Assembly: GCF_000831385.1 (NCBI RefSeq) | Contig: NZ_AP014548.1 | Coordinates: 1,665,779-1,729,778 of the forward strand | DNA from: Nonlabens marinus S1-08 | GTDB lineage: Bacteria; Bacteroidota; Bacteroidia; Flavobacteriales; Flavobacteriaceae | Direction of reading: 5' to 3' | DNA length: 64,000 bases | Shown: positions 1 through 64,000 of the stretch, one piece after another | How positions within the stretch are numbered: position 1 is the stretch's first letter | Layout: each line of letters opens with the position of its first letter | Position numbers and translations under genes: made by a program | The notes under the pieces: model-generated | Told to the model about the DNA's origin: nothing | Databases searched by the model: none | The model's input: only the letters and a program-made list of their open reading frames with translations

Positions 1-481
1 CGCTAGTGGAAACAATGGGTTTGCGCAATCCTCTGATGATTTCCCGGCACAAAGGATCGTTTGTGACACGAACGGCAAGGGAATTATCGCTAGCGATCAG
101 GTTTTCTGCCACACCCTTGGGTCGGTCAAAAACGATGGTTAGCGGGTCTTTGTTGACCTTAAGCACTTCCCAGGCCATTTCAGGAACCTCCTCAATATAT
201 TGATCGAGCATAGGAAAGCTGTCCACTAGAATCAAAAGCGACTTAGAAGGGTCACGTTCTTTGATAGCATAGATCTTTTCTACTGCTTCAAAATTGGTGG
301 CATCACAGCCTATACCATAGATCGTATCTGTAGGGTACAAAATGGTATTTCCCTTTTTTAAATGAGCTACAGCTTCTTGTACAAACTTTCTAGGAATGTC
401 AAATTTAGGCTCTTTGGTCTTTTTGTTTTCCCGGCCACGAACTTGGTCTCTTCTATTACTATGTCTATCGCTTTTGCTCAT
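1..481 (-). CDS. tsaC: L-threonylcarbamoyladenylate synthase, TsaC/Sua5/YrdC family (3' end outside window)
   Basis: Makes threonylcarbamoyl-AMP from threonine, bicarbonate and ATP, the first step of t6A37 tRNA modification. Reading down from the ATG at 479-481, the product begins with a charged tail of about 25 residues (MSKSDRHSNRRDQVRGRENK). It then shows the YrdC fold signatures: KKGNTILYPTDTIYGIGCDA around residues 42-61, the IKERDPSKSLLILV segment that binds the nucleotide, and DPLTIVFDRP. About 160 residues are visible and the reading frame stays open to base 1, so the C-terminus lies beyond the window. It is divergent from the kinase-like gene at 669, with 187 bp between them that must hold both promoters. 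The family call is secure; whether it is the only t6A synthase of the cell cannot be seen. Confidence 0.9.
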   Translation of the reverse strand, partial: MSKSDRHSNRRDQVRGRENKKTKEPKFDIPRKFVQEAVAHLKKGNTILYPTDTIYGIGCDATNFEAVEKIYAIKERDPSKSLLILVDSFPMLDQYIEEVPEMAWEVLKVNKDPLTIVFDRPKGVAENLIASDNSLAVRVTNDPLCREIIRGLRKPIVSTS

Positions 482-668
482 GCTACAAAATTAATGGTTC
501 TTACAACAAAGTAGCAAAGTTGGTTGAGATTTAGTAGTCCTATTTAAATTTAGGTTCTAAGGCATCATTTTCAAGAGATCTCTTTCGCCATTATGATGTT
601 TCCTATAGTTATATCCGTCCTTTTTTAGCATAAAAAACTTAATTTGCGATTCAATTTTCAGAAGGGTT

Positions 669-1421
669 ATGAGCAGTGAGAATTTTGTAAGTAATTCGCT
701 TTCGCGAAAGCAGTTTCAAAATATCCTAGAATTATTTCAAGATTCTGATAGGAAATTAGGTGATGATCGCAATCAGATTAAGATCGTACAGTTTGAGGGT
801 CGAAAACTGGTTGTCAAATCTTTTAAAATTCCAAATGCTATCAACCGTATTGTTTATCGATTTTTTAGAAAGTCCAAAGCAGAGCGATCTTACCTTAATG
901 CGCTTTATCTCAAGTCTCGAAATTTAGGAACTCCAGAGCCATTAGCATATCTTGAAGAAATAGGTCCAGCGAGGTTCCATCAAAGTTATTATGTTAGTGA
1001 ATTTGTAGAACATGATTTTACTTTCAGAGAGTTAGCTGCTGACGATACTATCAAAAATAAGAAGGAGATTTTGAAAGCCTTTACTCAGTTTATTTATCAA
1101 CTCCATGAAGCAAATGTTTACTTTCTAGATAACTCGCCAGGGAACACTTTAATTTTAATATCAGGAAATGAGTACAAGTTCTATCTGGTAGATTTGAATC
1201 GTATGAAGTTTTATGATATTCCTGTAAAGGATAGGCTTAAAAACTTTGAACGTCTATCACCTCAAAAATGGATGTTTGACATCATGGGAGCAGAGTATGC
1301 TAGACTTTCTCAATTAGATCCTGAAGAGACCATAAATACCATGTGGAATCATGTTCAAGCATTTCAAGACCATTTCCAGAACAAGAAAAAATGGAAAAAG
1401 CGATTGAAAAAAATATCTTAA
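669..1421 (+). CDS. Lipopolysaccharide/Kdo kinase-like protein
   Basis: 250-residue cytoplasmic protein of the protein-kinase-like fold used by LPS core and Kdo kinases (WaaP/KdkA/InaA group). Visible kinase landmarks are a lysine in KLVVKSF (K50), a glutamate in KAERSY (about E72), a catalytic loop H146...D154...N159 in HEANVYFLDNSPGN, and a metal-binding Asp in FYLVDLNRM (D175). It probably phosphorylates a sugar of the LPS inner core. The next gene begins 1 bp after its stop, and the surrounding genes are glycosyltransferases, which supports a cell-envelope role. Codons 10-15 carry one copy of the CGCTTTCGCGAAAGC palindrome, read as SLSRK in a tolerant N-terminal region. The exact acceptor sugar is unknown. 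Confidence 0.8.
   Translation: MSSENFVSNSLSRKQFQNILELFQDSDRKLGDDRNQIKIVQFEGRKLVVKSFKIPNAINRIVYRFFRKSKAERSYLNALYLKSRNLGTPEPLAYLEEIGPARFHQSYYVSEFVEHDFTFRELAADDTIKNKKEILKAFTQFIYQLHEANVYFLDNSPGNTLILISGNEYKFYLVDLNRMKFYDIPVKDRLKNFERLSPQKWMFDIMGAEYARLSQLDPEETINTMWNHVQAFQDHFQNKKKWKKRLKKIS
697..712. repeat. CGCTTTCGCGAAAGCG-family palindrome, one outer mismatch
   Basis: Copy ending in A instead of G. It lies inside the LPS-kinase-like gene and is read in the LSRK frame. Confidence 0.95.
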
Positions 1422-1422
1422 T

Positions 1423-2262
1423 ATGAAATTAAAAGAATGGCCAGCTTCTCTCTATCATAGTAATAGATTGAAAAACTTATCTATTGATCAATTAATCGAT
1501 AGGGATGTTCCAACTATCAATGCCATAGTATCGCTTACTTCAATACCGTCAAGGTTGAAAACAATCCACATAACGCTCAAAAGTGTCATGATGCAAGATT
1601 GCAAGCCTAAAAAAATAGTGCTTTGGCTACATGAAAGTTTAGAAGGCCAATTACCGCCTAGTTTATTAGAACTGACTAAAGGCTTGCTGGAAATCAAGTA
1701 TTCAGTATACACATTTTCCCACCGCAAGCTCATTCATAGCATAAGAGAATTTCCAGACGATATGATTATTACTGTTGATGATGATATCATATATCACCCC
1801 TCAACGCTTTCCTCATTATACCAGGCCGCTATAAAGAATCCAAAAAAAGTGACATCCCATAGAGGAAGGAATATATCGTTTGACAAAGAGGGAAAAGTGT
1901 TACCCTATCCTGAATGGAACTATGCCAATAAGCAGACGGCAGATAAAAATTGGTTCATGCCTATAGGAGCATTTACAGTAGCATATCCACCTCATGTTTT
2001 GAGTGATCAAATTGATGATGTGGAAACATTCATGAGGATTACCCCTAAAAATGATGACCCATGGTTTAAAGTTATGGCATTATTGAATGGGAATAATAGC
2101 GTTCCCTCAGGTGTTGACCTTCCTGAACCTATACCTATTGCCGGAACTCAGAAAATTTCTTTAAAGAAAATTAATGTCGATCGCGATTTCAATAGAACTC
2201 AAATGGAAAATATTTTAAACGAGTTTCCAGAATTGAGAAAGCTAATCAATATTCCTGCGTAA
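1423..2262 (+). CDS. Glycosyltransferase, GT-A fold
   Basis: 279 residues. The N-terminal part resembles GT-A glycosyltransferases (NAIVSLTSIPSRLKTIHITL, residues 33-52), with a metal/nucleotide-sugar motif ITVDDDIIYHP at residues 116-126 in which D119-D121 would be the DxD equivalent. There is no signal peptide or membrane helix, so it probably acts on the cytoplasmic face of the inner membrane. It starts 1 bp after the kinase-like gene, so the two are probably co-transcribed and co-translated. Its 3' end overlaps the convergent glycosyltransferase gene by 21 bp. Donor and acceptor sugars are unknown. Confidence 0.78.
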   Translation: MKLKEWPASLYHSNRLKNLSIDQLIDRDVPTINAIVSLTSIPSRLKTIHITLKSVMMQDCKPKKIVLWLHESLEGQLPPSLLELTKGLLEIKYSVYTFSHRKLIHSIREFPDDMIITVDDDIIYHPSTLSSLYQAAIKNPKKVTSHRGRNISFDKEGKVLPYPEWNYANKQTADKNWFMPIGAFTVAYPPHVLSDQIDDVETFMRITPKNDDPWFKVMALLNGNNSVPSGVDLPEPIPIAGTQKISLKKINVDRDFNRTQMENILNEFPELRKLINIPA

Positions 2263-3006
2263 CAACCATAATTTGACATAGCGCATAAAAACCATGTATC
2301 CTCTAAGATACGCAATGACAAGGCCCACAAACCCATCTAAAAAGCCTAGTTGAACAAAGTAATGCTTGCAAAATGACCATACAGGTTTAATGATGAGGTG
2401 AAAACCAGTAATCCTTCCAGTTCTTTTATCATAATCAACGGCTTGATGGGAAGCATACCGTTGAAGTTTTTTGATATGGGCGTCCATGCCTACATATTTG
2501 TAATGCGTCAGTTTATTTTTGAGATACCCAACACTGCCATCTGCGACTATTTCAGAATGTACCTGTTTATCAGCATAGCGACATTTTGATTTTTTAAAAA
2601 ACCGGATCACCTTGTCATTTCTCCAGCCGCTAAAACGCACTTGTTTTCCCATAAAGAAATTCAAGCGTCCGATCCAGTACCCTACATGAGGTTGCTGATC
2701 TATGCGATCGAATAGACTAATGATTTCTTCTTTAAGAGCAGGTGTAACGCGCTCATCTGCGTCAACAAGCAAAATCCATTCATTCTTTGCTTGGGGTATT
2801 GCCCAATTCTTTTGACTTGCACTGTGCTCATAGTCTCGAACTAAGAGTTTGTCAAAGTATGGTGTTGCCAGTTCTACCGTGTTATCCGTACTATTGCTAT
2901 CAACAAGTATAATTTCATCACAGAAATTAACCGATTTCAATACCTCCACTATATTGTGTGACTCATTATAGCAGGGGACTATAGCGGTAATCTTATACTT
3001 CTGCAT
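2242..3006 (-). CDS. Glycosyltransferase family 2, WaaE/KdtX-like
   Basis: 254 residues from the chosen ATG at 3004-3006 (MQKYKITAIVPCYNE). An upstream ATG at 3030 would add eight residues with no family support. Motifs are VPCYNE (10-15), EIILVDSNSTDNT (31-43) and the metal-binding DADE at about 82-85, followed by the GYWIGRLNFFMGKQVRFSGW segment typical of the beta-1,4-glucosyltransferases that act on LPS core heptose. A hydrophobic C-terminal stretch (LGFLDGFVGLVIAYLRGYMV) may anchor it to the inner membrane. It converges with and overlaps the upstream glycosyltransferase. Likely role: LPS core or O-glycan assembly. Confidence 0.85.
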   Translation of the reverse strand: MQKYKITAIVPCYNESHNIVEVLKSVNFCDEIILVDSNSTDNTVELATPYFDKLLVRDYEHSASQKNWAIPQAKNEWILLVDADERVTPALKEEIISLFDRIDQQPHVGYWIGRLNFFMGKQVRFSGWRNDKVIRFFKKSKCRYADKQVHSEIVADGSVGYLKNKLTHYKYVGMDAHIKKLQRYASHQAVDYDKRTGRITGFHLIIKPVWSFCKHYFVQLGFLDGFVGLVIAYLRGYMVFMRYVKLWLLRRNID

Positions 3007-3093
3007 GTGAGTAACTCTGTTTGAAAGCAAAAATAAACTTGTTAGTGACTTCTCCCATCTCCATTCATTATTTTTCCCGAAATTTGTACAGAT

Positions 3094-3915
3094 ATGACAA
3101 ACGCTCCCATAATAAGTGTAGTAATTAGTACGTACAATTCAATTGAATGGTTACAAAAGACATTGTGGAGTTATGAGCAGCAAGTTTTTAGACCATTCGA
3201 GATCGTTATTGCAGATGACGGTTCACAGCAAGAAACGATTGATTTTATTAATAATTATAAGTCATGGAGCGATCGTCCTATTATTCATGTATGGCATGAG
3301 GACAAAGGGTTTCAAAAGAGTGCAATTTTGAATAAAGCATTACTTGCTTGCACAACAGATTATGTAGTAATGAGCGATGGCGACTGCCTCGCACGAGAGG
3401 ATTTTATCCAGGTACATTATGAGAGACGTAGAAAAGGATGTTTCTTATCTGGTGGATATTATAAATTACCGTTAGAACTTTCTCAAAAGATAACTAGGGA
3501 GGACATTCTCACGCAAAAATGTTTTGACTTAGCTTGGCTCAAGAAGAACGGATTGCCAGAAAGCTATAAAACCCAAAAGCTCAATTCAGGTTTTGTAAAG
3601 GCAAAGATTATGGAAAAAATAACGCCAACAAATGCCAGCTGGAACGGTCATAATTCAAGTGGTTGGAAAAAGGATCTTCTCGCAGTTAATGGTTTTGATG
3701 AACGCATGCAGTATGGTGGTCAAGATCGAGAACTTGGCGAGCGCTTGTTTAACTATGGAATTAAGTCCATTCAAATAAGGTATAGTGCGATATGCCTACA
3801 TCTTGACCATGCTCGTGGTTATAAGAATCAAGAATCTATTGATAAAAATAAGGCCATCAGAAAAAAGACCAGAACGGAAAAGTTGAATTACACACCGTAC
3901 GGTATCGTAAAATAG
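3094..3915 (+). CDS. Glycosyltransferase family 2 with galactosyltransferase-like C-terminal region
   Basis: 273 residues. GT2 landmarks are SVVISTYNS (8-16), EIVIADDGSQQET (36-48) and MSDGDC with the DGD triad at about 95-97. The later NSSGWKKDLLAVNGFDERMQYGGQDRELGERL segment is the C-terminal galactosyltransferase-type motif (the GGQDREL part contacts acceptor or metal). No signal peptide is seen. It is divergent from the WaaE-like gene, with an 87-bp gap, and convergent with the Stealth gene. It belongs to the envelope-glycan neighbourhood. Confidence 0.85.
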   Translation: MTNAPIISVVISTYNSIEWLQKTLWSYEQQVFRPFEIVIADDGSQQETIDFINNYKSWSDRPIIHVWHEDKGFQKSAILNKALLACTTDYVVMSDGDCLAREDFIQVHYERRRKGCFLSGGYYKLPLELSQKITREDILTQKCFDLAWLKKNGLPESYKTQKLNSGFVKAKIMEKITPTNASWNGHNSSGWKKDLLAVNGFDERMQYGGQDRELGERLFNYGIKSIQIRYSAICLHLDHARGYKNQESIDKNKAIRKKTRTEKLNYTPYGIVK

Positions 3916-3938
3916 AACAGTTCCTCCTTACTTTTTTA

Positions 3939-4946
3939 TCAAGTTGTTTGGATTCTTTTTTGAATCCATTTTGTTATGTAGTTCAGTATTTGCTCGTCTG
4001 CCATATCTAAACTTTGAAACGTCATAAAAAGCTTGTTTTTATCATTTTCGAATTTCTTCAAATTACGTTTGACCTTAAACTTGCTTTTGTAGGATCGAAA
4101 ATAGGTAAGTTGGATATTGGAAGTAAAGTTCTTTTTATTTTCTTTAAACTCTAAATGTTCTGACAAAGAGGATATGATAAATTGATCTTTATTTCTGAAC
4201 CTGTGAGAAATGTTTTCTTCTAAGATTTTATGGGTTTCAAAAAAATTGGATAGGGTACTTCTTCTAATGCAAACTGGCGTATGAAAGCGTCTTATGTATT
4301 TTGCAGGGGGATGGTTTTCATAAGCAAGCTTAGCACTTGTTTCTTGAAAATGCTTGAAACTAGAGGTACGTTCTTTAGGTTTTAAATGAAGCACCTCTAA
4401 AAATTCATAATAGTATTTTCTGACTTTTCTATTTTCCCTGAATAGTTCTTTTTTACCTCTAATGATGGGTTTCCCGTCGGTAAAAAAATCATTAACATTC
4501 GTTTCACGCATCAAAAAGGTATCGTCATTAAACACTATAAAGTGTTCAGCTAGATTCGGGATGCGATATAGCATACAACCAATAGAGCAAGAGTTAAATG
4601 TTGGCAAATGCTCTTCAAAGCCCCTAAAGATTACTTTATGATCAACAATTTCTAAATTGATACCTTTTTGACTTGCATTCTTTTTTAAAACATCAAAACC
4701 TTCAGGTACCTGATTATCGGTTACTAAATAAATAGTATTTACAAAAGAAGCAAACTTAATAATAGAAGAGATAGCAATATTTATTTCTCCTATAGAATTA
4801 TACCTCAATCGACTTTTTCGTTCATCAAAGTTTATTTTTTTTGGAGAAAACTGATTGAATTTTGACTGCCAAATAGGATCATTACCATCCACCCATGTGA
4901 TGACAGCATCTACATTAATGTCGGTCGTATTTTGTTTTGGAGCCAT
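3939..4946 (-). CDS. Stealth-family sugar-phosphate transferase
   Basis: 335 residues with the Stealth conserved regions in order: CR1 near residues 10-25 (NVDAVITWVDGNDPIW), CR2 near 47-146 (SIGEINIAISSIIKF, TIYLVTDNQVPEGF, then SIGCMLYRIPNLAEHFIVFN followed by DDTFL), and later CR3/CR4-like segments with FETHKILEENISHRFRNKDQ. Stealth enzymes transfer hexose-1-phosphate units to capsule or teichoic-like polymers and are related to human GlcNAc-1-phosphotransferase. The start MAPKQNT gives CR1 close to the N-terminus, as usual. It probably modifies a surface polysaccharide made by the nearby glycosyltransferases. Confidence 0.85.
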   Translation of the reverse strand: MAPKQNTTDINVDAVITWVDGNDPIWQSKFNQFSPKKINFDERKSRLRYNSIGEINIAISSIIKFASFVNTIYLVTDNQVPEGFDVLKKNASQKGINLEIVDHKVIFRGFEEHLPTFNSCSIGCMLYRIPNLAEHFIVFNDDTFLMRETNVNDFFTDGKPIIRGKKELFRENRKVRKYYYEFLEVLHLKPKERTSSFKHFQETSAKLAYENHPPAKYIRRFHTPVCIRRSTLSNFFETHKILEENISHRFRNKDQFIISSLSEHLEFKENKKNFTSNIQLTYFRSYKSKFKVKRNLKKFENDKNKLFMTFQSLDMADEQILNYITKWIQKRIQTT

Positions 4947-4978
4947 AAATGAGTTTGCTGGAAGGTTTACGTCGGTTA

Positions 4979-5794
4979 TTAAACCGCCACATCATATTCT
5001 CTCAAAGCGTCATTGAGCGATGTTTTCTTATTTGTACTTTCCTTGCGGGTTCCTATGATTAAGGCACATGGAACGTTATAAGTTCCTGCAGCAAAAGTTT
5101 TTGCATAGCTTCCTGGAATCACCACAGATCTCGCCGGTACAACTCCTTTCATTTCAACAGGTTTGTCTCCAGTGACATCAATAATTTTAGTACTTGCGGT
5201 AAGGACAACATTTGCACCTAATACCGCTTCTTTTTCAACACGAACACCTTCCACAACAATACAACGTGATCCTATAAAGGCATTATCTTCAATGATCACA
5301 GGTGCCGCTTGTAAAGGCTCTAATACACCACCTATTCCCACACCACCTGATAAGTGAACGTTAGCGCCTATTTGCGCACAACTACCTACTGTAGCCCAGG
5401 TGTCCACCATGGTACCTTCATCTATATGAGCTCCTATGTTGACATAACTTGGCATCAAAATCACCCCCTTAGATATATAAGCTCCATGTCTTGCAACCGC
5501 ATGAGGAACCACACGTATGCCGCGATCTTTATAACCACGTTTCAATGGAATCTTATCATGAAATTCTAAAGGCCCACATTCTAAGGTTTCCATTTTTTGA
5601 ATTGGGAAATAAAGAACCACTGCCTTTTTTACCCATTCGTTCACCTGCCAGCCATCTTCAGTGGGTTGTGCAACACGCAACTCGCCAGTGTCTAGTAAAT
5701 CAATAACGTTGCGTATGGCATCTTGAGTCACCTTGTTTTCAAGTAAACTGCGGTCTTCCCAGGCATTTTCTATGATGTTCTTAATCTGTTCCAA
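4979..5794 (-). CDS. dapD: 2,3,4,5-tetrahydropyridine-2,6-dicarboxylate N-succinyltransferase
   Basis: 271 residues, the normal DapD length. It transfers succinyl from succinyl-CoA to tetrahydrodipicolinate in lysine and meso-diaminopimelate synthesis. It has an N-terminal helical domain (1-100) and then a left-handed beta-helix of hexapeptide repeats: GAYISKGVILMPSYVNIGAH, EGTMVDTWATVGSCAQIGANVHLSGGVGIGG (about 126-157), and IIEDNAFIGSRCIVVEGV. The start MEQIKNIIENAW is the conserved N-terminus. It ends 32 bp upstream of the Stealth gene start on the same strand, but the functions are unrelated. Confidence 0.97.
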   Translation of the reverse strand: MEQIKNIIENAWEDRSLLENKVTQDAIRNVIDLLDTGELRVAQPTEDGWQVNEWVKKAVVLYFPIQKMETLECGPLEFHDKIPLKRGYKDRGIRVVPHAVARHGAYISKGVILMPSYVNIGAHIDEGTMVDTWATVGSCAQIGANVHLSGGVGIGGVLEPLQAAPVIIEDNAFIGSRCIVVEGVRVEKEAVLGANVVLTASTKIIDVTGDKPVEMKGVVPARSVVIPGSYAKTFAAGTYNVPCALIIGTRKESTNKKTSLNDALREYDVAV

Positions 5795-5907
5795 TTGTAA
5801 TGTATTTTATGATTCAAATATAAAACCTAAAAAAGGAACACAGGGGATAATCTATTGTCAGGTTGATTATGGATCAGACTGCTGCATTATTCCTATTTTT
5901 GCAGCCT

Positions 5908-6327
5908 ATGGGGCGTTTGATGGCAATTGATTATGGAAAGAAAAGAACCGGCATTGCCGTGACTGATCCTATGAAAATTATCGCCTCCGGATTGTGCACC
6001 GTTGCTACTAAGGAGTTGGGCCACTGGCTGGTGAACTACCTGCTCAAGGAAGATGTGGAAACCATTGTAGTGGGTGAGCCTAAACAAATGGATTATACGG
6101 ATAGTGAGCTGGGCGGAGAGATTACCGCTTTCGCGAAAGCGTTACAAACTCAATATCCCAACATCAAAGTAGAACGAGTGGATGAACGATTTACTTCTAA
6201 AATGGCATTCCAAACCATGATTGACAGTGGGTTGAATAAAAGGCAACGACGCAACAAGGCGCTTGTTGATGAGATTGCAGCCACCATTATATTACAGTCC
6301 TACATGGACCGAAAAAACTATTTATAA
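5908..6327 (+). CDS. ruvX: Putative pre-16S rRNA nuclease / Holliday junction resolvase-like YqgF
   Basis: 139 residues from the ATG at 5908 (MGRLMAIDYGKKRTGIAVTD). A longer frame from 5863 adds 15 residues with no family match. RNase H-fold motifs visible: AIDYGKKRTG with the first catalytic Asp, IVVGEPKQMDYT, VDERFTS, and the closing ALVDEIAATIILQSYM with the last catalytic Asp. The family matures the 16S rRNA 5' end in E. coli. The def gene follows after 16 bp, so the pair is probably one operon. A CGCTTTCGCGAAAGCG copy at 6126 encodes AFAKA. Confidence 0.93.
   Translation: MGRLMAIDYGKKRTGIAVTDPMKIIASGLCTVATKELGHWLVNYLLKEDVETIVVGEPKQMDYTDSELGGEITAFAKALQTQYPNIKVERVDERFTSKMAFQTMIDSGLNKRQRRNKALVDEIAATIILQSYMDRKNYL
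6126..6141. repeat. CGCTTTCGCGAAAGCG palindrome, perfect
   Basis: Perfect 16-mer inside ruvX, read in the AFAKA frame. Confidence 0.98.
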
Positions 6328-6343
6328 AAACGAGTTACTTCAA

Positions 6344-6934
6344 ATGATTTTACCAATCGTAGCCTACGGTGATCCCGTACTAAGAAAAGAAGCTGAAGAA
6401 ATTTCTAAGGACTATCCTAAGTTGAAAGAAGTTCTAGAAAATATGTGGGAGACCATGTACAATGCCGCGGGCGTGGGACTGGCCGCACCGCAAGTAGGAT
6501 TGCCCATACGTGTTTTTCTGGTAGATACTGAGCCGTTTAGCGACGATCCAGACCTAACGGCAGAAGAGCAGAAACAACTAGCAGATTTCAAACAAACCTT
6601 TATCAATGCTGAAATTGTAGAAGAAACTGGCGACGAATGGTCTTTCAATGAAGGTTGCTTGAGCATACCTAATGTACGTGAGGATGTTTTCAGACCGGAG
6701 AAAGTAACCATAGCTTATCAAGATGAGAACTTTAAAGAGCATACAAAAACCTTTGATGGTCTAATTGCCCGAGTGATCCAGCATGAATACGATCATATTG
6801 AGGGTATTTTATTTACAGACAAAATTTCTGGACTCAAAAAACGTTTGATCAAAAATAAATTGAGTAATATTTCCAAAGGAAAAACAAATGTAGATTATCG
6901 CATGCGTTTTCCTGATGCAAAAGGCCGCAGGTAA
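6344..6934 (+). CDS. def: Peptide deformylase
   Basis: 196 residues from the ATG at 6344 (MILPIVAYGDPVLRKEAEEI). The longer frame from 6263 overlaps ruvX and is not supported. It removes the formyl group from N-terminal methionine of nascent proteins. All three motifs are intact: GVGLAAPQVG (43-52), EGCLSIP with the metal-ligand Cys (103-109), and QHEYDH with the two His ligands and catalytic Glu (146-151). It is followed by the DUF5606 gene, a pairing common in Flavobacteriia. Confidence 0.97.
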   Translation: MILPIVAYGDPVLRKEAEEISKDYPKLKEVLENMWETMYNAAGVGLAAPQVGLPIRVFLVDTEPFSDDPDLTAEEQKQLADFKQTFINAEIVEETGDEWSFNEGCLSIPNVREDVFRPEKVTIAYQDENFKEHTKTFDGLIARVIQHEYDHIEGILFTDKISGLKKRLIKNKLSNISKGKTNVDYRMRFPDAKGRR

Positions 6935-6945
6935 CCACGGTTTTA

Positions 6946-6953
6946 TATATTTG
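6946..6953 (+). promoter_or_regulatory. -7 promoter word TATATTTG
   Basis: Matches the Bacteroidota TAnnTTTG -7 element, 21 bp before the DUF5606 start codon. No clear -33 TTTG is visible, so this is tentative. Confidence 0.35.
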
Positions 6954-6974
6954 CCACCGTTTTAAAAAACAACT

Positions 6975-7376
6975 ATGAGTTTAGACAGCATTTTATCCAT
7001 TACAGGAAAGCCAGGATTATATAAATTGAAGACTAAAGCGCGCAGCGGTTTTGTTGTAGAGTCATTGACAGATAATAAAACATCCATCATAGGGATGAAT
7101 CACAACGTGAGTGTCTTGAAAGATATTTCTATCTACACCTATGAAGCTGAAATGCCTTTAAAAGAAGTATTCAATAAAATCGCTAGCAAAGAAGATAAAG
7201 GAGCAGCGATCAGCCACCAGTTGAGTAAGGATGAATTAGCCAGTTATTTCAACGAGGTCGTTCCAGAATATGATGAGGATCGAGTGTATGCCAGTGATAT
7301 CAAGAAAGTAGTGCAGTGGTACAATATTTTGCAAGAGAATGACCTGTTAGGAACCTTGTCTGACGAGGAAGAATAA
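6975..7376 (+). CDS. DUF5606 domain protein
   Basis: 133-residue acidic protein with no signal peptide or membrane segment. The N-terminal half (SILSITGKPGLYKLKTKARS) forms a small domain around a KGLYKL-type motif, and a C-terminal part rich in acidic residues ends SDEEE. I recognise it as the DUF5606 family, conserved in Bacteroidota next to def; its function is unknown. A strong terminator follows 22 bp after the stop, so it is the last gene of the ruvX-def unit or has its own promoter. Confidence 0.85.
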   Translation: MSLDSILSITGKPGLYKLKTKARSGFVVESLTDNKTSIIGMNHNVSVLKDISIYTYEAEMPLKEVFNKIASKEDKGAAISHQLSKDELASYFNEVVPEYDEDRVYASDIKKVVQWYNILQENDLLGTLSDEEE

Positions 7377-7398
7377 CCTAAACTGAATCACAAATTCT

Positions 7399-7430
7399 AA
7401 AGCCTTTTCTTGATAGAGAAGGCTTTTTTG
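7399..7430 (+). terminator. Rho-independent terminator
   Basis: AAAGCCTTTTCT, a TGAT loop, the complementary arm ending AAGGC, then six T residues. It closes the def-DUF5606 unit. Confidence 0.88.
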
Positions 7431-7432
7431 TT

Positions 7433-7448
7433 CGCTTTCGCGAAAGCG
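7433..7448. repeat. CGCTTTCGCGAAAGCG palindrome, perfect
   Basis: Intergenic copy only 2 bp after the T-run of the terminator at 7399-7430. Confidence 0.98.
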
Positions 7449-7480
7449 ATATTGCAAAGATTGCTCTTCCACCAGCATCT

Positions 7481-8182
7481 TTATTTTTTATAGAAAGGAA
7501 TACGGTAACTAATGCCATAGGAATACCCGACGCCTATAGAGTTTGTGTCATAGGTACGGCCAAATCCTGGCACGTAGAGATTTCCAAAGCCATCCGGTTC
7601 ATCTTCAGAAACCATAACTTTCAACTGAACGTTGATGCCCATATAAAGGTTATTCAAAACTTCGACCTTAATACCCGCTTGTACTTCGGCCCAAATGGCT
7701 AATAAGCCATCTGTCTTGTTCCCAGAGATTTGACTGTCAACAGGAAAAAAATCATTGTCCTGATAGTAATCAAATCTATCCAGAGTGGTTGAAAAATTAC
7801 TAGCCCCCACACGGAATCCTGAATAAAGCATGTTGTCTAAATCCTGCCAGTTGTTATAAAAATTATAATCAGCACCCGCTTTGAGAAAGGAGCCACTGGT
7901 TTCAAAGTCCACTTGATTGGTTTCTCGATCCAGGCTTTCTGTACCCAGCTCTCCAGCTATATACCAGTCGTCGGTCAACCGGAAATCTGCCATGATTTGA
8001 AAACCTGTATACTCCTCGTCTAATGCGGTACGTGCTATACTGGCGAGATCTAGACCTAAGCGTAATCCATAGGTCTTTTCATAGGTAATGGTATCATTTG
8101 CAACCGCACTACCAGTTGCAGTTTGAGCAATACTAATAGAAGTTACAAAAACTAAAAGAAGGCTAGTGACGTATTTCCACAT
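7481..8182 (-). CDS. DUF6048 family outer-membrane-type protein
   Basis: 233 residues with a signal peptide (KYVTSLLLVFVTSISIAQ). The mature part alternates aromatic and polar residues (YGLRLGLDLASIAR, DDWYIAGELGTES, SFLKAGADYNFYNNW, GVGYSYGISYRIPF), which fits a small beta-barrel with a C-terminal aromatic strand. Its function is unknown. Its start overlaps the end of the DUF6452 lipoprotein gene by 20 bp, so the two are translationally coupled. This pair usually sits beside rlmD in flavobacteria, as it nearly does here. Confidence 0.82.
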   Translation of the reverse strand: MWKYVTSLLLVFVTSISIAQTATGSAVANDTITYEKTYGLRLGLDLASIARTALDEEYTGFQIMADFRLTDDWYIAGELGTESLDRETNQVDFETSGSFLKAGADYNFYNNWQDLDNMLYSGFRVGASNFSTTLDRFDYYQDNDFFPVDSQISGNKTDGLLAIWAEVQAGIKVEVLNNLYMGINVQLKVMVSEDEPDGFGNLYVPGFGRTYDTNSIGVGYSYGISYRIPFYKK

Positions 8183-8675
8183 GGATGTCTTGATTTGAGA
8201 GTACGTTACTATTTCTTATAAGGATATTCCTGATCCAGGGCGATGATGGTGTCTCTGCAGGCTGATCTATTTCTAAATCTTTATAAATCGCCCGGAATCC
8301 GCAAGCACGGTTGATGTATTCTTGATCAACGGTATAATTGAAATTCAACGCATCTTTATTCAACGTTCCATTAAGTGTTCGTTCAAAAGAATACATCGTG
8401 TTTCCCGGAATAATGCGCAGTGGAATCGCAATGGAATCCACAGCGGTAAGCGTTAGAGCTCCCGTTTCATTTAAAGGTGCAGCAGTCTGGCTTTCCTGAT
8501 CGATAACCTGCAAGCTGGCTACAGGCTTTCTGTTTAATGGATTGTTTTCGTCAGTGAAAATAACAATCAATCGTGGTGTCGCAGCTTCTTCAGGTACGCA
8601 CAAATCATCCTTCTCGCAAGACGCAAGTACCGTGGTAAAAATCAAGCCTAACAGCAGCAACCTGGAATTATTCAT
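8163..8675 (-). CDS. DUF6452 family lipoprotein
   Basis: 170 residues. The N-terminus is a lipoprotein signal (LLLLGLIFTTVLASCEKDD) with a lipobox Cys at about residue 20. Mature residues 35-130 form an all-beta domain (PRLIVIFTDENNPLNRKPV, VDSIAIPLRIIPGNTMYSFE). Recognised as the DUF6452 family; function unknown. It overlaps both neighbours (8 bp with the TlpA-like gene, 20 bp with the DUF6048 gene), which indicates one operon reading leftwards from rlmD. Confidence 0.8.
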   Translation of the reverse strand: MNNSRLLLLGLIFTTVLASCEKDDLCVPEEAATPRLIVIFTDENNPLNRKPVASLQVIDQESQTAAPLNETGALTLTAVDSIAIPLRIIPGNTMYSFERTLNGTLNKDALNFNYTVDQEYINRACGFRAIYKDLEIDQPAETPSSPWIRNILIRNSNVLSNQDIHVEIRH

Positions 8676-10146
8676 TAACTAGTTTTGTAAGTAAATCCGT
8701 TGTAGCAGGATAGCTTGGTCTATGTATATAATCAGATTGTACAATTTCACCTTTTTTGTTGAAGATGGTGTACGTGGGAAAACCTTCTAAGTTAATCTGT
8801 CTTGAAATAACTTCAGATGCTTCGTCCTCAAGAAAGTAATGTTTGCCTTTGATTTTAAATTGTGCGATGTAAGGAATGTAAGCGCGTCGCTCGCTGTTAT
8901 GACATAGATAAATAAACTCCACGTCTTCTTCAAATTTTTGATGCAACTGTGGGGAAGCTTCTTTGAATTCTACTTTACAAGGTCCACACCAGGTAGCCCA
9001 GTTGTCGATGTAAATAACTTTGCCGTTAGCATTAGCGACGATCTCTTCTAGGTAATTCTCAGGGTTTTCTGATTCAAACGTTAGTAATTCAGCACCTTCA
9101 GGCAGTTCTGGAGATTTTAAAAGATCCTTTTCCTCTTGATATCTAGAACTAATTGACTCTAGAATCCTAGGTTCTGAAATCCTACTGTTTATTTTTTCTT
9201 TGGCCTTTTCATAAACCACGATGTTATGATCGTTCAAACTTGCGTAAACCAAATCATGGATAACATAATCATAAAGTAAGCCTGTGTTTTTCTTGGCAGT
9301 GGCTATTTCAATCGCTTTAAGATCCATGTCGTTGTCGTCCATTTCTCCATCTGCCGTCGCTCGTGCTTCACTGCGTAAATGATAGGTAAGGTTGTAAATC
9401 AATCGTTGCATGGTACCTGTATTCACCAGGTCCTCATGTTTCACGGCTGGAATGTTCTCAATGAATTTATAATAAGCACCGTCGGCGTCTGGAGACTCCA
9501 GACCGTAGTAACTGCGGTAATTAGCAAAGTCCAATCGGGTAGTGGGAATATAAAAATTCTCTTGAGCCTTAATGTAATTTGTAAGGACATCATCATCAAT
9601 ATCTTTCAGGAACTCAGAGTTAAAATCCTTCAAGGTCTTTTGACCGGCATCCATGTAGGCTAGAAATGCTTGCATGGCATCTGGTTCTTGGGAATCGTAA
9701 AACTGTTGAACATCTAATGGAAAACTTTCTTTGTATACCATCAGCCTTTCGTTTGCCACTTGTCGATCACCTGTAAACTGATACCTACCGTTGAAAGGTG
9801 GAATATCTTCTTTTGATGATACTGAAATATGAATACTGTCTCCTGGAACTGCGAAGACGCTGAAGGGCGTACGCCCCACAATTGTTAGTTCTGCAGCTTG
9901 AGTCATGGGTATGTCAAATCTAAAATCACCATTAGCGGATAACTCCGCAGAATACTCTTCATAATCGGTCGATAGATAATCATATGCATAAGCCGTCAAT
10001 TGATGCAAATCCACTGATTCTGCACCATTTATGCGACCCACAATGATTGTGTTTTTTTCTGATCCGTCTACTGCTGCCTCCTCCTCTTTATTACAAGCAT
10101 AGAGGGAGATCGTGAGCAATAAAACGGCAAAATATTTTTTCATCAA
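8668..10146 (-). CDS. TlpA-family thioredoxin-like lipoprotein
   Basis: 492 residues: lipoprotein signal (FAVLLLTISLYACNK, Cys about residue 18), a DUF4369-like beta domain (35-130), a helical middle region and a C-terminal thioredoxin domain with NWATWCGPCKVEF, the WCGPC redox pair lying at residues 386-390. It probably acts as an extracytoplasmic thiol-disulfide reductase. It lies between rlmD and the DUF6452/DUF6048 pair, with 4 bp to rlmD, so it is part of the same operon. In relatives the latter genes often follow rlmD directly, so this gene may be an insertion; that is recalled context, not seen here. Confidence 0.9.
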   Translation of the reverse strand: MMKKYFAVLLLTISLYACNKEEEAAVDGSEKNTIIVGRINGAESVDLHQLTAYAYDYLSTDYEEYSAELSANGDFRFDIPMTQAAELTIVGRTPFSVFAVPGDSIHISVSSKEDIPPFNGRYQFTGDRQVANERLMVYKESFPLDVQQFYDSQEPDAMQAFLAYMDAGQKTLKDFNSEFLKDIDDDVLTNYIKAQENFYIPTTRLDFANYRSYYGLESPDADGAYYKFIENIPAVKHEDLVNTGTMQRLIYNLTYHLRSEARATADGEMDDNDMDLKAIEIATAKKNTGLLYDYVIHDLVYASLNDHNIVVYEKAKEKINSRISEPRILESISSRYQEEKDLLKSPELPEGAELLTFESENPENYLEEIVANANGKVIYIDNWATWCGPCKVEFKEASPQLHQKFEEDVEFIYLCHNSERRAYIPYIAQFKIKGKHYFLEDEASEVISRQINLEGFPTYTIFNKKGEIVQSDYIHRPSYPATTDLLTKLVNE

Positions 10147-10150
10147 TTTT

Positions 10151-11572
10151 TTATTTCAATTCCAATAACACCACATTTTCTACGTGATGTGTTTGTGGAA
10201 ACATGTCCACGGGTTGCACTTTTATCACTTTATATTGCGCATCTAACAACGCAAGATCCCGTGCTTGTGTTGCACTATTACAGCTTACATATACAATACG
10301 AGGAGCTGCGAGTTGTAGCAATTGAGCCACCACATCTTTATGCATTCCGTCTCTAGGAGGATCTGTAATCACAACATCCGGTGTACCGTGTTCTGCTATA
10401 AAATCTGCAGTAAAAACTTCTTTCATGTCTCCTACATAAAACTCTGCATTTTCTACCTTGTTGTGTAGCGCGTTTGCTTGAGCGTCCTCAATAGCTTGCG
10501 GCACAGATTCTATACCTACAACTTTGGCGGCTTTACCAGCTACAAACTGCGCTATGGTTCCTGTTCCTGTATAAAGATCATAAACGGTTTGTGTGCCGTC
10601 AAGTCCGGCAAAATCTCTAGTAATCTTGTACAGTTCATACGCTTGAGCACTGTTGGTTTGATAAAATGATTTAGCACTGATCTTAAATTGAAGGCCTTCC
10701 ATCTCTTCCATAATATGATCTACACCGTCATATAAAATCACGTCTTGATCATAAATCGTATCGTTTGCTTTCTCATTAATGATGTATTGCAGCGACGTAA
10801 TTTGCGGAAAGCTTTCTTTTAAATGTTCTAGCAAAGCGATGCGATGCTCCTCATGGTCTTGAAAAAATTGGATCACCACCATGACTTCGCCTGTACTCGA
10901 CATACGCAGCATTAGGGTTCTTAAGGTTCCAGATTTTTCTCTAGGGGAGAAGTAGGAGATATGTTCCGCTTTCGCGAAAGCGTGGACAGCCAAACGTATT
11001 TGCTCACCAACAGCTGGGTGCAAGTGACATTCATCCAGGTGCAAAATTTTATCCCACATACCCGGAATGTGAAAGCCCAAGGCCTTTTTATCATCGTCCT
11101 CTAGTTGCACATCAGACTGAATTTCTTTTAATGTCAACCAGCGATTTGCTGAAAAACTAAATTCCATCTTATTGCGATAATAGTACTGCTCGTCACTGCC
11201 TTTAATAGGAGTGATTTCTGGCAACTCAAGATGACCTATGCGTGTTAGATTTTCTAAGACTTCCTTTTGTTTAAAATAAAGTTGGCTTTCATAAGCCATA
11301 GATTGCCATTTGCAACCGCCACAGGTATCGTAATGCTTGCAGACTGGAGTGGTGCGGCGATCTGAAAGGGTATGGTATTTAGTGACTTTACCTTCATAGA
11401 AAGATTTTCTCTTTTTAAAGGTGGTGATATCTACCACATCACCAGGCACGGCGTCAGTCAGGAAAATTACCGCTCCTTCTTCAGTTTTGGCCACACTTTT
11501 ACCGCGTGCTCCAGCATCGACCACGGGAACATTTTCAAAAGTCTGATTGGCTCTTCTTCTTCGTTTAGACAT
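10151..11572 (-). CDS. rlmD: 23S rRNA (uracil-C5)-methyltransferase, RlmD type
   Basis: 473 residues from the ATG at 11570-11572 (MSKRRRRANQTFEN). A TTG three codons upstream is less likely. It has an N-terminal TRAM domain (VVDAGARGKSVAKTEEGAVI), four-Cys iron-sulphur ligands (CKHYDTCGGCKW plus a later Cys), the SAM-binding motif VYDLYTGTGTIAQFV and the catalytic region DPPRDGMHKDVV...VYVSCNSATQARDL with the nucleophilic Cys. It uses SAM to methylate a uridine of 23S rRNA. A palindrome copy at 10967 adds AFAKA at a surface position. Confidence 0.93.
   Translation of the reverse strand: MSKRRRRANQTFENVPVVDAGARGKSVAKTEEGAVIFLTDAVPGDVVDITTFKKRKSFYEGKVTKYHTLSDRRTTPVCKHYDTCGGCKWQSMAYESQLYFKQKEVLENLTRIGHLELPEITPIKGSDEQYYYRNKMEFSFSANRWLTLKEIQSDVQLEDDDKKALGFHIPGMWDKILHLDECHLHPAVGEQIRLAVHAFAKAEHISYFSPREKSGTLRTLMLRMSSTGEVMVVIQFFQDHEEHRIALLEHLKESFPQITSLQYIINEKANDTIYDQDVILYDGVDHIMEEMEGLQFKISAKSFYQTNSAQAYELYKITRDFAGLDGTQTVYDLYTGTGTIAQFVAGKAAKVVGIESVPQAIEDAQANALHNKVENAEFYVGDMKEVFTADFIAEHGTPDVVITDPPRDGMHKDVVAQLLQLAAPRIVYVSCNSATQARDLALLDAQYKVIKVQPVDMFPQTHHVENVVLLELK
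10967..10982. repeat. CGCTTTCGCGAAAGCG palindrome, perfect
   Basis: Inside rlmD, read as HAFAKA. Confidence 0.98.
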
Positions 11573-11714
11573 AGGCGTCAAAATTAAGGGAATCGGTGTG
11601 ATCTAGACGAGTTCTGGACATAATTTTAAGTAAGATCAACTATAGAATTAACCCTACTTAAAGGAAAAGACTTTTTTGATTTTGTAATTTGCGACAAACG
11701 AAAAAACAAGTAGA

Positions 11715-12989
11715 ATGAATATAGTAGAATCCAACAAGTCACAACAATATATTGAGGTAGAAGAAGCGCATGGAGCTCATAACTACCACCCCTTACCAGT
11801 AGTTCTTGAACGCGGTGATGGAGTATATGTGTGGGATGTTGATGGAAAGCGCTATTTTGATTTTTTAAGTGCATATAGCGCTGTGAATCAAGGGCACTGT
11901 CATCCTAGCATCATAAATGCAATGAATGGGCAGGCCAAAACATTGACACTTACCTCCAGAGCTTTTCACAATGATAAGCTGGGAGCATTCAATAAATACA
12001 TTACAGAATATTTCAATTTTGATAAAGTGCTACCAATGAACACTGGGGCTGAGGCGGTAGAAACTGCGATCAAAATTGCACGTAAATGGGCTTACGAGAA
12101 AAAAGGGGTAGCAGAAACAGATGCGCAAATTATCGTTTGTGACAATAACTTCCACGGTCGCACCACCACTATCATTTCATTCTCAAATGACGAGAATGCG
12201 AGAAAGAACTTTGGTCCATATACACCAGGATTTATCAAAATTCCATATGACGACACTGATGCGTTAGAAAAAGCGTTGCAACAAGATAATGTTGCTGGAT
12301 TTTTAGTGGAGCCTATTCAAGGAGAAGCAGGAGTTTACACACCTAGTGATGATTACATGCGCAAGGCAAAAGAGCTTTGTACTAAAAACAACGTCCTTTT
12401 CATTGCTGATGAAATCCAAACTGGAATTGCTAGAACTGGAGCTTTACTTGCCGTTTGTGGAAAATGTGACTGTCAAGGACATTGTGAACGTCAAGAAACC
12501 TACTCTAGGCCTGATGTACTCATTTTAGGGAAAGCCTTGTCTGGAGGAGCCTATCCAGTAAGTGCTGTTTTAGCAGATGATGAAATCATGAACGTGATTC
12601 ACCCAGGACAGCACGGGAGTACTTTTGGTGGGAATCCGGTAGCAGCGGTGGTAGCCATGGCGGCATTAGATGTAGTTAAGGATGAATCTCTTGCTCAGAA
12701 TGCTAGGAAATTAGGTAGTTATTTCAGAGCACAGATCAATGAATATATTGAAACTACAGATACCGTAGTTTTAGTTCGTGGTCGCGGATTGTTAAACGCG
12801 ATCGTAATCAATGATTCTGAAGATGGTGATACCGCTTGGAATATTTGTATGAGATTGCGCGATCATGGATTGTTAGCAAAGCCGACTCACGGAAACATCA
12901 TTCGTTTTGCACCACCATTGGTAATGACCATGGAGCAGTTGGATGAATGCATTGCTATTATCATTAAGACGTTGAAAGAATTTGAATAA
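11715..12989 (+). CDS. rocD: Ornithine--oxo-acid aminotransferase
   Basis: 424 residues, class III PLP aminotransferase. It converts ornithine and 2-oxoglutarate to glutamate semialdehyde and glutamate. Visible are [20 protein letters not shown] near the N-terminus, the cofactor region [18 protein letters not shown], the Asp of FIADEIQTG, the Schiff-base lysine in [15 protein letters not shown] (about residue 275) and the C-terminal [13 protein letters not shown] Cys-rich insert ([13 protein letters not shown], about 247-259), common in flavobacterial versions, could bind metal. It starts 142 bp from the divergent rlmD, so each has its own promoter. Confidence 0.95.
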
Positions 12990-13011
12990 TTGATCAAACA
13001 GCGATAAATAA

Positions 13012-13042
13012 AAAAAAGGGAAAGCGTGAGCTTTCCCTTTTT
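13012..13042. terminator. Bidirectional terminator
   Basis: AAAAGGGAAAGC, loop GTGA, GCTTTCCCTTTT. The A-run on one side and the T-run on the other serve rocD and the convergent CCC-motif gene. Confidence 0.9.
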
Positions 13043-13061
13043 ACTTTTCTATGAAGAATGA

Positions 13062-13427
13062 CTAGTTATTCATGTCAGCCTCTGCTTGAGCACGAGTCTG
13101 ATCGATAACATCTTGAGGAACTCCTAAAGATTCCATTATTTCTATAGTACGCTCCAATTGTTCTTCTTCAGTATATGCTATATACGTATAAGCGGTATAG
13201 GCTGTCATTAATCCAGAAACGATTAAAGCTATAAGAGCAACCGTTCTTGCTGTTTTCATCGCTTTCCCATTGGAATATAACTCTGGGTTCTCAGCATACT
13301 TTTTCAATTCTTTAGTTGCGATGACAAACGCGATGATGGAAGCTATAAGTCCAATCCCGTAAGCGCAGCAACATAGAAATCCAACGATGGATAGTATGTA
13401 GACTACGGTAGTGTTTAATTTTTGCAT
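13062..13427 (-). CDS. CCC-motif membrane protein
   Basis: 121 residues. Two membrane segments are clear: residues 7-34 (VVYILSIVGFLCCCAYGIGL, carrying the CCC run and continuing to IASIIAFVI) and about 61-84 (ARTVALIALIVSGLMTAYTA). The C-terminus is a soluble helix rich in Glu and Asp. It resembles the DUF4190-like CCC-motif family of Flavobacteriia, whose function is unknown. It is 10 bp downstream of the DUF2752 gene on the same strand. Confidence 0.75.
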   Translation of the reverse strand: MQKLNTTVVYILSIVGFLCCCAYGIGLIASIIAFVIATKELKKYAENPELYSNGKAMKTARTVALIALIVSGLMTAYTAYTYIAYTEEEQLERTIEIMESLGVPQDVIDQTRAQAEADMNN

Positions 13428-13437
13428 AGTACTTAGT

Positions 13438-13731
13438 TTAGGTTAAGGTTAGTTTGATAATGTAACTGGTAATTATAGTTCCTACAGTTAAGATAGTACC
13501 CCATAATTTTATTTGTTCGCTGTGTTTTACAGAGACAAACATATCAAAAATAAGAAAACCTAAAAGAAAAATGATAGGAATCAACGCAGGGTACATTAAA
13601 AAAGATTCGGCAACCCGACCCTGTAACAAAAAAGAAATGGACCGCTGGATACCACATCCAGGACAGTCCATTCCAATTATTTTTTTAGTAAAGCAAGGCA
13701 GCATCCAGCTGTCTTCCAGTAGTACTTTCAT
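13438..13731 (-). CDS. DUF2752 membrane protein
   Basis: 97 residues with the family signature MDCPGCGIQRSISFLLQG at about 21-38, whose two cysteines could bind metal or form a disulfide, then two membrane helices (MYPALIPIIFLLGFLIFDMF; LWGTILTVGTIITSYII). Function unknown; in other bacteria the family often accompanies small CCC/DUF4190-type membrane proteins, as here. It starts 5 bp after the stop of the T9SS gene. Confidence 0.82.
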   Translation of the reverse strand: MKVLLEDSWMLPCFTKKIIGMDCPGCGIQRSISFLLQGRVAESFLMYPALIPIIFLLGFLIFDMFVSVKHSEQIKLWGTILTVGTIITSYIIKLTLT

Positions 13732-13736
13732 AGAGT

Positions 13737-15803
13737 TTAGTTAGATATCACCACTTTAGTAGCTACTTCAACCTTATCAGTAGTAGTTACTTTTACGATA
13801 TAAATTCCAGCAGCATATGCTGTAGTATTAAAGGTATAGTCTGCGCTAATGTCCTTAGGATTAGAAGTAGTCACTTGTCTTCCTGCAAGATCAAATATGG
13901 CGATGTTAGCAACATCTTTCATTGCTGTATTACGAACAGTCAACAAACTTTGCTCATTGTTTTGAAAGATATTGAAACTTTCCACTGCTGCGATATCAGA
14001 GGTACTTAAGGTTGTTTTTTCTTGGAATACGATTTCGTAACGGTCTTCAGTGGTGCCTTTTCCAGTTTCAATAGTGTAGCTATCGTTTAGAATATCGTGG
14101 TAGGAATTGTTCAGTTTGTCGTGGATGAGCACGTTTAGAGTTTCAAAATTTTCTCTTCCAGTAATCTGAATCTTATAAGTCGATTTATCAATGGATGACT
14201 TAAAACTAATAGGAATAACAGTTTCTAATTCATTAAACGGCAATGATTGTATTAAGGCTTGTCTGCCTTCTACCGGCATATAAGCATCGTTTGCAACTCT
14301 ATTTGCTACATTACTGGCATCCATACCCCAATCCCAACCAACGGTTGAACCCTGTGGAAAAGTTACGATCATATTTCTACTGTATTGACCATTAATCAAT
14401 ACTTCAAAGCTCATTGCTGAAGGAATATTAGCAGCGTTAATATTGGCTACTTGATCTCCAGCATTGCTAGGCGCAGCTTTAAATAAACTGCTATCTCCAT
14501 TCTCCTTGACGAAAACTCGCTGACTATTTTTAAAGACTACCGTTCCAGAGTCTCCATCATCTAGGCTTGTAAATCCATCTTTTACCTCCGTACTTGGATC
14601 ATCTAATGTTCTTTGGATGACAAATCCTTGACCTATAGCCGCATAGCGTCTTGAAGCGAAATTAGCATTACCTACTGGGCCTGATAAACCAGTATTGTTA
14701 GTTGTTGCATCACCTATTTCATTCCCTTGTTGATCGTATTTTTTAAATACGGCATCTACATACACTCCATTGCTTTCATTGGGGTCAGTCGACCCTATCT
14801 GCGGTGAATAAGTTCCATAACCTCCTTCATATTCAATCAAAAGGTGTGATGTGGAAGCGGAATCCCAAAAGAATAGCTCACCGTCGATCAAACCTTGATT
14901 GTCAATCATAAACTGTTTTAAATCTAATCCAGAAGGATAAGGATTTCCAACTAAAGAAAAGTCACCATTCTTAACTGAAACCGGGAAGTCACCGTTATTT
15001 GGAATGCCTCTAAAATCATAGCGCTGGCCGGTATGAGATTGATTATTTGTTATTAGATTGGGCCCGTTTGTTAATTCCACACCTTTCATGGTAAAACCAT
15101 ATCCTGGAGCTACAACATCAGTATCTGCTTGGAAGCTTTTCCATCCAAAATATCCACCACCTGTAACGCCTGCAGCGTCAGATGGATCAGCACTTTTATA
15201 ACTGTATAACCATCTTTTAGCGATTTGAAGTTTACTATCTACTACAGGATCTTTAGGATTGTCTAAATCTGTCATATCAGTAAAGCGCTGACTATCCGTT
15301 TTACCGTCCCTTAAATTAGAGCTTAGGTATGTTGCTTGTTCTGCATCGATAACATAATCTGTCTCAAATTTAAAAGTTTCCATCAATTTAGGAAAGTATA
15401 GTTGAGTGTAAGAGAAGCCATTATTGGCAGTTGTTGCATTTGGTAAACTAACTGGGGAAGACCAGTAGTTATAAGTAAAGTTATCTGCAAAACCTTCTTG
15501 AAATACGGAGAACGTTCCTAAACCGATATTTGAACTATTTGAGTTTTGCTGAATCAATTGAGCAATTCTACCATTACCATCACCAGATGCGTCACCACCT
15601 TCTCGTAGATAAAAAGCAGATCCAGGTCTATTATTAGCAGGAACCGCGTCGTCAACTACAGGAGCATCCCTTAATTCCAACTCTTCTGTTATAAAAATAT
15701 CCGTCCCCTTAGAATAAATAAAGGCGTCGTTAACCACATGAACCTGTGCCATACTGGTAGTTACCATGGCGATGGATGCAATTAGAAGTGTAATTTTTTT
15801 CAT
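13737..15803 (-). CDS. Large secreted protein with T9SS type A sorting domain
   Basis: 688 residues. Signal peptide MKKITLLIASIAMVTTSMAQ, then a long Asn/Gly/Ser-rich beta region that includes YNYWSSPV and FSLVGNPYPSGLDL, motifs found in many secreted flavobacterial surface proteins. The last 75 or so residues form the type IX secretion sorting domain (FNIFQNNEQSLLTVRN...IAIFDLAGRQV...YAAGIYIVKVTT, ending KVVISN). It is therefore exported by the PorSS/T9SS and either released or attached at the surface. The ligand or substrate is unknown. DUF2752 and the CCC gene lie downstream on the same strand. Confidence 0.9.
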   Translation of the reverse strand: MKKITLLIASIAMVTTSMAQVHVVNDAFIYSKGTDIFITEELELRDAPVVDDAVPANNRPGSAFYLREGGDASGDGNGRIAQLIQQNSNSSNIGLGTFSVFQEGFADNFTYNYWSSPVSLPNATTANNGFSYTQLYFPKLMETFKFETDYVIDAEQATYLSSNLRDGKTDSQRFTDMTDLDNPKDPVVDSKLQIAKRWLYSYKSADPSDAAGVTGGGYFGWKSFQADTDVVAPGYGFTMKGVELTNGPNLITNNQSHTGQRYDFRGIPNNGDFPVSVKNGDFSLVGNPYPSGLDLKQFMIDNQGLIDGELFFWDSASTSHLLIEYEGGYGTYSPQIGSTDPNESNGVYVDAVFKKYDQQGNEIGDATTNNTGLSGPVGNANFASRRYAAIGQGFVIQRTLDDPSTEVKDGFTSLDDGDSGTVVFKNSQRVFVKENGDSSLFKAAPSNAGDQVANINAANIPSAMSFEVLINGQYSRNMIVTFPQGSTVGWDWGMDASNVANRVANDAYMPVEGRQALIQSLPFNELETVIPISFKSSIDKSTYKIQITGRENFETLNVLIHDKLNNSYHDILNDSYTIETGKGTTEDRYEIVFQEKTTLSTSDIAAVESFNIFQNNEQSLLTVRNTAMKDVANIAIFDLAGRQVTTSNPKDISADYTFNTTAYAAGIYIVKVTTTDKVEVATKVVISN

Positions 15804-15914
15804 AGGATATGATCTACTTGTTACAAAAATATACTCTTTACTAGAGTAATATCGTTAATTTTATACGCAATACGAATTGCCTACAATAATGTCGGTAAAA
15901 TACATAATAAATCG

Positions 15915-16106
15915 GTGAACGAAAGTAAAAAGCAACTTTTTAACGGTATTTTAATCATCATAGGTGGCGGCTTACTGGTTTATTCCCTGACAGTTACGGG
16001 CACGAGTATATATACGCAAATAGTCGGGTTGATGGTTTTAATGATAGGCGCTTATCGAGCAAGTGCGCACTGGGCTAAACATAAAGACGATCATTTAGAT
16101 GAATAG
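15915..16106 (+). CDS. Small two-helix membrane protein, unrecognised
   Basis: 63 residues from a GTG start at 15915. Two hydrophobic segments (LFNGILIIIGGGLLVYSLTV and QIVGLMVLMIGAYRAS) are joined by a short Thr/Ser loop, with a charged tail WAKHKDDHLDE. It overlaps the Smr-domain gene by 8 bp, so the two are probably translated together. I do not recognise the family beyond a generic small membrane protein common next to Smr genes in flavobacteria. Confidence 0.65.
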   Translation: MNESKKQLFNGILIIIGGGLLVYSLTVTGTSIYTQIVGLMVLMIGAYRASAHWAKHKDDHLDE

Positions 16107-16635
16107 CAAGTTTAAAACGGGAGATCAGGTACTTGTAATTGACGATGATTTGAGTGGGGTGGTCGCTTTCGCGAAAGCGAAACAAATAACCATCACCACT
16201 ACAGACGATATCGATTTAACCTTTCATGAGGATGAGTTGATTCTAGATCAACGATTTAAAGTAAGTGCCGTGATTCCAAAAGGGGAACCTGCTCCAAAAA
16301 AGCCAAAAAGGCGCATCCAGTCTCGCAAGAAAGCCGCTTTTATTCCTGCAGTTGAAATTGATTTACACATTCATAATCTGACAGATCGCTATCGTGGTAT
16401 GGATAATTATGACATGCTCAATTTACAAATGGATACCGCGAGAGATAAAATAGAATGGGCACATCGCAATAATATTCCCAGATTGGTATTTATCCACGGC
16501 GTTGGGGAAGGAGTACTGCGCAAAGAATTAGAATATCTATTTGATCGCTATGATTACCTTAAATACTATGATGCCGATTATCAGAAATACGGTAAAGGTG
16601 CCACAGAAGTTTATTTATTCCAGAATCCGAAATAA
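16099..16635 (+). CDS. Smr-domain protein (DUF2027-like, MutS2 C-terminal type)
   Basis: 178 residues: an N-terminal SH3-like segment (KFKTGDQVLVIDDDLSGVV), a basic linker (PKKPKRRIQSRKKAAF) and a C-terminal Smr domain from about residue 90 (VEIDLHIHNLTDRY) with the motif LVFIHGVGEGVLRKEL. Smr domains are nickase or RNA-cleaving modules. Cytoplasmic. Palindrome copy 16164-16179 is read as VAFAKAK in the SH3-like part. Its stop codon abuts the stop of the convergent lipoprotein gene with no gap. Confidence 0.85.
   Translation: MNSKFKTGDQVLVIDDDLSGVVAFAKAKQITITTTDDIDLTFHEDELILDQRFKVSAVIPKGEPAPKKPKRRIQSRKKAAFIPAVEIDLHIHNLTDRYRGMDNYDMLNLQMDTARDKIEWAHRNNIPRLVFIHGVGEGVLRKELEYLFDRYDYLKYYDADYQKYGKGATEVYLFQNPK
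16164..16179. repeat. CGCTTTCGCGAAAGCG palindrome, perfect
   Basis: Inside the Smr-domain gene, AFAKA frame. Confidence 0.98.
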
Positions 16636-17571
16636 CTAAGGATTATTAGGCTCTGCTTCTGTAAAATCAGGAATAATAGTTACTTGATAAGCAGGCCTAA
16701 TGTAGGTTCCGAAGTTATCAAATAGGTCAAAAACCACCTCTTGACCATCACGGGTCAAAATTAAATTCTCAATACGGATATTCACCACCGCAGTTCTCGA
16801 ATAGGTGTGCGGGATGAAGTTGTCTATTGCTGGATCAGCAGCAGTAGCCACCGCTGAATTTAAATAGTTTGGAATGCCATTGGTGGTGTCATTTGTGGGG
16901 TCTAGATCGCCATTAAGGTCTTCTTGAATAGTTAAAATACCATCGCCGTCATCGTCATTGTCTAAATAATCTGGTATGCCGTCTTCATCTTCATCGTTGA
17001 CCACACCTTCAACACTGGTTGGAATATTATCGCCATCGTCATCAAAATCTAATTTATCAGGTATCCCATCACCATCCGTATCCTGACCAAATGGTTCTTG
17101 ATTTGAAGGTACTCCATCGTTGTCAGTATCCACACTATCTGGCTCTGTATCTGTTTGAGCAGCGTTAGAGGTAAGCGCTTGATTTGTCGTTGTAAAAATT
17201 ACTTGACCTGCTTCAGAGCTCAACAAGTCGTTGACCTGGGGCACTGCTGGTGGTACAGGATTACAAAAATAAGAGGTTCCTGGAGCACTGTTGTACTTGC
17301 GGTACTCAACCTTGTCAGAGCCATTTAAGTTGAAGTCGCTAAAGGTTCCATCGGTATCGAATATTTCAGTAGTCGTTGAGAGTCTGATACTCAAGCTTTC
17401 AAAACTTCTATTGTCTAATTTGTAGAACACATAAGTTCTATTTCCTTCTGTAACATCAGGTAAACACGCTTGTACATCAATACCTTCAAAATCAAAATTA
17501 TCCACAATAATATCGCCATCATCACAACTGGCAATGGCAAGAGCGGCTATAACGTAAATCAACTTTCTCAT
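16636..17571 (-). CDS. Lipoprotein with thrombospondin type 3-like calcium-binding repeats
   Basis: 311 residues. Lipoprotein signal (LIYVIAALAIASCDDGD, Cys about 16). Residues about 145-225 contain at least four Asp-rich repeats of DTDNDGVPSNQE / DTDGDGIPDKLDFDDDGD / DEDEDGIPDYLDNDDDGDG type, which bind calcium in TSP3 proteins. N- and C-terminal beta regions flank them. Probably exposed at the cell surface. The 3' end abuts the Smr gene stop, and the start is 72 bp from the divergent cysteine desulfurase start. Confidence 0.82.
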   Translation of the reverse strand: MRKLIYVIAALAIASCDDGDIIVDNFDFEGIDVQACLPDVTEGNRTYVFYKLDNRSFESLSIRLSTTTEIFDTDGTFSDFNLNGSDKVEYRKYNSAPGTSYFCNPVPPAVPQVNDLLSSEAGQVIFTTTNQALTSNAAQTDTEPDSVDTDNDGVPSNQEPFGQDTDGDGIPDKLDFDDDGDNIPTSVEGVVNDEDEDGIPDYLDNDDDGDGILTIQEDLNGDLDPTNDTTNGIPNYLNSAVATAADPAIDNFIPHTYSRTAVVNIRIENLILTRDGQEVVFDLFDNFGTYIRPAYQVTIIPDFTEAEPNNP

Positions 17572-17643
17572 CCTACAAAGGTACTATATCATAATAAAGA
17601 ATAGGATACTGATTATTGTGTGCGAAAATTTTATTTTTACCCC

Positions 17644-18795
17644 ATGAAACAAGTCTATCTAGATAATGCCGCAACGACCCAGTTGCGACCTGAAGTAGTA
17701 AGCCGAATGGTGGAAGTCCTGTCTGATGTTCATGGAAACCCCAGCTCTACTCACAGCTACGGTCGCAGTGCCAAATCATTAGTAGAAACCGCTCGCAAGA
17801 ATATAGCTAAGCAGCTGAATGTGACCGCGGCTGAAATCATTTTTACATCTGGTGGAACAGAGGCAGATAATCTAGCGATTCACAGCTGTGTCCGTGATTT
17901 GAAAGTAGAACGCATAATTACCACCGGCATTGAGCATCATGCCGTGGTTTACATAGTTGATTACTGTAGAGATACGTATGGCGTACAAGTAGATCACGTT
18001 GATTTAAAAGAATGCGGTACTCCAGATTATTATCACCTAGAGAAACTGCTTCAAGAGTCAGATAAAAAAACACTAGTCTCTTTAATGCACATCAATAATG
18101 AGATTGGAAATCGGCTTGATATCGATAGAGTAGGAGGTTTGTGTAAAAAATATGGTGCACTATTTCATAGCGATTGCGTGCAGTCTATCGGTCATTATGA
18201 AATGGACCTTTCTACACTCCCGGTTGACTTTACAGCAGTAAGCGCCCATAAATTTCATGGGCCTAAGGGGGTTGGCTTTGCGTTTGTAAGAAAAGGAACT
18301 GGGTTGAAACCATTAATTTTAGGAGGTTCTCAGGAACGTGGTATTAGAGCTGGAACAGAAAGTGTTCACAATATTGTAGGGATGGATCTTGCGCTTCAAA
18401 TGGCATACGAACACCTTGAAGAGGATAGAGCCTATGTTAAGGAGCTGAAAGAATATTTTAAAAATTCGCTCGAGGCGAAAATTGATGGCGTCAAGTTCAA
18501 TGGTAAATGTAGCGACTCAGAAAACTCCACTTACACCTTGCTAAATGTTTGTTTGCCTTGTCCAGCTGACAAAGCAGCGATGTTATTATTCACCCTGGAT
18601 TTGAAAGGTATTGCCTGTTCTAAAGGAAGTGCTTGTCAAAGTGGAAGCCAAAAAGGATCTCACGTACTTTCTCAAATCCTCAATGAGGACGATCTAAACA
18701 AACCAAGTCTGCGATTCAGTTTTTCAATTTATAATACTAAGGAAGAATTGGATTATGTGGTAGATGTACTGAAAGAGTACATAGACTCTATTTAA
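17644..18795 (+). CDS. Cysteine desulfurase, NifS/IscS class V aminotransferase
   Basis: 383 residues from the ATG at 17644 (MKQVYLDNAATTQLRPEVV). A GTG eight codons upstream is not needed. It removes sulphur from cysteine to form a persulfide for Fe-S clusters and thio-modification. Landmarks are the N-terminal YLDNAATT, TSGGTEADNLAI, GIEHHAV, the PLP lysine in SAHKFHGPKG (about 200) and the active Cys in CSKGSACQSGS (about 327). The 3' end overlaps the convergent TonB receptor gene by 4 bp. No scaffold or other isc/suf gene is adjacent. Confidence 0.95.
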   Translation: MKQVYLDNAATTQLRPEVVSRMVEVLSDVHGNPSSTHSYGRSAKSLVETARKNIAKQLNVTAAEIIFTSGGTEADNLAIHSCVRDLKVERIITTGIEHHAVVYIVDYCRDTYGVQVDHVDLKECGTPDYYHLEKLLQESDKKTLVSLMHINNEIGNRLDIDRVGGLCKKYGALFHSDCVQSIGHYEMDLSTLPVDFTAVSAHKFHGPKGVGFAFVRKGTGLKPLILGGSQERGIRAGTESVHNIVGMDLALQMAYEHLEEDRAYVKELKEYFKNSLEAKIDGVKFNGKCSDSENSTYTLLNVCLPCPADKAAMLLFTLDLKGIACSKGSACQSGSQKGSHVLSQILNEDDLNKPSLRFSFSIYNTKEELDYVVDVLKEYIDSI

Positions 18796-21266
18796 AATCT
18801 AGCCACTACTCTAAAGTTCAAGACCCTAGGCGTCAAGAAGTTTGGAATTGCTATTTGTCTGTTGGCAGCAATATCGCGCACCCATATATTGGTAATGCTA
18901 TTTTGATTGTCAAAAATGTTATAGATCTCTGCACCTATATAGAACTCATCAAAATTTGCAAAAGTCTTGCTTTCGTTCTCATCGTCCTTAAATACATAAT
19001 TGATCCCTAGATCTGCACGTCGGTAATCCCGTAAACGAAATTGGAAGTCATAAGGATCTGCATAATTAGGGGAGCCACCGGGCAATCCTGTATTATAAAC
19101 TAAATTTAAATACATGCGCAACTGCGGCATATTAGGCACGTAATCTTGAAATAACATGGCAAACTTCAATCGCTGATCTGTAGGTCTGGATATAAATCCG
19201 CGATCATTTAAATTTTCTTCTGTTTTAAGGTATCCGGCAGAGATCCAACTTTCTGTACCTTTTATAAATTCACCGTTCAACCTTAAGTCCAGTCCATAGG
19301 CGTAGGCCTTAGCTTCATTATTAGCTCGGTAACGTATCCTTACATTTTCTAGAGTATAGGTATTGACATCACTTAAATTCTTATAATACGCCTCGCTGGT
19401 TAATTTAAACGGTCGATCGTTCCAGGAGAAACTCCAGTCATTGCCCACTACAAAATGCAAGGATCTCTGGGCTTTGACATCAGGAACAACGGTTCCATTC
19501 TCATCTCGCAATTCTCTATAAAATGGAGGCTGATAATAAACTCCCGTGGATAGGCGGAAAAGCATATCTGTGTTTTTCCAGTAAGGCTTGATCGCAAATT
19601 GACCTCTAGGGGAAATTACGGTTTGAGTAGAGTTTTCAAAAGCGTCGCCATAAACGGTCCAGTTGTGAATACGTCCTCCTAAATTCCAAAACACTTCGTT
19701 CTCTCCCCAAAATCCTCGACTGTTGTACTGTACATAAGCTTGCACACGCTGGATTTGAACTTCATTATTTGCATTGATAGAGTTAAAAGGTGTTAAAGGC
19801 GCTGTAAAAGAATTATAGGGTTCATCATTTCTAAAGCCGCTATTAGGTGGTCGTACACTAAAACCAGCGCTGTCGACCACCGTATATTCTCTTACTCGAT
19901 CTCGTATGTCTTCCACATTATATTTCAATCCCCAGTCCAATTGATCGTTTGAGTTCCCTTCGTTTTTAAAAACATAAGTTCCTCTATGTTCTGCCGTTGC
20001 GATTAAGGCATCTAAGTCATTACGGCCATGTTCCAATTCTGAACCAATTCCGGTTACAAAATCCACCTGTCCGAAATCTCTGCTACCTATATTCGTATTG
20101 GGGCTTCCAATGCCATACCGGGCTAAAATATCGTAATGTTCCTGTTCCTGGGTTAAGTAGGTGCTGGCTATGAATCGCAAATTAAGCTGGTCATTAACAT
20201 CATAACTCGCCTTGATGGCTCCAAAATAAGTCTCGTATTGATCTTCCTCTTGGCCTTCATAATCAATAACTACTGCTATCGGTTCTTGGATAGTTCCAAA
20301 ATTTGTTTGCCGGTCTTCTGGCTCAAAGTCATAGCTGTTCACGGCAATGTTTCCTAAGAAAGCCAATTCAAATTTAGGGGATATGCGGTAAGTTATGTAG
20401 GTCTGAGCATCGTAGAACCTTGGGACTGCATTGGCTTGAGTTTCCCTAGAATTAATGAACAGACTGTTGTCTCTATAGCGCAATCCTGCTGTGGCGGTCA
20501 TCGCTTTCGCGAAAGCGGTACCCTCAACAAAAGCACTCGCACCTAACAAGCTGGCATCTATTCCAGCGCCAAAATCTGTAGGGCGACGGTACTCAATATC
20601 CAAAACGGAACTCAATTTATCACCATATTTTGCCTGAAAACCTCCGGCTGAAAAGTCTACACTACGAACTAAATCAGTATTAACAACGCTCAAGCCTTCT
20701 TGCTGGCCGCTGCGTATCAAGAAAGGCCGATAGACTTCGATTTCATTGATATAAACTAGATTTTCATCATAGTTGCCACCTCTAACTGCGTATTGTGTAC
20801 TCAATTCATTATTGTTGTTGACCCCAGGCAAGGACATCAATATGTTTTCAACTCCAGGCTGCGCGCCAGGAATCTTCCGAATCAATTCAGGGTCAATGAC
20901 CGTTACCCCTTCAAAATCTCTATTAGAAGTTGTGTTAATGGTTACCGTTGCGATTTGTTCCACATTAATTTTAAGTACTGGATTGATTTCCAGTACTTCG
21001 ATGCTTTTTAGAATCAAGTTTTTGATTCGGACTGGTTGATAGGTGAGATTAGAAAACTGCAGTTCTAAAAAAGAGTTTACTGGAACCTTGAGCTCGTAAT
21101 ACCCATTGGAATTGCTAATTGTTCCTAGTGTTGTCCCAACGACAGTCACATTCACATTGCCTACAGGCTGTTGCTGCTCATTCAAGATGATTCCTTGAAT
21201 CGTGGCTTGCTGTGCGTATGATGCAGCGCTACATATGAAACTTAAAAGAAAAAGGATTGATCTCAA
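18792..21266 (-). CDS. TonB-dependent receptor with carboxypeptidase-like N-terminal domain
   Basis: 824 residues. Signal peptide, a carboxypeptidase D regulatory-like domain (QATIQGIILNEQQQPVGNVN and following, 20-110), a plug domain (GVENILMSLPGVNNNNELST, YAVRGGNYDENLVYINEIEV, about 137-200) and a 22-strand-type barrel rich in aromatic-ended strands up to the final NFRVVARF. It would import a siderophore, vitamin or glycan across the outer membrane with TonB energy. The ligand is unknown and no SusD partner is next to it. The M23 peptidase gene follows 9 bp upstream on the same strand. A palindrome copy lies at 20502. Confidence 0.93.
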   Translation of the reverse strand: MRSILFLLSFICSAASYAQQATIQGIILNEQQQPVGNVNVTVVGTTLGTISNSNGYYELKVPVNSFLELQFSNLTYQPVRIKNLILKSIEVLEINPVLKINVEQIATVTINTTSNRDFEGVTVIDPELIRKIPGAQPGVENILMSLPGVNNNNELSTQYAVRGGNYDENLVYINEIEVYRPFLIRSGQQEGLSVVNTDLVRSVDFSAGGFQAKYGDKLSSVLDIEYRRPTDFGAGIDASLLGASAFVEGTAFAKAMTATAGLRYRDNSLFINSRETQANAVPRFYDAQTYITYRISPKFELAFLGNIAVNSYDFEPEDRQTNFGTIQEPIAVVIDYEGQEEDQYETYFGAIKASYDVNDQLNLRFIASTYLTQEQEHYDILARYGIGSPNTNIGSRDFGQVDFVTGIGSELEHGRNDLDALIATAEHRGTYVFKNEGNSNDQLDWGLKYNVEDIRDRVREYTVVDSAGFSVRPPNSGFRNDEPYNSFTAPLTPFNSINANNEVQIQRVQAYVQYNSRGFWGENEVFWNLGGRIHNWTVYGDAFENSTQTVISPRGQFAIKPYWKNTDMLFRLSTGVYYQPPFYRELRDENGTVVPDVKAQRSLHFVVGNDWSFSWNDRPFKLTSEAYYKNLSDVNTYTLENVRIRYRANNEAKAYAYGLDLRLNGEFIKGTESWISAGYLKTEENLNDRGFISRPTDQRLKFAMLFQDYVPNMPQLRMYLNLVYNTGLPGGSPNYADPYDFQFRLRDYRRADLGINYVFKDDENESKTFANFDEFYIGAEIYNIFDNQNSITNIWVRDIAANRQIAIPNFLTPRVLNFRVVARF
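20502..20517. repeat. CGCTTTCGCGAAAGCG palindrome, perfect
   Basis: Inside the TonB receptor barrel region, read as TAFAKAM on the minus strand. Confidence 0.98.
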
Positions 21267-21275
21267 TACGGCTGG

Positions 21276-22985
21276 TTATTCCTTGCGTTGGAAATTAGCT
21301 TCAAATTTAGTGCTATTTCCCACATTGTCTGTAACAATGACGACCAGTTGATTATCAGTCTCCGTACTCACCCCATTAGAAAAGTCATAAGTGATGAGGT
21401 CTGTCTTATAATCGTATTCCATAAGAATAAATTTACCGTTGAGGGTGGCGCGATAGGCCTGAACACCAGTTTCCTTATCTTCGATCTTAAGAGTCAAGGT
21501 TTTGTTTTTGCTCAACCATTGGCCACTTTTAAAGTTTACAGGAACAATAGTAGGAGGATTGGTGTCCTTGCGTATGCCATACGTTCCTAGTGTTTTAGTA
21601 AAAGCGGTCAGCGTATTTCCTTTTAAGGTAGAGGAAACGTGATAAGCGGCTCCCCAGGGAGTAATACGAGCTATGTAATACTTACCCATATCATCACCTA
21701 CCTTGCTTTTCATGTCATAGTTGAGAATCATGTTTTTATGCAGGGGGATCACATCTTCATGTACTTTGAGCACATCGGCGTTTTCACTGATGTTTAAAAA
21801 GGTATCTTCATAAAGAGTGCCTTTAGGAATAGTAAGTGTAAATGAACCTTTTGTAGTGCTGAAACTCTCATTGTGAGCCACGAGAGTTGCGTTTTTAGGA
21901 TCTTTAAGGCTCAGATATTCATTCTTACTTTCGTTAGTGATATCCATATTGATTTCACTGAGGTTTCCATCAAAATCAGTGATGGCTATTTTGTAAGTAT
22001 GTTTAGCTTCAGGATCTAGTAATTTTAATTTCCCATTGTTATTGGTTTCTCGGTACAGGCTTAAGGGACTTCCATCTGGAATAAACAGTTTTGAAATCCT
22101 ACTTTTATTTTGTTGAAAGTGTTCGTAATCAATCATTTGATTGATGTATCGGGTCTCGTCAAATGAGAAGCGATCAAAGGTCATCTCAAAACTAGGCTTC
22201 CCATTGAAATATGTTTTGATGTCGTACACCCCATTTTGATTGCTGGCAGCGTCCATTTGGTCGTTTGTATTGACGCCTATTCCTATTTCACCATATGCTG
22301 AAAAAGGTTCTGTTTTAAATTTTCCAGAGCCTAACGAAATGACGCGTAATAGTTGAGCTTCATTCTTACCATTAATGGTAGACTCTGTGTCTAATGGATA
22401 GGCTTTAATCTGTTTCACGAGTGGCAACCGTGAATCAGGAATCTTTATACCAAATAGCAAGGGGTTGATAGGTCGCGCGTCGCCATCGCGTATCTCAAAA
22501 TGCAGGTGAGGACCGCCACTACCACCTGTATTTCCACTGTAAGCAACAGTTTCCCCTTGGTCTACTCGCAAGTCAAGATCGTCTGGGTACAATTGAATTT
22601 CATAACTCTCCTGTTCGTACTGCCTTTTTTTGATGTACTCTTCAATTCTAGGAGCAAATTTTTCAAGGTGGGCATATACCGTCGTGTATCCATTAGGATG
22701 AGTAATGTACAGCGCTTTGCCATATCCGTAATGCTCGATCTTAATACGACTAACATAACCAGCGGCGGCAGCGATAACATTAGCTCCAGTACGTTGGTTT
22801 GTTTTTATGTCTAGGCCGCTATGAAAATGATTGGATCGCAATTCTCCAAAAGACCCGCTCAGTTTTAATTCAATATCTAATGGATGGACAAAATAGTCTT
22901 GTGGGAGATTTTGTAGGGTTTGGCTTTCGCCAAAGCGAACTATAAACAAACCGCAAAACAACAAAAGGAAATATTTTCTTAGCAT
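21276..22985 (-). CDS. M23 (LytM) family metallopeptidase
   Basis: 569 residues, signal peptide (LLLFCGLFIVRFGESQ). The M23 domain lies at about 35-185: zinc ligands in HFHSGLDIKT (H and D) and in GGPHLHFEIRDG (HxH). An inserted loop (EEYIKKRQYEQESYEIQLYP) is typical for Bacteroidota members. The remaining 380 residues are beta-sandwich-like and unassigned. It probably cleaves peptidoglycan peptide crosslinks in the periplasm. It precedes the TonB receptor in one transcription unit with a 9-bp gap. Confidence 0.9.
   Translation of the reverse strand: MLRKYFLLLFCGLFIVRFGESQTLQNLPQDYFVHPLDIELKLSGSFGELRSNHFHSGLDIKTNQRTGANVIAAAAGYVSRIKIEHYGYGKALYITHPNGYTTVYAHLEKFAPRIEEYIKKRQYEQESYEIQLYPDDLDLRVDQGETVAYSGNTGGSGGPHLHFEIRDGDARPINPLLFGIKIPDSRLPLVKQIKAYPLDTESTINGKNEAQLLRVISLGSGKFKTEPFSAYGEIGIGVNTNDQMDAASNQNGVYDIKTYFNGKPSFEMTFDRFSFDETRYINQMIDYEHFQQNKSRISKLFIPDGSPLSLYRETNNNGKLKLLDPEAKHTYKIAITDFDGNLSEINMDITNESKNEYLSLKDPKNATLVAHNESFSTTKGSFTLTIPKGTLYEDTFLNISENADVLKVHEDVIPLHKNMILNYDMKSKVGDDMGKYYIARITPWGAAYHVSSTLKGNTLTAFTKTLGTYGIRKDTNPPTIVPVNFKSGQWLSKNKTLTLKIEDKETGVQAYRATLNGKFILMEYDYKTDLITYDFSNGVSTETDNQLVVIVTDNVGNSTKFEANFQRKE
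22922..22937. repeat. Degenerate CGCTTTCGCGAAAGCG-like palindrome
   Basis: GGCTTTCGCCAAAGCG, two changes from the consensus, in the signal peptide of the M23 gene. It is the only copy in the RFxES reading frame. Confidence 0.6.
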
Positions 22986-23104
22986 AATCTAAATATATGA
23001 TGGTAGCAACGCTCCGCAAAAAGGTTTTCAAAGTTTGTTCCATAAATATTTGTTTTATATCAAGGGAAACCTAATTTTGTTGGAACTGCATGAATTTTGT
23101 TGCT

Positions 23105-23392
23105 ATGTCAAAGCTTTTGAATCAAATAGATCAGATTGAACTAAGGATCAAAGCATTGATGGATGAAAATCGAAGACTTCAAATGGAGGCTGTGGATCGC
23201 CAGAAGGTGATTGATAGTTTAGAAAAGGAAATTGAAGAAGCCCAAGAAACGATCCGTAGTGGTGCAGAGAGTATGATTGCTCTCAAAACAGCAAATGCCA
23301 TGTTAGGTAGTGACGATTACAAAACAAAAACTAAACTCAAGATTAATGCATTGGTTAAGGAAATCGATCAGTGTATTGCACAATTAGCATAG
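23105..23392 (+). CDS. Small coiled-coil protein upstream of zapA
   Basis: 95 residues from the ATG at 23105 (MSKLLNQIDQIELRIKALMD); an ATG five codons earlier is possible. Almost the whole protein is a coiled coil of heptads (ENRRLQMEAVDRQKVIDSLE and onward), similar in size and pattern to ZapB-like or TapA-like division accessory proteins. Its stop is 1 bp before the zapA start, so they are coupled. A cell-division role is inferred from this context only. Confidence 0.75.
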   Translation: MSKLLNQIDQIELRIKALMDENRRLQMEAVDRQKVIDSLEKEIEEAQETIRSGAESMIALKTANAMLGSDDYKTKTKLKINALVKEIDQCIAQLA

Positions 23393-23393
23393 T

Positions 23394-23684
23394 TTGGAAG
23401 ATAAACTCAAAATAAAAATATCGATTGCAGATCGGGTTTATCCATTAACTATAGATCCTTCTCGAGAGGAGGGATTGCGTAAGGCCGCAAAGAACATCCA
23501 GGACATGATCAAACAACTGGAGCAAAGCTATGCCGTACGTGATAAACAGGATGTCCTGGCTATGTGCGCGCTGCAGTTTGCTGCGAGATCTGAGCAACAT
23601 ATTATTGACAAAAGTGACGATCATCAAGAAGTTCAAGACCGCCTGCAAGTCCTGGATCAATTGTTGAAGCAACATTTGTCATAG
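23394..23684 (+). CDS. zapA: Cell division protein ZapA
   Basis: 96 residues from a TTG start directly after the upstream stop (EDKLKIKISIADRVYPLTID). It has an N-terminal beta globular head with RVYPLTID and a C-terminal coiled coil (LAMCALQFAARSEQHIIDKS), typical of ZapA, which bundles FtsZ filaments at the septum. The length fits the family. It is followed by a probable 6S RNA and then rny, the same zapA-6S arrangement as zapA-ssrS in proteobacteria. Confidence 0.88.
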   Translation: MEDKLKIKISIADRVYPLTIDPSREEGLRKAAKNIQDMIKQLEQSYAVRDKQDVLAMCALQFAARSEQHIIDKSDDHQEVQDRLQVLDQLLKQHLS

Positions 23685-23710
23685 ACGTTCTTTAAATACA
23701 AACAGTTACT

Positions 23711-23880
23711 ACCTGCACTTGTTTCATTTTTTGGTGAACTCAACACATAATTCTTTAAAAAAGGTGAGTCGTGGTTGTAAAAGCAAGCCGTGCCTTGAGC
23801 CGGATCCTTGATCAGCCAGTTAACCTTAAACTTTATTTAAGGAGTTCATACAAAACCCTAACCTGTGCAGGTTTTTTTAT
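23711..23880 (+). ncRNA. ssrS: Probable 6S RNA (Flavo type)
   Basis: Between zapA and rny. A closing helix pairs ACCTGCAC (23711-23718) with GTGCAGGT (23865-23872), followed by a seven-T run that can terminate transcription. A second inner helix can form between TGAACTC near 23733 and GAGTTCA near 23843. An internal arm lies around GAGTCGTGGTTG...GCCGTGCCTTGAG. The long rod with a central open bubble and the position next to zapA fit 6S RNA, which binds RNA polymerase in stationary phase. I have not run a covariance model. Confidence 0.7.
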
Positions 23881-23891
23881 ATATACAAACC

Positions 23892-25466
23892 ATGGATATC
23901 AATACAATTATATATGCGATAGTCGCATTAATCATAGGCCTAGCAATAGGCTATTTTATAGCAAAATCAATAGTAGAAAAAGGCAAAGCCTCCCAGCTGA
24001 TTGCCGACGCTAAAAAAGAAGCCTCGTCTATTGTAAAAGACGCAGAGACTCAAGGGGAGAAAATAAAGTCTGAGAAAACTTACAGAGCTAAAGAGAAATT
24101 CATTCAGCTAAAATCAGAGCATGAAAAGGAGATCATGCACCGTGAAAAGAAGATGAATGATGCAGAGAAGCGCATCAAGGATAAGGAGTCCAAAGTCTCA
24201 AATGAATTGGCTCAAAACAAACGCTTGACTCAGAGTTTAGAAAGCAAGCAAAAGGATCTAGACGAGAAAAGAGAGGCATTTTCCAAGAAACAGGAAGAGA
24301 TCGAGAAGACACACTCCCAACAAATCAAGCAACTAGAAACGATTAGCGGCATGTCTGGGGAAGACGCTAAAAAGCAATTGGTTGAATCTTTAAAAGACTC
24401 TGCTCGTACTGAAGCAATGTCCATCATACAAGATACCATTGAAGAAGCAAAGCTTACGGCACAACAGGAAGCACGTAAAGTAATTATCAATACCATACAG
24501 CGCATAGGAACTGAGGAAGCGGTGGAAAATTGTGTTTCGGTTTTCAATTTAGAAAGTGACGATGTTAAAGGACGCATCATTGGTAGAGAAGGACGTAATA
24601 TTAGAGCAATAGAAGCTGCTACTGGGGTAGAAATTATAGTTGATGATACGCCAGATGCCATCATTTTAAGTTGTTTTGATGCGGTGCGCAGGGAAGTAGC
24701 CAGATTGTCATTACACAAACTAGTGACTGACGGTCGTATTCACCCAGCCCGTATTGAAGAAGTTGTCAGTAAAACCCGCAAACAAATCGATCAAGAAATT
24801 GCTGAGGTTGGAAAACGAACCGTGATCGATCTAGGAATTCACGGCTTACACCCTGAGTTGATCAAGATGGTGGGACGAATGAAATACAGGTCTTCTTATG
24901 GTCAAAACTTATTGCAACACAGTAGGGAAGTAGCAAAACTTTGTGGAACTATGGCAGCAGAGTTAGGCTTGAATGCAAAACTCGCTAAAAGAGCTGGATT
25001 GCTTCATGATATAGGTAAAGTTCCTGAAACGGAAGATGAAACTCCTCACGCCATCCTAGGTATGAAGCTGGCCGAAAAGCATGGGGAAAAACCAGAGGTT
25101 TGTAACGCAATTGGAGCCCACCACGACGAGATAGAAATGACATCCTTGTTGTCCCCTATCGTTCAGGTTTGTGATGCGATAAGTGGCGCCCGTCCTGGTG
25201 CAAGACGCCAGGTATTAGATTCTTACATTCAACGTTTAAAAGATTTAGAGGATATTGCTTTTGGTTTTGGTGGAGTAGAAAAAGCGTATGCCATTCAAGC
25301 AGGACGAGAGTTAAGGGTGATGGTAGAAAGCGAAAAGATCTCAGACGAGAGAGCAGGACAACTATCCTTTGAAATTTCTCAGAAAATCCAGACGGATATG
25401 ACTTATCCTGGTCAAGTCAAGGTTACGGTAATTCGAGAAACTCGAGCAGTAAACATTGCCAAGTAA
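23892..25466 (+). CDS. rny: Ribonuclease Y
   Basis: 524 residues from the ATG at 23892 ([20 protein letters not shown]). One N-terminal membrane helix (5-24), a long charged coiled coil (30-190), a KH domain ([20 protein letters not shown], about 212-231) and an HD domain with [19 protein letters not shown] (about 373-391). It is an endonuclease at the inner membrane that starts mRNA turnover. A longer frame that begins inside the 6S RNA is not real. A terminator follows 25 bp after the stop. Confidence 0.96.
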
Positions 25467-25491
25467 AGAGTAGAAAAAAAATCTAAAATTA

Positions 25492-25518
25492 AAAAGCCGC
25501 CCGTAAGGCGGCTTTTGT
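25492..25518 (+). terminator. Rho-independent terminator of rny
   Basis: AAAAGCCGCC, loop CGTAA, GGCGGCTTTT. Confidence 0.92.
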
Positions 25519-25558
25519 TGTTGTTTCTAATGTCCCTAAGATTAGAAACTTTGTTTGG

Positions 25559-25572
25559 TTAACCGCGGTTAA
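25559..25572. repeat. Perfect 14-bp palindrome TTAACCGCGGTTAA
   Basis: In the 223-bp gap between two terminators. A separate inverted repeat GTTTCTAAT...ATTAGAAAC lies just before it (about 25522-25548). It could be an operator or a hairpin; no gene is visible in this gap. Confidence 0.6.
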
Positions 25573-25691
25573 AGATGACTAAAGCATTGTCTTATCTCAA
25601 ATTACAGTAACCTTTACTCAAAGTGTCTTAGATCATACTACCCCTAATAAATCTCTAAGACATTGTAAAGATGGAGATGATTTAGATAAAA

Positions 25692-25717
25692 AAAAATACC
25701 CCATATGGGGTATTTTT
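25692..25717. terminator. Bidirectional terminator
   Basis: AAAAATACCCC, loop ATAT, GGGGTATTTTT. It sits 25 bp after the stop of the minus-strand aldo/keto reductase. Confidence 0.9.
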
Positions 25718-25741
25718 CATTTTAAGATGTTAAAATATGAG

Positions 25742-26689
25742 TTATTCATTATAAATGTTATCATAGCCTTTTTCCGGTACTTCAAAGAATTTACCAGTGA
25801 CATAGCGGTAATGACGGTCTAGACTAGCTAAGTCTTTTATATCCTGCTTATCAAAGTTCACAGCTGCAGAAGCAATATTATCTTTTATGTGCCCCTCACT
25901 GGTTGATTTAGGTATTACCGCAGTACCTCTGTGGTACGACCAGGCAATGAGGATCTGACCAGGTTCCACATTATGTTTTTTGGCTAGTGCCTGAACGGTA
26001 TCCATTTCTAGCATATTAGGCTCATCATCCTGTTTCATACCATCAGACCGGTCACCGCTACCTAAAGGGGAGTAGGCAGTCATGTGGATACCATGTTTGC
26101 TGCAATATTCAAACAATTCATTCTGCTGTAATAAGGGATGTAATTCGACCTGATTCATTTCAGGAACATCATCAGTTTTTGAGATGAGGTCTCCTAGTTT
26201 AGTAGTAGAAAAATTGGAGACACCCATGTGTTTAGCTAGCCCTTCTTTTTTACACGCAAGCATGGCATTCCACGTATCAATAATAGGAGCTTCCTCAGGA
26301 GTCAAATAATCTTCAGGACCCGATGGATTTTTAGCATCTGGTTTGAAGGCTACAGGCCAGTGCATCAGATATAAGTCTAAATAATCTAGTTGCAAGTCCT
26401 TCAGTGTTTTTTCTAGAGCAGGCTTCACATCTTTAGGTAAATGTGCGTTATTCCAAAGTTTAGAAGTAATCCAGACTTCTTCTCGTTTAATTTTTCCTTC
26501 TTCAAAGACCTCTGTAAAGGCCTCACCAATGGCCGCTTCGTTGCCGTATATCGCAGCACAATCGATATGTCGGTAACCATTGTTCAATGCTATTTTAATA
26601 GCCTCTTTTACTTCAGCATCTCCAGATTTCCAGGTTCCTAATCCTATCGAGGGCATTTGATCCCCATTCTTATATTTGAGTGTTTTCAT
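25742..26689 (-). CDS. Aldo/keto reductase
   Basis: 315 residues, AKR TIM barrel. The catalytic tetrad is visible as Asp and Tyr in GYRHIDCAAIYGNE (39-52), Lys in WITSKLWN, and His in YLMHWPVAF. NADPH-binding C-terminal signatures are VIPKSTSEGHIKDN and the closing VTGKFFEVPEKGY. It reduces an aldehyde or ketone; the substrate is unknown. It appears monocistronic: 72 bp separate it from xerD upstream, and a terminator follows its stop. Confidence 0.93.
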   Translation of the reverse strand: MKTLKYKNGDQMPSIGLGTWKSGDAEVKEAIKIALNNGYRHIDCAAIYGNEAAIGEAFTEVFEEGKIKREEVWITSKLWNNAHLPKDVKPALEKTLKDLQLDYLDLYLMHWPVAFKPDAKNPSGPEDYLTPEEAPIIDTWNAMLACKKEGLAKHMGVSNFSTTKLGDLISKTDDVPEMNQVELHPLLQQNELFEYCSKHGIHMTAYSPLGSGDRSDGMKQDDEPNMLEMDTVQALAKKHNVEPGQILIAWSYHRGTAVIPKSTSEGHIKDNIASAAVNFDKQDIKDLASLDRHYRYVTGKFFEVPEKGYDNIYNE

Positions 26690-26712
26690 TATTAATTGTT
26701 TTCTATAAAGTT

Positions 26713-26728
26713 AGCTTTCGCGAAAGCG
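26713..26728. repeat. CGCTTTCGCGAAAGCG-family palindrome, one outer mismatch
   Basis: AGCTTTCGCGAAAGCG, between xerD and the aldo/keto reductase gene. Confidence 0.95.
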
Positions 26729-26761
26729 TGCTCAAAACAACTCTACTACTTTGACATAACT

Positions 26762-27664
26762 TTAATAGGAAGCACGAGGATGAAATTCTTCTAGCACGTT
26801 TTTAAGATAGGTGCGATCTACGTGAACGTAAATCTCAGTAGTAGTAATGCTTTCATGTCCCAGCATCATTTGAATGGAACGTAAATCTGCTCCATTCTCT
26901 AGCAAATGGGTAGCAAAAGAATGACGGAAGGTATGTGGACTAATTTTCTTTTTGATCCCAGCGGCTGCTTTCAAATCTTGAATGATGGTGAAAATCATTG
27001 CTCTTGTCAACCCTCTACCGCGCCTGTTTAGAAATAAAGTATCGGTATGGTCAGTTTTAGAAGGAGCGTGAACCCTAATCTCGTTGATATAAAATTCAAT
27101 AAGCTTGATCGTACTATCTCCTATAGGCACATAGCGCTGCTTGTCACCCTTTCCTGTGACTAGAATGACGCCTTCCTCAAAATACAGATCACTTATTTTA
27201 AGTGCGACGAGCTCTGAGACTCTTAACCCGCAGGCGTAAAGGGTTTCTAAAATGACTCTGTTGCGCTCGCCGTGGGCGGTAGAACGATCAATGGCGGCTA
27301 TAAGTTTGTCTATCTCCTCCACGCTTAAGGTGTCAGGAAGCTTACGTCCCAGCCGCGGCGCCTCGATAAGCTCCATAGGATTATCCTTGCGGTAGTCCTC
27401 TAAAGCAAGGTATGTAAAGAAATTTTTCAAACTGCTGATCGTTCGAGCCTGAGTCGCAGGTTGTACTGTACCTGCTAACTGGTGGTTAAATTCTTTAATC
27501 CTTGCATCAGAAATAGTGGTAGGTAGCTCGCGATACCCCATACCGGCCAGCCACACGTGAAGCTTTTCCAAATCACGAGTGTATGCTTTGACAGTGTTCG
27601 AGGACATACCTCGTTCTAGCTTCAAGTACGTTTTAAAATCCTTTATGAGGTGTTCCCATTTCAT
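26762..27664 (-). CDS. xerD: Site-specific tyrosine recombinase XerD
   Basis: 300 residues. N-terminal SAM-like core-binding domain (FKTYLKLERGMSSNTVKAYT) and C-terminal catalytic domain with the R-K-HxxR-H-Y set: ACGLRVSELVAL, GKGDKQRYVPIG, HTFRHSFATHLLENGADLR, LGHESITTTEIYVHVD. It resolves chromosome dimers at dif with FtsK. The length and the aroQ neighbour are those of the housekeeping enzyme rather than an integrase. It is divergent from the beta-barrel gene at 27862. Confidence 0.94.
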   Translation of the reverse strand: MKWEHLIKDFKTYLKLERGMSSNTVKAYTRDLEKLHVWLAGMGYRELPTTISDARIKEFNHQLAGTVQPATQARTISSLKNFFTYLALEDYRKDNPMELIEAPRLGRKLPDTLSVEEIDKLIAAIDRSTAHGERNRVILETLYACGLRVSELVALKISDLYFEEGVILVTGKGDKQRYVPIGDSTIKLIEFYINEIRVHAPSKTDHTDTLFLNRRGRGLTRAMIFTIIQDLKAAAGIKKKISPHTFRHSFATHLLENGADLRSIQMMLGHESITTTEIYVHVDRTYLKNVLEEFHPRASY

Positions 27665-27829
27665 GAAGACAAAATTCGGAAATTGATAAGTGGTTTATCG
27701 TATAGATTGAATTGTTTATTATCAATTAATTGTAATATGTTCAACGTCTATCAAATAATATTTGTGAAAAATTAACAATCTAGGTATAAAATTTAATAAT
27801 CCTTAATACACAGGTGTGAGAACAAGGAA

Positions 27830-27837
27830 TAGCTTTG
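27830..27837 (+). promoter_or_regulatory. -7 promoter word TAGCTTTG
   Basis: Matches the TAnnTTTG consensus, 24 bp before the ATG of the beta-barrel gene. No convincing -33 element is seen. Confidence 0.4.
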
Positions 27838-27861
27838 TCCCATAACTTAAAATAAACTATC

Positions 27862-28467
27862 ATGAAAAAATTAGTAGCAATTGCAGTAGTAGCTTTAGGA
27901 AGCATAGGGTTCGCTCAAGCACAAGAAATTGATTTTGGTGTACAAGCAGGTTATAATATAGCAAACCTTCAAGGTGACGACGTGGACGATGTAGATGCTC
28001 GTAATGGTATCAACGTAGGGATTACAGTAGAATATGAATTTGGACCTAGTTTTGGACTTCAAGTAGGTGCTATATACTCTCAACAAGGAGCTGAAGGTAT
28101 TTTCTTAGGACAACAGTCTGAATTAAAATTGGATTACATCAATGTACCAGTTCTAGCTAAATTTTATCTAGGAGGATCTGGATTTTCTATTGACGCTGGA
28201 CCACAGATAGGATTTGTTGTTAATGATGAAGTTGAGATTGTGGAAGGTCCATTTTCAGGAACAACCAGCGATATTGATGCTGAAGGTATAGATCTAAGTG
28301 TAGGTGGCGGATTAACTTACAAATTCAGAGAAGGTACAACACTGGAAGGAGTGTCTTTTGGAGCTAGATATATGGTTGGCGTAACTAATATTTACGAGGA
28401 TGACAGCACGTTAGATGATGACATTACCAATCAAGTATTTTCTTTCAACTTAGGATATAAGTTCTAA
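27862..28467 (+). CDS. Outer membrane beta-barrel protein (PorT-like family)
   Basis: 201 residues. Signal peptide MKKLVAIAVVALGSIGFAQA, then an eight-strand-type barrel: IDFGVQAGYNIANLQGDD, FGLQVGAIYSQQGA, LDYINVPVLAKFYLGG, FSIDAGPQIGFVV, IDLSVGGGLTYKF, FGARYMVGVTNI and the final FSFNLGYKF with a terminal aromatic. Low-pI acidic loops. It belongs to the widespread Bacteroidota outer membrane beta-barrel family of unknown role. It has its own upstream region and a strong terminator, so it is monocistronic. Confidence 0.9.
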   Translation: MKKLVAIAVVALGSIGFAQAQEIDFGVQAGYNIANLQGDDVDDVDARNGINVGITVEYEFGPSFGLQVGAIYSQQGAEGIFLGQQSELKLDYINVPVLAKFYLGGSGFSIDAGPQIGFVVNDEVEIVEGPFSGTTSDIDAEGIDLSVGGGLTYKFREGTTLEGVSFGARYMVGVTNIYEDDSTLDDDITNQVFSFNLGYKF

Positions 28468-28490
28468 GAATTGAAATTTTTTGAAATGAG

Positions 28491-28519
28491 AAGCAGCTCT
28501 TTAGAGCTGCTTTTTTTTT
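28491..28519 (+). terminator. Rho-independent terminator
   Basis: AGCAGCTC, loop TTTA, GAGCTGC followed by nine T residues. Confidence 0.93.
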
Positions 28520-28524
28520 ATTTC

Positions 28525-28540
28525 CGCTTTCGCGAAAGCG
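28525..28540. repeat. CGCTTTCGCGAAAGCG palindrome, perfect
   Basis: Starts 5 bp after the terminator at 28491-28519 and 22 bp before the aroQ start. Confidence 0.98.
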
Positions 28541-28562
28541 AAATTACCAATACCTTTAAATT

Positions 28563-28997
28563 ATGAAGATACTTATCATCAACGGCCCTAATTTGAATTT
28601 ATTAGGAACTCGCCAACCAGAGATCTATGGATCCAAAACATTTGACAGTTACTTTTCAGAATTGCAATTTGGCTTTCAAGAAGTCGAGCTGGCAAAGTAT
28701 CAATCTAATGTGGAAGGCGAATTGATAAATAAGTTACAGGAAGCTCAAGAGCAGGAATACGATGGAATCATACTCAATCCTGGCGCTTATACCCATACGT
28801 CACTCGCCATTGCAGATGCGGTTTCTTCCATTAAGACCGCAGTGGTGGAGGTGCACATTTCAAATGTTATGGATCGCGAGCAAATACGTCATACTTCCTT
28901 GATTTCTAAAAATGCGGTGGGAACCATATCAGGATTTGGCCTGAACGGTTACAAACTTGCCATTCAAAGCTTTTTAAATACAAGAGAAGCTAATTAA
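28563..28997 (+). CDS. aroQ: Type II 3-dehydroquinate dehydratase
   Basis: 144 residues, the normal size of type II enzymes. It dehydrates 3-dehydroquinate to 3-dehydroshikimate in the shikimate pathway. Signatures: IINGPNLNLLGTRQPEIYG (4-22) with the catalytic Tyr of the PEIYG loop, the Asn/His region ILNPGAYTHTSLAIADAV and EVHISNVMDRE. A terminator follows 20 bp after the stop. Confidence 0.97.
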   Translation: MKILIINGPNLNLLGTRQPEIYGSKTFDSYFSELQFGFQEVELAKYQSNVEGELINKLQEAQEQEYDGIILNPGAYTHTSLAIADAVSSIKTAVVEVHISNVMDREQIRHTSLISKNAVGTISGFGLNGYKLAIQSFLNTREAN

Positions 28998-29016
28998 AAT
29001 CTTTTTATTGATACAT

Positions 29017-29053
29017 AAAAAATCCCGTCTGGAATTTTCCAGACGGGATTTTT
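29017..29053. terminator. Bidirectional terminator
   Basis: AAAAATCCCGTCTGGA, loop ATTT, TCCAGACGGGATTTTT. Shared by aroQ and the convergent TM2 gene. Confidence 0.95.
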
Positions 29054-29070
29054 AATTTTTAACGATTTGA

Positions 29071-29424
29071 TTACAGACCTGGATATCTTCCAGTTATAAT
29101 ATCGATACCATCAATAACCCAACCTACGAAAAAGAAACCTGCAGTAAAAATGAACAATAGGTTATAAAGCCATGGACTACCTAAAAACCAACGGTGACCT
29201 GCAAGGAATCCAGTAACTGGGATAGCCCATAGGACGAAGGCAATAGTTTGATCCTCAGACCAGGCTATAGCGGCTGGAGAGCTCAAAACTGTAGAAGTAG
29301 TTTCAACTGAGGTTGCAGGGTCAACTGTAACTACAGCTTGACGTTCTACAGGAAAGGAAGCGTAGCTAAATGAAGATATGAGCATAAAAATACTCATGAT
29401 AGCGAGTGATAAATTAGTTTTCAT
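29071..29424 (-). CDS. TM2 domain membrane protein
   Basis: 117 residues. Signal-like N-terminal helix (LAIMSIFMLISSFSYA), a Thr/Val-rich linker, and a TM2 domain: IAFVLWAIPVTGFLAGHRWF, then LYNLLFIFTAGFFFVGWVID ending GIDI. The charged residue in the first helix turn and the GHRWFLG loop are TM2 hallmarks. Function unknown. The start region is divergent from the gene at 29470 with a 45-bp gap. Confidence 0.85.
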   Translation of the reverse strand: MKTNLSLAIMSIFMLISSFSYASFPVERQAVVTVDPATSVETTSTVLSSPAAIAWSEDQTIAFVLWAIPVTGFLAGHRWFLGSPWLYNLLFIFTAGFFFVGWVIDGIDIITGRYPGL

Positions 29425-29469
29425 AATGGATGATTTTGTTAGTTATCTTTGTTAAAAATAATTATTTAA

Positions 29470-30348
29470 ATGCGCTATCCCTTATTTTTTTTGATTTTGC
29501 TAACATATAATTATGGCATGTCTCAACAGATCGATTATGTGGGAATGCTCGCTTTGCAGGATAGTACTTTTATTTCTTATAAAATTGAATTGACTGAAAA
29601 GGATGGGTTGTTAAGTGGGTTTTCCTATACCGATCTCAACGGGCCACATGAGTCAAAAAACACGCTGGTTGGTAGATTTGATGATAAGGAAAACACGATC
29701 GAGTTTCGTGAAGTAGCTATTGTATATACAAAATCACCTATTACAGAACTCGATTTTTGCTATGTATATTTCAAAGGTGATTTACGTAACCTTAAGGGGA
29801 GGGCAAGCCTTACCGGATCATTTAAAAGTTATTATGATGATTTACAACCATGTATAAATGGAGAAATCATCATGCAAGGAGAAGATAAATTTCAGCGTAA
29901 AACGGATAAGATTGTTAGTAGAGTAGAAAAGTCGAAGAAGGTACCCGATAGCATAAAACAACGTATTGCTAATAGTAGATTTTTAAATAGTTCTAAGCGT
30001 CAAGGATTACAAGGTGGCGAGACATTGAACGTATTCTGGGAATCTAAAATAGCCTACCTAGAAATCTGGGATCCAGGAACGGTTGATGGTGATGCGATGT
30101 CCATTAATCTCAATGGCAAGATGATCAAAGACAGTTATTCTCCTAAAAAAGCAAAAACTAAAATTCCATTAATCTTTGATAAAGAGGTCAATAAACTCAC
30201 CTTAAAAGCACTCACCGAAGGAACTGAGCCACCCAACACAGCACAAATACGAATTACCGACGGCAACGGTAAAGAAATAAGCATGCTGTCGAGTTTCAAG
30301 CTAGGTGAGCAGGTTGAGGTGGTGTTTTGTCAAAAGGATTTGAAGTAG
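29470..30348 (+). CDS. Secreted hypothetical protein
   Basis: 292 residues, signal peptide MRYPLFFLILLTYNYGMSQ. Residues about 20-140 form one beta-rich domain (YVGMLALQDSTFISYKIELT, LDFCYVYFKGDLRNLKGRAS) and residues 180-285 another (LNVFWESKIAYLEIWDPGTV, LPLIF-like strands, RITDGNGKEISM). I do not recognise the family. There is no anchoring motif and no T9SS tail, so it is likely periplasmic. The region after it is repeat-rich and gene-free. Confidence 0.72.
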   Translation: MRYPLFFLILLTYNYGMSQQIDYVGMLALQDSTFISYKIELTEKDGLLSGFSYTDLNGPHESKNTLVGRFDDKENTIEFREVAIVYTKSPITELDFCYVYFKGDLRNLKGRASLTGSFKSYYDDLQPCINGEIIMQGEDKFQRKTDKIVSRVEKSKKVPDSIKQRIANSRFLNSSKRQGLQGGETLNVFWESKIAYLEIWDPGTVDGDAMSINLNGKMIKDSYSPKKAKTKIPLIFDKEVNKLTLKALTEGTEPPNTAQIRITDGNGKEISMLSSFKLGEQVEVVFCQKDLK

Positions 30349-30354
30349 ATTTAA

Positions 30355-30400
30355 GTTCAAGGTTCAAGGTTCAAGGTTCAAGGTTCAAGGTTCAAGGTTC
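30355..30400. repeat. Heptanucleotide tandem array (GTTCAAG)6.6
   Basis: Six perfect copies of GTTCAAG plus four more bases, directly after the stop of the secreted protein gene. Unit length equals that of the ATCAAAA array at 42837. It may be an orphan arm of a decayed cassette or a simple-sequence hot spot. Confidence 0.95.
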
Positions 30401-30899
30401 CAAAACGCCCTTTATTTTCGGTAATTCCATTTTGACAACCCTCGACGCAACTCCTCAAGGGAAAAGTCTGTTCTAGGTTTACTGGATTTTGTAGTATACT
30501 AAAGTGTATCGTCTTCCCTTGAGGGAAGATGAGAGATGGGTGTTGCGATGATTTTTGGAGCCTACTCAGCACATGGCAAACACCCTTTGCCTTCGGCATT
30601 TCCCTTGGGGGGGAAACAAGACCATTTTAAATTTATTGTATAGCAATATTTATCATGTTCCCTATAAGGGAAGATAAGAGATGGGTGTTTTGGATGCTGA
30701 AATCGAGTAACTTAATACTTGTCATAAAACCACACCAAATTTCTCCCTGGGTGGAATTAATCTCCGCCCCAAACAAAATCAGCAACAAAAAATGCCCCAA
30801 ATTCCAAGAATTCAGAGCACTTATAATATTTCACTATCATCCAAATTATAAAAGCTGAAAGCTAAAAAAACTCATAGCTCACAGCTCATCGACTCAAAT
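30401..30899. other. Gene-free repeat-rich stretch
   Basis: No credible gene on either strand. It contains two related blocks, CTTCCCTTGAGGGAAGATGA near 30513-30532 and CCCTATAAGGGAAGATAAGA near 30660-30679, each followed by GAGATGGGTGTT. It also has a run of seven G near 30607 and a degenerate GAGCTAT-like array on the minus strand near 30843-30890 next to lpd. It looks like the debris of inserted elements. Confidence 0.6.
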
Positions 30900-32291
30900 C
30901 TACAAGTGAATCACCTCACCATAAGCATCAGCAACAGCTTCCATCACCGCTTCACTCATGGTTGGGTGTGGATGCACGGCTTTCAATACTTCATGACCTG
31001 TAGTTTCTAGTTTACGCCCTAAGACCGCCTCAGCGATCATGTCCGTAACACCAGCGCCTATCATGTGACAGCCTAACCACTCGCCGTATTTGGCATCAAA
31101 GATCACCTTTACAAAGCCATCCTTAGTTCCAGCAGCACTAGCCTTTCCAGACGCGCTAAAAGGGAATTTACCAACCTTGATTTCGTAGCCAGCTTCTTTG
31201 GCTTGTGCTTCGGTCAGACCTACACTTGCAATCTCTGGAGTTGAGTATGTACATCCTGGAATATTACCGTAATCAAGCGGCTCAACGTGCATATCCGCTA
31301 TTTTCTCCACACAAAGGATTCCTTCAGCACTAGCAACGTGAGCTAGAGCAGGTCCAGCAGTAATATCACCAATAGCGTAATATCCTGGAATATTGGTTTG
31401 ATACCAATCGTTAACTAGGACTTTACCACGATCTGTAGAAATTCCTACTTCTTCCAGTCCTATATTTTTAATATTTGTCTCAATACCTACAGCACTTAGG
31501 ACGATATCTGCTTCAATAGTTTCTTCACCTTTTTTAGTTTTTACGGTTGCTTTTACACCATCACCGCTAGTATTAACACCAGTCACCTCGCTAGAAGTCA
31601 TGATTTTGATGCCTGTTTTCTTAAAGCTGCGCTCCATTTGTTTGGAGACGTCCACATCTTCCACAGGAACGATGCGATCTAAATATTCTACGATGGTCAC
31701 TTCAGTTCCCATAGCGTTATAGAAATAGGCAAACTCAACACCTATCGCACCAGAGCCTACAATGATCATTTTCTTAGGCTGCTTGTCCAGGGTCATCGCC
31801 TCACGATATCCTATCACTTTTTTACCATCCTGTGGTAGTGAAGGTAGTGCTCTTGATTTTGCACCAGTCGCGATAATGATGTGGTTAGCTTCAACAGTAG
31901 ATGTAGAACCATCTTCTGCTTTTACTTCAATTTTCTTTCCTTTTTTCAAGGTTCCGTAGCCCATGACTACATCGATCTTGTTCTTCTTCATCAAGAACTG
32001 GACGCCTTTACTCATGCCTTCCGCCACATCTCTGGAGCGTTTTACGACGGCATTAAAATCCTTGTCAGCGCCAGAAACCTTCAATCCGTAATCTTCTGCA
32101 TGGTTTAGGTAATTGAAGACATCGGCACTTTTGATCAGCGCTTTTGTTGGGATACAGCCCCAATTCAAACAAACGCCACCTAGAGACTCCTTCTCAACGA
32201 TGGCTACTTTCATACCCAACTGGGACGCACGTATTGCAGTCACATATCCACCGGGACCACTACCTAAAACGATTACATCGTACTTACTCAT
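30900..32291 (-). CDS. lpd: Dihydrolipoyl dehydrogenase (E3)
   Basis: 463 residues from the ATG at 32289-32291 (MSKYDVIVLGSGPGGYVTAI). A longer frame adds 23 residues with no family match. FAD motif GSGPGGY (9-15), redox-active disulfide GGVCLNWGCIPTK (about 36-48), NAD motif IIVGSGAIGVEFAYFY and the C-terminal dimer interface HPHPTMSEAVMEA with the catalytic His. It re-oxidises dihydrolipoamide in 2-oxo acid dehydrogenases, so it could serve the E2 protein encoded at 63684. It is divergent from pyrD with a 74-bp gap. Confidence 0.96.
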   Translation of the reverse strand: MSKYDVIVLGSGPGGYVTAIRASQLGMKVAIVEKESLGGVCLNWGCIPTKALIKSADVFNYLNHAEDYGLKVSGADKDFNAVVKRSRDVAEGMSKGVQFLMKKNKIDVVMGYGTLKKGKKIEVKAEDGSTSTVEANHIIIATGAKSRALPSLPQDGKKVIGYREAMTLDKQPKKMIIVGSGAIGVEFAYFYNAMGTEVTIVEYLDRIVPVEDVDVSKQMERSFKKTGIKIMTSSEVTGVNTSGDGVKATVKTKKGEETIEADIVLSAVGIETNIKNIGLEEVGISTDRGKVLVNDWYQTNIPGYYAIGDITAGPALAHVASAEGILCVEKIADMHVEPLDYGNIPGCTYSTPEIASVGLTEAQAKEAGYEIKVGKFPFSASGKASAAGTKDGFVKVIFDAKYGEWLGCHMIGAGVTDMIAEAVLGRKLETTGHEVLKAVHPHPTMSEAVMEAVADAYGEVIHL

Positions 32292-32365
32292 ATCTGTCAA
32301 TTTTAAGAGCCGTAAAAATATAGAATAAACGGCTAACGATTGTATTTTTGACCAACCCATTTCCC

Positions 32366-33472
32366 ATGTACAAATCTATCGTCAGACCTCTATTATTTCG
32401 CTTCGATCCAGAAGGCGTGCATCACTTTTCGTTTAAGGCTATCAAGTTTTTGAGCAAGGTGCCTGGTTTTAGTTCGCTTTCGCGAAAGCGTTACAAACTC
32501 AAACACCCTGCATTAAAAAGGCAGCTTTTTGGGCTAGAGTTCGAGAATCCGGTGGGGCTAGCCGCAGGATTTGACAAGGACGCCAAAGCCTATAGTGAAT
32601 TCTCAGACCTGGGATTTGGCTTTGTGGAAATAGGAACCTTGACGCCAAAACCACAAGCCGGAAACCCCAAAACTCGATTGTTCCGACTTAAGCAGGACGG
32701 CGCTATCGTAAACCGTATGGGCTTCAATAACGGCGGCGTGGATGCTGCGGTGGAGCGGCTCAAAAGAAATAAAAAGCGCATTTCGAGTGCCTCAATGCTT
32801 GATGCTAGGAATAATTCGAGGCCTGAGGCACTCGAAGGCCGTCGTAATAAACACACTCTAATAGGCGGCAACATAGGGAAAAACAAAGTCACACCTAATG
32901 AAAAAGCGGTCGACGATTACATCATTTGTTTCAATAAACTTTTTGATCACGTTGACTATTTCACCGTAAATGTAAGTTCACCTAATACGCCTGGATTACG
33001 CGAATTGCAAGACCGCAAACCGCTTACCCATATTTTGCAAACGCTACAAGATCTGAATAATGCAAAAGCTGCGAGGAAACCTATTCTTTTAAAGATCGCA
33101 CCAGACCTAACTGATAATCAATTGATGGACATTATAGGAATCGTGGAAGACACAAAAATCGATGGAGTCATTGCCACCAACACGACGATTGAGCGTAAGG
33201 AACTTAAAAGTGATATAACACTCCAGAAAGAAGCTGGTGGCCTGAGCGGCGCTCCACTAACAAACCGAGCAACCGAAGTAATCTCATTTCTGCATCAAAA
33301 AAGCAACGGCGCATTCCCCATTATAGGAGTCGGCGGAATCATGACCGCACAAGATGCCATCGACAAACTAAAAGCTGGCGCAAGTTTAGTACAACTCTAT
33401 ACAGGGTTTGTCTACGAAGGTCCAGCTTTAGTGCGCGATATCAACAGAGAGATTATCAAACAAGGATTGTAA
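32366..33472 (+). CDS. pyrD: Dihydroorotate dehydrogenase (quinone), with in-frame repeat insertion
   Basis: 368 residues from the ATG at 32366 ([20 protein letters not shown]). Class 2, membrane-associated enzyme oxidising dihydroorotate to orotate with quinone. FMN and catalytic motifs are intact: [64 protein letters not shown] with the catalytic Ser, and [11 protein letters not shown]. Residues 137-162 form a 26-residue insertion with no counterpart in the family. At DNA level it is a dispersed palindromic element flanked by AATAAA on both sides. The insertion lies between the MGFNN helix and the GGNIG strand. A palindrome copy at 32475 is read LSRKR. Confidence 0.95.
32475..32490. repeat. 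CGCTTTCGCGAAAGCG palindrome, perfect
   Basis: Inside pyrD, LSRKR frame, in the N-terminal membrane-associating region. Confidence 0.98.
32768..32851. repeat. Palindromic element (CATTTCGAG family) inserted in pyrD
   Basis: Core 32779-32843 begins CATTTCGAG and ends CTCGAAGGCCGTC; the ends are complementary and the middle carries CCTCA...TGAGG. It matches intergenic copies at 35271, 35717 and 35844. AATAAA occurs on each side (32768-32773 and 32846-32851), which looks like a target-site duplication. Element plus one duplication is 78 bp, so the pyrD frame is kept. Confidence 0.85.
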
Positions 33473-33479
33473 CGTTATT

Positions 33480-33505
33480 GTCATGCTGAACTCGTTTCAG
33501 CATCT
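33480..33505. repeat. Dispersed hairpin repeat, TGCTGAACTCGTTTCAGCA family
   Basis: Seven bases after the pyrD stop. Arms TGCTGAA/TTCAGCA. Repeated at 33641 and, degenerate, at 37094. Confidence 0.85.
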
Positions 33506-33590
33506 ACCAGAATTGAATTCTAAGGCTAATTACTTTTACTGAATCACACTAGTATTTTTAATCACAATGAATCTGAAAGAAGTAGAAAGA

Positions 33591-33609
33591 CCCTGAAATA
33601 AGTTCAGGG
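33591..33609. repeat. Hairpin CCCTGAAATAAGTTCAGGG
   Basis: Stem CCCTGAA/TTCAGGG between the two TGCTGAA repeats in the pyrD-LysE gap. No T-run, so it is unlikely to be a terminator. Confidence 0.7.
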
Positions 33610-33640
33610 TTACAAGGAAAGAAAGAAAAAACATATACTT

Positions 33641-33666
33641 GTCATGCTGAACTTGTTTCAGCATCT
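33641..33666. repeat. Dispersed hairpin repeat, TGCTGAACTTGTTTCAGCA copy
   Basis: Same family as 33480, 17 bp before the LysE gene. Confidence 0.85.
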
Positions 33667-33683
33667 GCTTGATATAAAACTAA

Positions 33684-34301
33684 ATGCTAGAATCTTTTAT
33701 AACATTTTCCCTGGCGGCTTTCCTTCTAGCTTTATCACCTGGACCTGACAATATATTTGTGCTCACACAATCCGTCGCTAGAGGCGCACGCTATGGAATC
33801 GCCGTGGCCAGTGGTTTGATCACTGGCTGCATTTTTCATACATCAATTGTGGCATTGGGATTTGCGGTAATCTTACGAGATAACGAATGGTTGTTGCTCC
33901 TTATAAAAATTGCTGGAGCAATATACCTTTTGTTTCTAGCCTACAAAGTTTATCAGTCCAGCGACAACATCAAGCTGGATGAAAGTGTTGTCAAACAAGA
34001 TTCCTGGTGGAAACTCTACCGTATTGGAATTACTATGAATCTGCTTAATCCTAAAGTGACTTTGTTCTTTTTGGCCTTGTTGCCACAATTTGTAGTTCAA
34101 AATGATATTGCAGAATGGATTCAGATTTACATTTTGGGCGGCATCTTTATGCTGGTTTCACTTGCTACATTTTACACCGTTGCTTTTTTGGGTGGTAGTG
34201 TTGCAAAATTCATTCGTGGTTCTAAATGGTTTGCACCAGTAATGAAGTGGACACAGATTGTAGTTTTTGTGGGCATTGTGGTGGCGATATTCATCAGTTG
34301 A
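33684..34301 (+). CDS. LysE/RhtB family amino-acid exporter
   Basis: 205 residues, six predicted membrane helices: FITFSLAAFLLALSPGPDNI with the LSPGPDN signature (about 11-23), YGIAVASGLITGCIFHTSIV, LLIKIAGAIYLLFLAYKVYQ, MNLLNPKVTLFFLALLPQFV with the NPK motif, IYILGGIFMLVSLATFYTVA and a final helix. Inner membrane exporter of amino acids or derivatives. The substrate is unknown. It stands between two repeat-rich gaps, so operon membership is unclear. Confidence 0.92.
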   Translation: MLESFITFSLAAFLLALSPGPDNIFVLTQSVARGARYGIAVASGLITGCIFHTSIVALGFAVILRDNEWLLLLIKIAGAIYLLFLAYKVYQSSDNIKLDESVVKQDSWWKLYRIGITMNLLNPKVTLFFLALLPQFVVQNDIAEWIQIYILGGIFMLVSLATFYTVAFLGGSVAKFIRGSKWFAPVMKWTQIVVFVGIVVAIFIS

Positions 34302-34395
34302 TCTTTTTCAAACCGAAATAATTAGACTGGAATAAGAGTAATGACTTCCCTCAAGTCATAGACAAAAACTTATGCTAAGTACTATCTTTACCAGA

Positions 34396-35259
34396 ATGGA
34401 AAAAGTGAAAATCATAGAATGTCCGCGCGACGCCATGCAGGGAATTAAGGATTGGATACCAACACCTACAAAGGTGCAATACCTTCAATCGCTGCTGCGG
34501 TGCGGGTTTGATACTATCGATTTTGGTAGTTTTGTGTCGCCTAAAGCCATTCCGCAAATGGTCGACACGACTGAGGTTCTCGCACAACTCGACCTTTCAA
34601 AAACCGATTCTAAACTACTCGCCATCGTTGCAAACCTACGTGGAGCACGAGCCGCTTGCGAGCATCCAGAAATTGATTATTTAGGCTACCCGTTTTCTAT
34701 AAGTGAGAACTTCCAGATGCGTAACACGCATAAAACCATTGCTCAGTCTGTTGAATTATTGCAAGAAATTTTAGACCTCGCTTTCGCGAAAGGGAAAAAA
34801 GTAGTCGTCTATATATCCATGGGTTTTGGGAATCCTTATGGTGATCCATGGAACGTGGACATCGTAGGCGAGTGGACCGAAAAGCTGAGCGCGATGGGCG
34901 TGGAGATTCTATCGCTGTCAGACACAGTAGGGACATCAGATCCAGAGTCCATTGACTATTTGTTCTCTAACCTAATACCGCGATATCCTGCGATTGAATT
35001 TGGTGCCCATTTACATACCACACCAAACAAATGGCACGAAAAAGTCGATGCCGCCTACAAAGCTGGCTGCCGCAGGTTTGATGGAGCCATTCAAGGTTTC
35101 GGTGGTTGCCCTATGGCAAAGGACGAACTCACCGGCAATATGCCTACAGAGAAAATGGTAAGCTATTTCAATGCTGCAAAAGCCAACTGCAATGTCAACG
35201 CGATGCCTTTTGAGAGTAGCTACAATGAGGCTACTAAGATTTTTAGGCAGTATCATTGA
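34396..35259 (+). CDS. Hydroxymethylglutaryl-CoA lyase-type enzyme
   Basis: 287 residues from the ATG at 34396 (MEKVKIIECPRDAMQGIKDW). DRE-TIM metallolyase: the usual DRE motif is CPRDAMQG (9-16), metal ligands are in FGAHLHTTPNKWHEK, and the signature loop Cys is in GFGGCPMAKDELTGN. It would cleave HMG-CoA to acetoacetate and acetyl-CoA in leucine degradation. In many flavobacteria the gene lies near acyl-CoA pathways, as here beside paa. The palindrome at 34779 (FAKGKK) is degenerate in its last four bases. Confidence 0.88.
   Translation: MEKVKIIECPRDAMQGIKDWIPTPTKVQYLQSLLRCGFDTIDFGSFVSPKAIPQMVDTTEVLAQLDLSKTDSKLLAIVANLRGARAACEHPEIDYLGYPFSISENFQMRNTHKTIAQSVELLQEILDLAFAKGKKVVVYISMGFGNPYGDPWNVDIVGEWTEKLSAMGVEILSLSDTVGTSDPESIDYLFSNLIPRYPAIEFGAHLHTTPNKWHEKVDAAYKAGCRRFDGAIQGFGGCPMAKDELTGNMPTEKMVSYFNAAKANCNVNAMPFESSYNEATKIFRQYH
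34779..34794. repeat. Degenerate CGCTTTCGCGAAAGCG copy
   Basis: One internal change (ends AGGG). Inside the HMG-CoA-lyase-like gene, AFAK frame. Confidence 0.85.
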
Positions 35260-35270
35260 TATATTGATAC

Positions 35271-35360
35271 CGCATTTCGAGAGCATTTCGACCAGCTCAA
35301 TGTGGCACCTCAATGCTCGGTTTTGAGTACTTATCCGAGGTCTGAGGTTCTCGAAGACCG
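35271..35360. repeat. CATTTCGAG palindromic element, left of the GIY-YIG remnant
   Basis: About 90 bp, begins CGCATTTCGAGAGC and ends CTCGAAGACCG, 12 bp after the HMG-lyase stop. It has an internal extra segment of about 25 bp compared with the pyrD copy. Confidence 0.85.
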
Positions 35361-35388
35361 ACAATATAAAAACTGAAGATAAATTTTC

Positions 35389-35694
35389 ATGCCAGTAGGA
35401 TATATGTACATCTTGGAAAGCTCTGACGGTAGCTACTATACTGGAAGTACGATTCATTTAGAGGTTCGGCTAGGCTAACATAATGCTGGATTAGGAGCAA
35501 ATCATACTAAGAAAAGACTTCCAGTAGAGTTGAAATATTTTGAAAAATACGACAGGATTGACACTGCATTTTATCGAGAGAAACAAGTTCAAGGCTGGAG
35601 CAGAGCTAAAAAGGCAGCTCTGATTGAAGGTAGGTTTTCTGATCTACCAGACTTATCAATTGCTTATCGGGATTTAAAAGATTTGGATAAATAA
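35389..35694 (+). pseudogene. GIY-YIG endonuclease (UPF0213-type), internal TAA stop
   Basis: Reads as a complete 101-residue UPF0213-type GIY-YIG protein except for one TAA. Before the stop: MPVGYMYILESSDGSYYTGS (MYIL...YYTG are the GIY-YIG strands) and then LEVRLG. After the stop the family match resumes at once: HNAGLGANHTKKRLPVELKY, AFYREKQVQGWSRAKKAALI. The stop replaces the residue usually acidic in RL(A)EH, so a single GAA-to-TAA change is likely. Hairpin elements of one family bracket it on both sides. Confidence 0.85.
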
Positions 35695-35716
35695 GTTAGA
35701 CCTCTTGAATTAACAG

Positions 35717-35783
35717 GCCGCATTTCGAGAGCCTCAATGCTCAGTCACGAGTTCCAATCCGAGCCCTGAGGTTCTCGAAGGGC
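35717..35783. repeat. CATTTCGAG palindromic element, right of the GIY-YIG remnant
   Basis: 67 bp, begins GGCCGCATTTCGAGAGCC and ends TTCTCGAAGG. Starts 22 bp after the end of the nuclease frame. Confidence 0.85.
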
Positions 35784-35843
35784 AATTCGGCAAAAAATTG
35801 TTTGTTTTAAGAGTAAAGTCTGGTTCTGGATTTAATCAAAGCA

Positions 35844-35934
35844 ACATTTCGAGAGCATTTCGACGAGTTCAATTTTAACACGTCAATGCTTGATTGAAAT
35901 TAATGATCGAGGCCTGAGGCTCTCGAAGGCCGTC
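35844..35934. repeat. CATTTCGAG palindromic element, third intergenic copy
   Basis: Begins ACATTTCGAGAGC and ends CTCTCGAAGGCCGTC. The right end is nearly identical to the end of the pyrD insertion. It fills the gap just before the paaE control region. Confidence 0.85.
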
Positions 35935-35971
35935 TTGAGAAAACACCACTGTTAAACCACTTGCACATCAA

Positions 35972-35987
35972 ACTAACAAGTGTTAGT
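35972..35987. promoter_or_regulatory. Operator-like palindrome ACTAACAAGTGTTAGT
   Basis: Perfect 16-bp palindrome, 28 bp before the paaE start. The same ACTAACA-NN-TGTTAGT pattern precedes paaZ (58554) and the lipoyl E2 gene (63651). Form and size fit a TetR-family operator. Confidence 0.8.
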
Positions 35988-36015
35988 TTCGTAAGGAATT
36001 AACGACCTATTTAGA

Positions 36016-37092
36016 GTGAACAAATTCCACGACATTCGATTATCAGAGGTTTACAAAGAAACTGAAGACACTACGGTTCTTGCATTTGATGTGCCAGAAG
36101 AATTAAGAGAAGACTTTGATTACCGTCAAGGCCAATTCTTAACCTTGCGAGCAACGATCAATGGCGAGGATGTGAGAAGAAGCTATTCGCTGTGCAGCAG
36201 TCCGCTGGATCAAGAATGGAAAGTTGCTGTTAAAGAGATTTTTGAAGGCAAGTTTTCTACCTACGTAAATCGTGAGTTAAAGACTGGCGATACCCTTCAA
36301 GTAGCTGCACCTAGTGGTGATTTTGGGATTGAGTGTGTGAATGAAAAGCAAACCAAAAATTACATTGCGTTTGCGGCTGGTAGTGGCATAACCCCCATGT
36401 TGAGTATCATAAAAACTCATTTACAGAGCGAGCCAAATGCCAAATTCAAGTTATTCTACTTGAACCGTATGGCAAAATCCATTATCTTCAAGGAAGAGAT
36501 AGAGGCTCTGAAAAACAAATACTTAAGTAGGTTTGAGGTCTTTTATTTCTTGAGTCGCGAGCACAGAGACATTCCGTTGTTCAACGGTAGGTTTGATAAA
36601 GAAAAACTACAGCAATTGACTCAAACGCTTATAAATGCACCATATACTGATGATGCTTTTATTTGCGGTCCAGAGGAGATGATCTTCTTGATTAGAGATG
36701 AGTTGGTCGCAGCAGGAATGAAGAAAGAGAACGTTCATTTTGAATTGTTCGTCAGCGGTTTGAGCGATGCAGATAAAGCCAGAGCCGCCGCAGCTCTAGA
36801 GAAAAAAGTAGATGGTGTGGACGTGACCATTATAGATGGAAGTAAAGAATTCCATTTTGTGCTGGGTGATGACCACGACAATGTTTTGGACGGTGCGATT
36901 GCCGCGGGAGCTGATTTGCCATATGCCTGCAAAGGCGGCGTTTGCAGCACCTGCAAGTGCAAGGTAGAAGAAGGCAGTGTAGAGATGAAAGTCAATTATG
37001 CGTTGTCTGATGAGGAGGTCGACAAGGGGTATGTCCTAAGTTGTGTAAGCGTTCCAACCAGTAAGAAATTAGTAGTGAATTACGATGTTTGA
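36016..37092 (+). CDS. paaE: Phenylacetyl-CoA 1,2-epoxidase reductase subunit
   Basis: 358 residues from a GTG start. Electron-transfer subunit: an FAD domain (RRSYSLCSSPL, about 54-64), an NADPH domain (YIAFAAGSGITPMLSII, FICGPEEM) and a C-terminal plant-type [2Fe-2S] ferredoxin domain with cysteines in ACKGGVCSTCKCKVEEG and in VLSCVSVP. It passes electrons from NADPH to the diiron subunit PaaA. The paaA gene follows after 203 bp filled with repeats. First gene after the ACTAACA operator, so it should start the induced transcript. Confidence 0.95.
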   Translation: MNKFHDIRLSEVYKETEDTTVLAFDVPEELREDFDYRQGQFLTLRATINGEDVRRSYSLCSSPLDQEWKVAVKEIFEGKFSTYVNRELKTGDTLQVAAPSGDFGIECVNEKQTKNYIAFAAGSGITPMLSIIKTHLQSEPNAKFKLFYLNRMAKSIIFKEEIEALKNKYLSRFEVFYFLSREHRDIPLFNGRFDKEKLQQLTQTLINAPYTDDAFICGPEEMIFLIRDELVAAGMKKENVHFELFVSGLSDADKARAAAALEKKVDGVDVTIIDGSKEFHFVLGDDHDNVLDGAIAAGADLPYACKGGVCSTCKCKVEEGSVEMKVNYALSDEEVDKGYVLSCVSVPTSKKLVVNYDV

Positions 37093-37093
37093 T

Positions 37094-37119
37094 GCCATGC
37101 TGAACTCATTTCAGTACCT
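37094..37119. repeat. Degenerate TGCTGAACTC...TTTCAG hairpin repeat
   Basis: CCATGCTGAACTCATTTCAG, just after the paaE stop. Same family as 33480 and 33641. Confidence 0.7.
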
Positions 37120-37151
37120 CAAGACTAGAAACACAATGTTGATGTTAATTT

Positions 37152-37167
37152 CGCTTTCGCGAAAGCG
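37152..37167. repeat. CGCTTTCGCGAAAGCG palindrome, perfect
   Basis: Intergenic, between paaE and paaA. Confidence 0.98.
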
Positions 37168-37201
37168 GAACAATTTATGAGCATTTAAACATACAATAAG
37201 C

Positions 37202-37225
37202 AAAGCCGTCCTGCGATGGCTTGAC
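37202..37225. repeat. Hairpin repeat, GCCGTCCTGCGACGGC family
   Basis: Copy with one arm change (GATGGC). Others lie at 40543, 61215, 61247, 61649 and 61698. Confidence 0.85.
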
Positions 37226-37246
37226 GATAACAAGAATGAGAACCAT

Positions 37247-37278
37247 GTCAGTTCGAGCGCAGTCGAGAACAGTTTGAC
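37247..37278. repeat. Hairpin repeat GTTCGAGCGCAGTCGAGAAC
   Basis: Ends 17 bp before the paaA start. A second copy lies at 39925 before paaD. Confidence 0.8.
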
Positions 37279-37295
37279 AATTAAAAATAGAAACC

Positions 37296-38258
37296 ATGAG
37301 CGAAGCAGAAATCAAGAGTCTAGAAGAGCAATTTGATGCAAAAATTGCTCGAGACGAGAAAATAGAGCCAAAAGACTGGATGCCAGAAAAGTATCGCAAG
37401 ACACATATCAGGCAAATATCCCAGCACGCGCATTCTGAAATTGTCGGGATGTTGCCTGAAGGCAACTGGATTACTCGTGCGCCATCACTGCGACGTAAAG
37501 TTGCTTTGCTGGCAAAAGTTCAGGATGAAGCTGGTCACGGTTTATATCTCTACAGCGCTTGTGAAACCTTGGGAATCACTCGCGAGCAGATGTATGAAGA
37601 CCTACATTCTGGAAAGGCGAAATATTCTTCCATATTCAATTATCCGACAGTTACATGGGCAGATATGGGTGCCATAGGCTGGTTGGTAGATGGTGCTGCC
37701 ATCATCAATCAAGTGCCGTTGTGTAACACCTCTTTTGGACCATACGCTCGTGCCATGGTACGTGTTTGTAAAGAAGAGAGCTTCCACCAGAGACAAGGTT
37801 ATGAGATCATGTTGTCGCTTTGTAATGGTAGCGAGGAGCAAAAGGAAATGGCGCAGGATGCACTGAATCGCTGGTGGTGGCCATCACTCATGATGCTAGG
37901 ACCAACAGATGCCGAAAGTACGCACACCGCACAATCCATGAAGTGGAAATTGAAACGTAAAACAAACGATGAGTTGCGCCAGCAGTTTATTGATCAAACC
38001 GTTCCACAAGCAGATATTCTAGGCTTGACTATTCCAGATCCAGATTTGAAATGGAATGAAGAAACTGGACATTATGATTTTGGCGAGATTGATTGGGATG
38101 AGTTCTGGCAAGTGGTCAAAGGTCATGGTCCTATGAACAAATCAAGACTTGATGCACGTAGAAACGCATGGGAAAATGGTGCTTGGGTACGTGAGGCAGC
38201 AACAGCTTATGCAGACAAGCAGCGAGAAGGAAAAGAAGAAGCAGCTAAAGCATCATAA
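37296..38258 (+). CDS. paaA: Phenylacetyl-CoA 1,2-epoxidase catalytic subunit
   Basis: 320 residues, the catalytic diiron oxygenase subunit that epoxidises the aromatic ring of phenylacetyl-CoA. Diiron ligand segments include [28 protein letters not shown] (the DEAGHG ExxH-type pair) and [14 protein letters not shown]-terminal [20 protein letters not shown] is strongly conserved in PaaA. Forms the PaaA-PaaC core with PaaB. The gap to paaE is repeat-filled; a hairpin follows the stop and paaB starts 53 bp downstream. Confidence 0.97.
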
Positions 38259-38266
38259 ATTTAAAG

Positions 38267-38289
38267 TAAGCCGTCTTAGGACGGCTTTG
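38267..38289. terminator. Hairpin between paaA and paaB, attenuator-like
   Basis: AAGCCGTC, loop TTAG, GACGGCTT then GC and a short T-run. It could also be a diverged GCCGTC repeat. If it terminates, it would do so only partly, because paaB must be expressed. Confidence 0.5.
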
Positions 38290-38311
38290 CTATTTTACAA
38301 TATCTAATCAT

Positions 38312-38608
38312 ATGAGTAATTCAAACAAAAAAGAAATACCACTTTGGGAAGTATTCATTCGTTCCAAAAATGGTTTGGAACATCGTCATTGCGGTAGCTT
38401 ACATGCAGAAGATGCCGAAATGGCCATGAACAATGCACGTGACGTGTACACTAGAAGAAATGAAGGTGTAAGCATTTGGGTAGTAGAGTCATCCAATATA
38501 ACTGCCAGTAGCCCAGATGACAGCGGTTCATTATTCGAACCGGCTAGTGATAAGGTGTACAGACATCCCACTTTTTATGAGTTGCCGGATGAACTCAAAC
38601 ATATGTAA
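38312..38608 (+). CDS. paaB: Phenylacetyl-CoA 1,2-epoxidase subunit PaaB
   Basis: 98 residues, the usual PaaB size. It bridges PaaA-PaaC heterodimers in the epoxidase. Conserved pattern: WEVFIRSKNGLEHRHCGSLH (8-27), ALNNARDVYTRR-type helix (AEMAMNNARDVYTRRNEGVS) and SIWVVESSNI. The stop codon lies inside a strong hairpin (38600-38628), so the mRNA 3' end may be protected or attenuated there. paaC follows only after a 468-bp interruption by a four-helix-bundle cassette. Confidence 0.96.
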   Translation: MSNSNKKEIPLWEVFIRSKNGLEHRHCGSLHAEDAEMAMNNARDVYTRRNEGVSIWVVESSNITASSPDDSGSLFEPASDKVYRHPTFYELPDELKHM

Positions 38609-38628
38609 AAGCTTAGCTTTTTCATATG
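38600..38628. other. Hairpin over the paaB stop codon
   Basis: CATATG T AAAAGCT / AGCTTTT T CATATG: arms of 6 and 7 bp with one T-T mismatch and almost no loop. The TAA stop is in the left arm. No T-run, so it is not a classical terminator. Confidence 0.75.
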
Positions 38629-38634
38629 TCAGAG

Positions 38635-38670
38635 TTCAAATTTAAATTTAAACCAAAACTGAAATTTAAA
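38635..38670 (+). repeat. Left arm of cassette A: six hexamers
   Basis: Exactly 36 bp, six degenerate units of YYTAAA type, ending five bases before the ATG of the S23 remnant. Inverted relative to the right arm at 39026. Confidence 0.8.
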
Positions 38671-38674
38671 AGGT

Positions 38675-39019
38675 ATGAATAAGGCTTATGATTTAGAGGA
38701 CAGATTCATAGATTTTGCCGCGGCTATCGTTTAGGAGTTCGATAAACCTTCAAAGACTTTTGCATCTAGATATTATGCTGAACAGCTTATAAGATCTTCT
38801 GGATCAGTTTCATTAAATTTTAGTGAGTTTGCAGGTGCTGGAACTGAACGAGATAAAATAAATAAACTTAGAATTTCGCTTAAAGAAATTAAAGAGTGTA
38901 ATAACAATCTCAAAATTCAGCTAAAAGCAGGAATTGGAAATCCCGAATCTTTAAAGTCTTTACAAGATGAAGCGGAGCAAATTATTAAAATTCTAGTTGC
39001 GATAATAAACAAACGATAA
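38675..39019 (+). pseudogene. Four-helix-bundle (S23/IVS) protein remnant with amber stop
   Basis: A 114-residue frame matches the 23S rRNA-intervening-sequence family and the neighbouring copy at 42475 throughout: DLEDRFIDFAAAIV (5-18), ASRYYAEQLIRSSGSVSLNF, INKLRISLKEIKECNNNLKI. Codon 20 (38732-38734) is TAG, where the relatives have a sense codon. The last three quarters of the frame are otherwise intact, so the change is recent, or a sequencing error, or the stop is suppressed. It interrupts paaB-paaC and is bracketed by six-hexamer arms. Confidence 0.85.
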
Positions 39020-39025
39020 AAGCCA

Positions 39026-39061
39026 TTTAAATTTAAGTTTAGACTTAGGTTTAGATTTAAA
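39026..39061 (-). repeat. Right arm of cassette A: six hexamers, inverted
   Basis: 36 bp of six units (TTTAAA, TTTAAG, TTTAGA, CTTAGG, TTTAGA, TTTAAA). On the complementary strand it has the same consensus as the left arm, with TGG where the left arm has AGG next to the gene. It ends 15 bp before the paaC ATG. Confidence 0.85.
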
Positions 39062-39076
39062 ACATCCAATACATTC

Positions 39077-39898
39077 ATGGAAAAACAGCTATCATCATCA
39101 AAACCAATTCGGGAACTAAACCCACAATTCCTCGAATCAAAGGAAAACAAACAGCACCTTATCGATTATCTATTGGGTGTTGCTGATAATTACTTAATTC
39201 TTGGACAACGACTAGGGGAACTATGCGGTCATGGGCCCAACCTAGAACCAGACATTGCGATTACTAATATTTCGTTGGATATCTTGGGCCAAGTGCGCAG
39301 TTATTATCAATACATAGCGCAGCTCAAAGGCGATAAGACGACCGAGGATGACATCGCTTTTCTAAGAACAGAACGTGAATATAAAAACGTTTTGCTGGTC
39401 GAACAGCCTAATATTGATTTTGCCTACGTAATAGTCCGTCAATATTTCTTTGATGTGTATAATCGCTTATTCTTGAATGCATTGCAACAAAGTGCAGACG
39501 AAACTCTGAGAGCACTTGCATTTAAAGGGATTAAAGAAGCTAATTACCACGAGCGTTTCTCAGGCGATTGGTTAAAGCGATTGGGCGACGGAACAGCAGA
39601 AAGCAAAGCCAAAGCTCAAGAAGCCGTTAACAATCTTTGGATCTTCACAGAAGAATTATTTCATAAAACAGAAGCCGATACGTCTATGGTTGAAGCTGGC
39701 GTTGCGCCAGATATGCTGCAGTTCAAGGAATATTATTATGAGAAAATTGAAGAGCAATTATCCATAGCCACACTAGATATTCCAGAAGTAGAATACTTCC
39801 AAAAAGGTGGAAAGCAAGGAGTACACAGTGAACATATGGGATACTTGCTAAGTGAAATGCAATACATGCAGCGTACTTACCCTAATTCAAAATGGTAA
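39077..39898 (+). CDS. paaC: Phenylacetyl-CoA 1,2-epoxidase structural subunit
   Basis: 273 residues. Ferritin-like fold without a full diiron site; scaffold partner of PaaA. Signatures are YLLGVADNYLILGQRLGELC (about 31-50), HGPNLEPDIAITNISLDILG, LRTEREYKNVLLVEQPNIDF, and the last third with YYYEKIEEQLSIATLDIP. It lies downstream of the cassette A right arm and so may be transcribed separately from paaB or from a processed message. Confidence 0.95.
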   Translation: MEKQLSSSKPIRELNPQFLESKENKQHLIDYLLGVADNYLILGQRLGELCGHGPNLEPDIAITNISLDILGQVRSYYQYIAQLKGDKTTEDDIAFLRTEREYKNVLLVEQPNIDFAYVIVRQYFFDVYNRLFLNALQQSADETLRALAFKGIKEANYHERFSGDWLKRLGDGTAESKAKAQEAVNNLWIFTEELFHKTEADTSMVEAGVAPDMLQFKEYYYEKIEEQLSIATLDIPEVEYFQKGGKQGVHSEHMGYLLSEMQYMQRTYPNSKW

Positions 39899-39924
39899 AT
39901 ATTAGAAATATAAATTAAGAAAAT

Positions 39925-39960
39925 GTCAGTTCGATCGGAGTCGAGAACAGTTCAACTGGC
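39925..39960. repeat. Hairpin repeat, GTTCGATCGGAGTCGAGAAC copy
   Basis: Same family as 37247, in the gap between paaC and paaD. Confidence 0.8.
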
Positions 39961-39992
39961 TTAATATCAAATCTCAAACTATAAACCTCAAA

Positions 39993-40490
39993 ATGATCCA
40001 AGATCTAAACATATCAGAAGAGCTTCTAGAAATTTTAGAATCCGTAAAAGATCCTGAGATTCCAGTTTTGAATGTGGTAGATCTTGGTGTTATCCGTGAT
40101 GTTGAGGTCAATGGTAAAGAAATTACGATTAAATTGACGCCTACTTATAGCGGTTGCCCGGCGATGGATGTGATAGGTGATGATCTGGAACGCGCCTTTG
40201 AAAAGGAAGGATACACCACAAATGTCCAATTGATCATGAGTCCGCCGTGGACGACTGATTGGATCACAGAACGTGGTCGCAAGGCACTGGAAGAATACGG
40301 TATTGCCGCACCGCTGGATGAAACGGCTGACAAGGATGTGCTGCTCAACGAAAAAAAACTGGTCAAATGCACCAATTGTGGTTCAACCAATACAAAATTG
40401 GTGAGCCAATTTGGTTCCACCGCGTGTAAGGCCATGTTTCAATGTGAGGATTGTCACGAGCCATTCGATTATTTTAAATGCTTGAAATGA
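39993..40490 (+). CDS. paaD: Phenylacetate pathway maturation protein PaaD
   Basis: 165 residues. Domain 1 (about 5-110) is a MIP18/DUF59 fold: LESVKDPEIPVLNVVDLGVI, LTPTYSGCPAMDVI with the invariant Cys. Domain 2 (about 120-165) is a Cys-rich metal site, CTNCGSTNTKLVSQFGSTAC, plus CEDCHEPFDYFKCL. It is thought to assist iron-site or Fe-S maturation of PaaA/PaaE. A palindrome copy follows 3 bp after the stop. Confidence 0.95.
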   Translation: MIQDLNISEELLEILESVKDPEIPVLNVVDLGVIRDVEVNGKEITIKLTPTYSGCPAMDVIGDDLERAFEKEGYTTNVQLIMSPPWTTDWITERGRKALEEYGIAAPLDETADKDVLLNEKKLVKCTNCGSTNTKLVSQFGSTACKAMFQCEDCHEPFDYFKCLK

Positions 40491-40493
40491 TTC

Positions 40494-40509
40494 CGCTTTC
40501 GCGAAAGCT
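40494..40509. repeat. CGCTTTCGCGAAAGCG-family palindrome, one outer mismatch
   Basis: Ends in T; begins 3 bp after the paaD stop. Confidence 0.95.
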
Positions 40510-40542
40510 AAAACCAAAATACATTCTGTAAAATAACTAACC

Positions 40543-40566
40543 GAAGCCGTCCTGCGACGGCTTGAC
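40543..40566. repeat. Hairpin repeat, GCCGTCCTGCGACGGC family
   Basis: Perfect arms; ends 14 bp before the paaG start. Confidence 0.9.
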
Positions 40567-40580
40567 AATTAAAATAACAA

Positions 40581-41360
40581 ATGTCCCAATCCATACAATT
40601 AGAAATCGATAACGGCATTGCCGAAATCACTTTCAATCGTCCACAGGTCTTCAATTCCTTCAATAAAGAAATGGCTTTTGCAATGCAGGATGCGCTCGAT
40701 CGCTGTGCGCAGGACGACGTCCGCGCCGTCATGATCACTGGAAACGGCAAGGCATTTTGCGCTGGTCAGGATATTCAGGAAATCACAAATCCAGACCTCA
40801 ATCCAGGTTTCAAAGCCATTCTTGACGATCATTACAATCCGATTGTATTGAAAATCCGCAATCTGGAAAAGCCTGTGGTTGCTGCCGTCAATGGTGTGGC
40901 AGCTGGTGCTGGAGCAAATCTGGCTTTGTGCTGCGATGTAGTAATCGCGACCGAAAGTGCTGCTTTCATTCAGGCGTTTTCAAAAATTGGGCTTATTCCA
41001 GATAGCGCGGGAACGTTCTTTCTGCCACGATTGATTGGGTTTGGAAAAGCAAGTGCTGCAATGATGCTGGCAGATAAAATTACCGCTGCAGAAGCTGATC
41101 AATTGGGAATGATCTATAAAATGGTAAAGGATGACGAGTTCCTCGCTTTCGCGAAAGCGACCACAAAAAAACTGGCCGAATTACCGACTATAGCTCTAGC
41201 CAATACTAAAAAGGCACTCAATGAGTCCATGACCAACAACGTGGAACAACAATTAAAATTGGAGTCCAAATTGCAAATTGAAAGCGCATCCACGGCAGAC
41301 TATGAAGAAGGCGTCGCGGCATTTATGGAGAAAAGAAAACCGAATTTTAAAGGGAAATAA
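40581..41360 (+). CDS. paaG: 1,2-epoxyphenylacetyl-CoA isomerase
   Basis: 259 residues of the crotonase fold. Oxyanion-hole segments are GKAFCAGQDIQEI (about 55-67) and VNGVAAGAGANLALCCDVVI (108-127). The catalytic Asp of the isomerase is in GLIPDSAGTFFLPR (about D142), the position where hydratases have Glu. It converts ring-epoxide to oxepin-CoA. A palindrome at 41144 gives FLAFAKATTK. A DUF457-type gene lies between this gene and paaH. Confidence 0.93.
   Translation: MSQSIQLEIDNGIAEITFNRPQVFNSFNKEMAFAMQDALDRCAQDDVRAVMITGNGKAFCAGQDIQEITNPDLNPGFKAILDDHYNPIVLKIRNLEKPVVAAVNGVAAGAGANLALCCDVVIATESAAFIQAFSKIGLIPDSAGTFFLPRLIGFGKASAAMMLADKITAAEADQLGMIYKMVKDDEFLAFAKATTKKLAELPTIALANTKKALNESMTNNVEQQLKLESKLQIESASTADYEEGVAAFMEKRKPNFKGK
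41144..41159. repeat. CGCTTTCGCGAAAGCG palindrome, perfect
   Basis: Inside paaG, AFAKA frame. Confidence 0.98.
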
Positions 41361-41411
41361 ATCCAATAAAATCAAGCATCAACATTGCGTATTTAATATC
41401 TCCAATCCCGC

Positions 41412-42422
41412 ATGGATAGTTTAACTCAAATAGTTCTAGGAGCCGCAGTTGGTGAGGCTGTGTTGGGTCGCAGGGTTGGGAACAAGGCGTTGCTCTATGG
41501 TGCGATTGCAGGTACAATTCCAGATCTGGATGTCCTTGTACAGAACTTTGCTGATACGATTACCGCAACTGAGGCACATCGCGGCTTTAGCCATTCCATT
41601 ATCTTTTGCGTTTTGGCAGCACCATTATTGGGTGGGCTGGTCAATAAAATAGAGAGCAAGCAAAAACTGGGCTGGAAACCTTGGGCATGGCTGTTCTTTT
41701 GGTGTTTGTTCACGCATCCGTTATTAGATTGTTTTACCACTTGGGGAACACAGTTGTTCTGGCCATTTGATTGGAGAATAGCTTTCAACAGTATTTTTGT
41801 GATTGACCCGTTGTATACCATTCCGTTTATGGTTTGTGTCATCTGGGCAATATTCCTAAAGAGATCTTCGACATTACGCAAGAAACTCAATTGGACGGGA
41901 ATTGCCATCAGTTCAACTTATTTAATATGTACCGTTGGACTTAAGATGATCGCTACTGCTAGATTTGAACAAGCGCTGGAAAACCAAAAGATTGACTATA
42001 ATCACATCTCAACCAGACCAGGTGCGTTCAGTACCATTTTATGGAACGCCAATGTAGAAACAGAAAATGCGTATCTCTTAGGAGACTATTCCTTTTTTGA
42101 CTCGCAACCTATAAGCTTTGATCTATATCCCAAAAACCGATCAGCAGAACCGGAGTTTGAATCACCACAAGCTCGAGAAGATATAGAAAGAATGAAAGAT
42201 ATCGCTCAAGGCTGGTATCTAATGGAAAACAAAAATGGCAAATGGTATTTCTATGATCTACGTTTTGGATTAAGACCTATTAATCAAAACGAAAAAGAAT
42301 TTGTATTTGCCTATATTGTGAAAGAAGGTGATGATGGGCTAATTGTAAATGAAACGGATAAAAACCTTGAGGATGCTAGCTTGATATTTAAAGAGTTATG
42401 GGAGCGCATTCAAGGAAATTAA
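41412..42422 (+). CDS. YdjM-type membrane metal-dependent hydrolase (DUF457)
   Basis: 336 residues. N-terminal half is membrane-embedded (LTQIVLGAAVGEAVLG, IIFCVLAAPLLGG, PWAWLFFWCLFTHPLLDCFT, IPFMVCVIWAIFLKRSS) and carries the family motif DLDVL...EAHRGFSHSIIF with metal-binding Asp and His residues, and THPLLDCFT. The C-terminal 130 residues are soluble and unassigned. It has no role in phenylacetate catabolism that I know of; it appears to be inserted in the cluster. Cassette B begins directly after its stop. Confidence 0.85.
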   Translation: MDSLTQIVLGAAVGEAVLGRRVGNKALLYGAIAGTIPDLDVLVQNFADTITATEAHRGFSHSIIFCVLAAPLLGGLVNKIESKQKLGWKPWAWLFFWCLFTHPLLDCFTTWGTQLFWPFDWRIAFNSIFVIDPLYTIPFMVCVIWAIFLKRSSTLRKKLNWTGIAISSTYLICTVGLKMIATARFEQALENQKIDYNHISTRPGAFSTILWNANVETENAYLLGDYSFFDSQPISFDLYPKNRSAEPEFESPQAREDIERMKDIAQGWYLMENKNGKWYFYDLRFGLRPINQNEKEFVFAYIVKEGDDGLIVNETDKNLEDASLIFKELWERIQGN

Positions 42423-42423
42423 A

Positions 42424-42465
42424 TGATATCTGATTTAAGATATTTGATATTAGATTTTTGATTTT
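42424..42465 (+). repeat. Left arm of cassette B: six heptamers
   Basis: TGATATC, TGATTTA, AGATATT, TGATATT, AGATTTT, TGATTTT in tandem, 42 bp, starting one base after the DUF457 stop. It shares AGATTTTTGATTTTT (42452-42466) with the complement of the right arm. Confidence 0.8.
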
Positions 42466-42474
42466 TAAGTATTT

Positions 42475-42828
42475 ATGAGAGCACAGGATTTAGAGGATAG
42501 GTTGATAGGTTTTGCCGTTTCAGTAATCAAAGCTTGTAAATTTTTAGATAAAAGCTTTGCTTCACAACATCTATCTAAACAATTGATTCGATCAACAACA
42601 TCTGTCGCGTTGAATTATGGCGAGGCACGCGGTGGAGAATCTACAAGAGACTATTTGCACAAAATGAAAATTTGTCTCAAGGAATTAAGAGAGTCTTACA
42701 TTAATTTAAAAATTCAAAAAGGTGCGGATTTAATAACTAAAATCGAACTTATCGATTCCCTACTTGATGAAAACAATCAACTGATATCAATTTTTGTAGT
42801 CAGTATTAAAAACACAAAGACGGTATAG
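42475..42828 (+). CDS. Four-helix-bundle protein (S23/IVS family)
   Basis: 117 residues, intact. Helical throughout: MRAQDLEDRLIGFAVSVIKA, SFASQHLSKQLIRSTTSVAL, NYGEARGGESTRDYLHKMKI, LKELRESYINLKIQKGADLI, a last amphipathic helix LIDSLLDENNQLISIFVVSI. This is the 23S rRNA-intervening-sequence protein fold (PF05635/TIGR02436), a pentameric basic bundle related to Avd of diversity-generating retroelements. No reverse transcriptase or rRNA gene is here. It stands between inverted heptamer arms inside the paa cluster, one base upstream of the paaH ATG. Confidence 0.9.
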   Translation: MRAQDLEDRLIGFAVSVIKACKFLDKSFASQHLSKQLIRSTTSVALNYGEARGGESTRDYLHKMKICLKELRESYINLKIQKGADLITKIELIDSLLDENNQLISIFVVSIKNTKTV

Positions 42829-42829
42829 A

Positions 42830-44044
42830 ATGACAGATCAAAAATCAAAAATCAAAAATCAAAAATCTCCAATCACTAAGGTTGGAATTATAGGAGCAGG
42901 AACCATGGGAAGCGGTATCGCTCAGGTCGCGGCGACAGCAGGATGCAAGGTGAAACTATTTGATTTGAACCTAGATCAATTGCGCACCGCAGAAGACTCA
43001 TTGGAAAACATTTTATCCCGACTTGTTGAAAAAGGTAGGATCGAGCAGGTAGAAAAGAAACGTATTCAAGAAAACATTTCCTTTGTGCCTCAAATGGAAA
43101 GCCTTCATGATAGTGACTTGACCATTGAAGCGATCGTTGAAAACCTAGAAGTAAAAAAAGAAGTGTTTACACAAATAGAGCATTTAGTTTCTGACGATTG
43201 TATTATAGCTTCAAATACTTCAAGCCTAAGTATTACAAGTATTGCTGCTTCATTGAAGAAGCCAGAACGCTGTATAGGAATTCACTTTTTCAATCCGGCG
43301 CCATTGATGAAATTGGTGGAGATCATTCCAGCAGTGCAAACAGATGAAAAGATCACAGATGTCTGTGTATCGACGATAAAAAGTTGGAGAAAGACCACTG
43401 CGGTAGCAAAGGATACTCCAGGATTTATCGTCAATCGAGTAGCGAGACCATTCTACAGTGAGGCACTGAGAATGTATGAAGAAGGAATGGCTGACATCCC
43501 AATGCTAGACAAGGTTGTGCGCCAAATGGGTTTCCGTATGGGGCCATTTGAACTGATGGATTTTATAGGCCATGATGTTAATTATGTGGTGACCGAATCG
43601 GTTTTTGGAGCATTCTATTACGATCCACGTTATAAGCCATCGCTGACTCAAAAGCGATTGGTTGAAGCTGGCTGGCTGGGAAGAAAATCAGGTCGCGGAT
43701 TCTACAAATTTGAAGACGGAAATAAAATTGAGCCAGATCACGATCCAGAAATGCTTACTGGCGCTGACGCTAAAGCCATTCAAGATCGCTTGCTGGTCAT
43801 GCTTATCAATGAAGCTGCCGATGCACTTTATCTAAAAATTGCAACTGCCGAAGATCTTGACAACGCCATGACAAAAGGCGTTAATTACCCCAAGGGTTTA
43901 CTGGCTTGGGCTGATGAGAAAGGATTGGATTGGTGCGTGAATCAGCTGGATGCATTGTATGATTTTTATAGGGAAGATCGATACAGGTGTTCGCCTCTAC
44001 TGCGTAGTAAAGCGAGCAAGAAGGAAACCTTTTTCCAATCATGA
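42830..44044 (+). CDS. paaH: 3-hydroxyadipyl-CoA dehydrogenase
   Basis: 404 residues. Rossmann motif VGIIGAGTMGSGIAQVAATA (about 19-38), catalytic His/Glu region CIGIHFFNPAPLMKLVEIIP (about 145-164), and C-terminal dimer domain with the family repeat (GWLGRKSGRGFYKFEDG). It oxidises 3-hydroxyadipyl-CoA to 3-oxoadipyl-CoA. Codons 3-13 (42837-42867) are the heptamer array ATCAAAA, so the leader QKSKIKNQKSPITK comes from the cassette B right arm. Gain or loss of one heptamer would shift the frame. No other in-frame ATG precedes the Rossmann motif. It overlaps paaI by 4 bp. Confidence 0.93.
   Translation: MTDQKSKIKNQKSPITKVGIIGAGTMGSGIAQVAATAGCKVKLFDLNLDQLRTAEDSLENILSRLVEKGRIEQVEKKRIQENISFVPQMESLHDSDLTIEAIVENLEVKKEVFTQIEHLVSDDCIIASNTSSLSITSIAASLKKPERCIGIHFFNPAPLMKLVEIIPAVQTDEKITDVCVSTIKSWRKTTAVAKDTPGFIVNRVARPFYSEALRMYEEGMADIPMLDKVVRQMGFRMGPFELMDFIGHDVNYVVTESVFGAFYYDPRYKPSLTQKRLVEAGWLGRKSGRGFYKFEDGNKIEPDHDPEMLTGADAKAIQDRLLVMLINEAADALYLKIATAEDLDNAMTKGVNYPKGLLAWADEKGLDWCVNQLDALYDFYREDRYRCSPLLRSKASKKETFFQS
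42837..42867 (-). repeat. Right arm of cassette B: (ATCAAAA)4.4 within paaH 5' end
   Basis: Four perfect heptamers plus ATC, all inside the paaH reading frame. Confidence 0.95.
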
Positions 44045-44448
44045 TAGAAGGAAAAGAAATTCCAGCCAAAATGCTTTCGCTCGATCCATTTTCCACATGG
44101 ATGGGAATGGAGATCATCCATGTTGAAGTTGGCCGAGTCAAATTAGGGATGAATATCAGACCTGAGATGCTCAATAGTATGGGAAAGGCGCACGGTGGCA
44201 TTACCTATGCACTGGCAGACACCGCTTTTGGCTTCACTTCAAATACACATGGTAAATATGCCGTGTCCATCGAGACCAGCATCAACCACATCGAGGCGCT
44301 GGAAGCTGGCGATTACATCACCGCAGAATGCACGCTGGATAAAACCAAAACCAAAGTCGGTTTCAATATCGTCGAGGTTAAAAAAGACGACGAATTGGTA
44401 GCCCTTTTCAAAGGCGTGGTTTATAGAACCAATAAGGATTGGGAATGA
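44041..44448 (+). CDS. paaI: Hydroxyphenylacetyl-CoA thioesterase PaaI
   Basis: 135 residues, hotdog fold. Motifs: PFSTWMGMEIIHVEVGRVKL (about 14-33), catalytic region MLNSMGKAHGGITYALADTA with the HGG turn and Asp (about 44-63), SIETSINHIEALEAGDYI. It hydrolyses trapped or dead-end acyl-CoA intermediates. ATGA overlap with paaH shows translational coupling. A degenerate palindrome starts 3 bp after the stop. Confidence 0.93.
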   Translation: MIEGKEIPAKMLSLDPFSTWMGMEIIHVEVGRVKLGMNIRPEMLNSMGKAHGGITYALADTAFGFTSNTHGKYAVSIETSINHIEALEAGDYITAECTLDKTKTKVGFNIVEVKKDDELVALFKGVVYRTNKDWE

Positions 44449-44451
44449 GTT

Positions 44452-44467
44452 CGCTTTTGCGAAAGCG
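44452..44467. repeat. Degenerate CGCTTTCGCGAAAGCG copy
   Basis: CGCTTTTGCGAAAGCG, one change, 3 bp after the paaI stop. Confidence 0.9.
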
Positions 44468-44473
44468 AAATAG

Positions 44474-44505
44474 GAGATGAGATGATTAGAGGATGAGAGA
44501 AATAG
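44474..44505 (+). repeat. Left arm of cassette C: four octamers
   Basis: GAGATGAG, ATGATTAG, AGGATGAG, AGAAATAG, 32 bp. Inverted relative to the right arm at 44914-44945. Confidence 0.75.
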
Positions 44506-44531
44506 TTTAATTGACGATATTTAAAAAAAAT

Positions 44532-44906
44532 ATGAATAGTAAGTATGTATTTGCTTTCGAAAAACTAGATGTATATCATAAAGCAATTGATTATGGCGAA
44601 CACGTTCATTTGCAAATAAAGTCTTTTCCCAAAGATGAATTATATGCCATTTCCAGCCAATATAGACGAGCAGCAGATTCTATTGCTTTAAATATTTCTG
44701 AAGGCTACCCAGGAAGTGATGCTCAATTCATCAAACATTTGAATATTGCAATTTATAGTGCAAATGAATGTATTACTTGTAGCACCAAAGCCTTTAAAAG
44801 AAATTATATTGATTTTGAGAAAGATGAGGAAAACAGGATGTTGATCACAGAATTAACAAAAATGCTTTCGTCACTAAGGTCATACGTTAGAAAAAGATCT
44901 TTGTAA
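44532..44906 (+). CDS. Four-helix-bundle protein (S23/IVS family)
   Basis: 124 residues from the ATG at 44532; a TTG at 44511 would add seven weak residues. Signatures are FAFEKLDVYHKAIDYGEHVH (about 7-26), ELYAISSQYRRAADSIALNI, SEGYPGSDAQFIKHLNIAIY, SANECITCSTKAFKRNYIDF and a C-terminal helix KMLSSLRSYVRKRSL. Basic ends suggest RNA or DNA binding. It is a different branch of the family from the copies at 38675 and 42475. It separates paaI from paaJ and is bracketed by inverted octamer arms. Confidence 0.88.
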   Translation: MNSKYVFAFEKLDVYHKAIDYGEHVHLQIKSFPKDELYAISSQYRRAADSIALNISEGYPGSDAQFIKHLNIAIYSANECITCSTKAFKRNYIDFEKDEENRMLITELTKMLSSLRSYVRKRSL

Positions 44907-44913
44907 TCCAACA

Positions 44914-44945
44914 GTATCAGCCTCATCTTCTCATCCACTAATCCT
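44914..44945 (-). repeat. Right arm of cassette C: octamers, inverted
   Basis: On the complementary strand AGGATTAG, TGGATGAG, AAGATGAG and GCTGATAC: three clear units plus one weak unit, with 16 of 20 positions matching the left arm. It ends 15 bp before the paaJ ATG. Confidence 0.75.
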
Positions 44946-44960
44946 CTAAAACACTAATTA

Positions 44961-46175
44961 ATGAACACCTACATAATAGACGGAATAAGAACACCAGTCG
45001 GCAATTATAAAGGAACACTATCCACCGTAAGACCCGACGATCTAGCAGCACACGTGATTAAAACACTAGTTGAAAAACATCCAGAAATCCCACAAGAAGA
45101 TTATGCCGATGTGATTATGGGTTGTGCCAATCAAGCTGGTGAGGACAATCGTAATGTGGCTCGCATGGCCGGGTTATTGGCAGGATTACCATTTTCTGTT
45201 CCGGGAGAAACCGTCAACAGATTATGCAGCTCTGGATTAAGTGCTATCGTTCATGCGCATCGTGCGATACAAACCGGTGATGGCGAAGTGTTCATCTCTG
45301 GCGGCGTTGAGAACATGACTCGTGGCCCATTAGTCATTGCAAAACCTAGCAGTGCTTTTGGAACCGACTCTAAAATGTACGATTCCAGTTTTGGCTGGCG
45401 ATTTGTCAATCAAAAGATGGCCGATATGTATGGTGTGGACGGTATGGGAAATACAGCTGAGAATCTAGTTTCCAAATTCGATATCTCCCGTGAGGATCAA
45501 GATAAATTTGCATCATGGTCACAACAAAAAGCAGCCGAAGCCAGGGAGTCTGGAAGACTTGCCAAAGAAATTGTGCCCGTTGAGATTCCGCAGCGTAAAA
45601 AAGATCCAATCATTTTTAAAGATGACGAATTTATACGCCCTGGTACAACCGTTGAAATTCTTGCCAAACTACGTCCAGCATTCAAAAAAGAAGGCGGATC
45701 AGTTACTGCCGGAAACGCTAGTGGTTTAAACGATGGTGCGGCGGCAACGATTATCGCCAGTGAGGATGCCGTTAAAAAATACGGACTCAAACCTATTGCA
45801 AAAATTTTGAGCAGCGCTGTAGTAGGTGTAGAGCCTAGAATCATGGGGATAGGTCCTGTAGAAGCAAGTAATAAAGCTCTTGAAAAGGCTGGTCTGACCA
45901 TGGCTGATATGGGCGTTATAGAATTAAACGAGGCTTTTGCCTCGCAAGCTTTAGCCTGCATCAGAGAATGGGGGTTGAAAGATGACGATCCACGTATCAA
46001 TCCTAATGGTGGTTCGATCGCCATAGGCCATCCGCTAGGGATGACGGGAACGCGACTGGCTTATACTGCAGCTTTGGAGTTATCGCTTTCGCGAAAGCGA
46101 TATGCCCTCATCACCATGTGCGTAGGAGTTGGTCAAGGTTATGCGATGGTTATTGAGAATGTAGGTTTAAATTAG
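44961..46175 (+). CDS. paaJ: 3-oxoadipyl-CoA/acetyl-CoA C-acyltransferase (thiolase)
   Basis: 404 residues. Nucleophilic Cys in TVNRLCSSGLSAIVHA (about C92), catalytic His in GGSIAIGHPLGMTGTRLAYT (about 355) and second Cys in MCVGVGQGYAM (about 390). It cleaves 3-oxoadipyl-CoA to succinyl-CoA and acetyl-CoA, the last step of the pathway. Palindrome at 46084 is read LSLSRKRYA between the His and Cys motifs. It starts right after the cassette C right arm. Confidence 0.94.
   Translation: MNTYIIDGIRTPVGNYKGTLSTVRPDDLAAHVIKTLVEKHPEIPQEDYADVIMGCANQAGEDNRNVARMAGLLAGLPFSVPGETVNRLCSSGLSAIVHAHRAIQTGDGEVFISGGVENMTRGPLVIAKPSSAFGTDSKMYDSSFGWRFVNQKMADMYGVDGMGNTAENLVSKFDISREDQDKFASWSQQKAAEARESGRLAKEIVPVEIPQRKKDPIIFKDDEFIRPGTTVEILAKLRPAFKKEGGSVTAGNASGLNDGAAATIIASEDAVKKYGLKPIAKILSSAVVGVEPRIMGIGPVEASNKALEKAGLTMADMGVIELNEAFASQALACIREWGLKDDDPRINPNGGSIAIGHPLGMTGTRLAYTAALELSLSRKRYALITMCVGVGQGYAMVIENVGLN
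46084..46099. repeat. CGCTTTCGCGAAAGCG palindrome, perfect
   Basis: Inside paaJ, LSRKR frame. Confidence 0.98.
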
Positions 46176-46216
46176 TTATCGAAATTCCAATAATTATTTC
46201 GTTTTAATACAAATTC

Positions 46217-48547
46217 ATGATGAGGCACTTTTATCTTTTAATTTTCTTTTACTCCATCCCATTTCTGATGCTTTCTCAAGAGGTATCTATGGAAATTCTT
46301 TACAGGGAACATTCAGAGTATCCTCATGAAATCGCCTATGCCCATGTAAATAAATCAGTGCTTGTTCAAGGAGAGCAATTTGCATTTACTGCCTATGTCT
46401 ATGATCGGAACCTCAAGCGACCAAGTTTCTTAACTCGTAACCTCTATTTTCAATTGACGTCAGAAAATGGTACTGTAATGGAGGAAGCTATGCTGTTAGT
46501 TAATAACGGGTCGACTGAGACAGTTGTAGAATTAGATTCGACATACGCAGCAGGTAATTACAAAATGAAGCTTTTCACTCGCTGGATGAAAAACCAATCA
46601 GATAAGCCTGAATTTACAACTGAGATCAAAGTGCTTTCTAAGGAGAACAGTCTTAGGGTTACAGAGGAAGTAATAACAAAGCCCTATGATATGCAATATT
46701 TTGCTGAGGGTGGTAAGTTATTAATGTCAGTCAATAATACGCTAGGGATCCTTATTAAAGACTCAAAAGGTCGTGGAGTTGAAATAAATAACGGCGAATT
46801 ACTAGCTGGCCAAAAAGTGATTTCCTCATTCAGTACTAATGAAATGGGGTCTTCAAGAGTTTACTTTACTCCAGAACCTGGAACATCTTATTCCATTAAG
46901 GCAGTCATTGACGGTAAGACAATTATAAAAAGTATCAATGACATTTTAGATACTGGAATGATTTTATCAGTTAATCCATTAGGCAATGAAATTGGGATCA
47001 CCTTAAGTACGAATAGTACTAGTTTGAGCCAAGTGGATGGCGATTATAAGGTTGCTGTACATGATGATTTGAATTTACAAGTTATTGTCATGCCTGTAAA
47101 AAAGCTTTCACAAACCACTTTTCTATCGGCAAATGAGGTTTCTCCTGGTATTAATATGGTCACTGTTTTTAATGAAGAAGGAGAGCCAATTCTTGAGAGA
47201 ACATTCTTCAACTATAAAAATCTTCCTAAGAGTAATATTGCTTCAATTCAAGCAAATACTGTACTGGACTCTATAAATGTCGAGCTACAACTAGATAAAA
47301 AATTCAAATACGAAGCTCCCAATAAAGTTAGCCTCTCCATATTCCCTGTAAGCACAAAGGCTATTGATAGGAATAACTCTCTTGTTAGTAGATTCTTTTT
47401 AGGTTCTCATATTAAAGGGACTGTAGAAAACCCATCGTATTATTTCAATGATATCAACCGTCGAGTTAAATATGATATGGACAATTTGATGATCACTCAA
47501 GGTTGGACAGGTTATGAATGGGATAAACTATTTGGACCATCAAATAAACCTACTTACAGTTTTGATCAAGGGATTTCATTTAAAGCTCAGATAAATTCTA
47601 GAAACACAAGCCAGTTCATGATTTATCCTTTAAATAATTCAACTAGTGCGATTGTTGACCTCAAGGAAGGTTCAAACTTCTTTACAGCTACTGAGCTATA
47701 TGCCATTGAGGGAGATGAGCTGCGAGTTAGCGGTATAAATAAGAAAGGAAAAAACATAAAACCTAATTTATACCCGACATTTGAACCTCGAGCCATTCCT
47801 AGGTATGACAGCAATGCTCCATATCTTGAGCTGCCTGTCGAGCCTGTATTAGAAGATCTGAATATCGGATCTTTCTTTCAAGGCGCGCAGGAGCTAGAGG
47901 CGGTAATCGTCAAAGCTGATGTGGAGAAAGAACGATTTCAGAAAATTATTGACCGCGAGCGTGGGTCAGTGGATGTATTTGATGATAAGGATAGAGCTAA
48001 ATATTATAATCTTGCCACCTATTTAAGTCGTAGAGGCTTCAACACTTCTAGTGAAGATGGTATTTTCACTATAACTTCAAATTCTCGTGGTAATGGAGGT
48101 GTGGGATCACCATCGATTTTGATTGATGATGCATTCTATTCTGATCCATCTATTTTGACAACTCTTGATCCTAGTATTATTGATTATGTTGTAATTAATC
48201 GGGATGGGATAGGTGAGCGCCTTTCCAATAAGTTCGGGATAATTAAAATTTACACGAACCCATTGCTGTCACCTATTAGATCTCAAGACGCTATTTCTAC
48301 AGCTTACCAAGTTCCGCTTAAGTTTTCAAAGAAAAAACTCTATTATAGACCAGAATACGGCAGCTATAATAGCGATTTCTTTAAGCAAGTCGGGATCATA
48401 CATTTTCTTACAGATAATGACATTAGTGAAGATGGGAAGGTCAACTTTGGGTTCCCAAATCTTTTGAAAGATGAATATTTGGTCGTGTTAGAAGGTTGGA
48501 CTGCAGATGGAGTTCTTATCAGTGAGGTTTTCGAAATCAAAATGTAA
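46217..48547 (+). CDS. Secreted MG2-like protein with TonB plug-like C-terminal domain
   Basis: 776 residues, signal peptide (FYLLIFFYSIPFLMLS). N-terminal region 30-140 resembles the MG2 domain of bacterial alpha-2-macroglobulins (AYAHVNKSVLVQGEQFAFTA, YAAGNYKMKLFTRWMKN). Beta-sandwich repeats follow. Residues about 610-700 look like a TonB-receptor plug (ATYLSRRGFNTSSEDGIFTI, PSILIDDAFYSDPSILTTLD, IIDYVVINRDGIGERLSNK), but no barrel follows. Such MG2-plug proteins are common and uncharacterised in flavobacteria. Unrelated to phenylacetate as far as can be seen. Confidence 0.75.
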   Translation: MMRHFYLLIFFYSIPFLMLSQEVSMEILYREHSEYPHEIAYAHVNKSVLVQGEQFAFTAYVYDRNLKRPSFLTRNLYFQLTSENGTVMEEAMLLVNNGSTETVVELDSTYAAGNYKMKLFTRWMKNQSDKPEFTTEIKVLSKENSLRVTEEVITKPYDMQYFAEGGKLLMSVNNTLGILIKDSKGRGVEINNGELLAGQKVISSFSTNEMGSSRVYFTPEPGTSYSIKAVIDGKTIIKSINDILDTGMILSVNPLGNEIGITLSTNSTSLSQVDGDYKVAVHDDLNLQVIVMPVKKLSQTTFLSANEVSPGINMVTVFNEEGEPILERTFFNYKNLPKSNIASIQANTVLDSINVELQLDKKFKYEAPNKVSLSIFPVSTKAIDRNNSLVSRFFLGSHIKGTVENPSYYFNDINRRVKYDMDNLMITQGWTGYEWDKLFGPSNKPTYSFDQGISFKAQINSRNTSQFMIYPLNNSTSAIVDLKEGSNFFTATELYAIEGDELRVSGINKKGKNIKPNLYPTFEPRAIPRYDSNAPYLELPVEPVLEDLNIGSFFQGAQELEAVIVKADVEKERFQKIIDRERGSVDVFDDKDRAKYYNLATYLSRRGFNTSSEDGIFTITSNSRGNGGVGSPSILIDDAFYSDPSILTTLDPSIIDYVVINRDGIGERLSNKFGIIKIYTNPLLSPIRSQDAISTAYQVPLKFSKKKLYYRPEYGSYNSDFFKQVGIIHFLTDNDISEDGKVNFGFPNLLKDEYLVVLEGWTADGVLISEVFEIKM

Positions 48548-48556
48548 CTGTGTTTT

Positions 48557-48572
48557 CGCTTTCGCGAAAGCG
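48557..48572. repeat. CGCTTTCGCGAAAGCG palindrome, perfect
   Basis: Begins 9 bp after the stop of the MG2-like gene. Confidence 0.98.
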
Positions 48573-48654
48573 AAAAGTCCACATATCCATATGCAAAACA
48601 GTAGTAAAATAAAATGCTAGGAAAATTGAGAATTAATATCAATTTCTAATTTTT

Positions 48655-48690
48655 AAAAAAGCCTTCTACTTGTGAGTAGAAGGCTTTTTT
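48655..48690. terminator. Bidirectional terminator
   Basis: AAAAAAGCCTTCTACT, loop TGTG, AGTAGAAGGCTTTTTT, between the convergent MG2-like gene and lysS. Confidence 0.94.
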
Positions 48691-48710
48691 AAATATAAAT
48701 GAAGTGAGTT

Positions 48711-50402
48711 TTAAATGACCTCAATAAACAAACCAGCGTCGGTCTTAGCAACCTTAGCCACCTTTTTTCCAGTCAATCCTTTAACGGCTTTGTCCCATTT
48801 TTTATTAGAAAGGCCAGACTCTTCTTTCAACTGATTCAAGTCCACTTTTTCATGCTTTTTCAAACGCTCAAAAACAACTTTCTCATCCTCATTCAATTCT
48901 ATACCTGCTTTTTTCTCAGGACGCATTTGAGGGAAGAATAGCACCTCTTGAATCGATGGGTTATTAGTTAAAAACATGATCAAGCGATCCATTCCTATTC
49001 CTAGTCCAGAAGTTGGAGGCATACCATATTCTAACGCTCTTAAGAAATCTTGATCAATAAACATAGCCTCATCATCACCACGGTCTGCAAGGGCTGCTTG
49101 AGCCTCAAAACGTTCTCGCTGGTCAATAGGGTCATTCAACTCACTGTAGGCATTGGCAATTTCTTTACCACATACCATTAGCTCAAAACGCTCTGTCAAT
49201 TCTGGATTGTCGCGGTGCGTTTTACATAACGGACTCATCTCTTTAGGATAATCGGTTATGAATGTTGGTTGGATATAGTTTCCTTCACACTTCTCACCGA
49301 ATATCTCGTCTATCAATTTCCCTTTACCCATGGATTTATCGACGTCGATGCCTTGCGCTTTCGCGAAAGCGAACAACTCTTCCTCACTCTTACCAGTAAT
49401 ATCAAAACCTGTAAAATGTTTGATAGAGTCGGTCATGGTCACTCGTGGATAAGGAGTTTTCCACTCAATCTCATGCTCGCCAAAAGTACTCGTCGTTTTA
49501 CCATTTACCTTTACAGCACAGTGTTCCAAAAGGTTTTCTGTAAACTCCATCATCCAATTATAATCCTTGTAGGAAACGTAAATTTCCATCGCTGTGAATT
49601 CAGGATTGTGGGTGCGATCCATTCCCTCATTTCTAAAGTTTTTGCTGAATTCATAAACGCCGTCAAAACCACCAACGATCAAACGCTTCAAGTACAGCTC
49701 ATTAGCAATACGCATATAAAGCGGTATGTCTAGTGAGTTGTGGTGCGTCACAAAAGGTTTTGCCGCAGCACCACCAGGAATGGGCTGGAGGATAGGCGTT
49801 TCTACTTCAAAATACTCTCGATCATTAAAAAAGGATCGCATGGCATTGAAAAGCTTTGTTCGCTTTACAAAAACGTCTTTTACTTTAGGGTTGACCACAA
49901 GATCAGCATACCGCTGGCGGTAACGCATTTCTGGATCGTTGAATTCATCATAGGTATTTCCATCAGCATCTGTTTTAGGCAATGGCAATGGTTTTAAGGC
50001 CTTGCTCAACAGTTCAAAATTTTTGACCATCACGGTTTGCTCTCCCACGTTAGTCATAAATAACTCTCCTTCTATGCCAACAAAATCGCCTATATCGAGC
50101 AATTTTTTATAAAGCTCATTATATAAAGTCTTATCGTCTCCAGGGCAAATCTCATCGCGATTGAAATATACCTGAATCTTTCCTTTACCGTCTTGGATCT
50201 CTGCAAAGGATGCTTTTCCTTGAATTCTTCTAGACATCAATCGGCCAGCGATGACTACTTTTTTTCCTTCTTCAAAATCAGATTTGATAGAAGCAGTAGT
50301 GGCATTCACATGGTATTGGGCTGCAGGATAAGGGTCGATTCCCATCTCACGGATTTTCCCTAGTTTTTCACGGCGTACGATTTCTTGTTCAGAAAGTGGC
50401 AT
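48711..50402 (-). CDS. lysS: Lysyl-tRNA synthetase, class II
   Basis: 563 residues. OB-fold anticodon-binding domain (VVIAGRLMSRRIQGKASFAE, about 50-69) and class II core: motif 2 (FRNEGMDRTHNPEFTAMEIY) and motif 3 (GLGIGMDRLIMFLTN). A C-terminal extension from about residue 500 (GIELNEDEKVVFERLKKHEK...KVAKVAKTDAGLFIEVI) is usual in Bacteroidota. A palindrome copy at 49356 gives FAFAKAQ. Another lies 94 bp upstream of the start. Confidence 0.97.
   Translation of the reverse strand: MPLSEQEIVRREKLGKIREMGIDPYPAAQYHVNATTASIKSDFEEGKKVVIAGRLMSRRIQGKASFAEIQDGKGKIQVYFNRDEICPGDDKTLYNELYKKLLDIGDFVGIEGELFMTNVGEQTVMVKNFELLSKALKPLPLPKTDADGNTYDEFNDPEMRYRQRYADLVVNPKVKDVFVKRTKLFNAMRSFFNDREYFEVETPILQPIPGGAAAKPFVTHHNSLDIPLYMRIANELYLKRLIVGGFDGVYEFSKNFRNEGMDRTHNPEFTAMEIYVSYKDYNWMMEFTENLLEHCAVKVNGKTTSTFGEHEIEWKTPYPRVTMTDSIKHFTGFDITGKSEEELFAFAKAQGIDVDKSMGKGKLIDEIFGEKCEGNYIQPTFITDYPKEMSPLCKTHRDNPELTERFELMVCGKEIANAYSELNDPIDQRERFEAQAALADRGDDEAMFIDQDFLRALEYGMPPTSGLGIGMDRLIMFLTNNPSIQEVLFFPQMRPEKKAGIELNEDEKVVFERLKKHEKVDLNQLKEESGLSNKKWDKAVKGLTGKKVAKVAKTDAGLFIEVI
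49356..49371. repeat. CGCTTTCGCGAAAGCG palindrome, perfect
   Basis: Inside lysS, AFAKA frame. Confidence 0.98.
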
Positions 50403-50495
50403 TTGTCAATTTATTTAAGCAGGCAAAGATAACTTTGTAATGTGGTGTGGCAAAACACATTTGACTTTGACTATTAGTGAGCTGTATGATGTTTT

Positions 50496-50511
50496 CGCTT
50501 TCGCGAAAGCG
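50496..50511. repeat. CGCTTTCGCGAAAGCG palindrome, perfect
   Basis: Intergenic, between lysS and the Pmp3 gene. Confidence 0.98.
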
Positions 50512-50598
50512 AATTACCTCAAATAGCGGAATTAATTTTTAGAACCAGTGTAACTATTACCTAGTTTGAATGTCTTATCAAACACAATCTGTGATTTT

Positions 50599-50757
50599 AT
50601 GTCCATTTGGAGAGTACTTCTTTCTATCATTATGCCACCTCTTGCCGTCCTTGATAAAGGTTGTGGTTCTATAGTTATTGTTTTTATTCTGACATTGCTG
50701 GGATGGGTGCCTGGGGTCATTGCTGCCTTGATTATTTTGAATAATCCTAATAGGTAA
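50599..50757 (+). CDS. Pmp3/YqaE family small membrane protein
   Basis: 52 residues from the ATG at 50599 (MSIWRVLLSIIMPPLAVLDK). Family landmarks: PPLAV in the first helix, a GCG turn, and LTLLGWVPGVIAAL in the second helix. UPF0057 members are stress- or cation-related membrane proteolipids in bacteria, fungi and plants. Longer frames on both strands here are shadows. It lies between lysS and lipB, with its own upstream region. Confidence 0.85.
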   Translation: MSIWRVLLSIIMPPLAVLDKGCGSIVIVFILTLLGWVPGVIAALIILNNPNR

Positions 50758-50838
50758 ACCCATCCAATTTTGATACTATTGATTGCTTTGGTCCGCAAAC
50801 ACAGGGGCAATTAAATCTGTTGGCTGTACCTTTACAGG

Positions 50839-51537
50839 ATGAATAAAACCGTCATTTTTCAGGATCTAGGCCGCAAGGATTACAAGGAAGTTTGGGATTA
50901 CCAGGAGGAACTGTTTAAAGATATCCTGGATACTAAAATTCAAAATAGAAGGCAGGACGCTGGGTTAGAAACTGAGAATCACTTATTGTTTGTGGAACAC
51001 GATCATGTATACACGCTGGGTAAAAGTGGAGATGTAGAGCACCTTCTGGCAAATGATCAAAAACTTGCTGACATAGGTGCTACTTATTATAAAATCAATC
51101 GTGGCGGAGATATAACCTATCATGGACCTGGGCAAATCACAGGTTATCCTATTCTTGATCTAGAAAACTTTTTTACAGATATTCATAAATACTTGCGTTT
51201 TCTAGAAGAAATCTTTATCAAAATTCTAGCAGATTACGGTTTGAAAGGCGAGCGCAGCCCTGGCGAGACAGGCGTGTGGCTGGATTTAGGTACGCCATTT
51301 GCTCGCAAAATATGTGCTCTAGGTGTACGAGCCAGTCGATGGGTGACCATGCACGGTTTTGCGTTTAATGTTAACACAAACCTTGGCTATTTTGATCACA
51401 TCATACCATGCGGAATTCAAGACAAAGCGGTCACATCGCTCGCATCTGAATTAAAACGTGAAATTGACATGGATGAGGTGAAACAAAAAATTAAAATGTA
51501 TTTCACAGAATTGTTTGAGGCTGAGCTGGTAGGCTAA
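50839..51537 (+). CDS. lipB: Octanoyltransferase
   Basis: 232 residues. It transfers octanoyl from acyl carrier protein to lipoyl domains, feeding enzymes such as the lipoyl E2 encoded at 63684. Motifs: LLFVEHDHVYTLGKSGDVEH (about 50-69), RGGDITYHGPGQITGYPILD (about 89-108) and the catalytic Lys/Cys region ARKICALGVRASRWVTMHGFA with GIQDKAVTSLA. The start overlaps no neighbour. Confidence 0.96.
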   Translation: MNKTVIFQDLGRKDYKEVWDYQEELFKDILDTKIQNRRQDAGLETENHLLFVEHDHVYTLGKSGDVEHLLANDQKLADIGATYYKINRGGDITYHGPGQITGYPILDLENFFTDIHKYLRFLEEIFIKILADYGLKGERSPGETGVWLDLGTPFARKICALGVRASRWVTMHGFAFNVNTNLGYFDHIIPCGIQDKAVTSLASELKREIDMDEVKQKIKMYFTELFEAELVG

Positions 51538-51613
51538 AGTCTAAATCACCAGAGCTCTAATATTTGGCACTTTCTTAAGTGTCCGCTTTTTCCTACTGGA
51601 TTATTTTTAAAGC

Positions 51614-52699
51614 ATGACGCTCACACCAAAACAAATCAAGGAAGCTTTATCAGAACCAGAAATCGCAGCACATCTCGCTGATCTGGTGTATATTCAAGAT
51701 GAACACCTTACCATACATAGAAAAAAATACGGCCGCGGTTTTACCTATTTGATTAATAATAAGGATCGAGTTAAGGACAAGGCAGAGCTCAAACGTATCA
51801 AATCTTTAGTAATTCCACCCGGTTGGAATAACGTGCGTATTTCCGCAGTGGCAAATGGGCATTTGCAATCCGTAGGGCGAGATGATAAAGGTCGCAAGGT
51901 GTATCGATACCATGATTTGTGGAACATTTTGAGAAACCAAACTAAGTTTTTTAAAATGTCCGCTTTCGCGAAAGCGTTACCCAAAATTAGAATGCGATTG
52001 CAACAAGATCTTCATTTAGAAGGAATGCCTCGCAACAAGTGTCTTGCTATCGTCTTGTCTGTAATGGACTTGACTCATGTGCGAGTAGGTAATGAATACT
52101 ATGCTAAAAAAAATAAAACTTACGGGCTATCCACGTTGCGTACAAAACATTTGAAAGAAACTATCGAGGGAATATCCTTTGAGTTCAAGGGTAAAAAAGG
52201 AGTACAACAAAACACTCAAATTGATGACCCTGAGCTAGTTGAATTAATTCATGAATGTCAAGATATTCCGGGCTGGGAACTTTTTCAATACTATGATGAA
52301 AAGGGAAAACACCATGCTATTGATAGCGGGATGATCAATGATTACATCCATGAAATAGGAGGGGAAATTTTCACGGCTAAAGACTTTAGAACCTGGGGAG
52401 CGAGCACCGTTTTCTTTGAAACCATGATCAAGCTACCTGAACCTACTACCAAAAAGCAAACCAATCATAACATACTTACCGGGTATGACGCTGCGGCGGA
52501 AGAATTAGGAAATACAAGAGCAGTGTGCAGACAGTACTATGTGCATCCAGAGATTCCGAACGTGTACGAAACCGGAGATTTCAGCAAGTGGCGTAAAAAG
52601 GCAAGTTCTTACAAACAAAAAGATTTGCTATCCCCTGCGGAACGTTGTGTAAAAGAGATCATTCAAAATTTCGAAATTGAGTTTCAATTAGAAGCTTAG
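51614..52699 (+). CDS. DNA topoisomerase IB
   Basis: 361 residues, bacterial type IB (poxvirus-like) enzyme. N-terminal domain has KKYGRGFTYLINNK. Catalytic residues lie in LTHVRVGNEYYAKKNKTYGL (Arg), KGKKGVQQNTQIDDPELV, FRTWGASTVFF (Arg) and the nucleophilic Tyr in VCRQYYVHPEIPNVYETG (about 320). It relaxes supercoils by a 3'-phosphotyrosyl intermediate. It ends directly against the convergent lipoprotein gene. A palindrome at 51961 gives SAFAKALPK. Confidence 0.92.
   Translation: MTLTPKQIKEALSEPEIAAHLADLVYIQDEHLTIHRKKYGRGFTYLINNKDRVKDKAELKRIKSLVIPPGWNNVRISAVANGHLQSVGRDDKGRKVYRYHDLWNILRNQTKFFKMSAFAKALPKIRMRLQQDLHLEGMPRNKCLAIVLSVMDLTHVRVGNEYYAKKNKTYGLSTLRTKHLKETIEGISFEFKGKKGVQQNTQIDDPELVELIHECQDIPGWELFQYYDEKGKHHAIDSGMINDYIHEIGGEIFTAKDFRTWGASTVFFETMIKLPEPTTKKQTNHNILTGYDAAAEELGNTRAVCRQYYVHPEIPNVYETGDFSKWRKKASSYKQKDLLSPAERCVKEIIQNFEIEFQLEA
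51961..51976. repeat. CGCTTTCGCGAAAGCG palindrome, perfect
   Basis: Inside the topoisomerase IB gene, AFAKA frame. Confidence 0.98.
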
Positions 52700-55135
52700 T
52701 TACCATTTATAAATAATCACGTCATTTCCATCTCTAGTGGTAAGGTAACGTTCTTTACCACCAGCAATTTCCGCTGTGCCATTACCATATACAGGTAAAA
52801 ACGGTAAAATGGATCCCTTAGAGTCTATGATGTAGACTTTATTTTCTCCGTTGTCAACAACACTTACAAATTCTTGGGATCCCACTTTAGTTATTTCTGC
52901 TGGCAGGTATGTGCCATAAGGCAGATCAGCCTTATTCCCATTAAACTGAATGGTGTTTTTTGTTTGAATGAGCTGACTGCGTTCAGTCATGTATATATGA
53001 CTCTCTGGATCTAATGAAGTTTTGGCTGTAGTCACTTTACCAGTAGTAGGATTAACCTGAAGGAGTTTGTTTTGAGAATTAATAAACTGAATCAAATTGT
53101 TGTTGAAATACAAAGGTGATCTAGCTTCTATTTTATCCTTAATTCGGGTTCGCACTTGTCCTGTTCTGCTCAACAATTGCAATTGATTTCTAGCTGTAGT
53201 AAATGCAATGTAATCTTTATTACCTCTTTTAAAATGCTGAGGAGAACTCGTAATCTTACCTGATTTTTTATAGTTGAATCCGCTGACTGTGTTTCCTCGA
53301 TTGTTCAGTAAGGTTATCTCATCACCTGTGGTTACCACAAATCTATAATCTTTATCATTGTCGTAATCAAAGACGCTTAGAGGTTGAGTGATGGTTTTTT
53401 TAGCATCGTAGGGGAACTGATCAACATTTTCACCATCTCTGTCCAATAGGTACACTTTCTTCTCAGTTGAGAATAGCAATTGCTTCCTTCCATTTTTATA
53501 CACATCCACTGCATGAATGTCTCCCACTATTTTAGAGTCTAAAGATTTGCTCCAGTACGGCGTCCCGTTTTCAGAGATTAAAGTGAGCTGAAAATCTTCA
53601 GATTGAAAGGCGACATCTTGGGTGTTATTGAGATGATTGGGAAACAAATGTGGTCCAGCAATAATATTCTTTTCAGATTTGAAAGTTCCTATTTGCGCAA
53701 CAAGAGGTTGATCTGCAGCGGTCGTTGCATAGGGTATTTCCATTCTGTAAAACGCATAACCATCCTCATGGACGTATTGACTGATGATTGCTTTTGTAGT
53801 ACTCATGTCAATTGCGTTCAAGACTTTTAGGTCTTCTTTACTAACCTCAATAATTGGTGATTTCAAAGATGGTACACTGGTGATATTGATGAGGCTACTG
53901 CTGTTACTTATGTTCTTTTTAGCGTCTTTCCACCATAATTGAGCTGCAAGTGTGGTTCCATTTTCATAATTAGAAACAATCATTTCAATGCTTTCTCTAT
54001 CTGCAGCGATCACTAAAAAGTCATCTAGTAAAGCGACTTGTGAAAAAGACCCTTCAGTAAGTAATGGAGAAAGTGAATTTGTGGTAATAGGTTTGGTCAA
54101 CGAATAAATTGATTGATCACGATACGTGGACTTGGCACTGCTTAAACTATCTAAATCCATGAATAAAGTTTCATAGGGTAAAAGAGTAAATGCCAAGGCA
54201 CTTCCTTGTTCCAATTGAATTTGACTGACTTCCTGTGCGTTAGATAGAATGTCCATGAGCTGCGGACTTACTGTTGGCATTCGATTGTAATATGTAGTCA
54301 GATTGTTAGTCAATTGACTAACATCACCATACGTAAATGCGCTTAGGGAACGACTGTTTGCCGGAGCGATTCGATCCAGCTGATTTTCTTGAGCTTCTAA
54401 ATTATTATACAGCGCATGCTTTTGTTTGATGCTATCTTTATAGGAGATCAACCCTTCAAAATGCAAGGCAGTAGGATCTTTTTTTAGGCTTAATTGAAAC
54501 CATTGCGCATAATTATGTAGCTCTGATTTATTTCTTCCTAAAAGAAAATAGTACAGCCAGTTTTGATCAGTTGCTCTCACATAAAAACTTAAGTCATCGT
54601 GGGTGCGTTCATAGAGTTTTTGAAACCCTGGATCAAAAACATATTCTGCAATATTCCTTCTTATCAAACTCTCCACTACTAAAAGAGATGAACTTGCTAT
54701 ATGAACGCCGTCTTTGTTTGCAGAGTAATAACTTCCTCCTTTAGCTGATTTCTCTAAAATTTCTATCTGGTTGTATTCGATTCGTTTTTTAATAGAGGCA
54801 CTGTCAATTGGATTTTTGAACCCTTCTGTCACTAGGGTAATGGCAACCTGATTTTTACCCTCAATGCTTAGTGCTATAAAAGACTCCTCTTTTAAACTAT
54901 AGTTATCTAGAAATGCGCTAGCTTTTTTGAGTTCCTCCATTCTGGAAAGCGACTGCAATTGTTCCATCAACGGGTTATCATTTAGTAGCAACTGTAAATC
55001 ATCCATATCAGACAATGCTACAATAATTTTAGAGTCCGTAGGAATGCTGTGAACTAAGGCGTTTTCTACGCTCACCGTATCAGTGCAACTGGTGAGAATT
55101 AATATAAAACCAAGAATTCCTAATAGTTTGCTCAT
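52700..55135 (-). CDS. Large lipoprotein with C-terminal beta-propeller-like region
   Basis: 811 residues from the ATG at 55133-55135 (MSKLLGILGFILILTSCTDT), lipobox Cys about 17. The longer frame from 55180 adds a second hydrophobic segment and is less likely. Residues 20-500 resemble DUF3352-type domains (SKIIVALSDMDDLQLLLNDN, AFLDNYSLKEESFIALSIEG). Residues about 530-811 carry repeated propeller-like blades (VFDYDNDKDYRFVVTTGDEI, YIAFTTARNQLQLLSRTGQV, YIDSKGSILPFLPVYGNG-type). Function unknown. It sits 60 bp upstream of rnhB's 3' end on the same strand. Confidence 0.78.
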   Translation of the reverse strand: MSKLLGILGFILILTSCTDTVSVENALVHSIPTDSKIIVALSDMDDLQLLLNDNPLMEQLQSLSRMEELKKASAFLDNYSLKEESFIALSIEGKNQVAITLVTEGFKNPIDSASIKKRIEYNQIEILEKSAKGGSYYSANKDGVHIASSSLLVVESLIRRNIAEYVFDPGFQKLYERTHDDLSFYVRATDQNWLYYFLLGRNKSELHNYAQWFQLSLKKDPTALHFEGLISYKDSIKQKHALYNNLEAQENQLDRIAPANSRSLSAFTYGDVSQLTNNLTTYYNRMPTVSPQLMDILSNAQEVSQIQLEQGSALAFTLLPYETLFMDLDSLSSAKSTYRDQSIYSLTKPITTNSLSPLLTEGSFSQVALLDDFLVIAADRESIEMIVSNYENGTTLAAQLWWKDAKKNISNSSSLINITSVPSLKSPIIEVSKEDLKVLNAIDMSTTKAIISQYVHEDGYAFYRMEIPYATTAADQPLVAQIGTFKSEKNIIAGPHLFPNHLNNTQDVAFQSEDFQLTLISENGTPYWSKSLDSKIVGDIHAVDVYKNGRKQLLFSTEKKVYLLDRDGENVDQFPYDAKKTITQPLSVFDYDNDKDYRFVVTTGDEITLLNNRGNTVSGFNYKKSGKITSSPQHFKRGNKDYIAFTTARNQLQLLSRTGQVRTRIKDKIEARSPLYFNNNLIQFINSQNKLLQVNPTTGKVTTAKTSLDPESHIYMTERSQLIQTKNTIQFNGNKADLPYGTYLPAEITKVGSQEFVSVVDNGENKVYIIDSKGSILPFLPVYGNGTAEIAGGKERYLTTRDGNDVIIYKW

Positions 55136-55195
55136 GAATGATAATTTGAGCAAAAATAGAAGGTTATACGGCAATAGCATGGCTTTTTAAGAAAG

Positions 55196-55801
55196 TTATA
55201 GCGGCAATTTCAACTGCTCTGGCAACAGTTTAAAACTCATGCGATGGTAAATGGTCGTACCGTGCTCCCGTATAGCAGATCTATGTTGAGCAGTAGGATA
55301 GCCTTGATTTTTCTGCCATTTGTACTGTGGGAATTCTTTGTCCAATTGCTCCATAAATTCATCCCTATATGTTTTAGCCAGTATGGAGGCTGCCGCAATA
55401 TGGAGGTATTTTCCATCCCCTTTAATAACAGTAGTAGCGGGAATATCTTTGTACTTGTGGAAACGATTTCCATCCACAGCAATATGTTCTGGTCTGATTT
55501 TGAGACCGTCAATAGCTAAATGCATCGCAAGTAGACTGGCATTTAAAATATTGATTTCGTCTATTTTGGCTTGATGCACATGAGCCACATGGTAGCACAG
55601 GGCTTCTTTTTCAATGACTTCTCTCAGTTGGTTTCTTCGCTTTCGCGAAAGCGTTTTACTATCAGTCAATCCTGCACAAACAAAACCTTGTGGTAGAATC
55701 ACAGCTGCGGCAGTCACGGGTCCAGCCAGACAACCCCTACCAGCCTCGTCAGTTCCGCATTCGATTAAGTCGAGATGTATTTTTTCTTTTAAGGAAGTCA
55801 A
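55196..55801 (-). CDS. rnhB: Ribonuclease HII
   Basis: 201 residues. It cuts the RNA strand of RNA-DNA hybrids and single ribonucleotides. Acidic active site: [20 protein letters not shown] (D-E pair at about 18-19), [22 protein letters not shown], and the C-terminal Asp in [10 protein letters not shown]. The palindrome at 55638 is read KTLSRKRR, at a position that is basic in the family anyway. Confidence 0.96.
55638..55653. repeat. CGCTTTCGCGAAAGCG palindrome, perfect
   Basis: Inside rnhB, LSRKR frame. Confidence 0.98.
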
Positions 55802-55949
55802 TGATTAAGAAATTCATGTACTTCAACAAATCTATAACATGTCCTAGTATATTAGAAAGAAATGAAGGAGGCTTAAATTTTTACTCGCAGGAATTATTGC
55901 AGCCTATGAATTCATAGTGGGGAAGTTTAACTAAAATCCTCGCCAGAAA

Positions 55950-56765
55950 TTAAAACAATTTTTCTATGAAAAAACTACTAGTTCCTGAATCGGAAAGGTA
56001 AACTGCACCTGAGCTGTTGGTGGCACGTCGACAACTAACACTAAGTCTTGAGTTTGCCGGAATGAATAAAGTTTGAGTAAAGGATATCGAACCTCTTATA
56101 GAGCCATCGCTTGCTTTCATTTCTGAGCTTTTAAAAAATGGACCAACCTCAGTATTGTCTATCTCAAGTCGAGCTTCAATTTGTGATAAGCCACCGTTTG
56201 TAGGATCTGCTTCCATCGATAAATTAACGGTAATCTGATAACGGCCAGCTTCTTTTACATCAAGAAAACGTCTATTTATGGGATTACTGGATGGGGTCGA
56301 GTTAGGTCTCTGGTACAACTCTGGAGCATCATTGAATGCAGGCTTTGTGGCTGGCAGTCCAAAAATATCTGCCTTTGTAGCTCCTACCACGTTTAAATTA
56401 TTATCAGTATGATTGCTGGAATTTATGAACTTTGCCATGGAGCCGATAGTAGCGTTGAGCCTTTGCCATTTAGTTACCGTCCAGTAAAAATAACCTCTTT
56501 GTAGATCTTCATTAATATTATAAACTAAGGTTCCTTTCCTTGTGTTTTCGGGTAATGGGTCGGTTTTGCTTAAATCGGTCAAATGTACTTTAGTAAAGAG
56601 AACACCAGACTTCTCAGTTCCATCTAGATCTTCTACATGGAGAATTGTTCCTGTTGCAGGAGAATCAGTTCCAATCCCTACCTGAGCAGTTGCAGGAAAG
56701 CAAATGCCTAAGGCAAACATGACTACAAGAGTGGTGTAAAAATGATTGGAAAGATTAGGAAGCAT
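55950..56765 (-). CDS. Secreted paralogue 3 of a tandem trio
   Basis: 271 residues from the ATG at 56763-56765; a start at 56822 would overlap the upstream gene. Signal-like N-terminus (MFALGICFPATAQ), then the shared core QVGIGTDSPATGTILHVEDL, GTLVYNI, GYFYWTVTKWQRLN and the C-terminal FIPANSRLSVSCR...LSDSGTSSFFIEKLF. The opening GIGTxxP...L.V pattern is common in flavobacterial surface or phage-tail-fibre-like proteins, and the C-terminal half looks C1q-like. Function unknown. It follows paralogue 2 after 19 bp. Confidence 0.75.
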   Translation of the reverse strand: MLPNLSNHFYTTLVVMFALGICFPATAQVGIGTDSPATGTILHVEDLDGTEKSGVLFTKVHLTDLSKTDPLPENTRKGTLVYNINEDLQRGYFYWTVTKWQRLNATIGSMAKFINSSNHTDNNLNVVGATKADIFGLPATKPAFNDAPELYQRPNSTPSSNPINRRFLDVKEAGRYQITVNLSMEADPTNGGLSQIEARLEIDNTEVGPFFKSSEMKASDGSIRGSISFTQTLFIPANSRLSVSCRRATNSSGAVYLSDSGTSSFFIEKLF

Positions 56766-56784
56766 ATATGAGGTGATAATTGAG

Positions 56785-57585
56785 TTAAAGTATTTTTTGT
56801 ATAAAGATGGTCGATGTTCCAAGGGACCTGAGTCTTACAATTCCCACATTTTCTGATTTTGAAGATTGATGTCTTAAGGTTATGGTTTGACCCGCATTTA
56901 TTTTCACAGATTGTGTGAATGAAAGTGAACCGTTATCTGTAGGTGATGTTGAAGTCATGTTCATTTCTGTACTACGATACAGAGGACCTCTATCTGACCC
57001 GTTTACTCGTATGCGTATATCAATTTCTGCACGTCCATCTCTTCTTGCATTTCCAGAAGTACCGTAATTACCTACCAGCGATAGTGCCACTGTGACTTGG
57101 TAAATTCCGGTTTCATTCACCGTAATTCCAGTGGTCCCGCTAGCCTGGTACAGCACCGTATTATCATTAAATTCAGTACTTCCTACAATTTGAACGGTAC
57201 CGCCACCATTATTCAAATTTCCTGATGTAACCTGAGCGTTTGGATTTTTGAACTTTGCCATTTGACCTACATACGCATTGAACCGCACCCAGGATGAACC
57301 GTCCCAAAAATAAAAACCTGGACCTGATTCAAGATTAGTATTGAAAACTAAGGTTCCAGATTCGGTTCCTACGGGCAATGGGCTGATTGTAGTAAGATCA
57401 ACAATATCCGCTTCAGGTAGTACAACACCAGATGAACTAGGAGAGCCATTTACCTCCAATAGAAGACCAACCGCTGGAGCACCATCAGTTCCTATCCCAA
57501 CTTGTGCAAGACCAGATATCGCAGCTAATAGAAATAGTAACGTGAGGAGAATTCTACCGAATATATATGTCAAATTAGTATTCAT
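56785..57585 (-). CDS. Secreted paralogue 2 of a tandem trio
   Basis: 266 residues, signal peptide (FGRILLTLLFLLAAISGLAQ). Same layout as its neighbours: QVGIGTDGAPAVGLLLEVNG, TISPLPVGTESGTLVFNTNL, FYFWDGSSWVRFNAYVGQMA and the C-terminal VKINAGQTITLRHQSS...LRSLGTSTIFIQKIL. Probably exported and trimeric if the C1q-like reading is right; that is inference. It starts 4 bp after the stop of paralogue 1. Confidence 0.75.
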   Translation of the reverse strand: MNTNLTYIFGRILLTLLFLLAAISGLAQVGIGTDGAPAVGLLLEVNGSPSSSGVVLPEADIVDLTTISPLPVGTESGTLVFNTNLESGPGFYFWDGSSWVRFNAYVGQMAKFKNPNAQVTSGNLNNGGGTVQIVGSTEFNDNTVLYQASGTTGITVNETGIYQVTVALSLVGNYGTSGNARRDGRAEIDIRIRVNGSDRGPLYRSTEMNMTSTSPTDNGSLSFTQSVKINAGQTITLRHQSSKSENVGIVRLRSLGTSTIFIQKIL

Positions 57586-57589
57586 AAAA

Positions 57590-58402
57590 TCAGTTGATCT
57601 TTATGATGTAGAATGAACTAGGGCGACTTGCATTAAGCCATACTATATTGTCACCACTAGCATTTGATCGATAGGAAGCTAGACTTATTACGTCATCTTT
57701 TTTTAATTCTATAATCTCAACAAAGCTTACGGCACCATCGTCATCTTCAGAGTTGCGATTATCATCCATTTCAGAACTATGCTGATTAGATCCAGGATAG
57801 GTGGTATTTCCTAAACTATCGGTAATTTGGAGCCTTATTTCAACAACATTATCATCAATTAAGTCATTATCCTCTTGAGCCTCCAGGCCTAAAGTAACTG
57901 CGATACGGTATCTACCGCTAGCGTTTATTTTAAGATTTTTACTTTGTTCTGTAGAATTAGCACCAACCGTCTCATAGAGATTGTTGTTATCGTTAAATTC
58001 CGGATTACCAAATATGGGGATCTTGAATCCAGCGCTTACATCTTGATTCAAATCACCAGCGGCGCCATCAGCTACAGGGTTGCCGTAAAGCTCTTTCTTC
58101 CCAATATATGGATCTACATACCTCCAAGTGTGGGCTGGTTTATCCCACCATACATAACCTAATCCAGATGCGGTATTTGTATTGAAAGTAAGAGTGCCGT
58201 CCTCAATACCAATAGGGAATGGCGCCTCCGTATTTAAATCTTCAATGTTTGATCTTGTAAGAATAACTCCTTGTGTTCCATCGCCAGTAACCTCAAAGGC
58301 TACTCCAGGTGAAAAATGGGTAGTATTGATGCCAGCCTGTGCCATCAAGGGATGACAATCCGTAAAATGCAAAGCAAGAAAAATAAGTAGAATGGATCTC
58401 AT
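57590..58402 (-). CDS. Secreted paralogue 1 of a tandem trio
   Basis: 270 residues, signal peptide (ILLIFLALHFTDCHPLMAQ). Shared blocks: AGINTTHFSPGVAFEVTGDG, GTLTFNTNTASGLGYVWWDK, GRYRIAVTLGLEAQ, and the ending NASRPSSFYIIKIN. It is the most divergent of the three and the first transcribed. The upstream gap of 265 bp to paaZ also holds the paaZ operator and one palindrome. Confidence 0.75.
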   Translation of the reverse strand: MRSILLIFLALHFTDCHPLMAQAGINTTHFSPGVAFEVTGDGTQGVILTRSNIEDLNTEAPFPIGIEDGTLTFNTNTASGLGYVWWDKPAHTWRYVDPYIGKKELYGNPVADGAAGDLNQDVSAGFKIPIFGNPEFNDNNNLYETVGANSTEQSKNLKINASGRYRIAVTLGLEAQEDNDLIDDNVVEIRLQITDSLGNTTYPGSNQHSSEMDDNRNSEDDDGAVSFVEIIELKKDDVISLASYRSNASGDNIVWLNASRPSSFYIIKIN

Positions 58403-58553
58403 ACATTTAACCTTACGAATAAAAGTAGGAGTCAGATGTCTGAATATCGGTGTTTTATGTTTTTTTAACGTTATTTGGCGATATTCTATGCATTTGGTCG
58501 GTTAACACTTTGGTTATTAAGATTTTACTTACAGATTTATTCGATGATTTCTG

Positions 58554-58569
58554 ACTAACACTTGTTAGT
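58554..58569. promoter_or_regulatory. Operator-like palindrome ACTAACACTTGTTAGT
   Basis: 98 bp before the paaZ start. Same half-sites as 35972 and 63651, with a different central pair. Confidence 0.8.
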
Positions 58570-58616
58570 CATCGCTCCTTAGATTTTGTATTTTAGCAAA
58601 AGAAAAAGGGATAGTT

Positions 58617-58632
58617 CGCTTTCGCGAAAGCG
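58617..58632. repeat. CGCTTTCGCGAAAGCG palindrome, perfect
   Basis: Between the paaZ operator and the paaZ start. Confidence 0.98.
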
Positions 58633-58667
58633 AAATTCCATCAAAACCAGATTAGAACTAATTATCT

Positions 58668-61211
58668 ATGATTTTAAAGAGTTATATAAACGGTCAGTGG
58701 CAGGCAGGAAAACAGGACGGTAACGAGCGTTTCATGTGGGATGCCATTACCGGTGAGCAAATAGGAGCTACCTCTACGGCAAATCTTGATATCGCATCAG
58801 TTTTACAATACGGTCGCGATCATGGGAAGACATTACGCAACATGACCTTCCAACAACGTGGAAACATGATCAAGAAACTGGCGTTGTATTTGGAAAAACG
58901 CAAAGCTAAATTTTACGAAGTAAGCTATAGAACTGGAGCGACACGCGCCGACTCCTGGGTAGATATAGAAGGTGGTTTTGGAAATCTTTTTGCAAACGCA
59001 AGTCTGCGTAAACTCTTTCCAGATCAATCCTACGCGGTTGAAGGCGATCCTATAGATCTATCTCGTGGAGGTCGCTTTATGGCGCATCATATTTTGGTGC
59101 CACGTCGTGGTGTAGCTGTGCATATCAACGCTTTTAACTTCCCGGTTTGGGGAATGTTGGAAAAATGCGCCGTCAATTGGATGGCAGGAATGCCAGCAGT
59201 CGTATTGCCAGCACCACAAACCGCATTTTTAACCGAGGCTGTCGTGCGCGAAATCATAGCCAGCGGGATTCTACCTGAAGGAGCTTTGCAATTGCTTAGT
59301 GGCTTGACCACAAATATCTTGGACAACGTAAATTCTACAGATGTTGTGACCTTTACAGGTAGTGCGGCAACTGGAAGAAAATTAAAATCGCATCCGCGAT
59401 TGTTGGAAGAATCGGTGCCATTTACCATGGAAGCAGATTCCTTAAACTCCTCGGTTTTGGGACCAGATGCGGTTCCTGGGACTCCAGAATTTGACATTTT
59501 TGTCAAGGAAGTACGCAAAGAAATGACCTCAAAAGCCGGCCAAAAATGTACGGCTATTCGCAGGATCATGGTTCCAGAGAATTTGATGGAAGACGTTCAG
59601 ATCGCGCTAGGAAAACAACTATCACAAACCGTCATCGGTGATCCATTATTGCGGGAAACCCGCATGGGCGCGATGATCAACAACGAGCAGCGTGATACTT
59701 TAAAGGAGCAAATTAGCAAGATCTCAAAAACTGCAGACATCGTTTACGGGAATCTGGATGAGGTTCAGATCACCGGCGATCGCGCCCAGAAAGGTGCGTT
59801 TATGTCGCCTATTTTGATGCGAGAGGATGAGCCATTCAAGAATACCCAGGTTCACGAGGTAGAATGCTTTGGTCCGGTGAGTACGTTGATGCCCTACAAA
59901 AACTTGGACGAGGCGATTGAGCTAGCTCACATGGGCAAAGGCTCGCTGGTGAGCAGTGTGGTCACTGGAGATGACGCTTTCGCGAAAGCGTACACCATCA
60001 ACGCCGCATCATCACACGGCAGAATATTGACTTTGAATAGAGAAAGTGCACCACAATCCACGGGTCATGGTTCGCCGTTACCATTATTGGTTCACGGTGG
60101 TCCAGGACGCGCCGGTGGCGGTGAGGAAATGGGCGGTTTGCGCGGTATTAAGCACTACATGCAGCGATGTGCCGTTCAGGGAAGCCCAACATCTTTGACC
60201 GAAATCACTGGAATTTACCAACCCAACGGCGCCTACAAAGAAGCCGAAAAACATCCGTTCGCCTATCATTATGAGGACATAAAACCCGGAATGTCTCTGG
60301 AAACGCATAAACGTACTTTAACCGATACTGATATTCAGAACTTTGCAAATTTGACTTGGGATCATTTTTATGCGCATACTGATATTACCAGTCTGGAAGG
60401 CAGTATTTTTAAGAAACGAACGGCTCACGGTTACTTTATCATCAGTGCTGCCGCAGGACTTTTTGTCTATCCCAATAAAGGTCCAGTATCTGCTAACTAC
60501 GGCTTGGAAGATATCAGATTCTTACGACCTTTATATCACAACGATACAATTTATGTGCGGTTGACCTGCAAGGAAAAACGCGAGCGCGACGTCAATGGCC
60601 GCGAGCACCCTAGCGGAATCGTAAAATGGTACGTTGAAGTCTTTGATGCAGAGCCAGTAGATTATGAAAATGGCAAAACCGATGAAGAAGCAGAGTCGCT
60701 TGTCGCAATTGCCACGATCCTGACCATGGTTGAAAAACGCCAGGACACGTTCCCAGAAATCACTGAAGGTTATATCAAGTCCGCTTTCGCGAAATTGAAC
60801 TCGGACACAAAACCTCAATGGGGAATCATGACCGCACAACACATGGTCGAGCATCTGGAAATGAGTTACAGAATCGCTGCTGGTCAGATTCAGGATTTTG
60901 AGGTGGCAACACCAGAAGAACATTTGGAAAAAGTCGCCGCAACCTTATGGAACTACAAAAAGATGCCGCAAAACCATAAAATGCCGTTGATGAAGCAGGA
61001 CGGCACGCTGGAAGATTTGAAGCATGAAGATCTGCAAACTGCCAAAGCCAAAATGCTAGAAGCACGTGAGGAATACCTGGATTATTTCAAACGCAACCCA
61101 AAGGCCGTGACTAAGAATGCTGTTTTTGGAGAGTTGAGTAAGTATGAGTGGAGTTTGTTGGAAAGGAAGCATGTTTCACACCACCTAACTCAATTTGGAA
61201 TAATCGATTAA
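58668..61211 (+). CDS. paaZ: Bifunctional PaaZ (oxepin-CoA hydrolase / semialdehyde dehydrogenase) with extra C-terminal DinB-like domain
   Basis: 847 residues; characterised PaaZ proteins have about 680. Aldehyde dehydrogenase domain 1-510 with E255 (TMEADSLN) and catalytic C294 (AGQKCTAI). MaoC hydratase domain about 530-690 with the D565...H570 pair (TWDHFYAH) that opens the oxepin ring. From about residue 700 a third domain of some 145 residues follows, with H725, H729, H835, H838 and H839 spaced like a DinB/DUF1569 metal site (HMVEH; KHVSHHLTQFG). Codons 705-710 (SAFAKL) contain a partial palindrome copy at this junction. The copy at 59975 is in the dehydrogenase domain. Confidence 0.93.
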   Translation: MILKSYINGQWQAGKQDGNERFMWDAITGEQIGATSTANLDIASVLQYGRDHGKTLRNMTFQQRGNMIKKLALYLEKRKAKFYEVSYRTGATRADSWVDIEGGFGNLFANASLRKLFPDQSYAVEGDPIDLSRGGRFMAHHILVPRRGVAVHINAFNFPVWGMLEKCAVNWMAGMPAVVLPAPQTAFLTEAVVREIIASGILPEGALQLLSGLTTNILDNVNSTDVVTFTGSAATGRKLKSHPRLLEESVPFTMEADSLNSSVLGPDAVPGTPEFDIFVKEVRKEMTSKAGQKCTAIRRIMVPENLMEDVQIALGKQLSQTVIGDPLLRETRMGAMINNEQRDTLKEQISKISKTADIVYGNLDEVQITGDRAQKGAFMSPILMREDEPFKNTQVHEVECFGPVSTLMPYKNLDEAIELAHMGKGSLVSSVVTGDDAFAKAYTINAASSHGRILTLNRESAPQSTGHGSPLPLLVHGGPGRAGGGEEMGGLRGIKHYMQRCAVQGSPTSLTEITGIYQPNGAYKEAEKHPFAYHYEDIKPGMSLETHKRTLTDTDIQNFANLTWDHFYAHTDITSLEGSIFKKRTAHGYFIISAAAGLFVYPNKGPVSANYGLEDIRFLRPLYHNDTIYVRLTCKEKRERDVNGREHPSGIVKWYVEVFDAEPVDYENGKTDEEAESLVAIATILTMVEKRQDTFPEITEGYIKSAFAKLNSDTKPQWGIMTAQHMVEHLEMSYRIAAGQIQDFEVATPEEHLEKVAATLWNYKKMPQNHKMPLMKQDGTLEDLKHEDLQTAKAKMLEAREEYLDYFKRNPKAVTKNAVFGELSKYEWSLLERKHVSHHLTQFGIID
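59975..59990. repeat. CGCTTTCGCGAAAGCG palindrome, perfect
   Basis: Inside the dehydrogenase domain of paaZ, AFAKA frame. Confidence 0.98.
60782..60794. repeat. Partial CGCTTTCGCGAAA copy
   Basis: The first 13 bases of the palindrome, then it diverges. At the junction of the PaaZ core and the extra domain. Confidence 0.8.
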
Positions 61212-61214
61212 GCG

Positions 61215-61237
61215 AAGCCGCTATGCAGCGGCTTGAC
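61215..61237. repeat. Hairpin repeat, AAGCCGCTATGCAGCGGCTT copy
   Basis: 3 bp after the paaZ stop; first of an inverted pair. Confidence 0.9.
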
Positions 61238-61246
61238 AGTCGAATA

Positions 61247-61270
61247 GTCAAGCCGTCGCAGGACGGCTTC
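61247..61270. repeat. Hairpin repeat, GCCGTCCTGCGACGGC family, inverted copy
   Basis: Reverse-oriented partner of the copy at 61215. The pair could form a larger fold and act as the paaZ 3' end. Confidence 0.9.
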
Positions 61271-61313
61271 GCTACCTAACTAACGAAATCATTAAAACTA
61301 GCATCTACCCACA

Positions 61314-61638
61314 ATGAATACAATGTTCACCTACATCATGGCTCATATCGAGAATCGATTGTTTTATGTAGGTGTAACAAACAATATAAAACAAATAGTC
61401 TTTGACCATAAGAATGCGACCTTTGAAACACATACCGGACATTATAATATCAAGCAATTGGGTCTGGTTCGAAAAGCAAGATGGACCTATAGATGCGATA
61501 AGGCGTGAAAAATTGATCAAGAAATGGAAAAGAGAATACAAAATCAATCTAATAGAGTCGATAAACCCAGAATGGAAAGATCTTGCAAACAATTGGAATT
61601 TTGATGGGTTTGTAACGAGTAAAGAGAGATTTAATTAA
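61314..61638 (+). pseudogene. GIY-YIG endonuclease, frameshifted
   Basis: First frame from 61314: FTYIMAHIENRLFYVGVTNN (GIY-YIG strands YIM...YVGVTNN) to about HYNIKQLG. Then, from about 61460, the next frame continues the family: WVWFEKQDGPIDAIRREKLI, KKWKREYKINLIESINPEWK, ending NWNFDGFVTSKERFN. A single-base change near 61455-61470 breaks it. Two hairpin repeats of one family lie on each side. It has a different sequence type from the remnant at 35389. A sequencing error cannot be excluded. Confidence 0.85.
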
Positions 61639-61648
61639 ACTAGAAACC

Positions 61649-61671
61649 GAAGCCGCTCTGCAGCGGCTTGA
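61649..61671. repeat. Hairpin repeat, GCCGCTCTGCAGCGGC copy
   Basis: Right side of the GIY-YIG remnant. Confidence 0.9.
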
Positions 61672-61697
61672 ATAAGATTTGAAAATAACGAGTGAGC

Positions 61698-61721
61698 GAA
61701 GCCGTCCTGCGACGGCTTGAC
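61698..61721. repeat. Hairpin repeat, GCCGTCCTGCGACGGC copy
   Basis: Ends 16 bp before the chosen hydratase start; a TTG within its right arm is an alternative start codon. Confidence 0.9.
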
Positions 61722-61737
61722 ACATAAAACTGAAATT

Positions 61738-62490
61738 TTGACTAAGGAATACGTAAAAACAACAACAGAAAATCAAATAACAACCATAGAATTCTTCCAC
61801 CCAGCACACAACTCGCTGCCAGGCGATATTCTAGCACAACTGGCTCAAGCGATCACAGATGCGGGAAATGACGACGACACCAAAGTCGTTATTTTAAAAT
61901 CAGGCGGTGAGCGCACATTTTGTGCTGGCGCCAGTTTCAAAGAATTGATAGCCATCGAAGATGAAAAGACCGGCGAGGTATTTTTCAGCGGCTTTGCAAA
62001 TGTGATTAATGCGATGCGCAAATGTCCCAAGTTTATCATAGGTCGCGTTCAAGGAAAAACAGTTGGTGGCGGCGTTGGTGTTGCCAGTGCCACAGATTAT
62101 TGTTTTGCAACCAAATTTGCGAGCATCAAACTGAGTGAATTAAACATAGGAATTGGCCCATTTGTGGTAGGTCCAGCTGTCGAGCGCAAACTAGGTTTAA
62201 GCGGTATGAGCCAGATCGCCATTAACGCAAACGAATTTTATTCACCAGAATGGGCGCAACAAAACGGATTGTTTGCTGAGGTTTACGATTCCACAAAAGA
62301 CATGGATGAAGCCGTCCAGAAATTTGCAGAAAATCTGTGCAACTACAATCCAGAAGCTATGAAACACATGAAAGAAATGATGTGGTCCAATTGTGAGAAT
62401 TGGGACGAACTTTTGGCGGAACGCGCTAAGATTTCAGGTAGATTGGTTTTGAGTGAATTTACTAAAGAGACACTGAAACGATTTAAATAG
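61738..62490 (+). CDS. Enoyl-CoA hydratase/isomerase family protein
   Basis: 250 residues from a TTG at 61738. A TTG at 61717 inside the hairpin repeat is the alternative; no ATG precedes the conserved core. Crotonase fold: ITTIEFFHPAHNSLPGDILA near the N-terminus, oxyanion segments GERTFCAGASFKELI and VQGKTVGGGVGVASATDYCF. In KLSELNIGIGPFVVGPAVER the usual catalytic Glu position after the G-I-G-P is not Glu, so the activity may differ from classic hydratases. It is probably the 2,3-dehydroadipyl-CoA hydratase step of the paa pathway, but that is inference from context. Confidence 0.82.
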   Translation: MTKEYVKTTTENQITTIEFFHPAHNSLPGDILAQLAQAITDAGNDDDTKVVILKSGGERTFCAGASFKELIAIEDEKTGEVFFSGFANVINAMRKCPKFIIGRVQGKTVGGGVGVASATDYCFATKFASIKLSELNIGIGPFVVGPAVERKLGLSGMSQIAINANEFYSPEWAQQNGLFAEVYDSTKDMDEAVQKFAENLCNYNPEAMKHMKEMMWSNCENWDELLAERAKISGRLVLSEFTKETLKRFK

Positions 62491-62492
62491 AA

Positions 62493-62527
62493 AAACCTCT
62501 TCAATCTCTTAAAAATTGAAGAGGTTT
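62493..62527. terminator. Bidirectional hairpin terminator
   Basis: AAACCTCTTCAAT, loop, ATTGAAGAGGTTT, A-run before and T's after. Lies 2 bp after the hydratase stop and faces the small gene at 62533. Confidence 0.85.
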
Positions 62528-62532
62528 AAAAT

Positions 62533-62619
62533 TTACTGCTGCTTACTTGTTCTTATAATCTGAAGAATAAGTAATAAAAAGAGCAGGATGAAAACCATAA
62601 AAGTTGAGTCCATTTTCAT
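62533..62619 (-). CDS. 28-residue single-helix membrane protein
   Basis: ATG at 62617-62619, TAA at 62533-62535. The product starts MKMDST, has one hydrophobic stretch (FMVFILLFLLLILQII) and a charged tail RTSKQQ. The upstream AAAATAAAGAT has the A-rich look of flavobacterial start regions, and the gene is isolated between two hairpin terminators. Several tiny bacterial membrane proteins look like this (KdpF-like size), but I do not recognise the family, and chance is possible in an AT-rich gap. Confidence 0.45.
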   Translation of the reverse strand: MKMDSTFMVFILLFLLLILQIIRTSKQQ

Positions 62620-62714
62620 ATCTTTATTTTACTAAAACATTTGACCAGCAGCATCCGCTGTAGATACTTAGGTAATAGTTTGAAGGCTTTCCTAAGATAT
62701 TTTAAATGTACAAT

Positions 62715-62753
62715 AAAAATCCTTATTTAGAATGATTCTAAATAAGGATTTTT
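62715..62753. terminator. Strong hairpin with T-run
   Basis: AAAAATCCTTATTTAGAA, loop TGA, TTCTAAATAAGGATTTTT. It stands upstream of paaY and upstream of the small minus-strand gene. Confidence 0.85.
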
Positions 62754-62793
62754 CATTAAAGTTATTATCATCGTTCTTATATCTAAAAAACTC

Positions 62794-63390
62794 ATGATTT
62801 ACAGCTTCAAATCCCACATACCAGTAATACACGAGAGTTCATTTGTGCATCCGCTGGCGGCGGTGATTGGTAATGTGATCATCGGGAAAAATTGTTATGT
62901 GGGCCCTAGCGCGGTGATACGCGGCGATTGGGGCGAGATTATTCTGGAAGATGGCGTCAATGTCCAGGAAAATTGCACGGTTCATATGTTTCCTGGTAAG
63001 AGCATTCGCTTTAAAGAGAGCGCACACATCGGGCATGGAGCTGTGATTCATGGAGCTAATCTGGGTCGCAACTGCTTGATAGGCATGAACAGCGTGATCA
63101 TGGACGATGCGGTAATAGGCGATGAGTGCATCGTAGGTGCAATGTCATTTGTTAAGGCTGAAGTTGTTTTTGAACCACGCAGCCTCATTGTGGGCAATCC
63201 TGCCAAAAAAATAAAGGAAGTGAGCGAGGAGATGATCGCCTGGAAAACCGCGGGAACAAAACTTTACCAGCAGCTACCGGCTGATTGTCACGCGACAATG
63301 AAGCAAGTTGAGCCTTTACGAGAAATTCCCGCAAACCGCCCTGTTCAGGAAGATTTTTATAAGACGTTGCGGGAGATAAAGAAAAATTGA
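62794..63390 (+). CDS. paaY: PaaY-type hexapeptide-repeat thioesterase (gamma carbonic anhydrase fold)
   Basis: 198 residues. Left-handed beta-helix repeats: AAVIGNVIIGKNCYVGPSAV, IRGDWGEIILEDGVNVQENC, and zinc-ligand histidines in CTVHMF, SAHIGHGAVIHGANLGRN. C-terminal helix with PANRPVQEDFYKTLREIK, found in PaaY rather than in CaiE or plain carbonic anhydrases. PaaY hydrolyses ring-derived dead-end CoA esters to prevent CoA trapping. A hairpin precedes it at 62715, so it probably starts its own transcript. Confidence 0.88.
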   Translation: MIYSFKSHIPVIHESSFVHPLAAVIGNVIIGKNCYVGPSAVIRGDWGEIILEDGVNVQENCTVHMFPGKSIRFKESAHIGHGAVIHGANLGRNCLIGMNSVIMDDAVIGDECIVGAMSFVKAEVVFEPRSLIVGNPAKKIKEVSEEMIAWKTAGTKLYQQLPADCHATMKQVEPLREIPANRPVQEDFYKTLREIKKN

Positions 63391-63419
63391 ACTTTGAGTT
63401 CTGACTTCTGAATTTAGCT

Positions 63420-63448
63420 GTCAGGCTAAGCCTGTCGAAGCCGAGAAC
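63420..63448. repeat. Dispersed repeat with AGGCTAAGCCT palindrome
   Basis: GTCAGGCTAAGCCTGTCGAA and nine further bases, 29 bp after the paaY stop. It resembles other flavobacterial intergenic repeats but occurs once in the window. Confidence 0.6.
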
Positions 63449-63613
63449 TCAGTTTATATGACTTGTCAATGGTAGGGTTACGGCTCTGAGAAAAAACTAG
63501 AATCTACTCAAGTCTAATTCCACTAGACTTTGCTTATTCATCAAATCAGTCGTACGTCTCACGTCTGCAAGAATTGAGCAAAGCTTAAGACGAGCTAGTC
63601 TTTTGTCAAACTC

Positions 63614-63629
63614 CGCTTTCGCGAAAGCG
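63614..63629. repeat. CGCTTTCGCGAAAGCG palindrome, perfect
   Basis: 22 bp before the operator at 63651. Confidence 0.98.
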
Positions 63630-63650
63630 AATTCCAACACAATCTTCTCT

Positions 63651-63666
63651 ACTAACAACTGTTAGT
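63651..63666. promoter_or_regulatory. Operator-like palindrome ACTAACAACTGTTAGT
   Basis: 17 bp before the lipoyl E2 start, overlapping the expected promoter region. Same half-sites as the paaE and paaZ operators; central AC instead of AG or CT. Confidence 0.78.
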
Positions 63667-63671
63667 TTTTG

Positions 63672-63679
63672 TAAATTTG
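63672..63679 (+). promoter_or_regulatory. -7 promoter word TAAATTTG
   Basis: Matches TAnnTTTG exactly, only 4 bp before the ATG, so the message would be leaderless or nearly so. Confidence 0.45.
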
Positions 63680-63683
63680 AAAC

Positions 63684-64000
63684 ATGGCAAAAACCACAGA
63701 TTTTATACTGCCCAAAATGGGCGAATCGATTACGGAAGGAACGATTCTCAACTGGCTTGTTCAAGAAGGTGATTCCTTTGAAGAAGGCGATATCATCGTA
63801 GAAGTTGGGACTGACAAGGTAGATAATGAAGTGCCTGCACCATTTGACGGTACAATGATTAAATATCTCGCAGGTGCTGGAGATGTCGTAGAAATAGGAA
63901 AGCCGGTTGCAAAACTCGAAGCTTCAAGTGGTGAAAGCTCAAAAAAAGTGACGCCCAGCGATGACCATCAGGAAATTAAAAAACCTGCTGGACTGGAAGA
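63684..64000 (+). CDS. Lipoyl-domain acyltransferase (E2) of a 2-oxo acid dehydrogenase (3' end outside window)
   Basis: 106 residues visible. Residues 1-80 are a lipoyl domain: FILPKMGESITEGTILNWLV, lipoyl Lys in EVGTDKVDNEVPAPFDG (about K46), then a linker. Sequence style fits the branched-chain or 2-oxoglutarate E2 of Flavobacteriia. The lpd gene at 30900 and lipB at 50839 would provide E3 and the lipoyl precursor. The ACTAACA operator suggests it is induced with the paa genes. The catalytic domain lies beyond the window. Confidence 0.9.
   Translation, partial: MAKTTDFILPKMGESITEGTILNWLVQEGDSFEEGDIIVEVGTDKVDNEVPAPFDGTMIKYLAGAGDVVEIGKPVAKLEASSGESSKKVTPSDDHQEIKKPAGLE

Follow-up and report, generated by a model that had tools for sequence, protein, structure and literature searches.

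Inverted arrays of short tandem repeats around S23 genes suggest a widespread, overlooked kind of element in operons

The S23 family is known from intervening sequences (IVS) of 23S rRNA, for example in Coxiella and Leptospira. Among other known systems, TRAP is a ring of 11 subunits that binds (G/U)AG repeats in RNA, and REP/RAYT elements and MITEs have inverted repeats around a small gene, lie between genes and occur also as gene-less copies. In the sections of the Coxiella study drawn on here, heptamer repeats precede the S23 ORF of the rRNA IVS (PMC4990558, section 16), the IVS is cut by RNase III with its ends within a stem, and its S23 is suggested not to be made in vivo (PMC4990558). 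Intergenic tandem heptamers, some of them inverted pairs or hairpins and many of them single arrays, appear in the excerpts used here as orphan families: cyanobacterial STRR, TAACTGA of Beggiatoaceae, Cyanobacteria and Bacteroidetes, Xanthomonas GGGAATC and the heptanucleotide elements of Geobacter (PMC2670836, PMC4692102, PMC2700814, PMC4679880). A word search for S23 in the excerpts of three of these papers (PMC4679880, PMC4692102, PMC2700814) found none, and our literature search found no account of S23 elements in operon form.

The 64-kb window, by which we mean the whole stretch of DNA that was analysed, holds three S23 cassettes. In cassette A, an S23 gene (38675..39019, plus strand; PF05635 match) interrupted by one in-frame TAG (38732-38734) lies between a left arm of hexamers (38635..38673, plus) and a right arm that is an inverted hexamer array (39023..39061, minus), both found as lag-6 runs and by own-arm inverted alignment. 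Its host neighbours are paaB on the left (38312..38608, plus; PF06243) and paaC on the right (39077..39898, plus; role assigned from cluster context), and just before it stands a hairpin (38590..38638, plus) in which the last paaB coding bases are followed by their inverted copy (38590-38612 and 38616-38638). Cassette B comprises a left heptamer array (42424..42473, plus), an S23 gene (42475..42828, plus) and an inverted heptamer array (42830..42879, minus), the arms again found as lag-7 runs and by alignment; the right arm falls within the first codons of the putative paaH-like 3-hydroxyacyl-CoA dehydrogenase gene (42830..44044, plus), whose reading frame there reads MTDQKSKIKNQKS.... To its left lies a gene for a YdjM-family membrane protein (41412..42422, plus; PF04307), so that the proposal of the sequence-only reading that all three cassettes sit between co-pathway genes does not hold for B. 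In cassette C, the aligned part of the left arm (44480..44498, plus; own-arm inverted alignment) precedes the S23 gene (44532..44906, plus) and an inverted octamer array (44922..44957, minus; lag-8 run and own-arm inverted alignment), between putative genes for a paaI-like thioesterase (44041..44448, plus) and a paaJ-like thiolase (44961..46175, plus). The S23 genes of B and C are above the cut-offs of both PF05635 and TIGR02436. S23 is the sole gene between the arms, and none of the three cassettes holds a transposase gene.

Within each cassette the two arms match as inverted repeats. The arms of A (38635-38673 and 39023-39061) align with a score of 33, equalled or exceeded by 4 of 5000 random window stretches; those of B (42431-42466 and 42840-42875) reach 47, as high as only 1 of 5000, and share a 15-bp exact inverted match, AGATTTTTGATTTTT; those of C (44480-44498 and 44929-44947) give the weakest score, 28, with 48 of 5000 as high. 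Each left arm is the best match to its own right arm, with 33, 47 and 28 on the diagonal of the arm matrix for A, B and C against 10-18 off it. We further scanned the entire window for tandem runs scoring above 11 at lags 5-10. The two arms of A were the only such runs at lag 6. Lag 7 gave both arms of B and a lone array at 30355-30400, and lag 8 the right arm of C alone, the left one falling under the threshold; lags 5, 9 and 10 gave no run above 11. The hexamer, heptamer and octamer arms, the match within but not between cassettes and the S23-family gene in all three, broken by TAG in A, had thus been read correctly from the sequence, the octamer arms of C being the modest case.

The arrangement extends well beyond these cassettes. 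In the source genome the inverted flanks of all seven S23 genes exceed the 95% null, as do those of 98 of 131 in the genus (33 do not exceed it), where own inverted flanks score a median of 32 against 17 across cassettes. We also compared 80 named S23 loci from many phyla with a control set of 47 genes. Medians in the named set were 28 for own flanks and 16 across cassettes (p 4e-34), and scores above 24 were found at 51/80 named loci against 3/47 control genes, while 29/80 named loci were not above the 95% null. Flanking inverted short tandem repeats are therefore general, as the sequence-only reading had expected, and most S23 genes of relatives do not have unrelated flanks. Where both neighbours were found, both lie on the S23 strand in 67 of 71 named loci. 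S23 genes, usually annotated merely as 'four helix bundle protein', occur in 63/80 genomes of the class and 21/23 of the genus; plasmids (34 records) and viral contigs (35 loci) carry them too, and a peptide scan confirmed at least 558 S23 stretches. Broken copies are not rare, with internal stops in 14 of 132 hits. A phage origin of S23 was set aside: one S23 query found no match in 50,697 phage records, though the viral-contig loci do hold S23.

The same anatomy is seen inside an rRNA gene. An Azospirillum 23S rRNA gene (locus L221) holds S23 in sense orientation between heptad arms of the same kind, and a scan of 311 loci for 23S rRNA motifs returned only this locus and a single-motif match, L164. 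The window cassettes share with S23-type IVS an S23 ORF in sense orientation between complementary ends and tandem repeats beside the S23 start (heptamers in Coxiella; units of 7 bp in B, 6 in A and 8 in C). Unlike the IVS they sit at junctions of protein-coding operons, which makes them a variant rather than members of the rRNA class, and their excision is predicted by analogy at most. Since arms of the same kind occur in Azospirillum 23S and heptamers in Coxiella, we regard the operon cassettes as IVS-type S23 elements, in line with the kinship that had been suggested.

Comparison of the arms across loci points to a family rule. The flanks of the 80 named loci show a single period, seven; 142 period-7 runs were found in 120 loci, whereas lags 5, 6, 8, 9 and 10 gave 3, 6, 18, 4 and 4. 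The common heptad is NAGWWNW, with a median of 4.6 units per arm (IQR 4.1-5.6). Its AG core emerged independently from the two sides, 68 left arms and 73 right arms taken as reverse complements, with an information content (IC) of 2.69 in both sets against permuted maxima of 2.21 and 2.18. The G of the core is the position that varies least between units of left arms, and it is equally constrained in the right arm. The unit also changes along with the S23 protein lineage: on an S23 tree of 89 rows its period changes 7 times, compared with a mean of 33.1 and a minimum of 29 in 100 shuffles. Own arms outmatch those of same-site orthologues (mean rank 0.75, n=95). Between truly different sites, counting paaG/H with ydjM/paaH and paaH/I with c21/paaI as one place each, arm similarity is mildly raised at 55-80% S23 identity (18.6 and 22.6 vs 15), a rise that rests mainly on paaI vs paaY pairs; the two pairs above 80% identity give 17.5. 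That the arms are strictly private to each cassette is weakened, as the unit of one cassette turns up again within its own genome in two arrays that lack S23. The protein itself is under purifying selection, judged by a median dN/dS of 0.10 over 59 pairs, none above 1.

Presence and absence, replacement at the same site and S23-less remnants agree with the element-like behaviour proposed earlier. Cassettes replace one another at a given site, and an old left arm was seen to remain beside a new cassette. S23 genes keep to their site (22 label changes vs 78.6 when shuffled), so movement between sites is rare. Occupied junctions belong to unrelated pathways and include atpA/atpG, scoA/scoB and groES/groEL; S23 is present at 6 of 22 atp sites, and among 21 sco sites a gap the size of a cassette is seen in 7. 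By eye, no clear target-site duplication was seen at scoA/scoB or paaH/paaI, where the arms extend into the coding ends of the neighbours. At several junctions arms persist without S23 and are thus not strictly gene-dependent. All 14 S23-less atpA/atpG sites keep a lag-7 identity of 0.49-0.63, and in 12 of them the hairpin beats all 60 shuffles. Since arms are present even in a genome with no PF05635 match (G018), the arrays may be useful in themselves.

We propose, with a probability of roughly 0.48, that the cassettes are S23 elements like those of 23S rRNA IVS that live in operons, and that their protein reads the arrays and so serves their spread. Such an element would be an S23 gene bracketed by two inverted arrays, usually of the NAGWWNW heptad with 4-6 units per arm and in some lineages of 6- or 8-bp units. 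Lodged between operon genes, it would have S23 expressed by operon transcription. The arrays would be the cognate S23 sites at its two ends, read by a ring of five with one subunit per unit, and this reading would help the element to persist and to pass from one genome to another at the same operon junction. S23 is probably a ring of five, as the solved relatives 2GSC and 2RLD were each deposited with five chains; five subunits against 4.6 units is a loose fit, as the lower end of the unit counts depends on the detection threshold. The arms, their periodicity and AG core and their position and orientation between genes are read directly from the sequences, as are the link of unit to protein lineage, the selection on the protein, the replacements, the remnants and the rRNA case; we infer binding by S23, its stoichiometry, a DNA rather than RNA target, selfishness and the chemistry of movement. 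TRAP offers an analogy only, being likewise a ring protein with evenly spaced AG repeats; it differs in fold, in its 11 subunits and in its RNA target. To our knowledge S23 has no nuclease, transposase or polymerase activity, and the movement step is accordingly one with no enzyme.

The strongest competitor, which we still consider unlikely, is an mRNA intervening sequence. On this reading the two arms would form a stem within the polycistronic operon mRNA, and a nuclease such as RNase III would cleave it, as in rRNA, so that the S23 message is set free and the operon transcript divided. The co-stranded neighbours of named loci, the sense orientation in the rRNA case and the RNase III cleavage of the Coxiella IVS would all fit, as would the hairpin copy of the last paaB bases, which also follows paaB in several other genomes. 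RNA folding does pair the outer arms of A, B and C, but only modestly better than shuffles (z -3.1 for A, -2.0 for C and -1.2 for B). Pairing in the paa mRNA, as the sequence-only reading had suggested, moreover finds no support in the substitutions: G·U does not outnumber A·C in the arms (103 vs 134 in total; 29/35, 11/14, 8/8 and 55/77) or in S23-less hairpins (13/13), and at the core G, alike constrained in both arms, a change of C to U is not better tolerated in the right arm. Maintenance of the arms by RNA pairing is thus not supported, and in 3 of 11 plasmid loci both neighbours run opposite to S23. A good deal less probable is a regulator useful to the host, whose S23 rings would attach to the AG array near the 5' end of the transcript, much as TRAP does to its repeats, and tune the flanking genes or S23 itself. 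In its favour, the sense strand upstream of S23 carries the AG core, the protein is under strong purifying selection and junctions between subunit genes are occupied; however, most genomes lack S23 at the same junction, the right arm keeps the array just as well, the pathways are unrelated and broken copies recur.

The remaining alternatives have little to recommend them. A non-autonomous element resembling a transposon or a REP/MITE repeat, mobilised by an enzyme of the host or of a phage and carrying S23 as passenger or accessory factor, would account for the S23-less hairpins and lone arrays and for the plasmid and viral loci, and the cassettes do share inverted repeats, intergenic placement and gene-less copies with REP/RAYT and MITEs. 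Their arms enclose no transposase gene, however, the source genome has no reverse transcriptase, the phage records were unmatched by the one query and the ends are tandem arrays whose period varies with the protein lineage, which makes this improbable. Simple repeats made by slippage and gathering in operon gaps we strongly disfavour: arrays vary in length and unit and both flanks are mostly non-coding, but the specific lag of 7, the inverted matching of the two sides, the shared AG core and the rarity around control genes are not what slippage would give. Equally disfavoured is a part in a diversity-generating retroelement, with S23 as Avd, to which PF05635 proteins are described as similar and homologous in the excerpt consulted (PMC10053308). 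A reverse-transcriptase partner was rejected, since RVT_1 has no match in the source genome and within the genus occurs in just 8 of 23 genomes, against 21 of 23 for S23, and a crude reverse-transcriptase motif pair was found beside 0 of 35 viral-contig S23 loci.

Returning to S23 elements that live in operons, a wider form is possible, which we hold tentatively: pentameric S23 rings would read one AG-heptad per subunit throughout a multi-phylum class of tiny elements at transcribed junctions, in operon gaps and rRNA helices, and the orphan heptamer repeats of cyanobacteria, Xanthomonas, Beggiatoaceae and Geobacter would be their non-autonomous relatives. Arms without S23 resemble the published orphan repeats, and the S23-less atpA/atpG sites, like STRR in the excerpt at hand (PMC2670836), are tandem heptamers in an intergenic hairpin. 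The published units themselves were not found in S23 loci except TAACTGA in two viral loci, matches that we set aside, one of them lying within S23 coding sequence.

Taken together, S23 genes with mirrored short-repeat arrays in operons suggest a widespread, overlooked kind of element. The family rule of inverted heptad arrays with about five units, an AG core and a lineage-linked unit gives a concrete hypothesis for the S23 target and joins the rRNA intervening sequences to an operon population of S23 elements. It also makes S23 a candidate cognate protein for heptamer repeats published without a mechanism; if these are S23 relatives, that would explain repeat families lacking an assigned origin and binding protein. 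If our proposal is true, many operon maps would hold an uncounted load of S23 elements.

In this stretch, the three cassettes of the paa cluster are as the sequence-only reading had described them: in each, the left flank is an inverse match of the right (scores A 33, B 47, C 28), and the arms match within but not between cassettes, cross-cassette inverted scores being 10–18. Random window stretches scored as high in 4/5000 cases for A, 1/5000 for B and 48/5000 for C, so cassette C is modest taken alone. When the 64 kb were scanned for runs of short period, lag 6 returned the arms of A, lag 7 those of B and one lone array, and lag 8 the right arm of C, with no such runs at lags 5, 9 and 10. 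All three carry an S23 gene, identified in B and C by Pfam and NCBIfam and in A by a genome-wide Pfam search; that of A is indeed broken, by a single TAG.

Several features lie at or near these cassettes. The right arm of B (42830–42879) is part of the PaaH reading frame and adds QKSKIKNQKS to the N-terminus of the protein, and at paaC–paaD in other genomes the right arm codes for Asn/Ser runs at the PaaD start. Directly before cassette A, at 38590–38638, the final coding bases of paaB are repeated in inverted orientation; this copy recurs at the same place in five further genomes (G003, G007, G012, G016, G019), covaries with paaB, and could stem from template switching or from a hairpin being selected for. 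A YdjM-family gene between paaG and paaH (41412–42422) was found, among the loci compared, only here and in genome G014. A perfect heptamer array standing alone (GTTCAAG, 6.6 copies, 30355–30400) lies just past the gene that stops at 30348; neither an S23 gene nor an inverted partner was seen with it. Degenerate heptamers at 30849–30889 (AGCTGAA/AGCTAAA and CTCATAG/CTCACAG), just past the end of an lpdA-like minus-strand gene, are a possible S23-less remnant.

The genome holds seven PF05635 genes. The four outside the window lie between thiolase and acyl-CoA dehydrogenase, within an efflux pump pair, between two CoA-transferase subunits and at atpA–atpG (names from our reading of translations), all within inverted short repeats of differing units; own scores of the seven run from 27 to 53, all above the 95% null of 25. 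Across the genus, PF05635 occurs in 21/23 genomes (132 matches, every one fetched). With 200-nt flanks, and one match without a flank left out, the own inverted score had a median of 32, against 17 for cross pairs (95% point 25, 99% point 37.5); 98/131 loci exceed the 95% point and 44/131 the 99% point, which supports flanking inverted repeats as a general feature. Both neighbours are on the S23 strand and within 250 nt in 118/132, and by operon we mean such co-oriented close neighbours, known from sequence alone. Arm-coupling, period, dN/dS, cassette-replacement and tree analyses drew on these 118 cassettes, the other 14 being dropped. Recurrent sites, in our naming, are paaB–C, C–D, G–H, H–I and I–J, together with fadB–fadA, fadA–acad, scoA–B, atpA–G, ffh–folD, folA–fabD, ruvX–def and sdhA–B; groES–groEL was seen once. 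The protein is in use, since dN/dS of same-site pairs has a median of 0.10 with none above 1 (59 non-independent pairs); by our count 14/132 matches contain internal stops. A small 13.3-kb contig (C2 of G003, locus L047) has paa genes in near-duplicate form along with S23 genes of both orientations, either a duplication or an assembly product.

Beyond the genus, PF05635 was found in 63/80 genomes of the class, and 25 of the best-scoring 29 loci there exceed the 95% null of 24 by our count. A public genome scan with one conserved peptide gave at least 558 loci, of which the best 80 form our named set; owing to this single-peptide query, the divergent clade to which cassettes A and B belong is absent from it. 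Both neighbours lie on the S23 strand in 67 of the 71 named loci where both were found, and the median own inverted score is 28, against 16 for cross and 18 for direct matching. Scores above 24 were reached by 51/80 and above 33 by 24/80, compared with three and two of 47 control window genes (maximum 44). In upstream and downstream flanks respectively, identity is 0.39 and 0.43 at lag 7 and 0.36 and 0.39 at lag 14, against 0.28–0.32 at other lags, and the profile is flat in the window-derived control. Judged by record titles, many of them metagenome bins, clear arms occur in three Clostridia, a Chloroflexota, a Gemmatimonadetes, a betaproteobacterium and an Ignavibacteria locus; none were seen in the named archaeal, gammaproteobacterial, Desulfuromonadales, Bacillota and two further Clostridia loci. 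Plasmid records with S23 number 34, and 9 of the 11 fetched (ten cyanobacterial, one Azospirillum) have own scores above every cross pair. Among their sites are cas6–cas4 (two loci), cmr2–cmr3 and a junction of ATPase and ParB genes; at loci L215, L216 and L219 both neighbours are opposite in strand to S23. Cyanobacterial S23 genes with heptad arms stand within CRISPR operons (L214, L220, L224; cas6–cas4, cmr2–cmr3). Viral contigs gave 30 distinct S23 proteins in 35 loci (lag-7 value 0.38). At one locus (L212, genome G086) the flanks seem to share a heptamer-like repeat in direct, not inverted, orientation.

The suggested kinship with intervening sequences (IVS) of 23S rRNA is supported. The Azospirillum lipoferum plasmid locus is itself an LSU rRNA gene (RF02541, 2548.8 bits, a single match spanning S23), with arms reading AGAGGAC GGATGAC AGAGGAC GGAGGAC. 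Like the operon cassettes, the Coxiella IVS has heptamers before S23: tandem GACAGAT units of strain-dependent copy number precede the S23 start, and a 28-bp terminal stem bounds an element excised by RNase III (PMC4990558). We conclude that operon cassettes and rRNA IVS are one kind of element.

Arms and protein are coupled. A left arm ranks its own right arm above those of same-site orthologues (mean rank 0.75, expected 0.5; 95 cassettes, 11 sites), the rank by RNA duplex energy being lower (0.685). Same-site arm similarity climbs with S23 identity (Spearman 0.61, 474 non-independent pairs). Between sites it rises mildly, from 15 below 55% identity to 18.6 at 55–65% (83 pairs) and 22.6 at 65–80% (48 pairs, mostly paaI versus paaY sites), with 17.5 above 80% in two pairs only. 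Unit period is a lineage trait: of 118 cassettes, 58 have period 7, 25 period 6, 17 period 8 and 18 a weak period, with period 6 in 17/18 paaB–C and period 8 in 6/6 scoA–B cassettes, and on the S23 tree (89 rows) it requires 7 changes, against a mean of 33.1 and minimum of 29 in 100 shuffles.

How the arms act may be approached through their units. The consensus NAGWWNW was derived independently from left arms and reverse-complemented right arms, with left/right core frequencies of 0.78/0.69 for A and 0.93/0.93 for G, and in left arms unit-to-unit variation is smallest at the core G; such a pattern looks like a sequence that is read. That the arms pair in mRNA, as the sequence-only reading had proposed, agrees with the mostly sense orientation of S23 relative to its neighbours, with outer arms that pair in folds (z −3.1 for A, −1.2 for B, −2.0 for C) and with RNase III cleavage of the rRNA relative, and this reading therefore keeps some probability. 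Pairing in RNA should, however, tolerate G·U and purge A·C, whereas among arms scoring at least 28 the G·U/A·C counts were 29/35 in the named set (44 arms), 11/14 in the class (22), 8/8 on plasmids (10) and 55/77 in the genus (76), with 13/13 in S23-less sites. Since G·U is nowhere favoured and the core G is kept at least as strictly on the right arm as on the left, we favour putative recognition of both arms as such over pairing. Solved structures of two relatives have five chains each, and Lin et al. (2006) reportedly refer in their title to five four-helix bundles; given a median of 4.6 units per arm, one S23 subunit would correspond to one heptad unit.

The arms are not confined to S23 genes. 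At atpA–atpG (22 sites, one incomplete locus excluded), six sites have S23, one a remnant (G021), one is unreadable and 14 hold 40–120 nt; all 14 keep lag-7 identity of 0.49–0.63 (other lags 0.23–0.41), so arms can persist where the gene is absent. In 12/14 the hairpin lies above all 60 mononucleotide shuffles, and the period is least clear (other lags 0.41) in G018, a genome with no S23. Lone arms or S23-less palindromes also occur at paaA–B in four genomes, paaC–D in two and paaG–H in one. That each arm is private holds in part: one unit pair on a Nostoc plasmid was found in the two arms only, but the unit of the efflux-pump cassette is shared by two arrays of its genome that lack S23 (L347, about 935–1065; L348, about 1020–1125), one at pfkA–gapA and the other after another gene.

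Empty sites, which the sequence-only reading had suggested looking for in relatives, were found. At paaB–paaC a cassette-sized gap is present in 20/23 genomes (21/24 loci) and lacking in G015, G018 and G021; by our count 19/23 have a PF05635 match there, G010 having the gap without a match. At scoA–scoB (21 sites, one unreadable; one further incomplete locus excluded), spacing from the stop codon is 446–493 nt in seven, 0–6 nt in seven and 55–179 nt in six. S23 genes group by site (22 changes versus 78.6 shuffled; 103/118 rows, many forks unresolved). Cassettes nevertheless appear to replace one another as alleles, because paaB–C holds three S23 subclades with differing arm types, G001 and G008 have nearly identical fadA–acad S23 yet fall into different paaB–C subclades, and a left arm of another type stands before the present cassette in G004 and, at paaC–D, in G005 and G016. 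The empty paaH–paaI junction is an ATGA overlap (four loci compared); in G004 and G005, where the junction is filled, the stop codon of the upstream gene comes from the array and the first paaI codons differ, which argues against clean insertion with duplication.

Among the matches listed, in mostly non-subscription literature, we found no account of S23 operon cassettes or their arms, which is not proof of absence. A published table for Flavobacterium columnare places a gene labelled 'four helix bundle protein', flanked by guanylate kinase and nicotinate adenylyltransferase genes, uncommented under phage elements (PMC5524665); we read it as another operon cassette. Heptamer repeats as such have been published in four further papers: STRRs, usually 7 bp, between hupS and hupL, with function given as unknown (PMC2670836); TAACTGA in Beggiatoaceae, Cyanobacteria and five Bacteroidetes, with no evident transfer mechanism (PMC4679880); GGGAATC in Xanthomonas, mostly of four units, with 70 close convergent pairs in one genome (PMC4692102); and Geobacter heptanucleotide elements of four and five units (PMC2700814). 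We propose that these published repeats are linked to S23.
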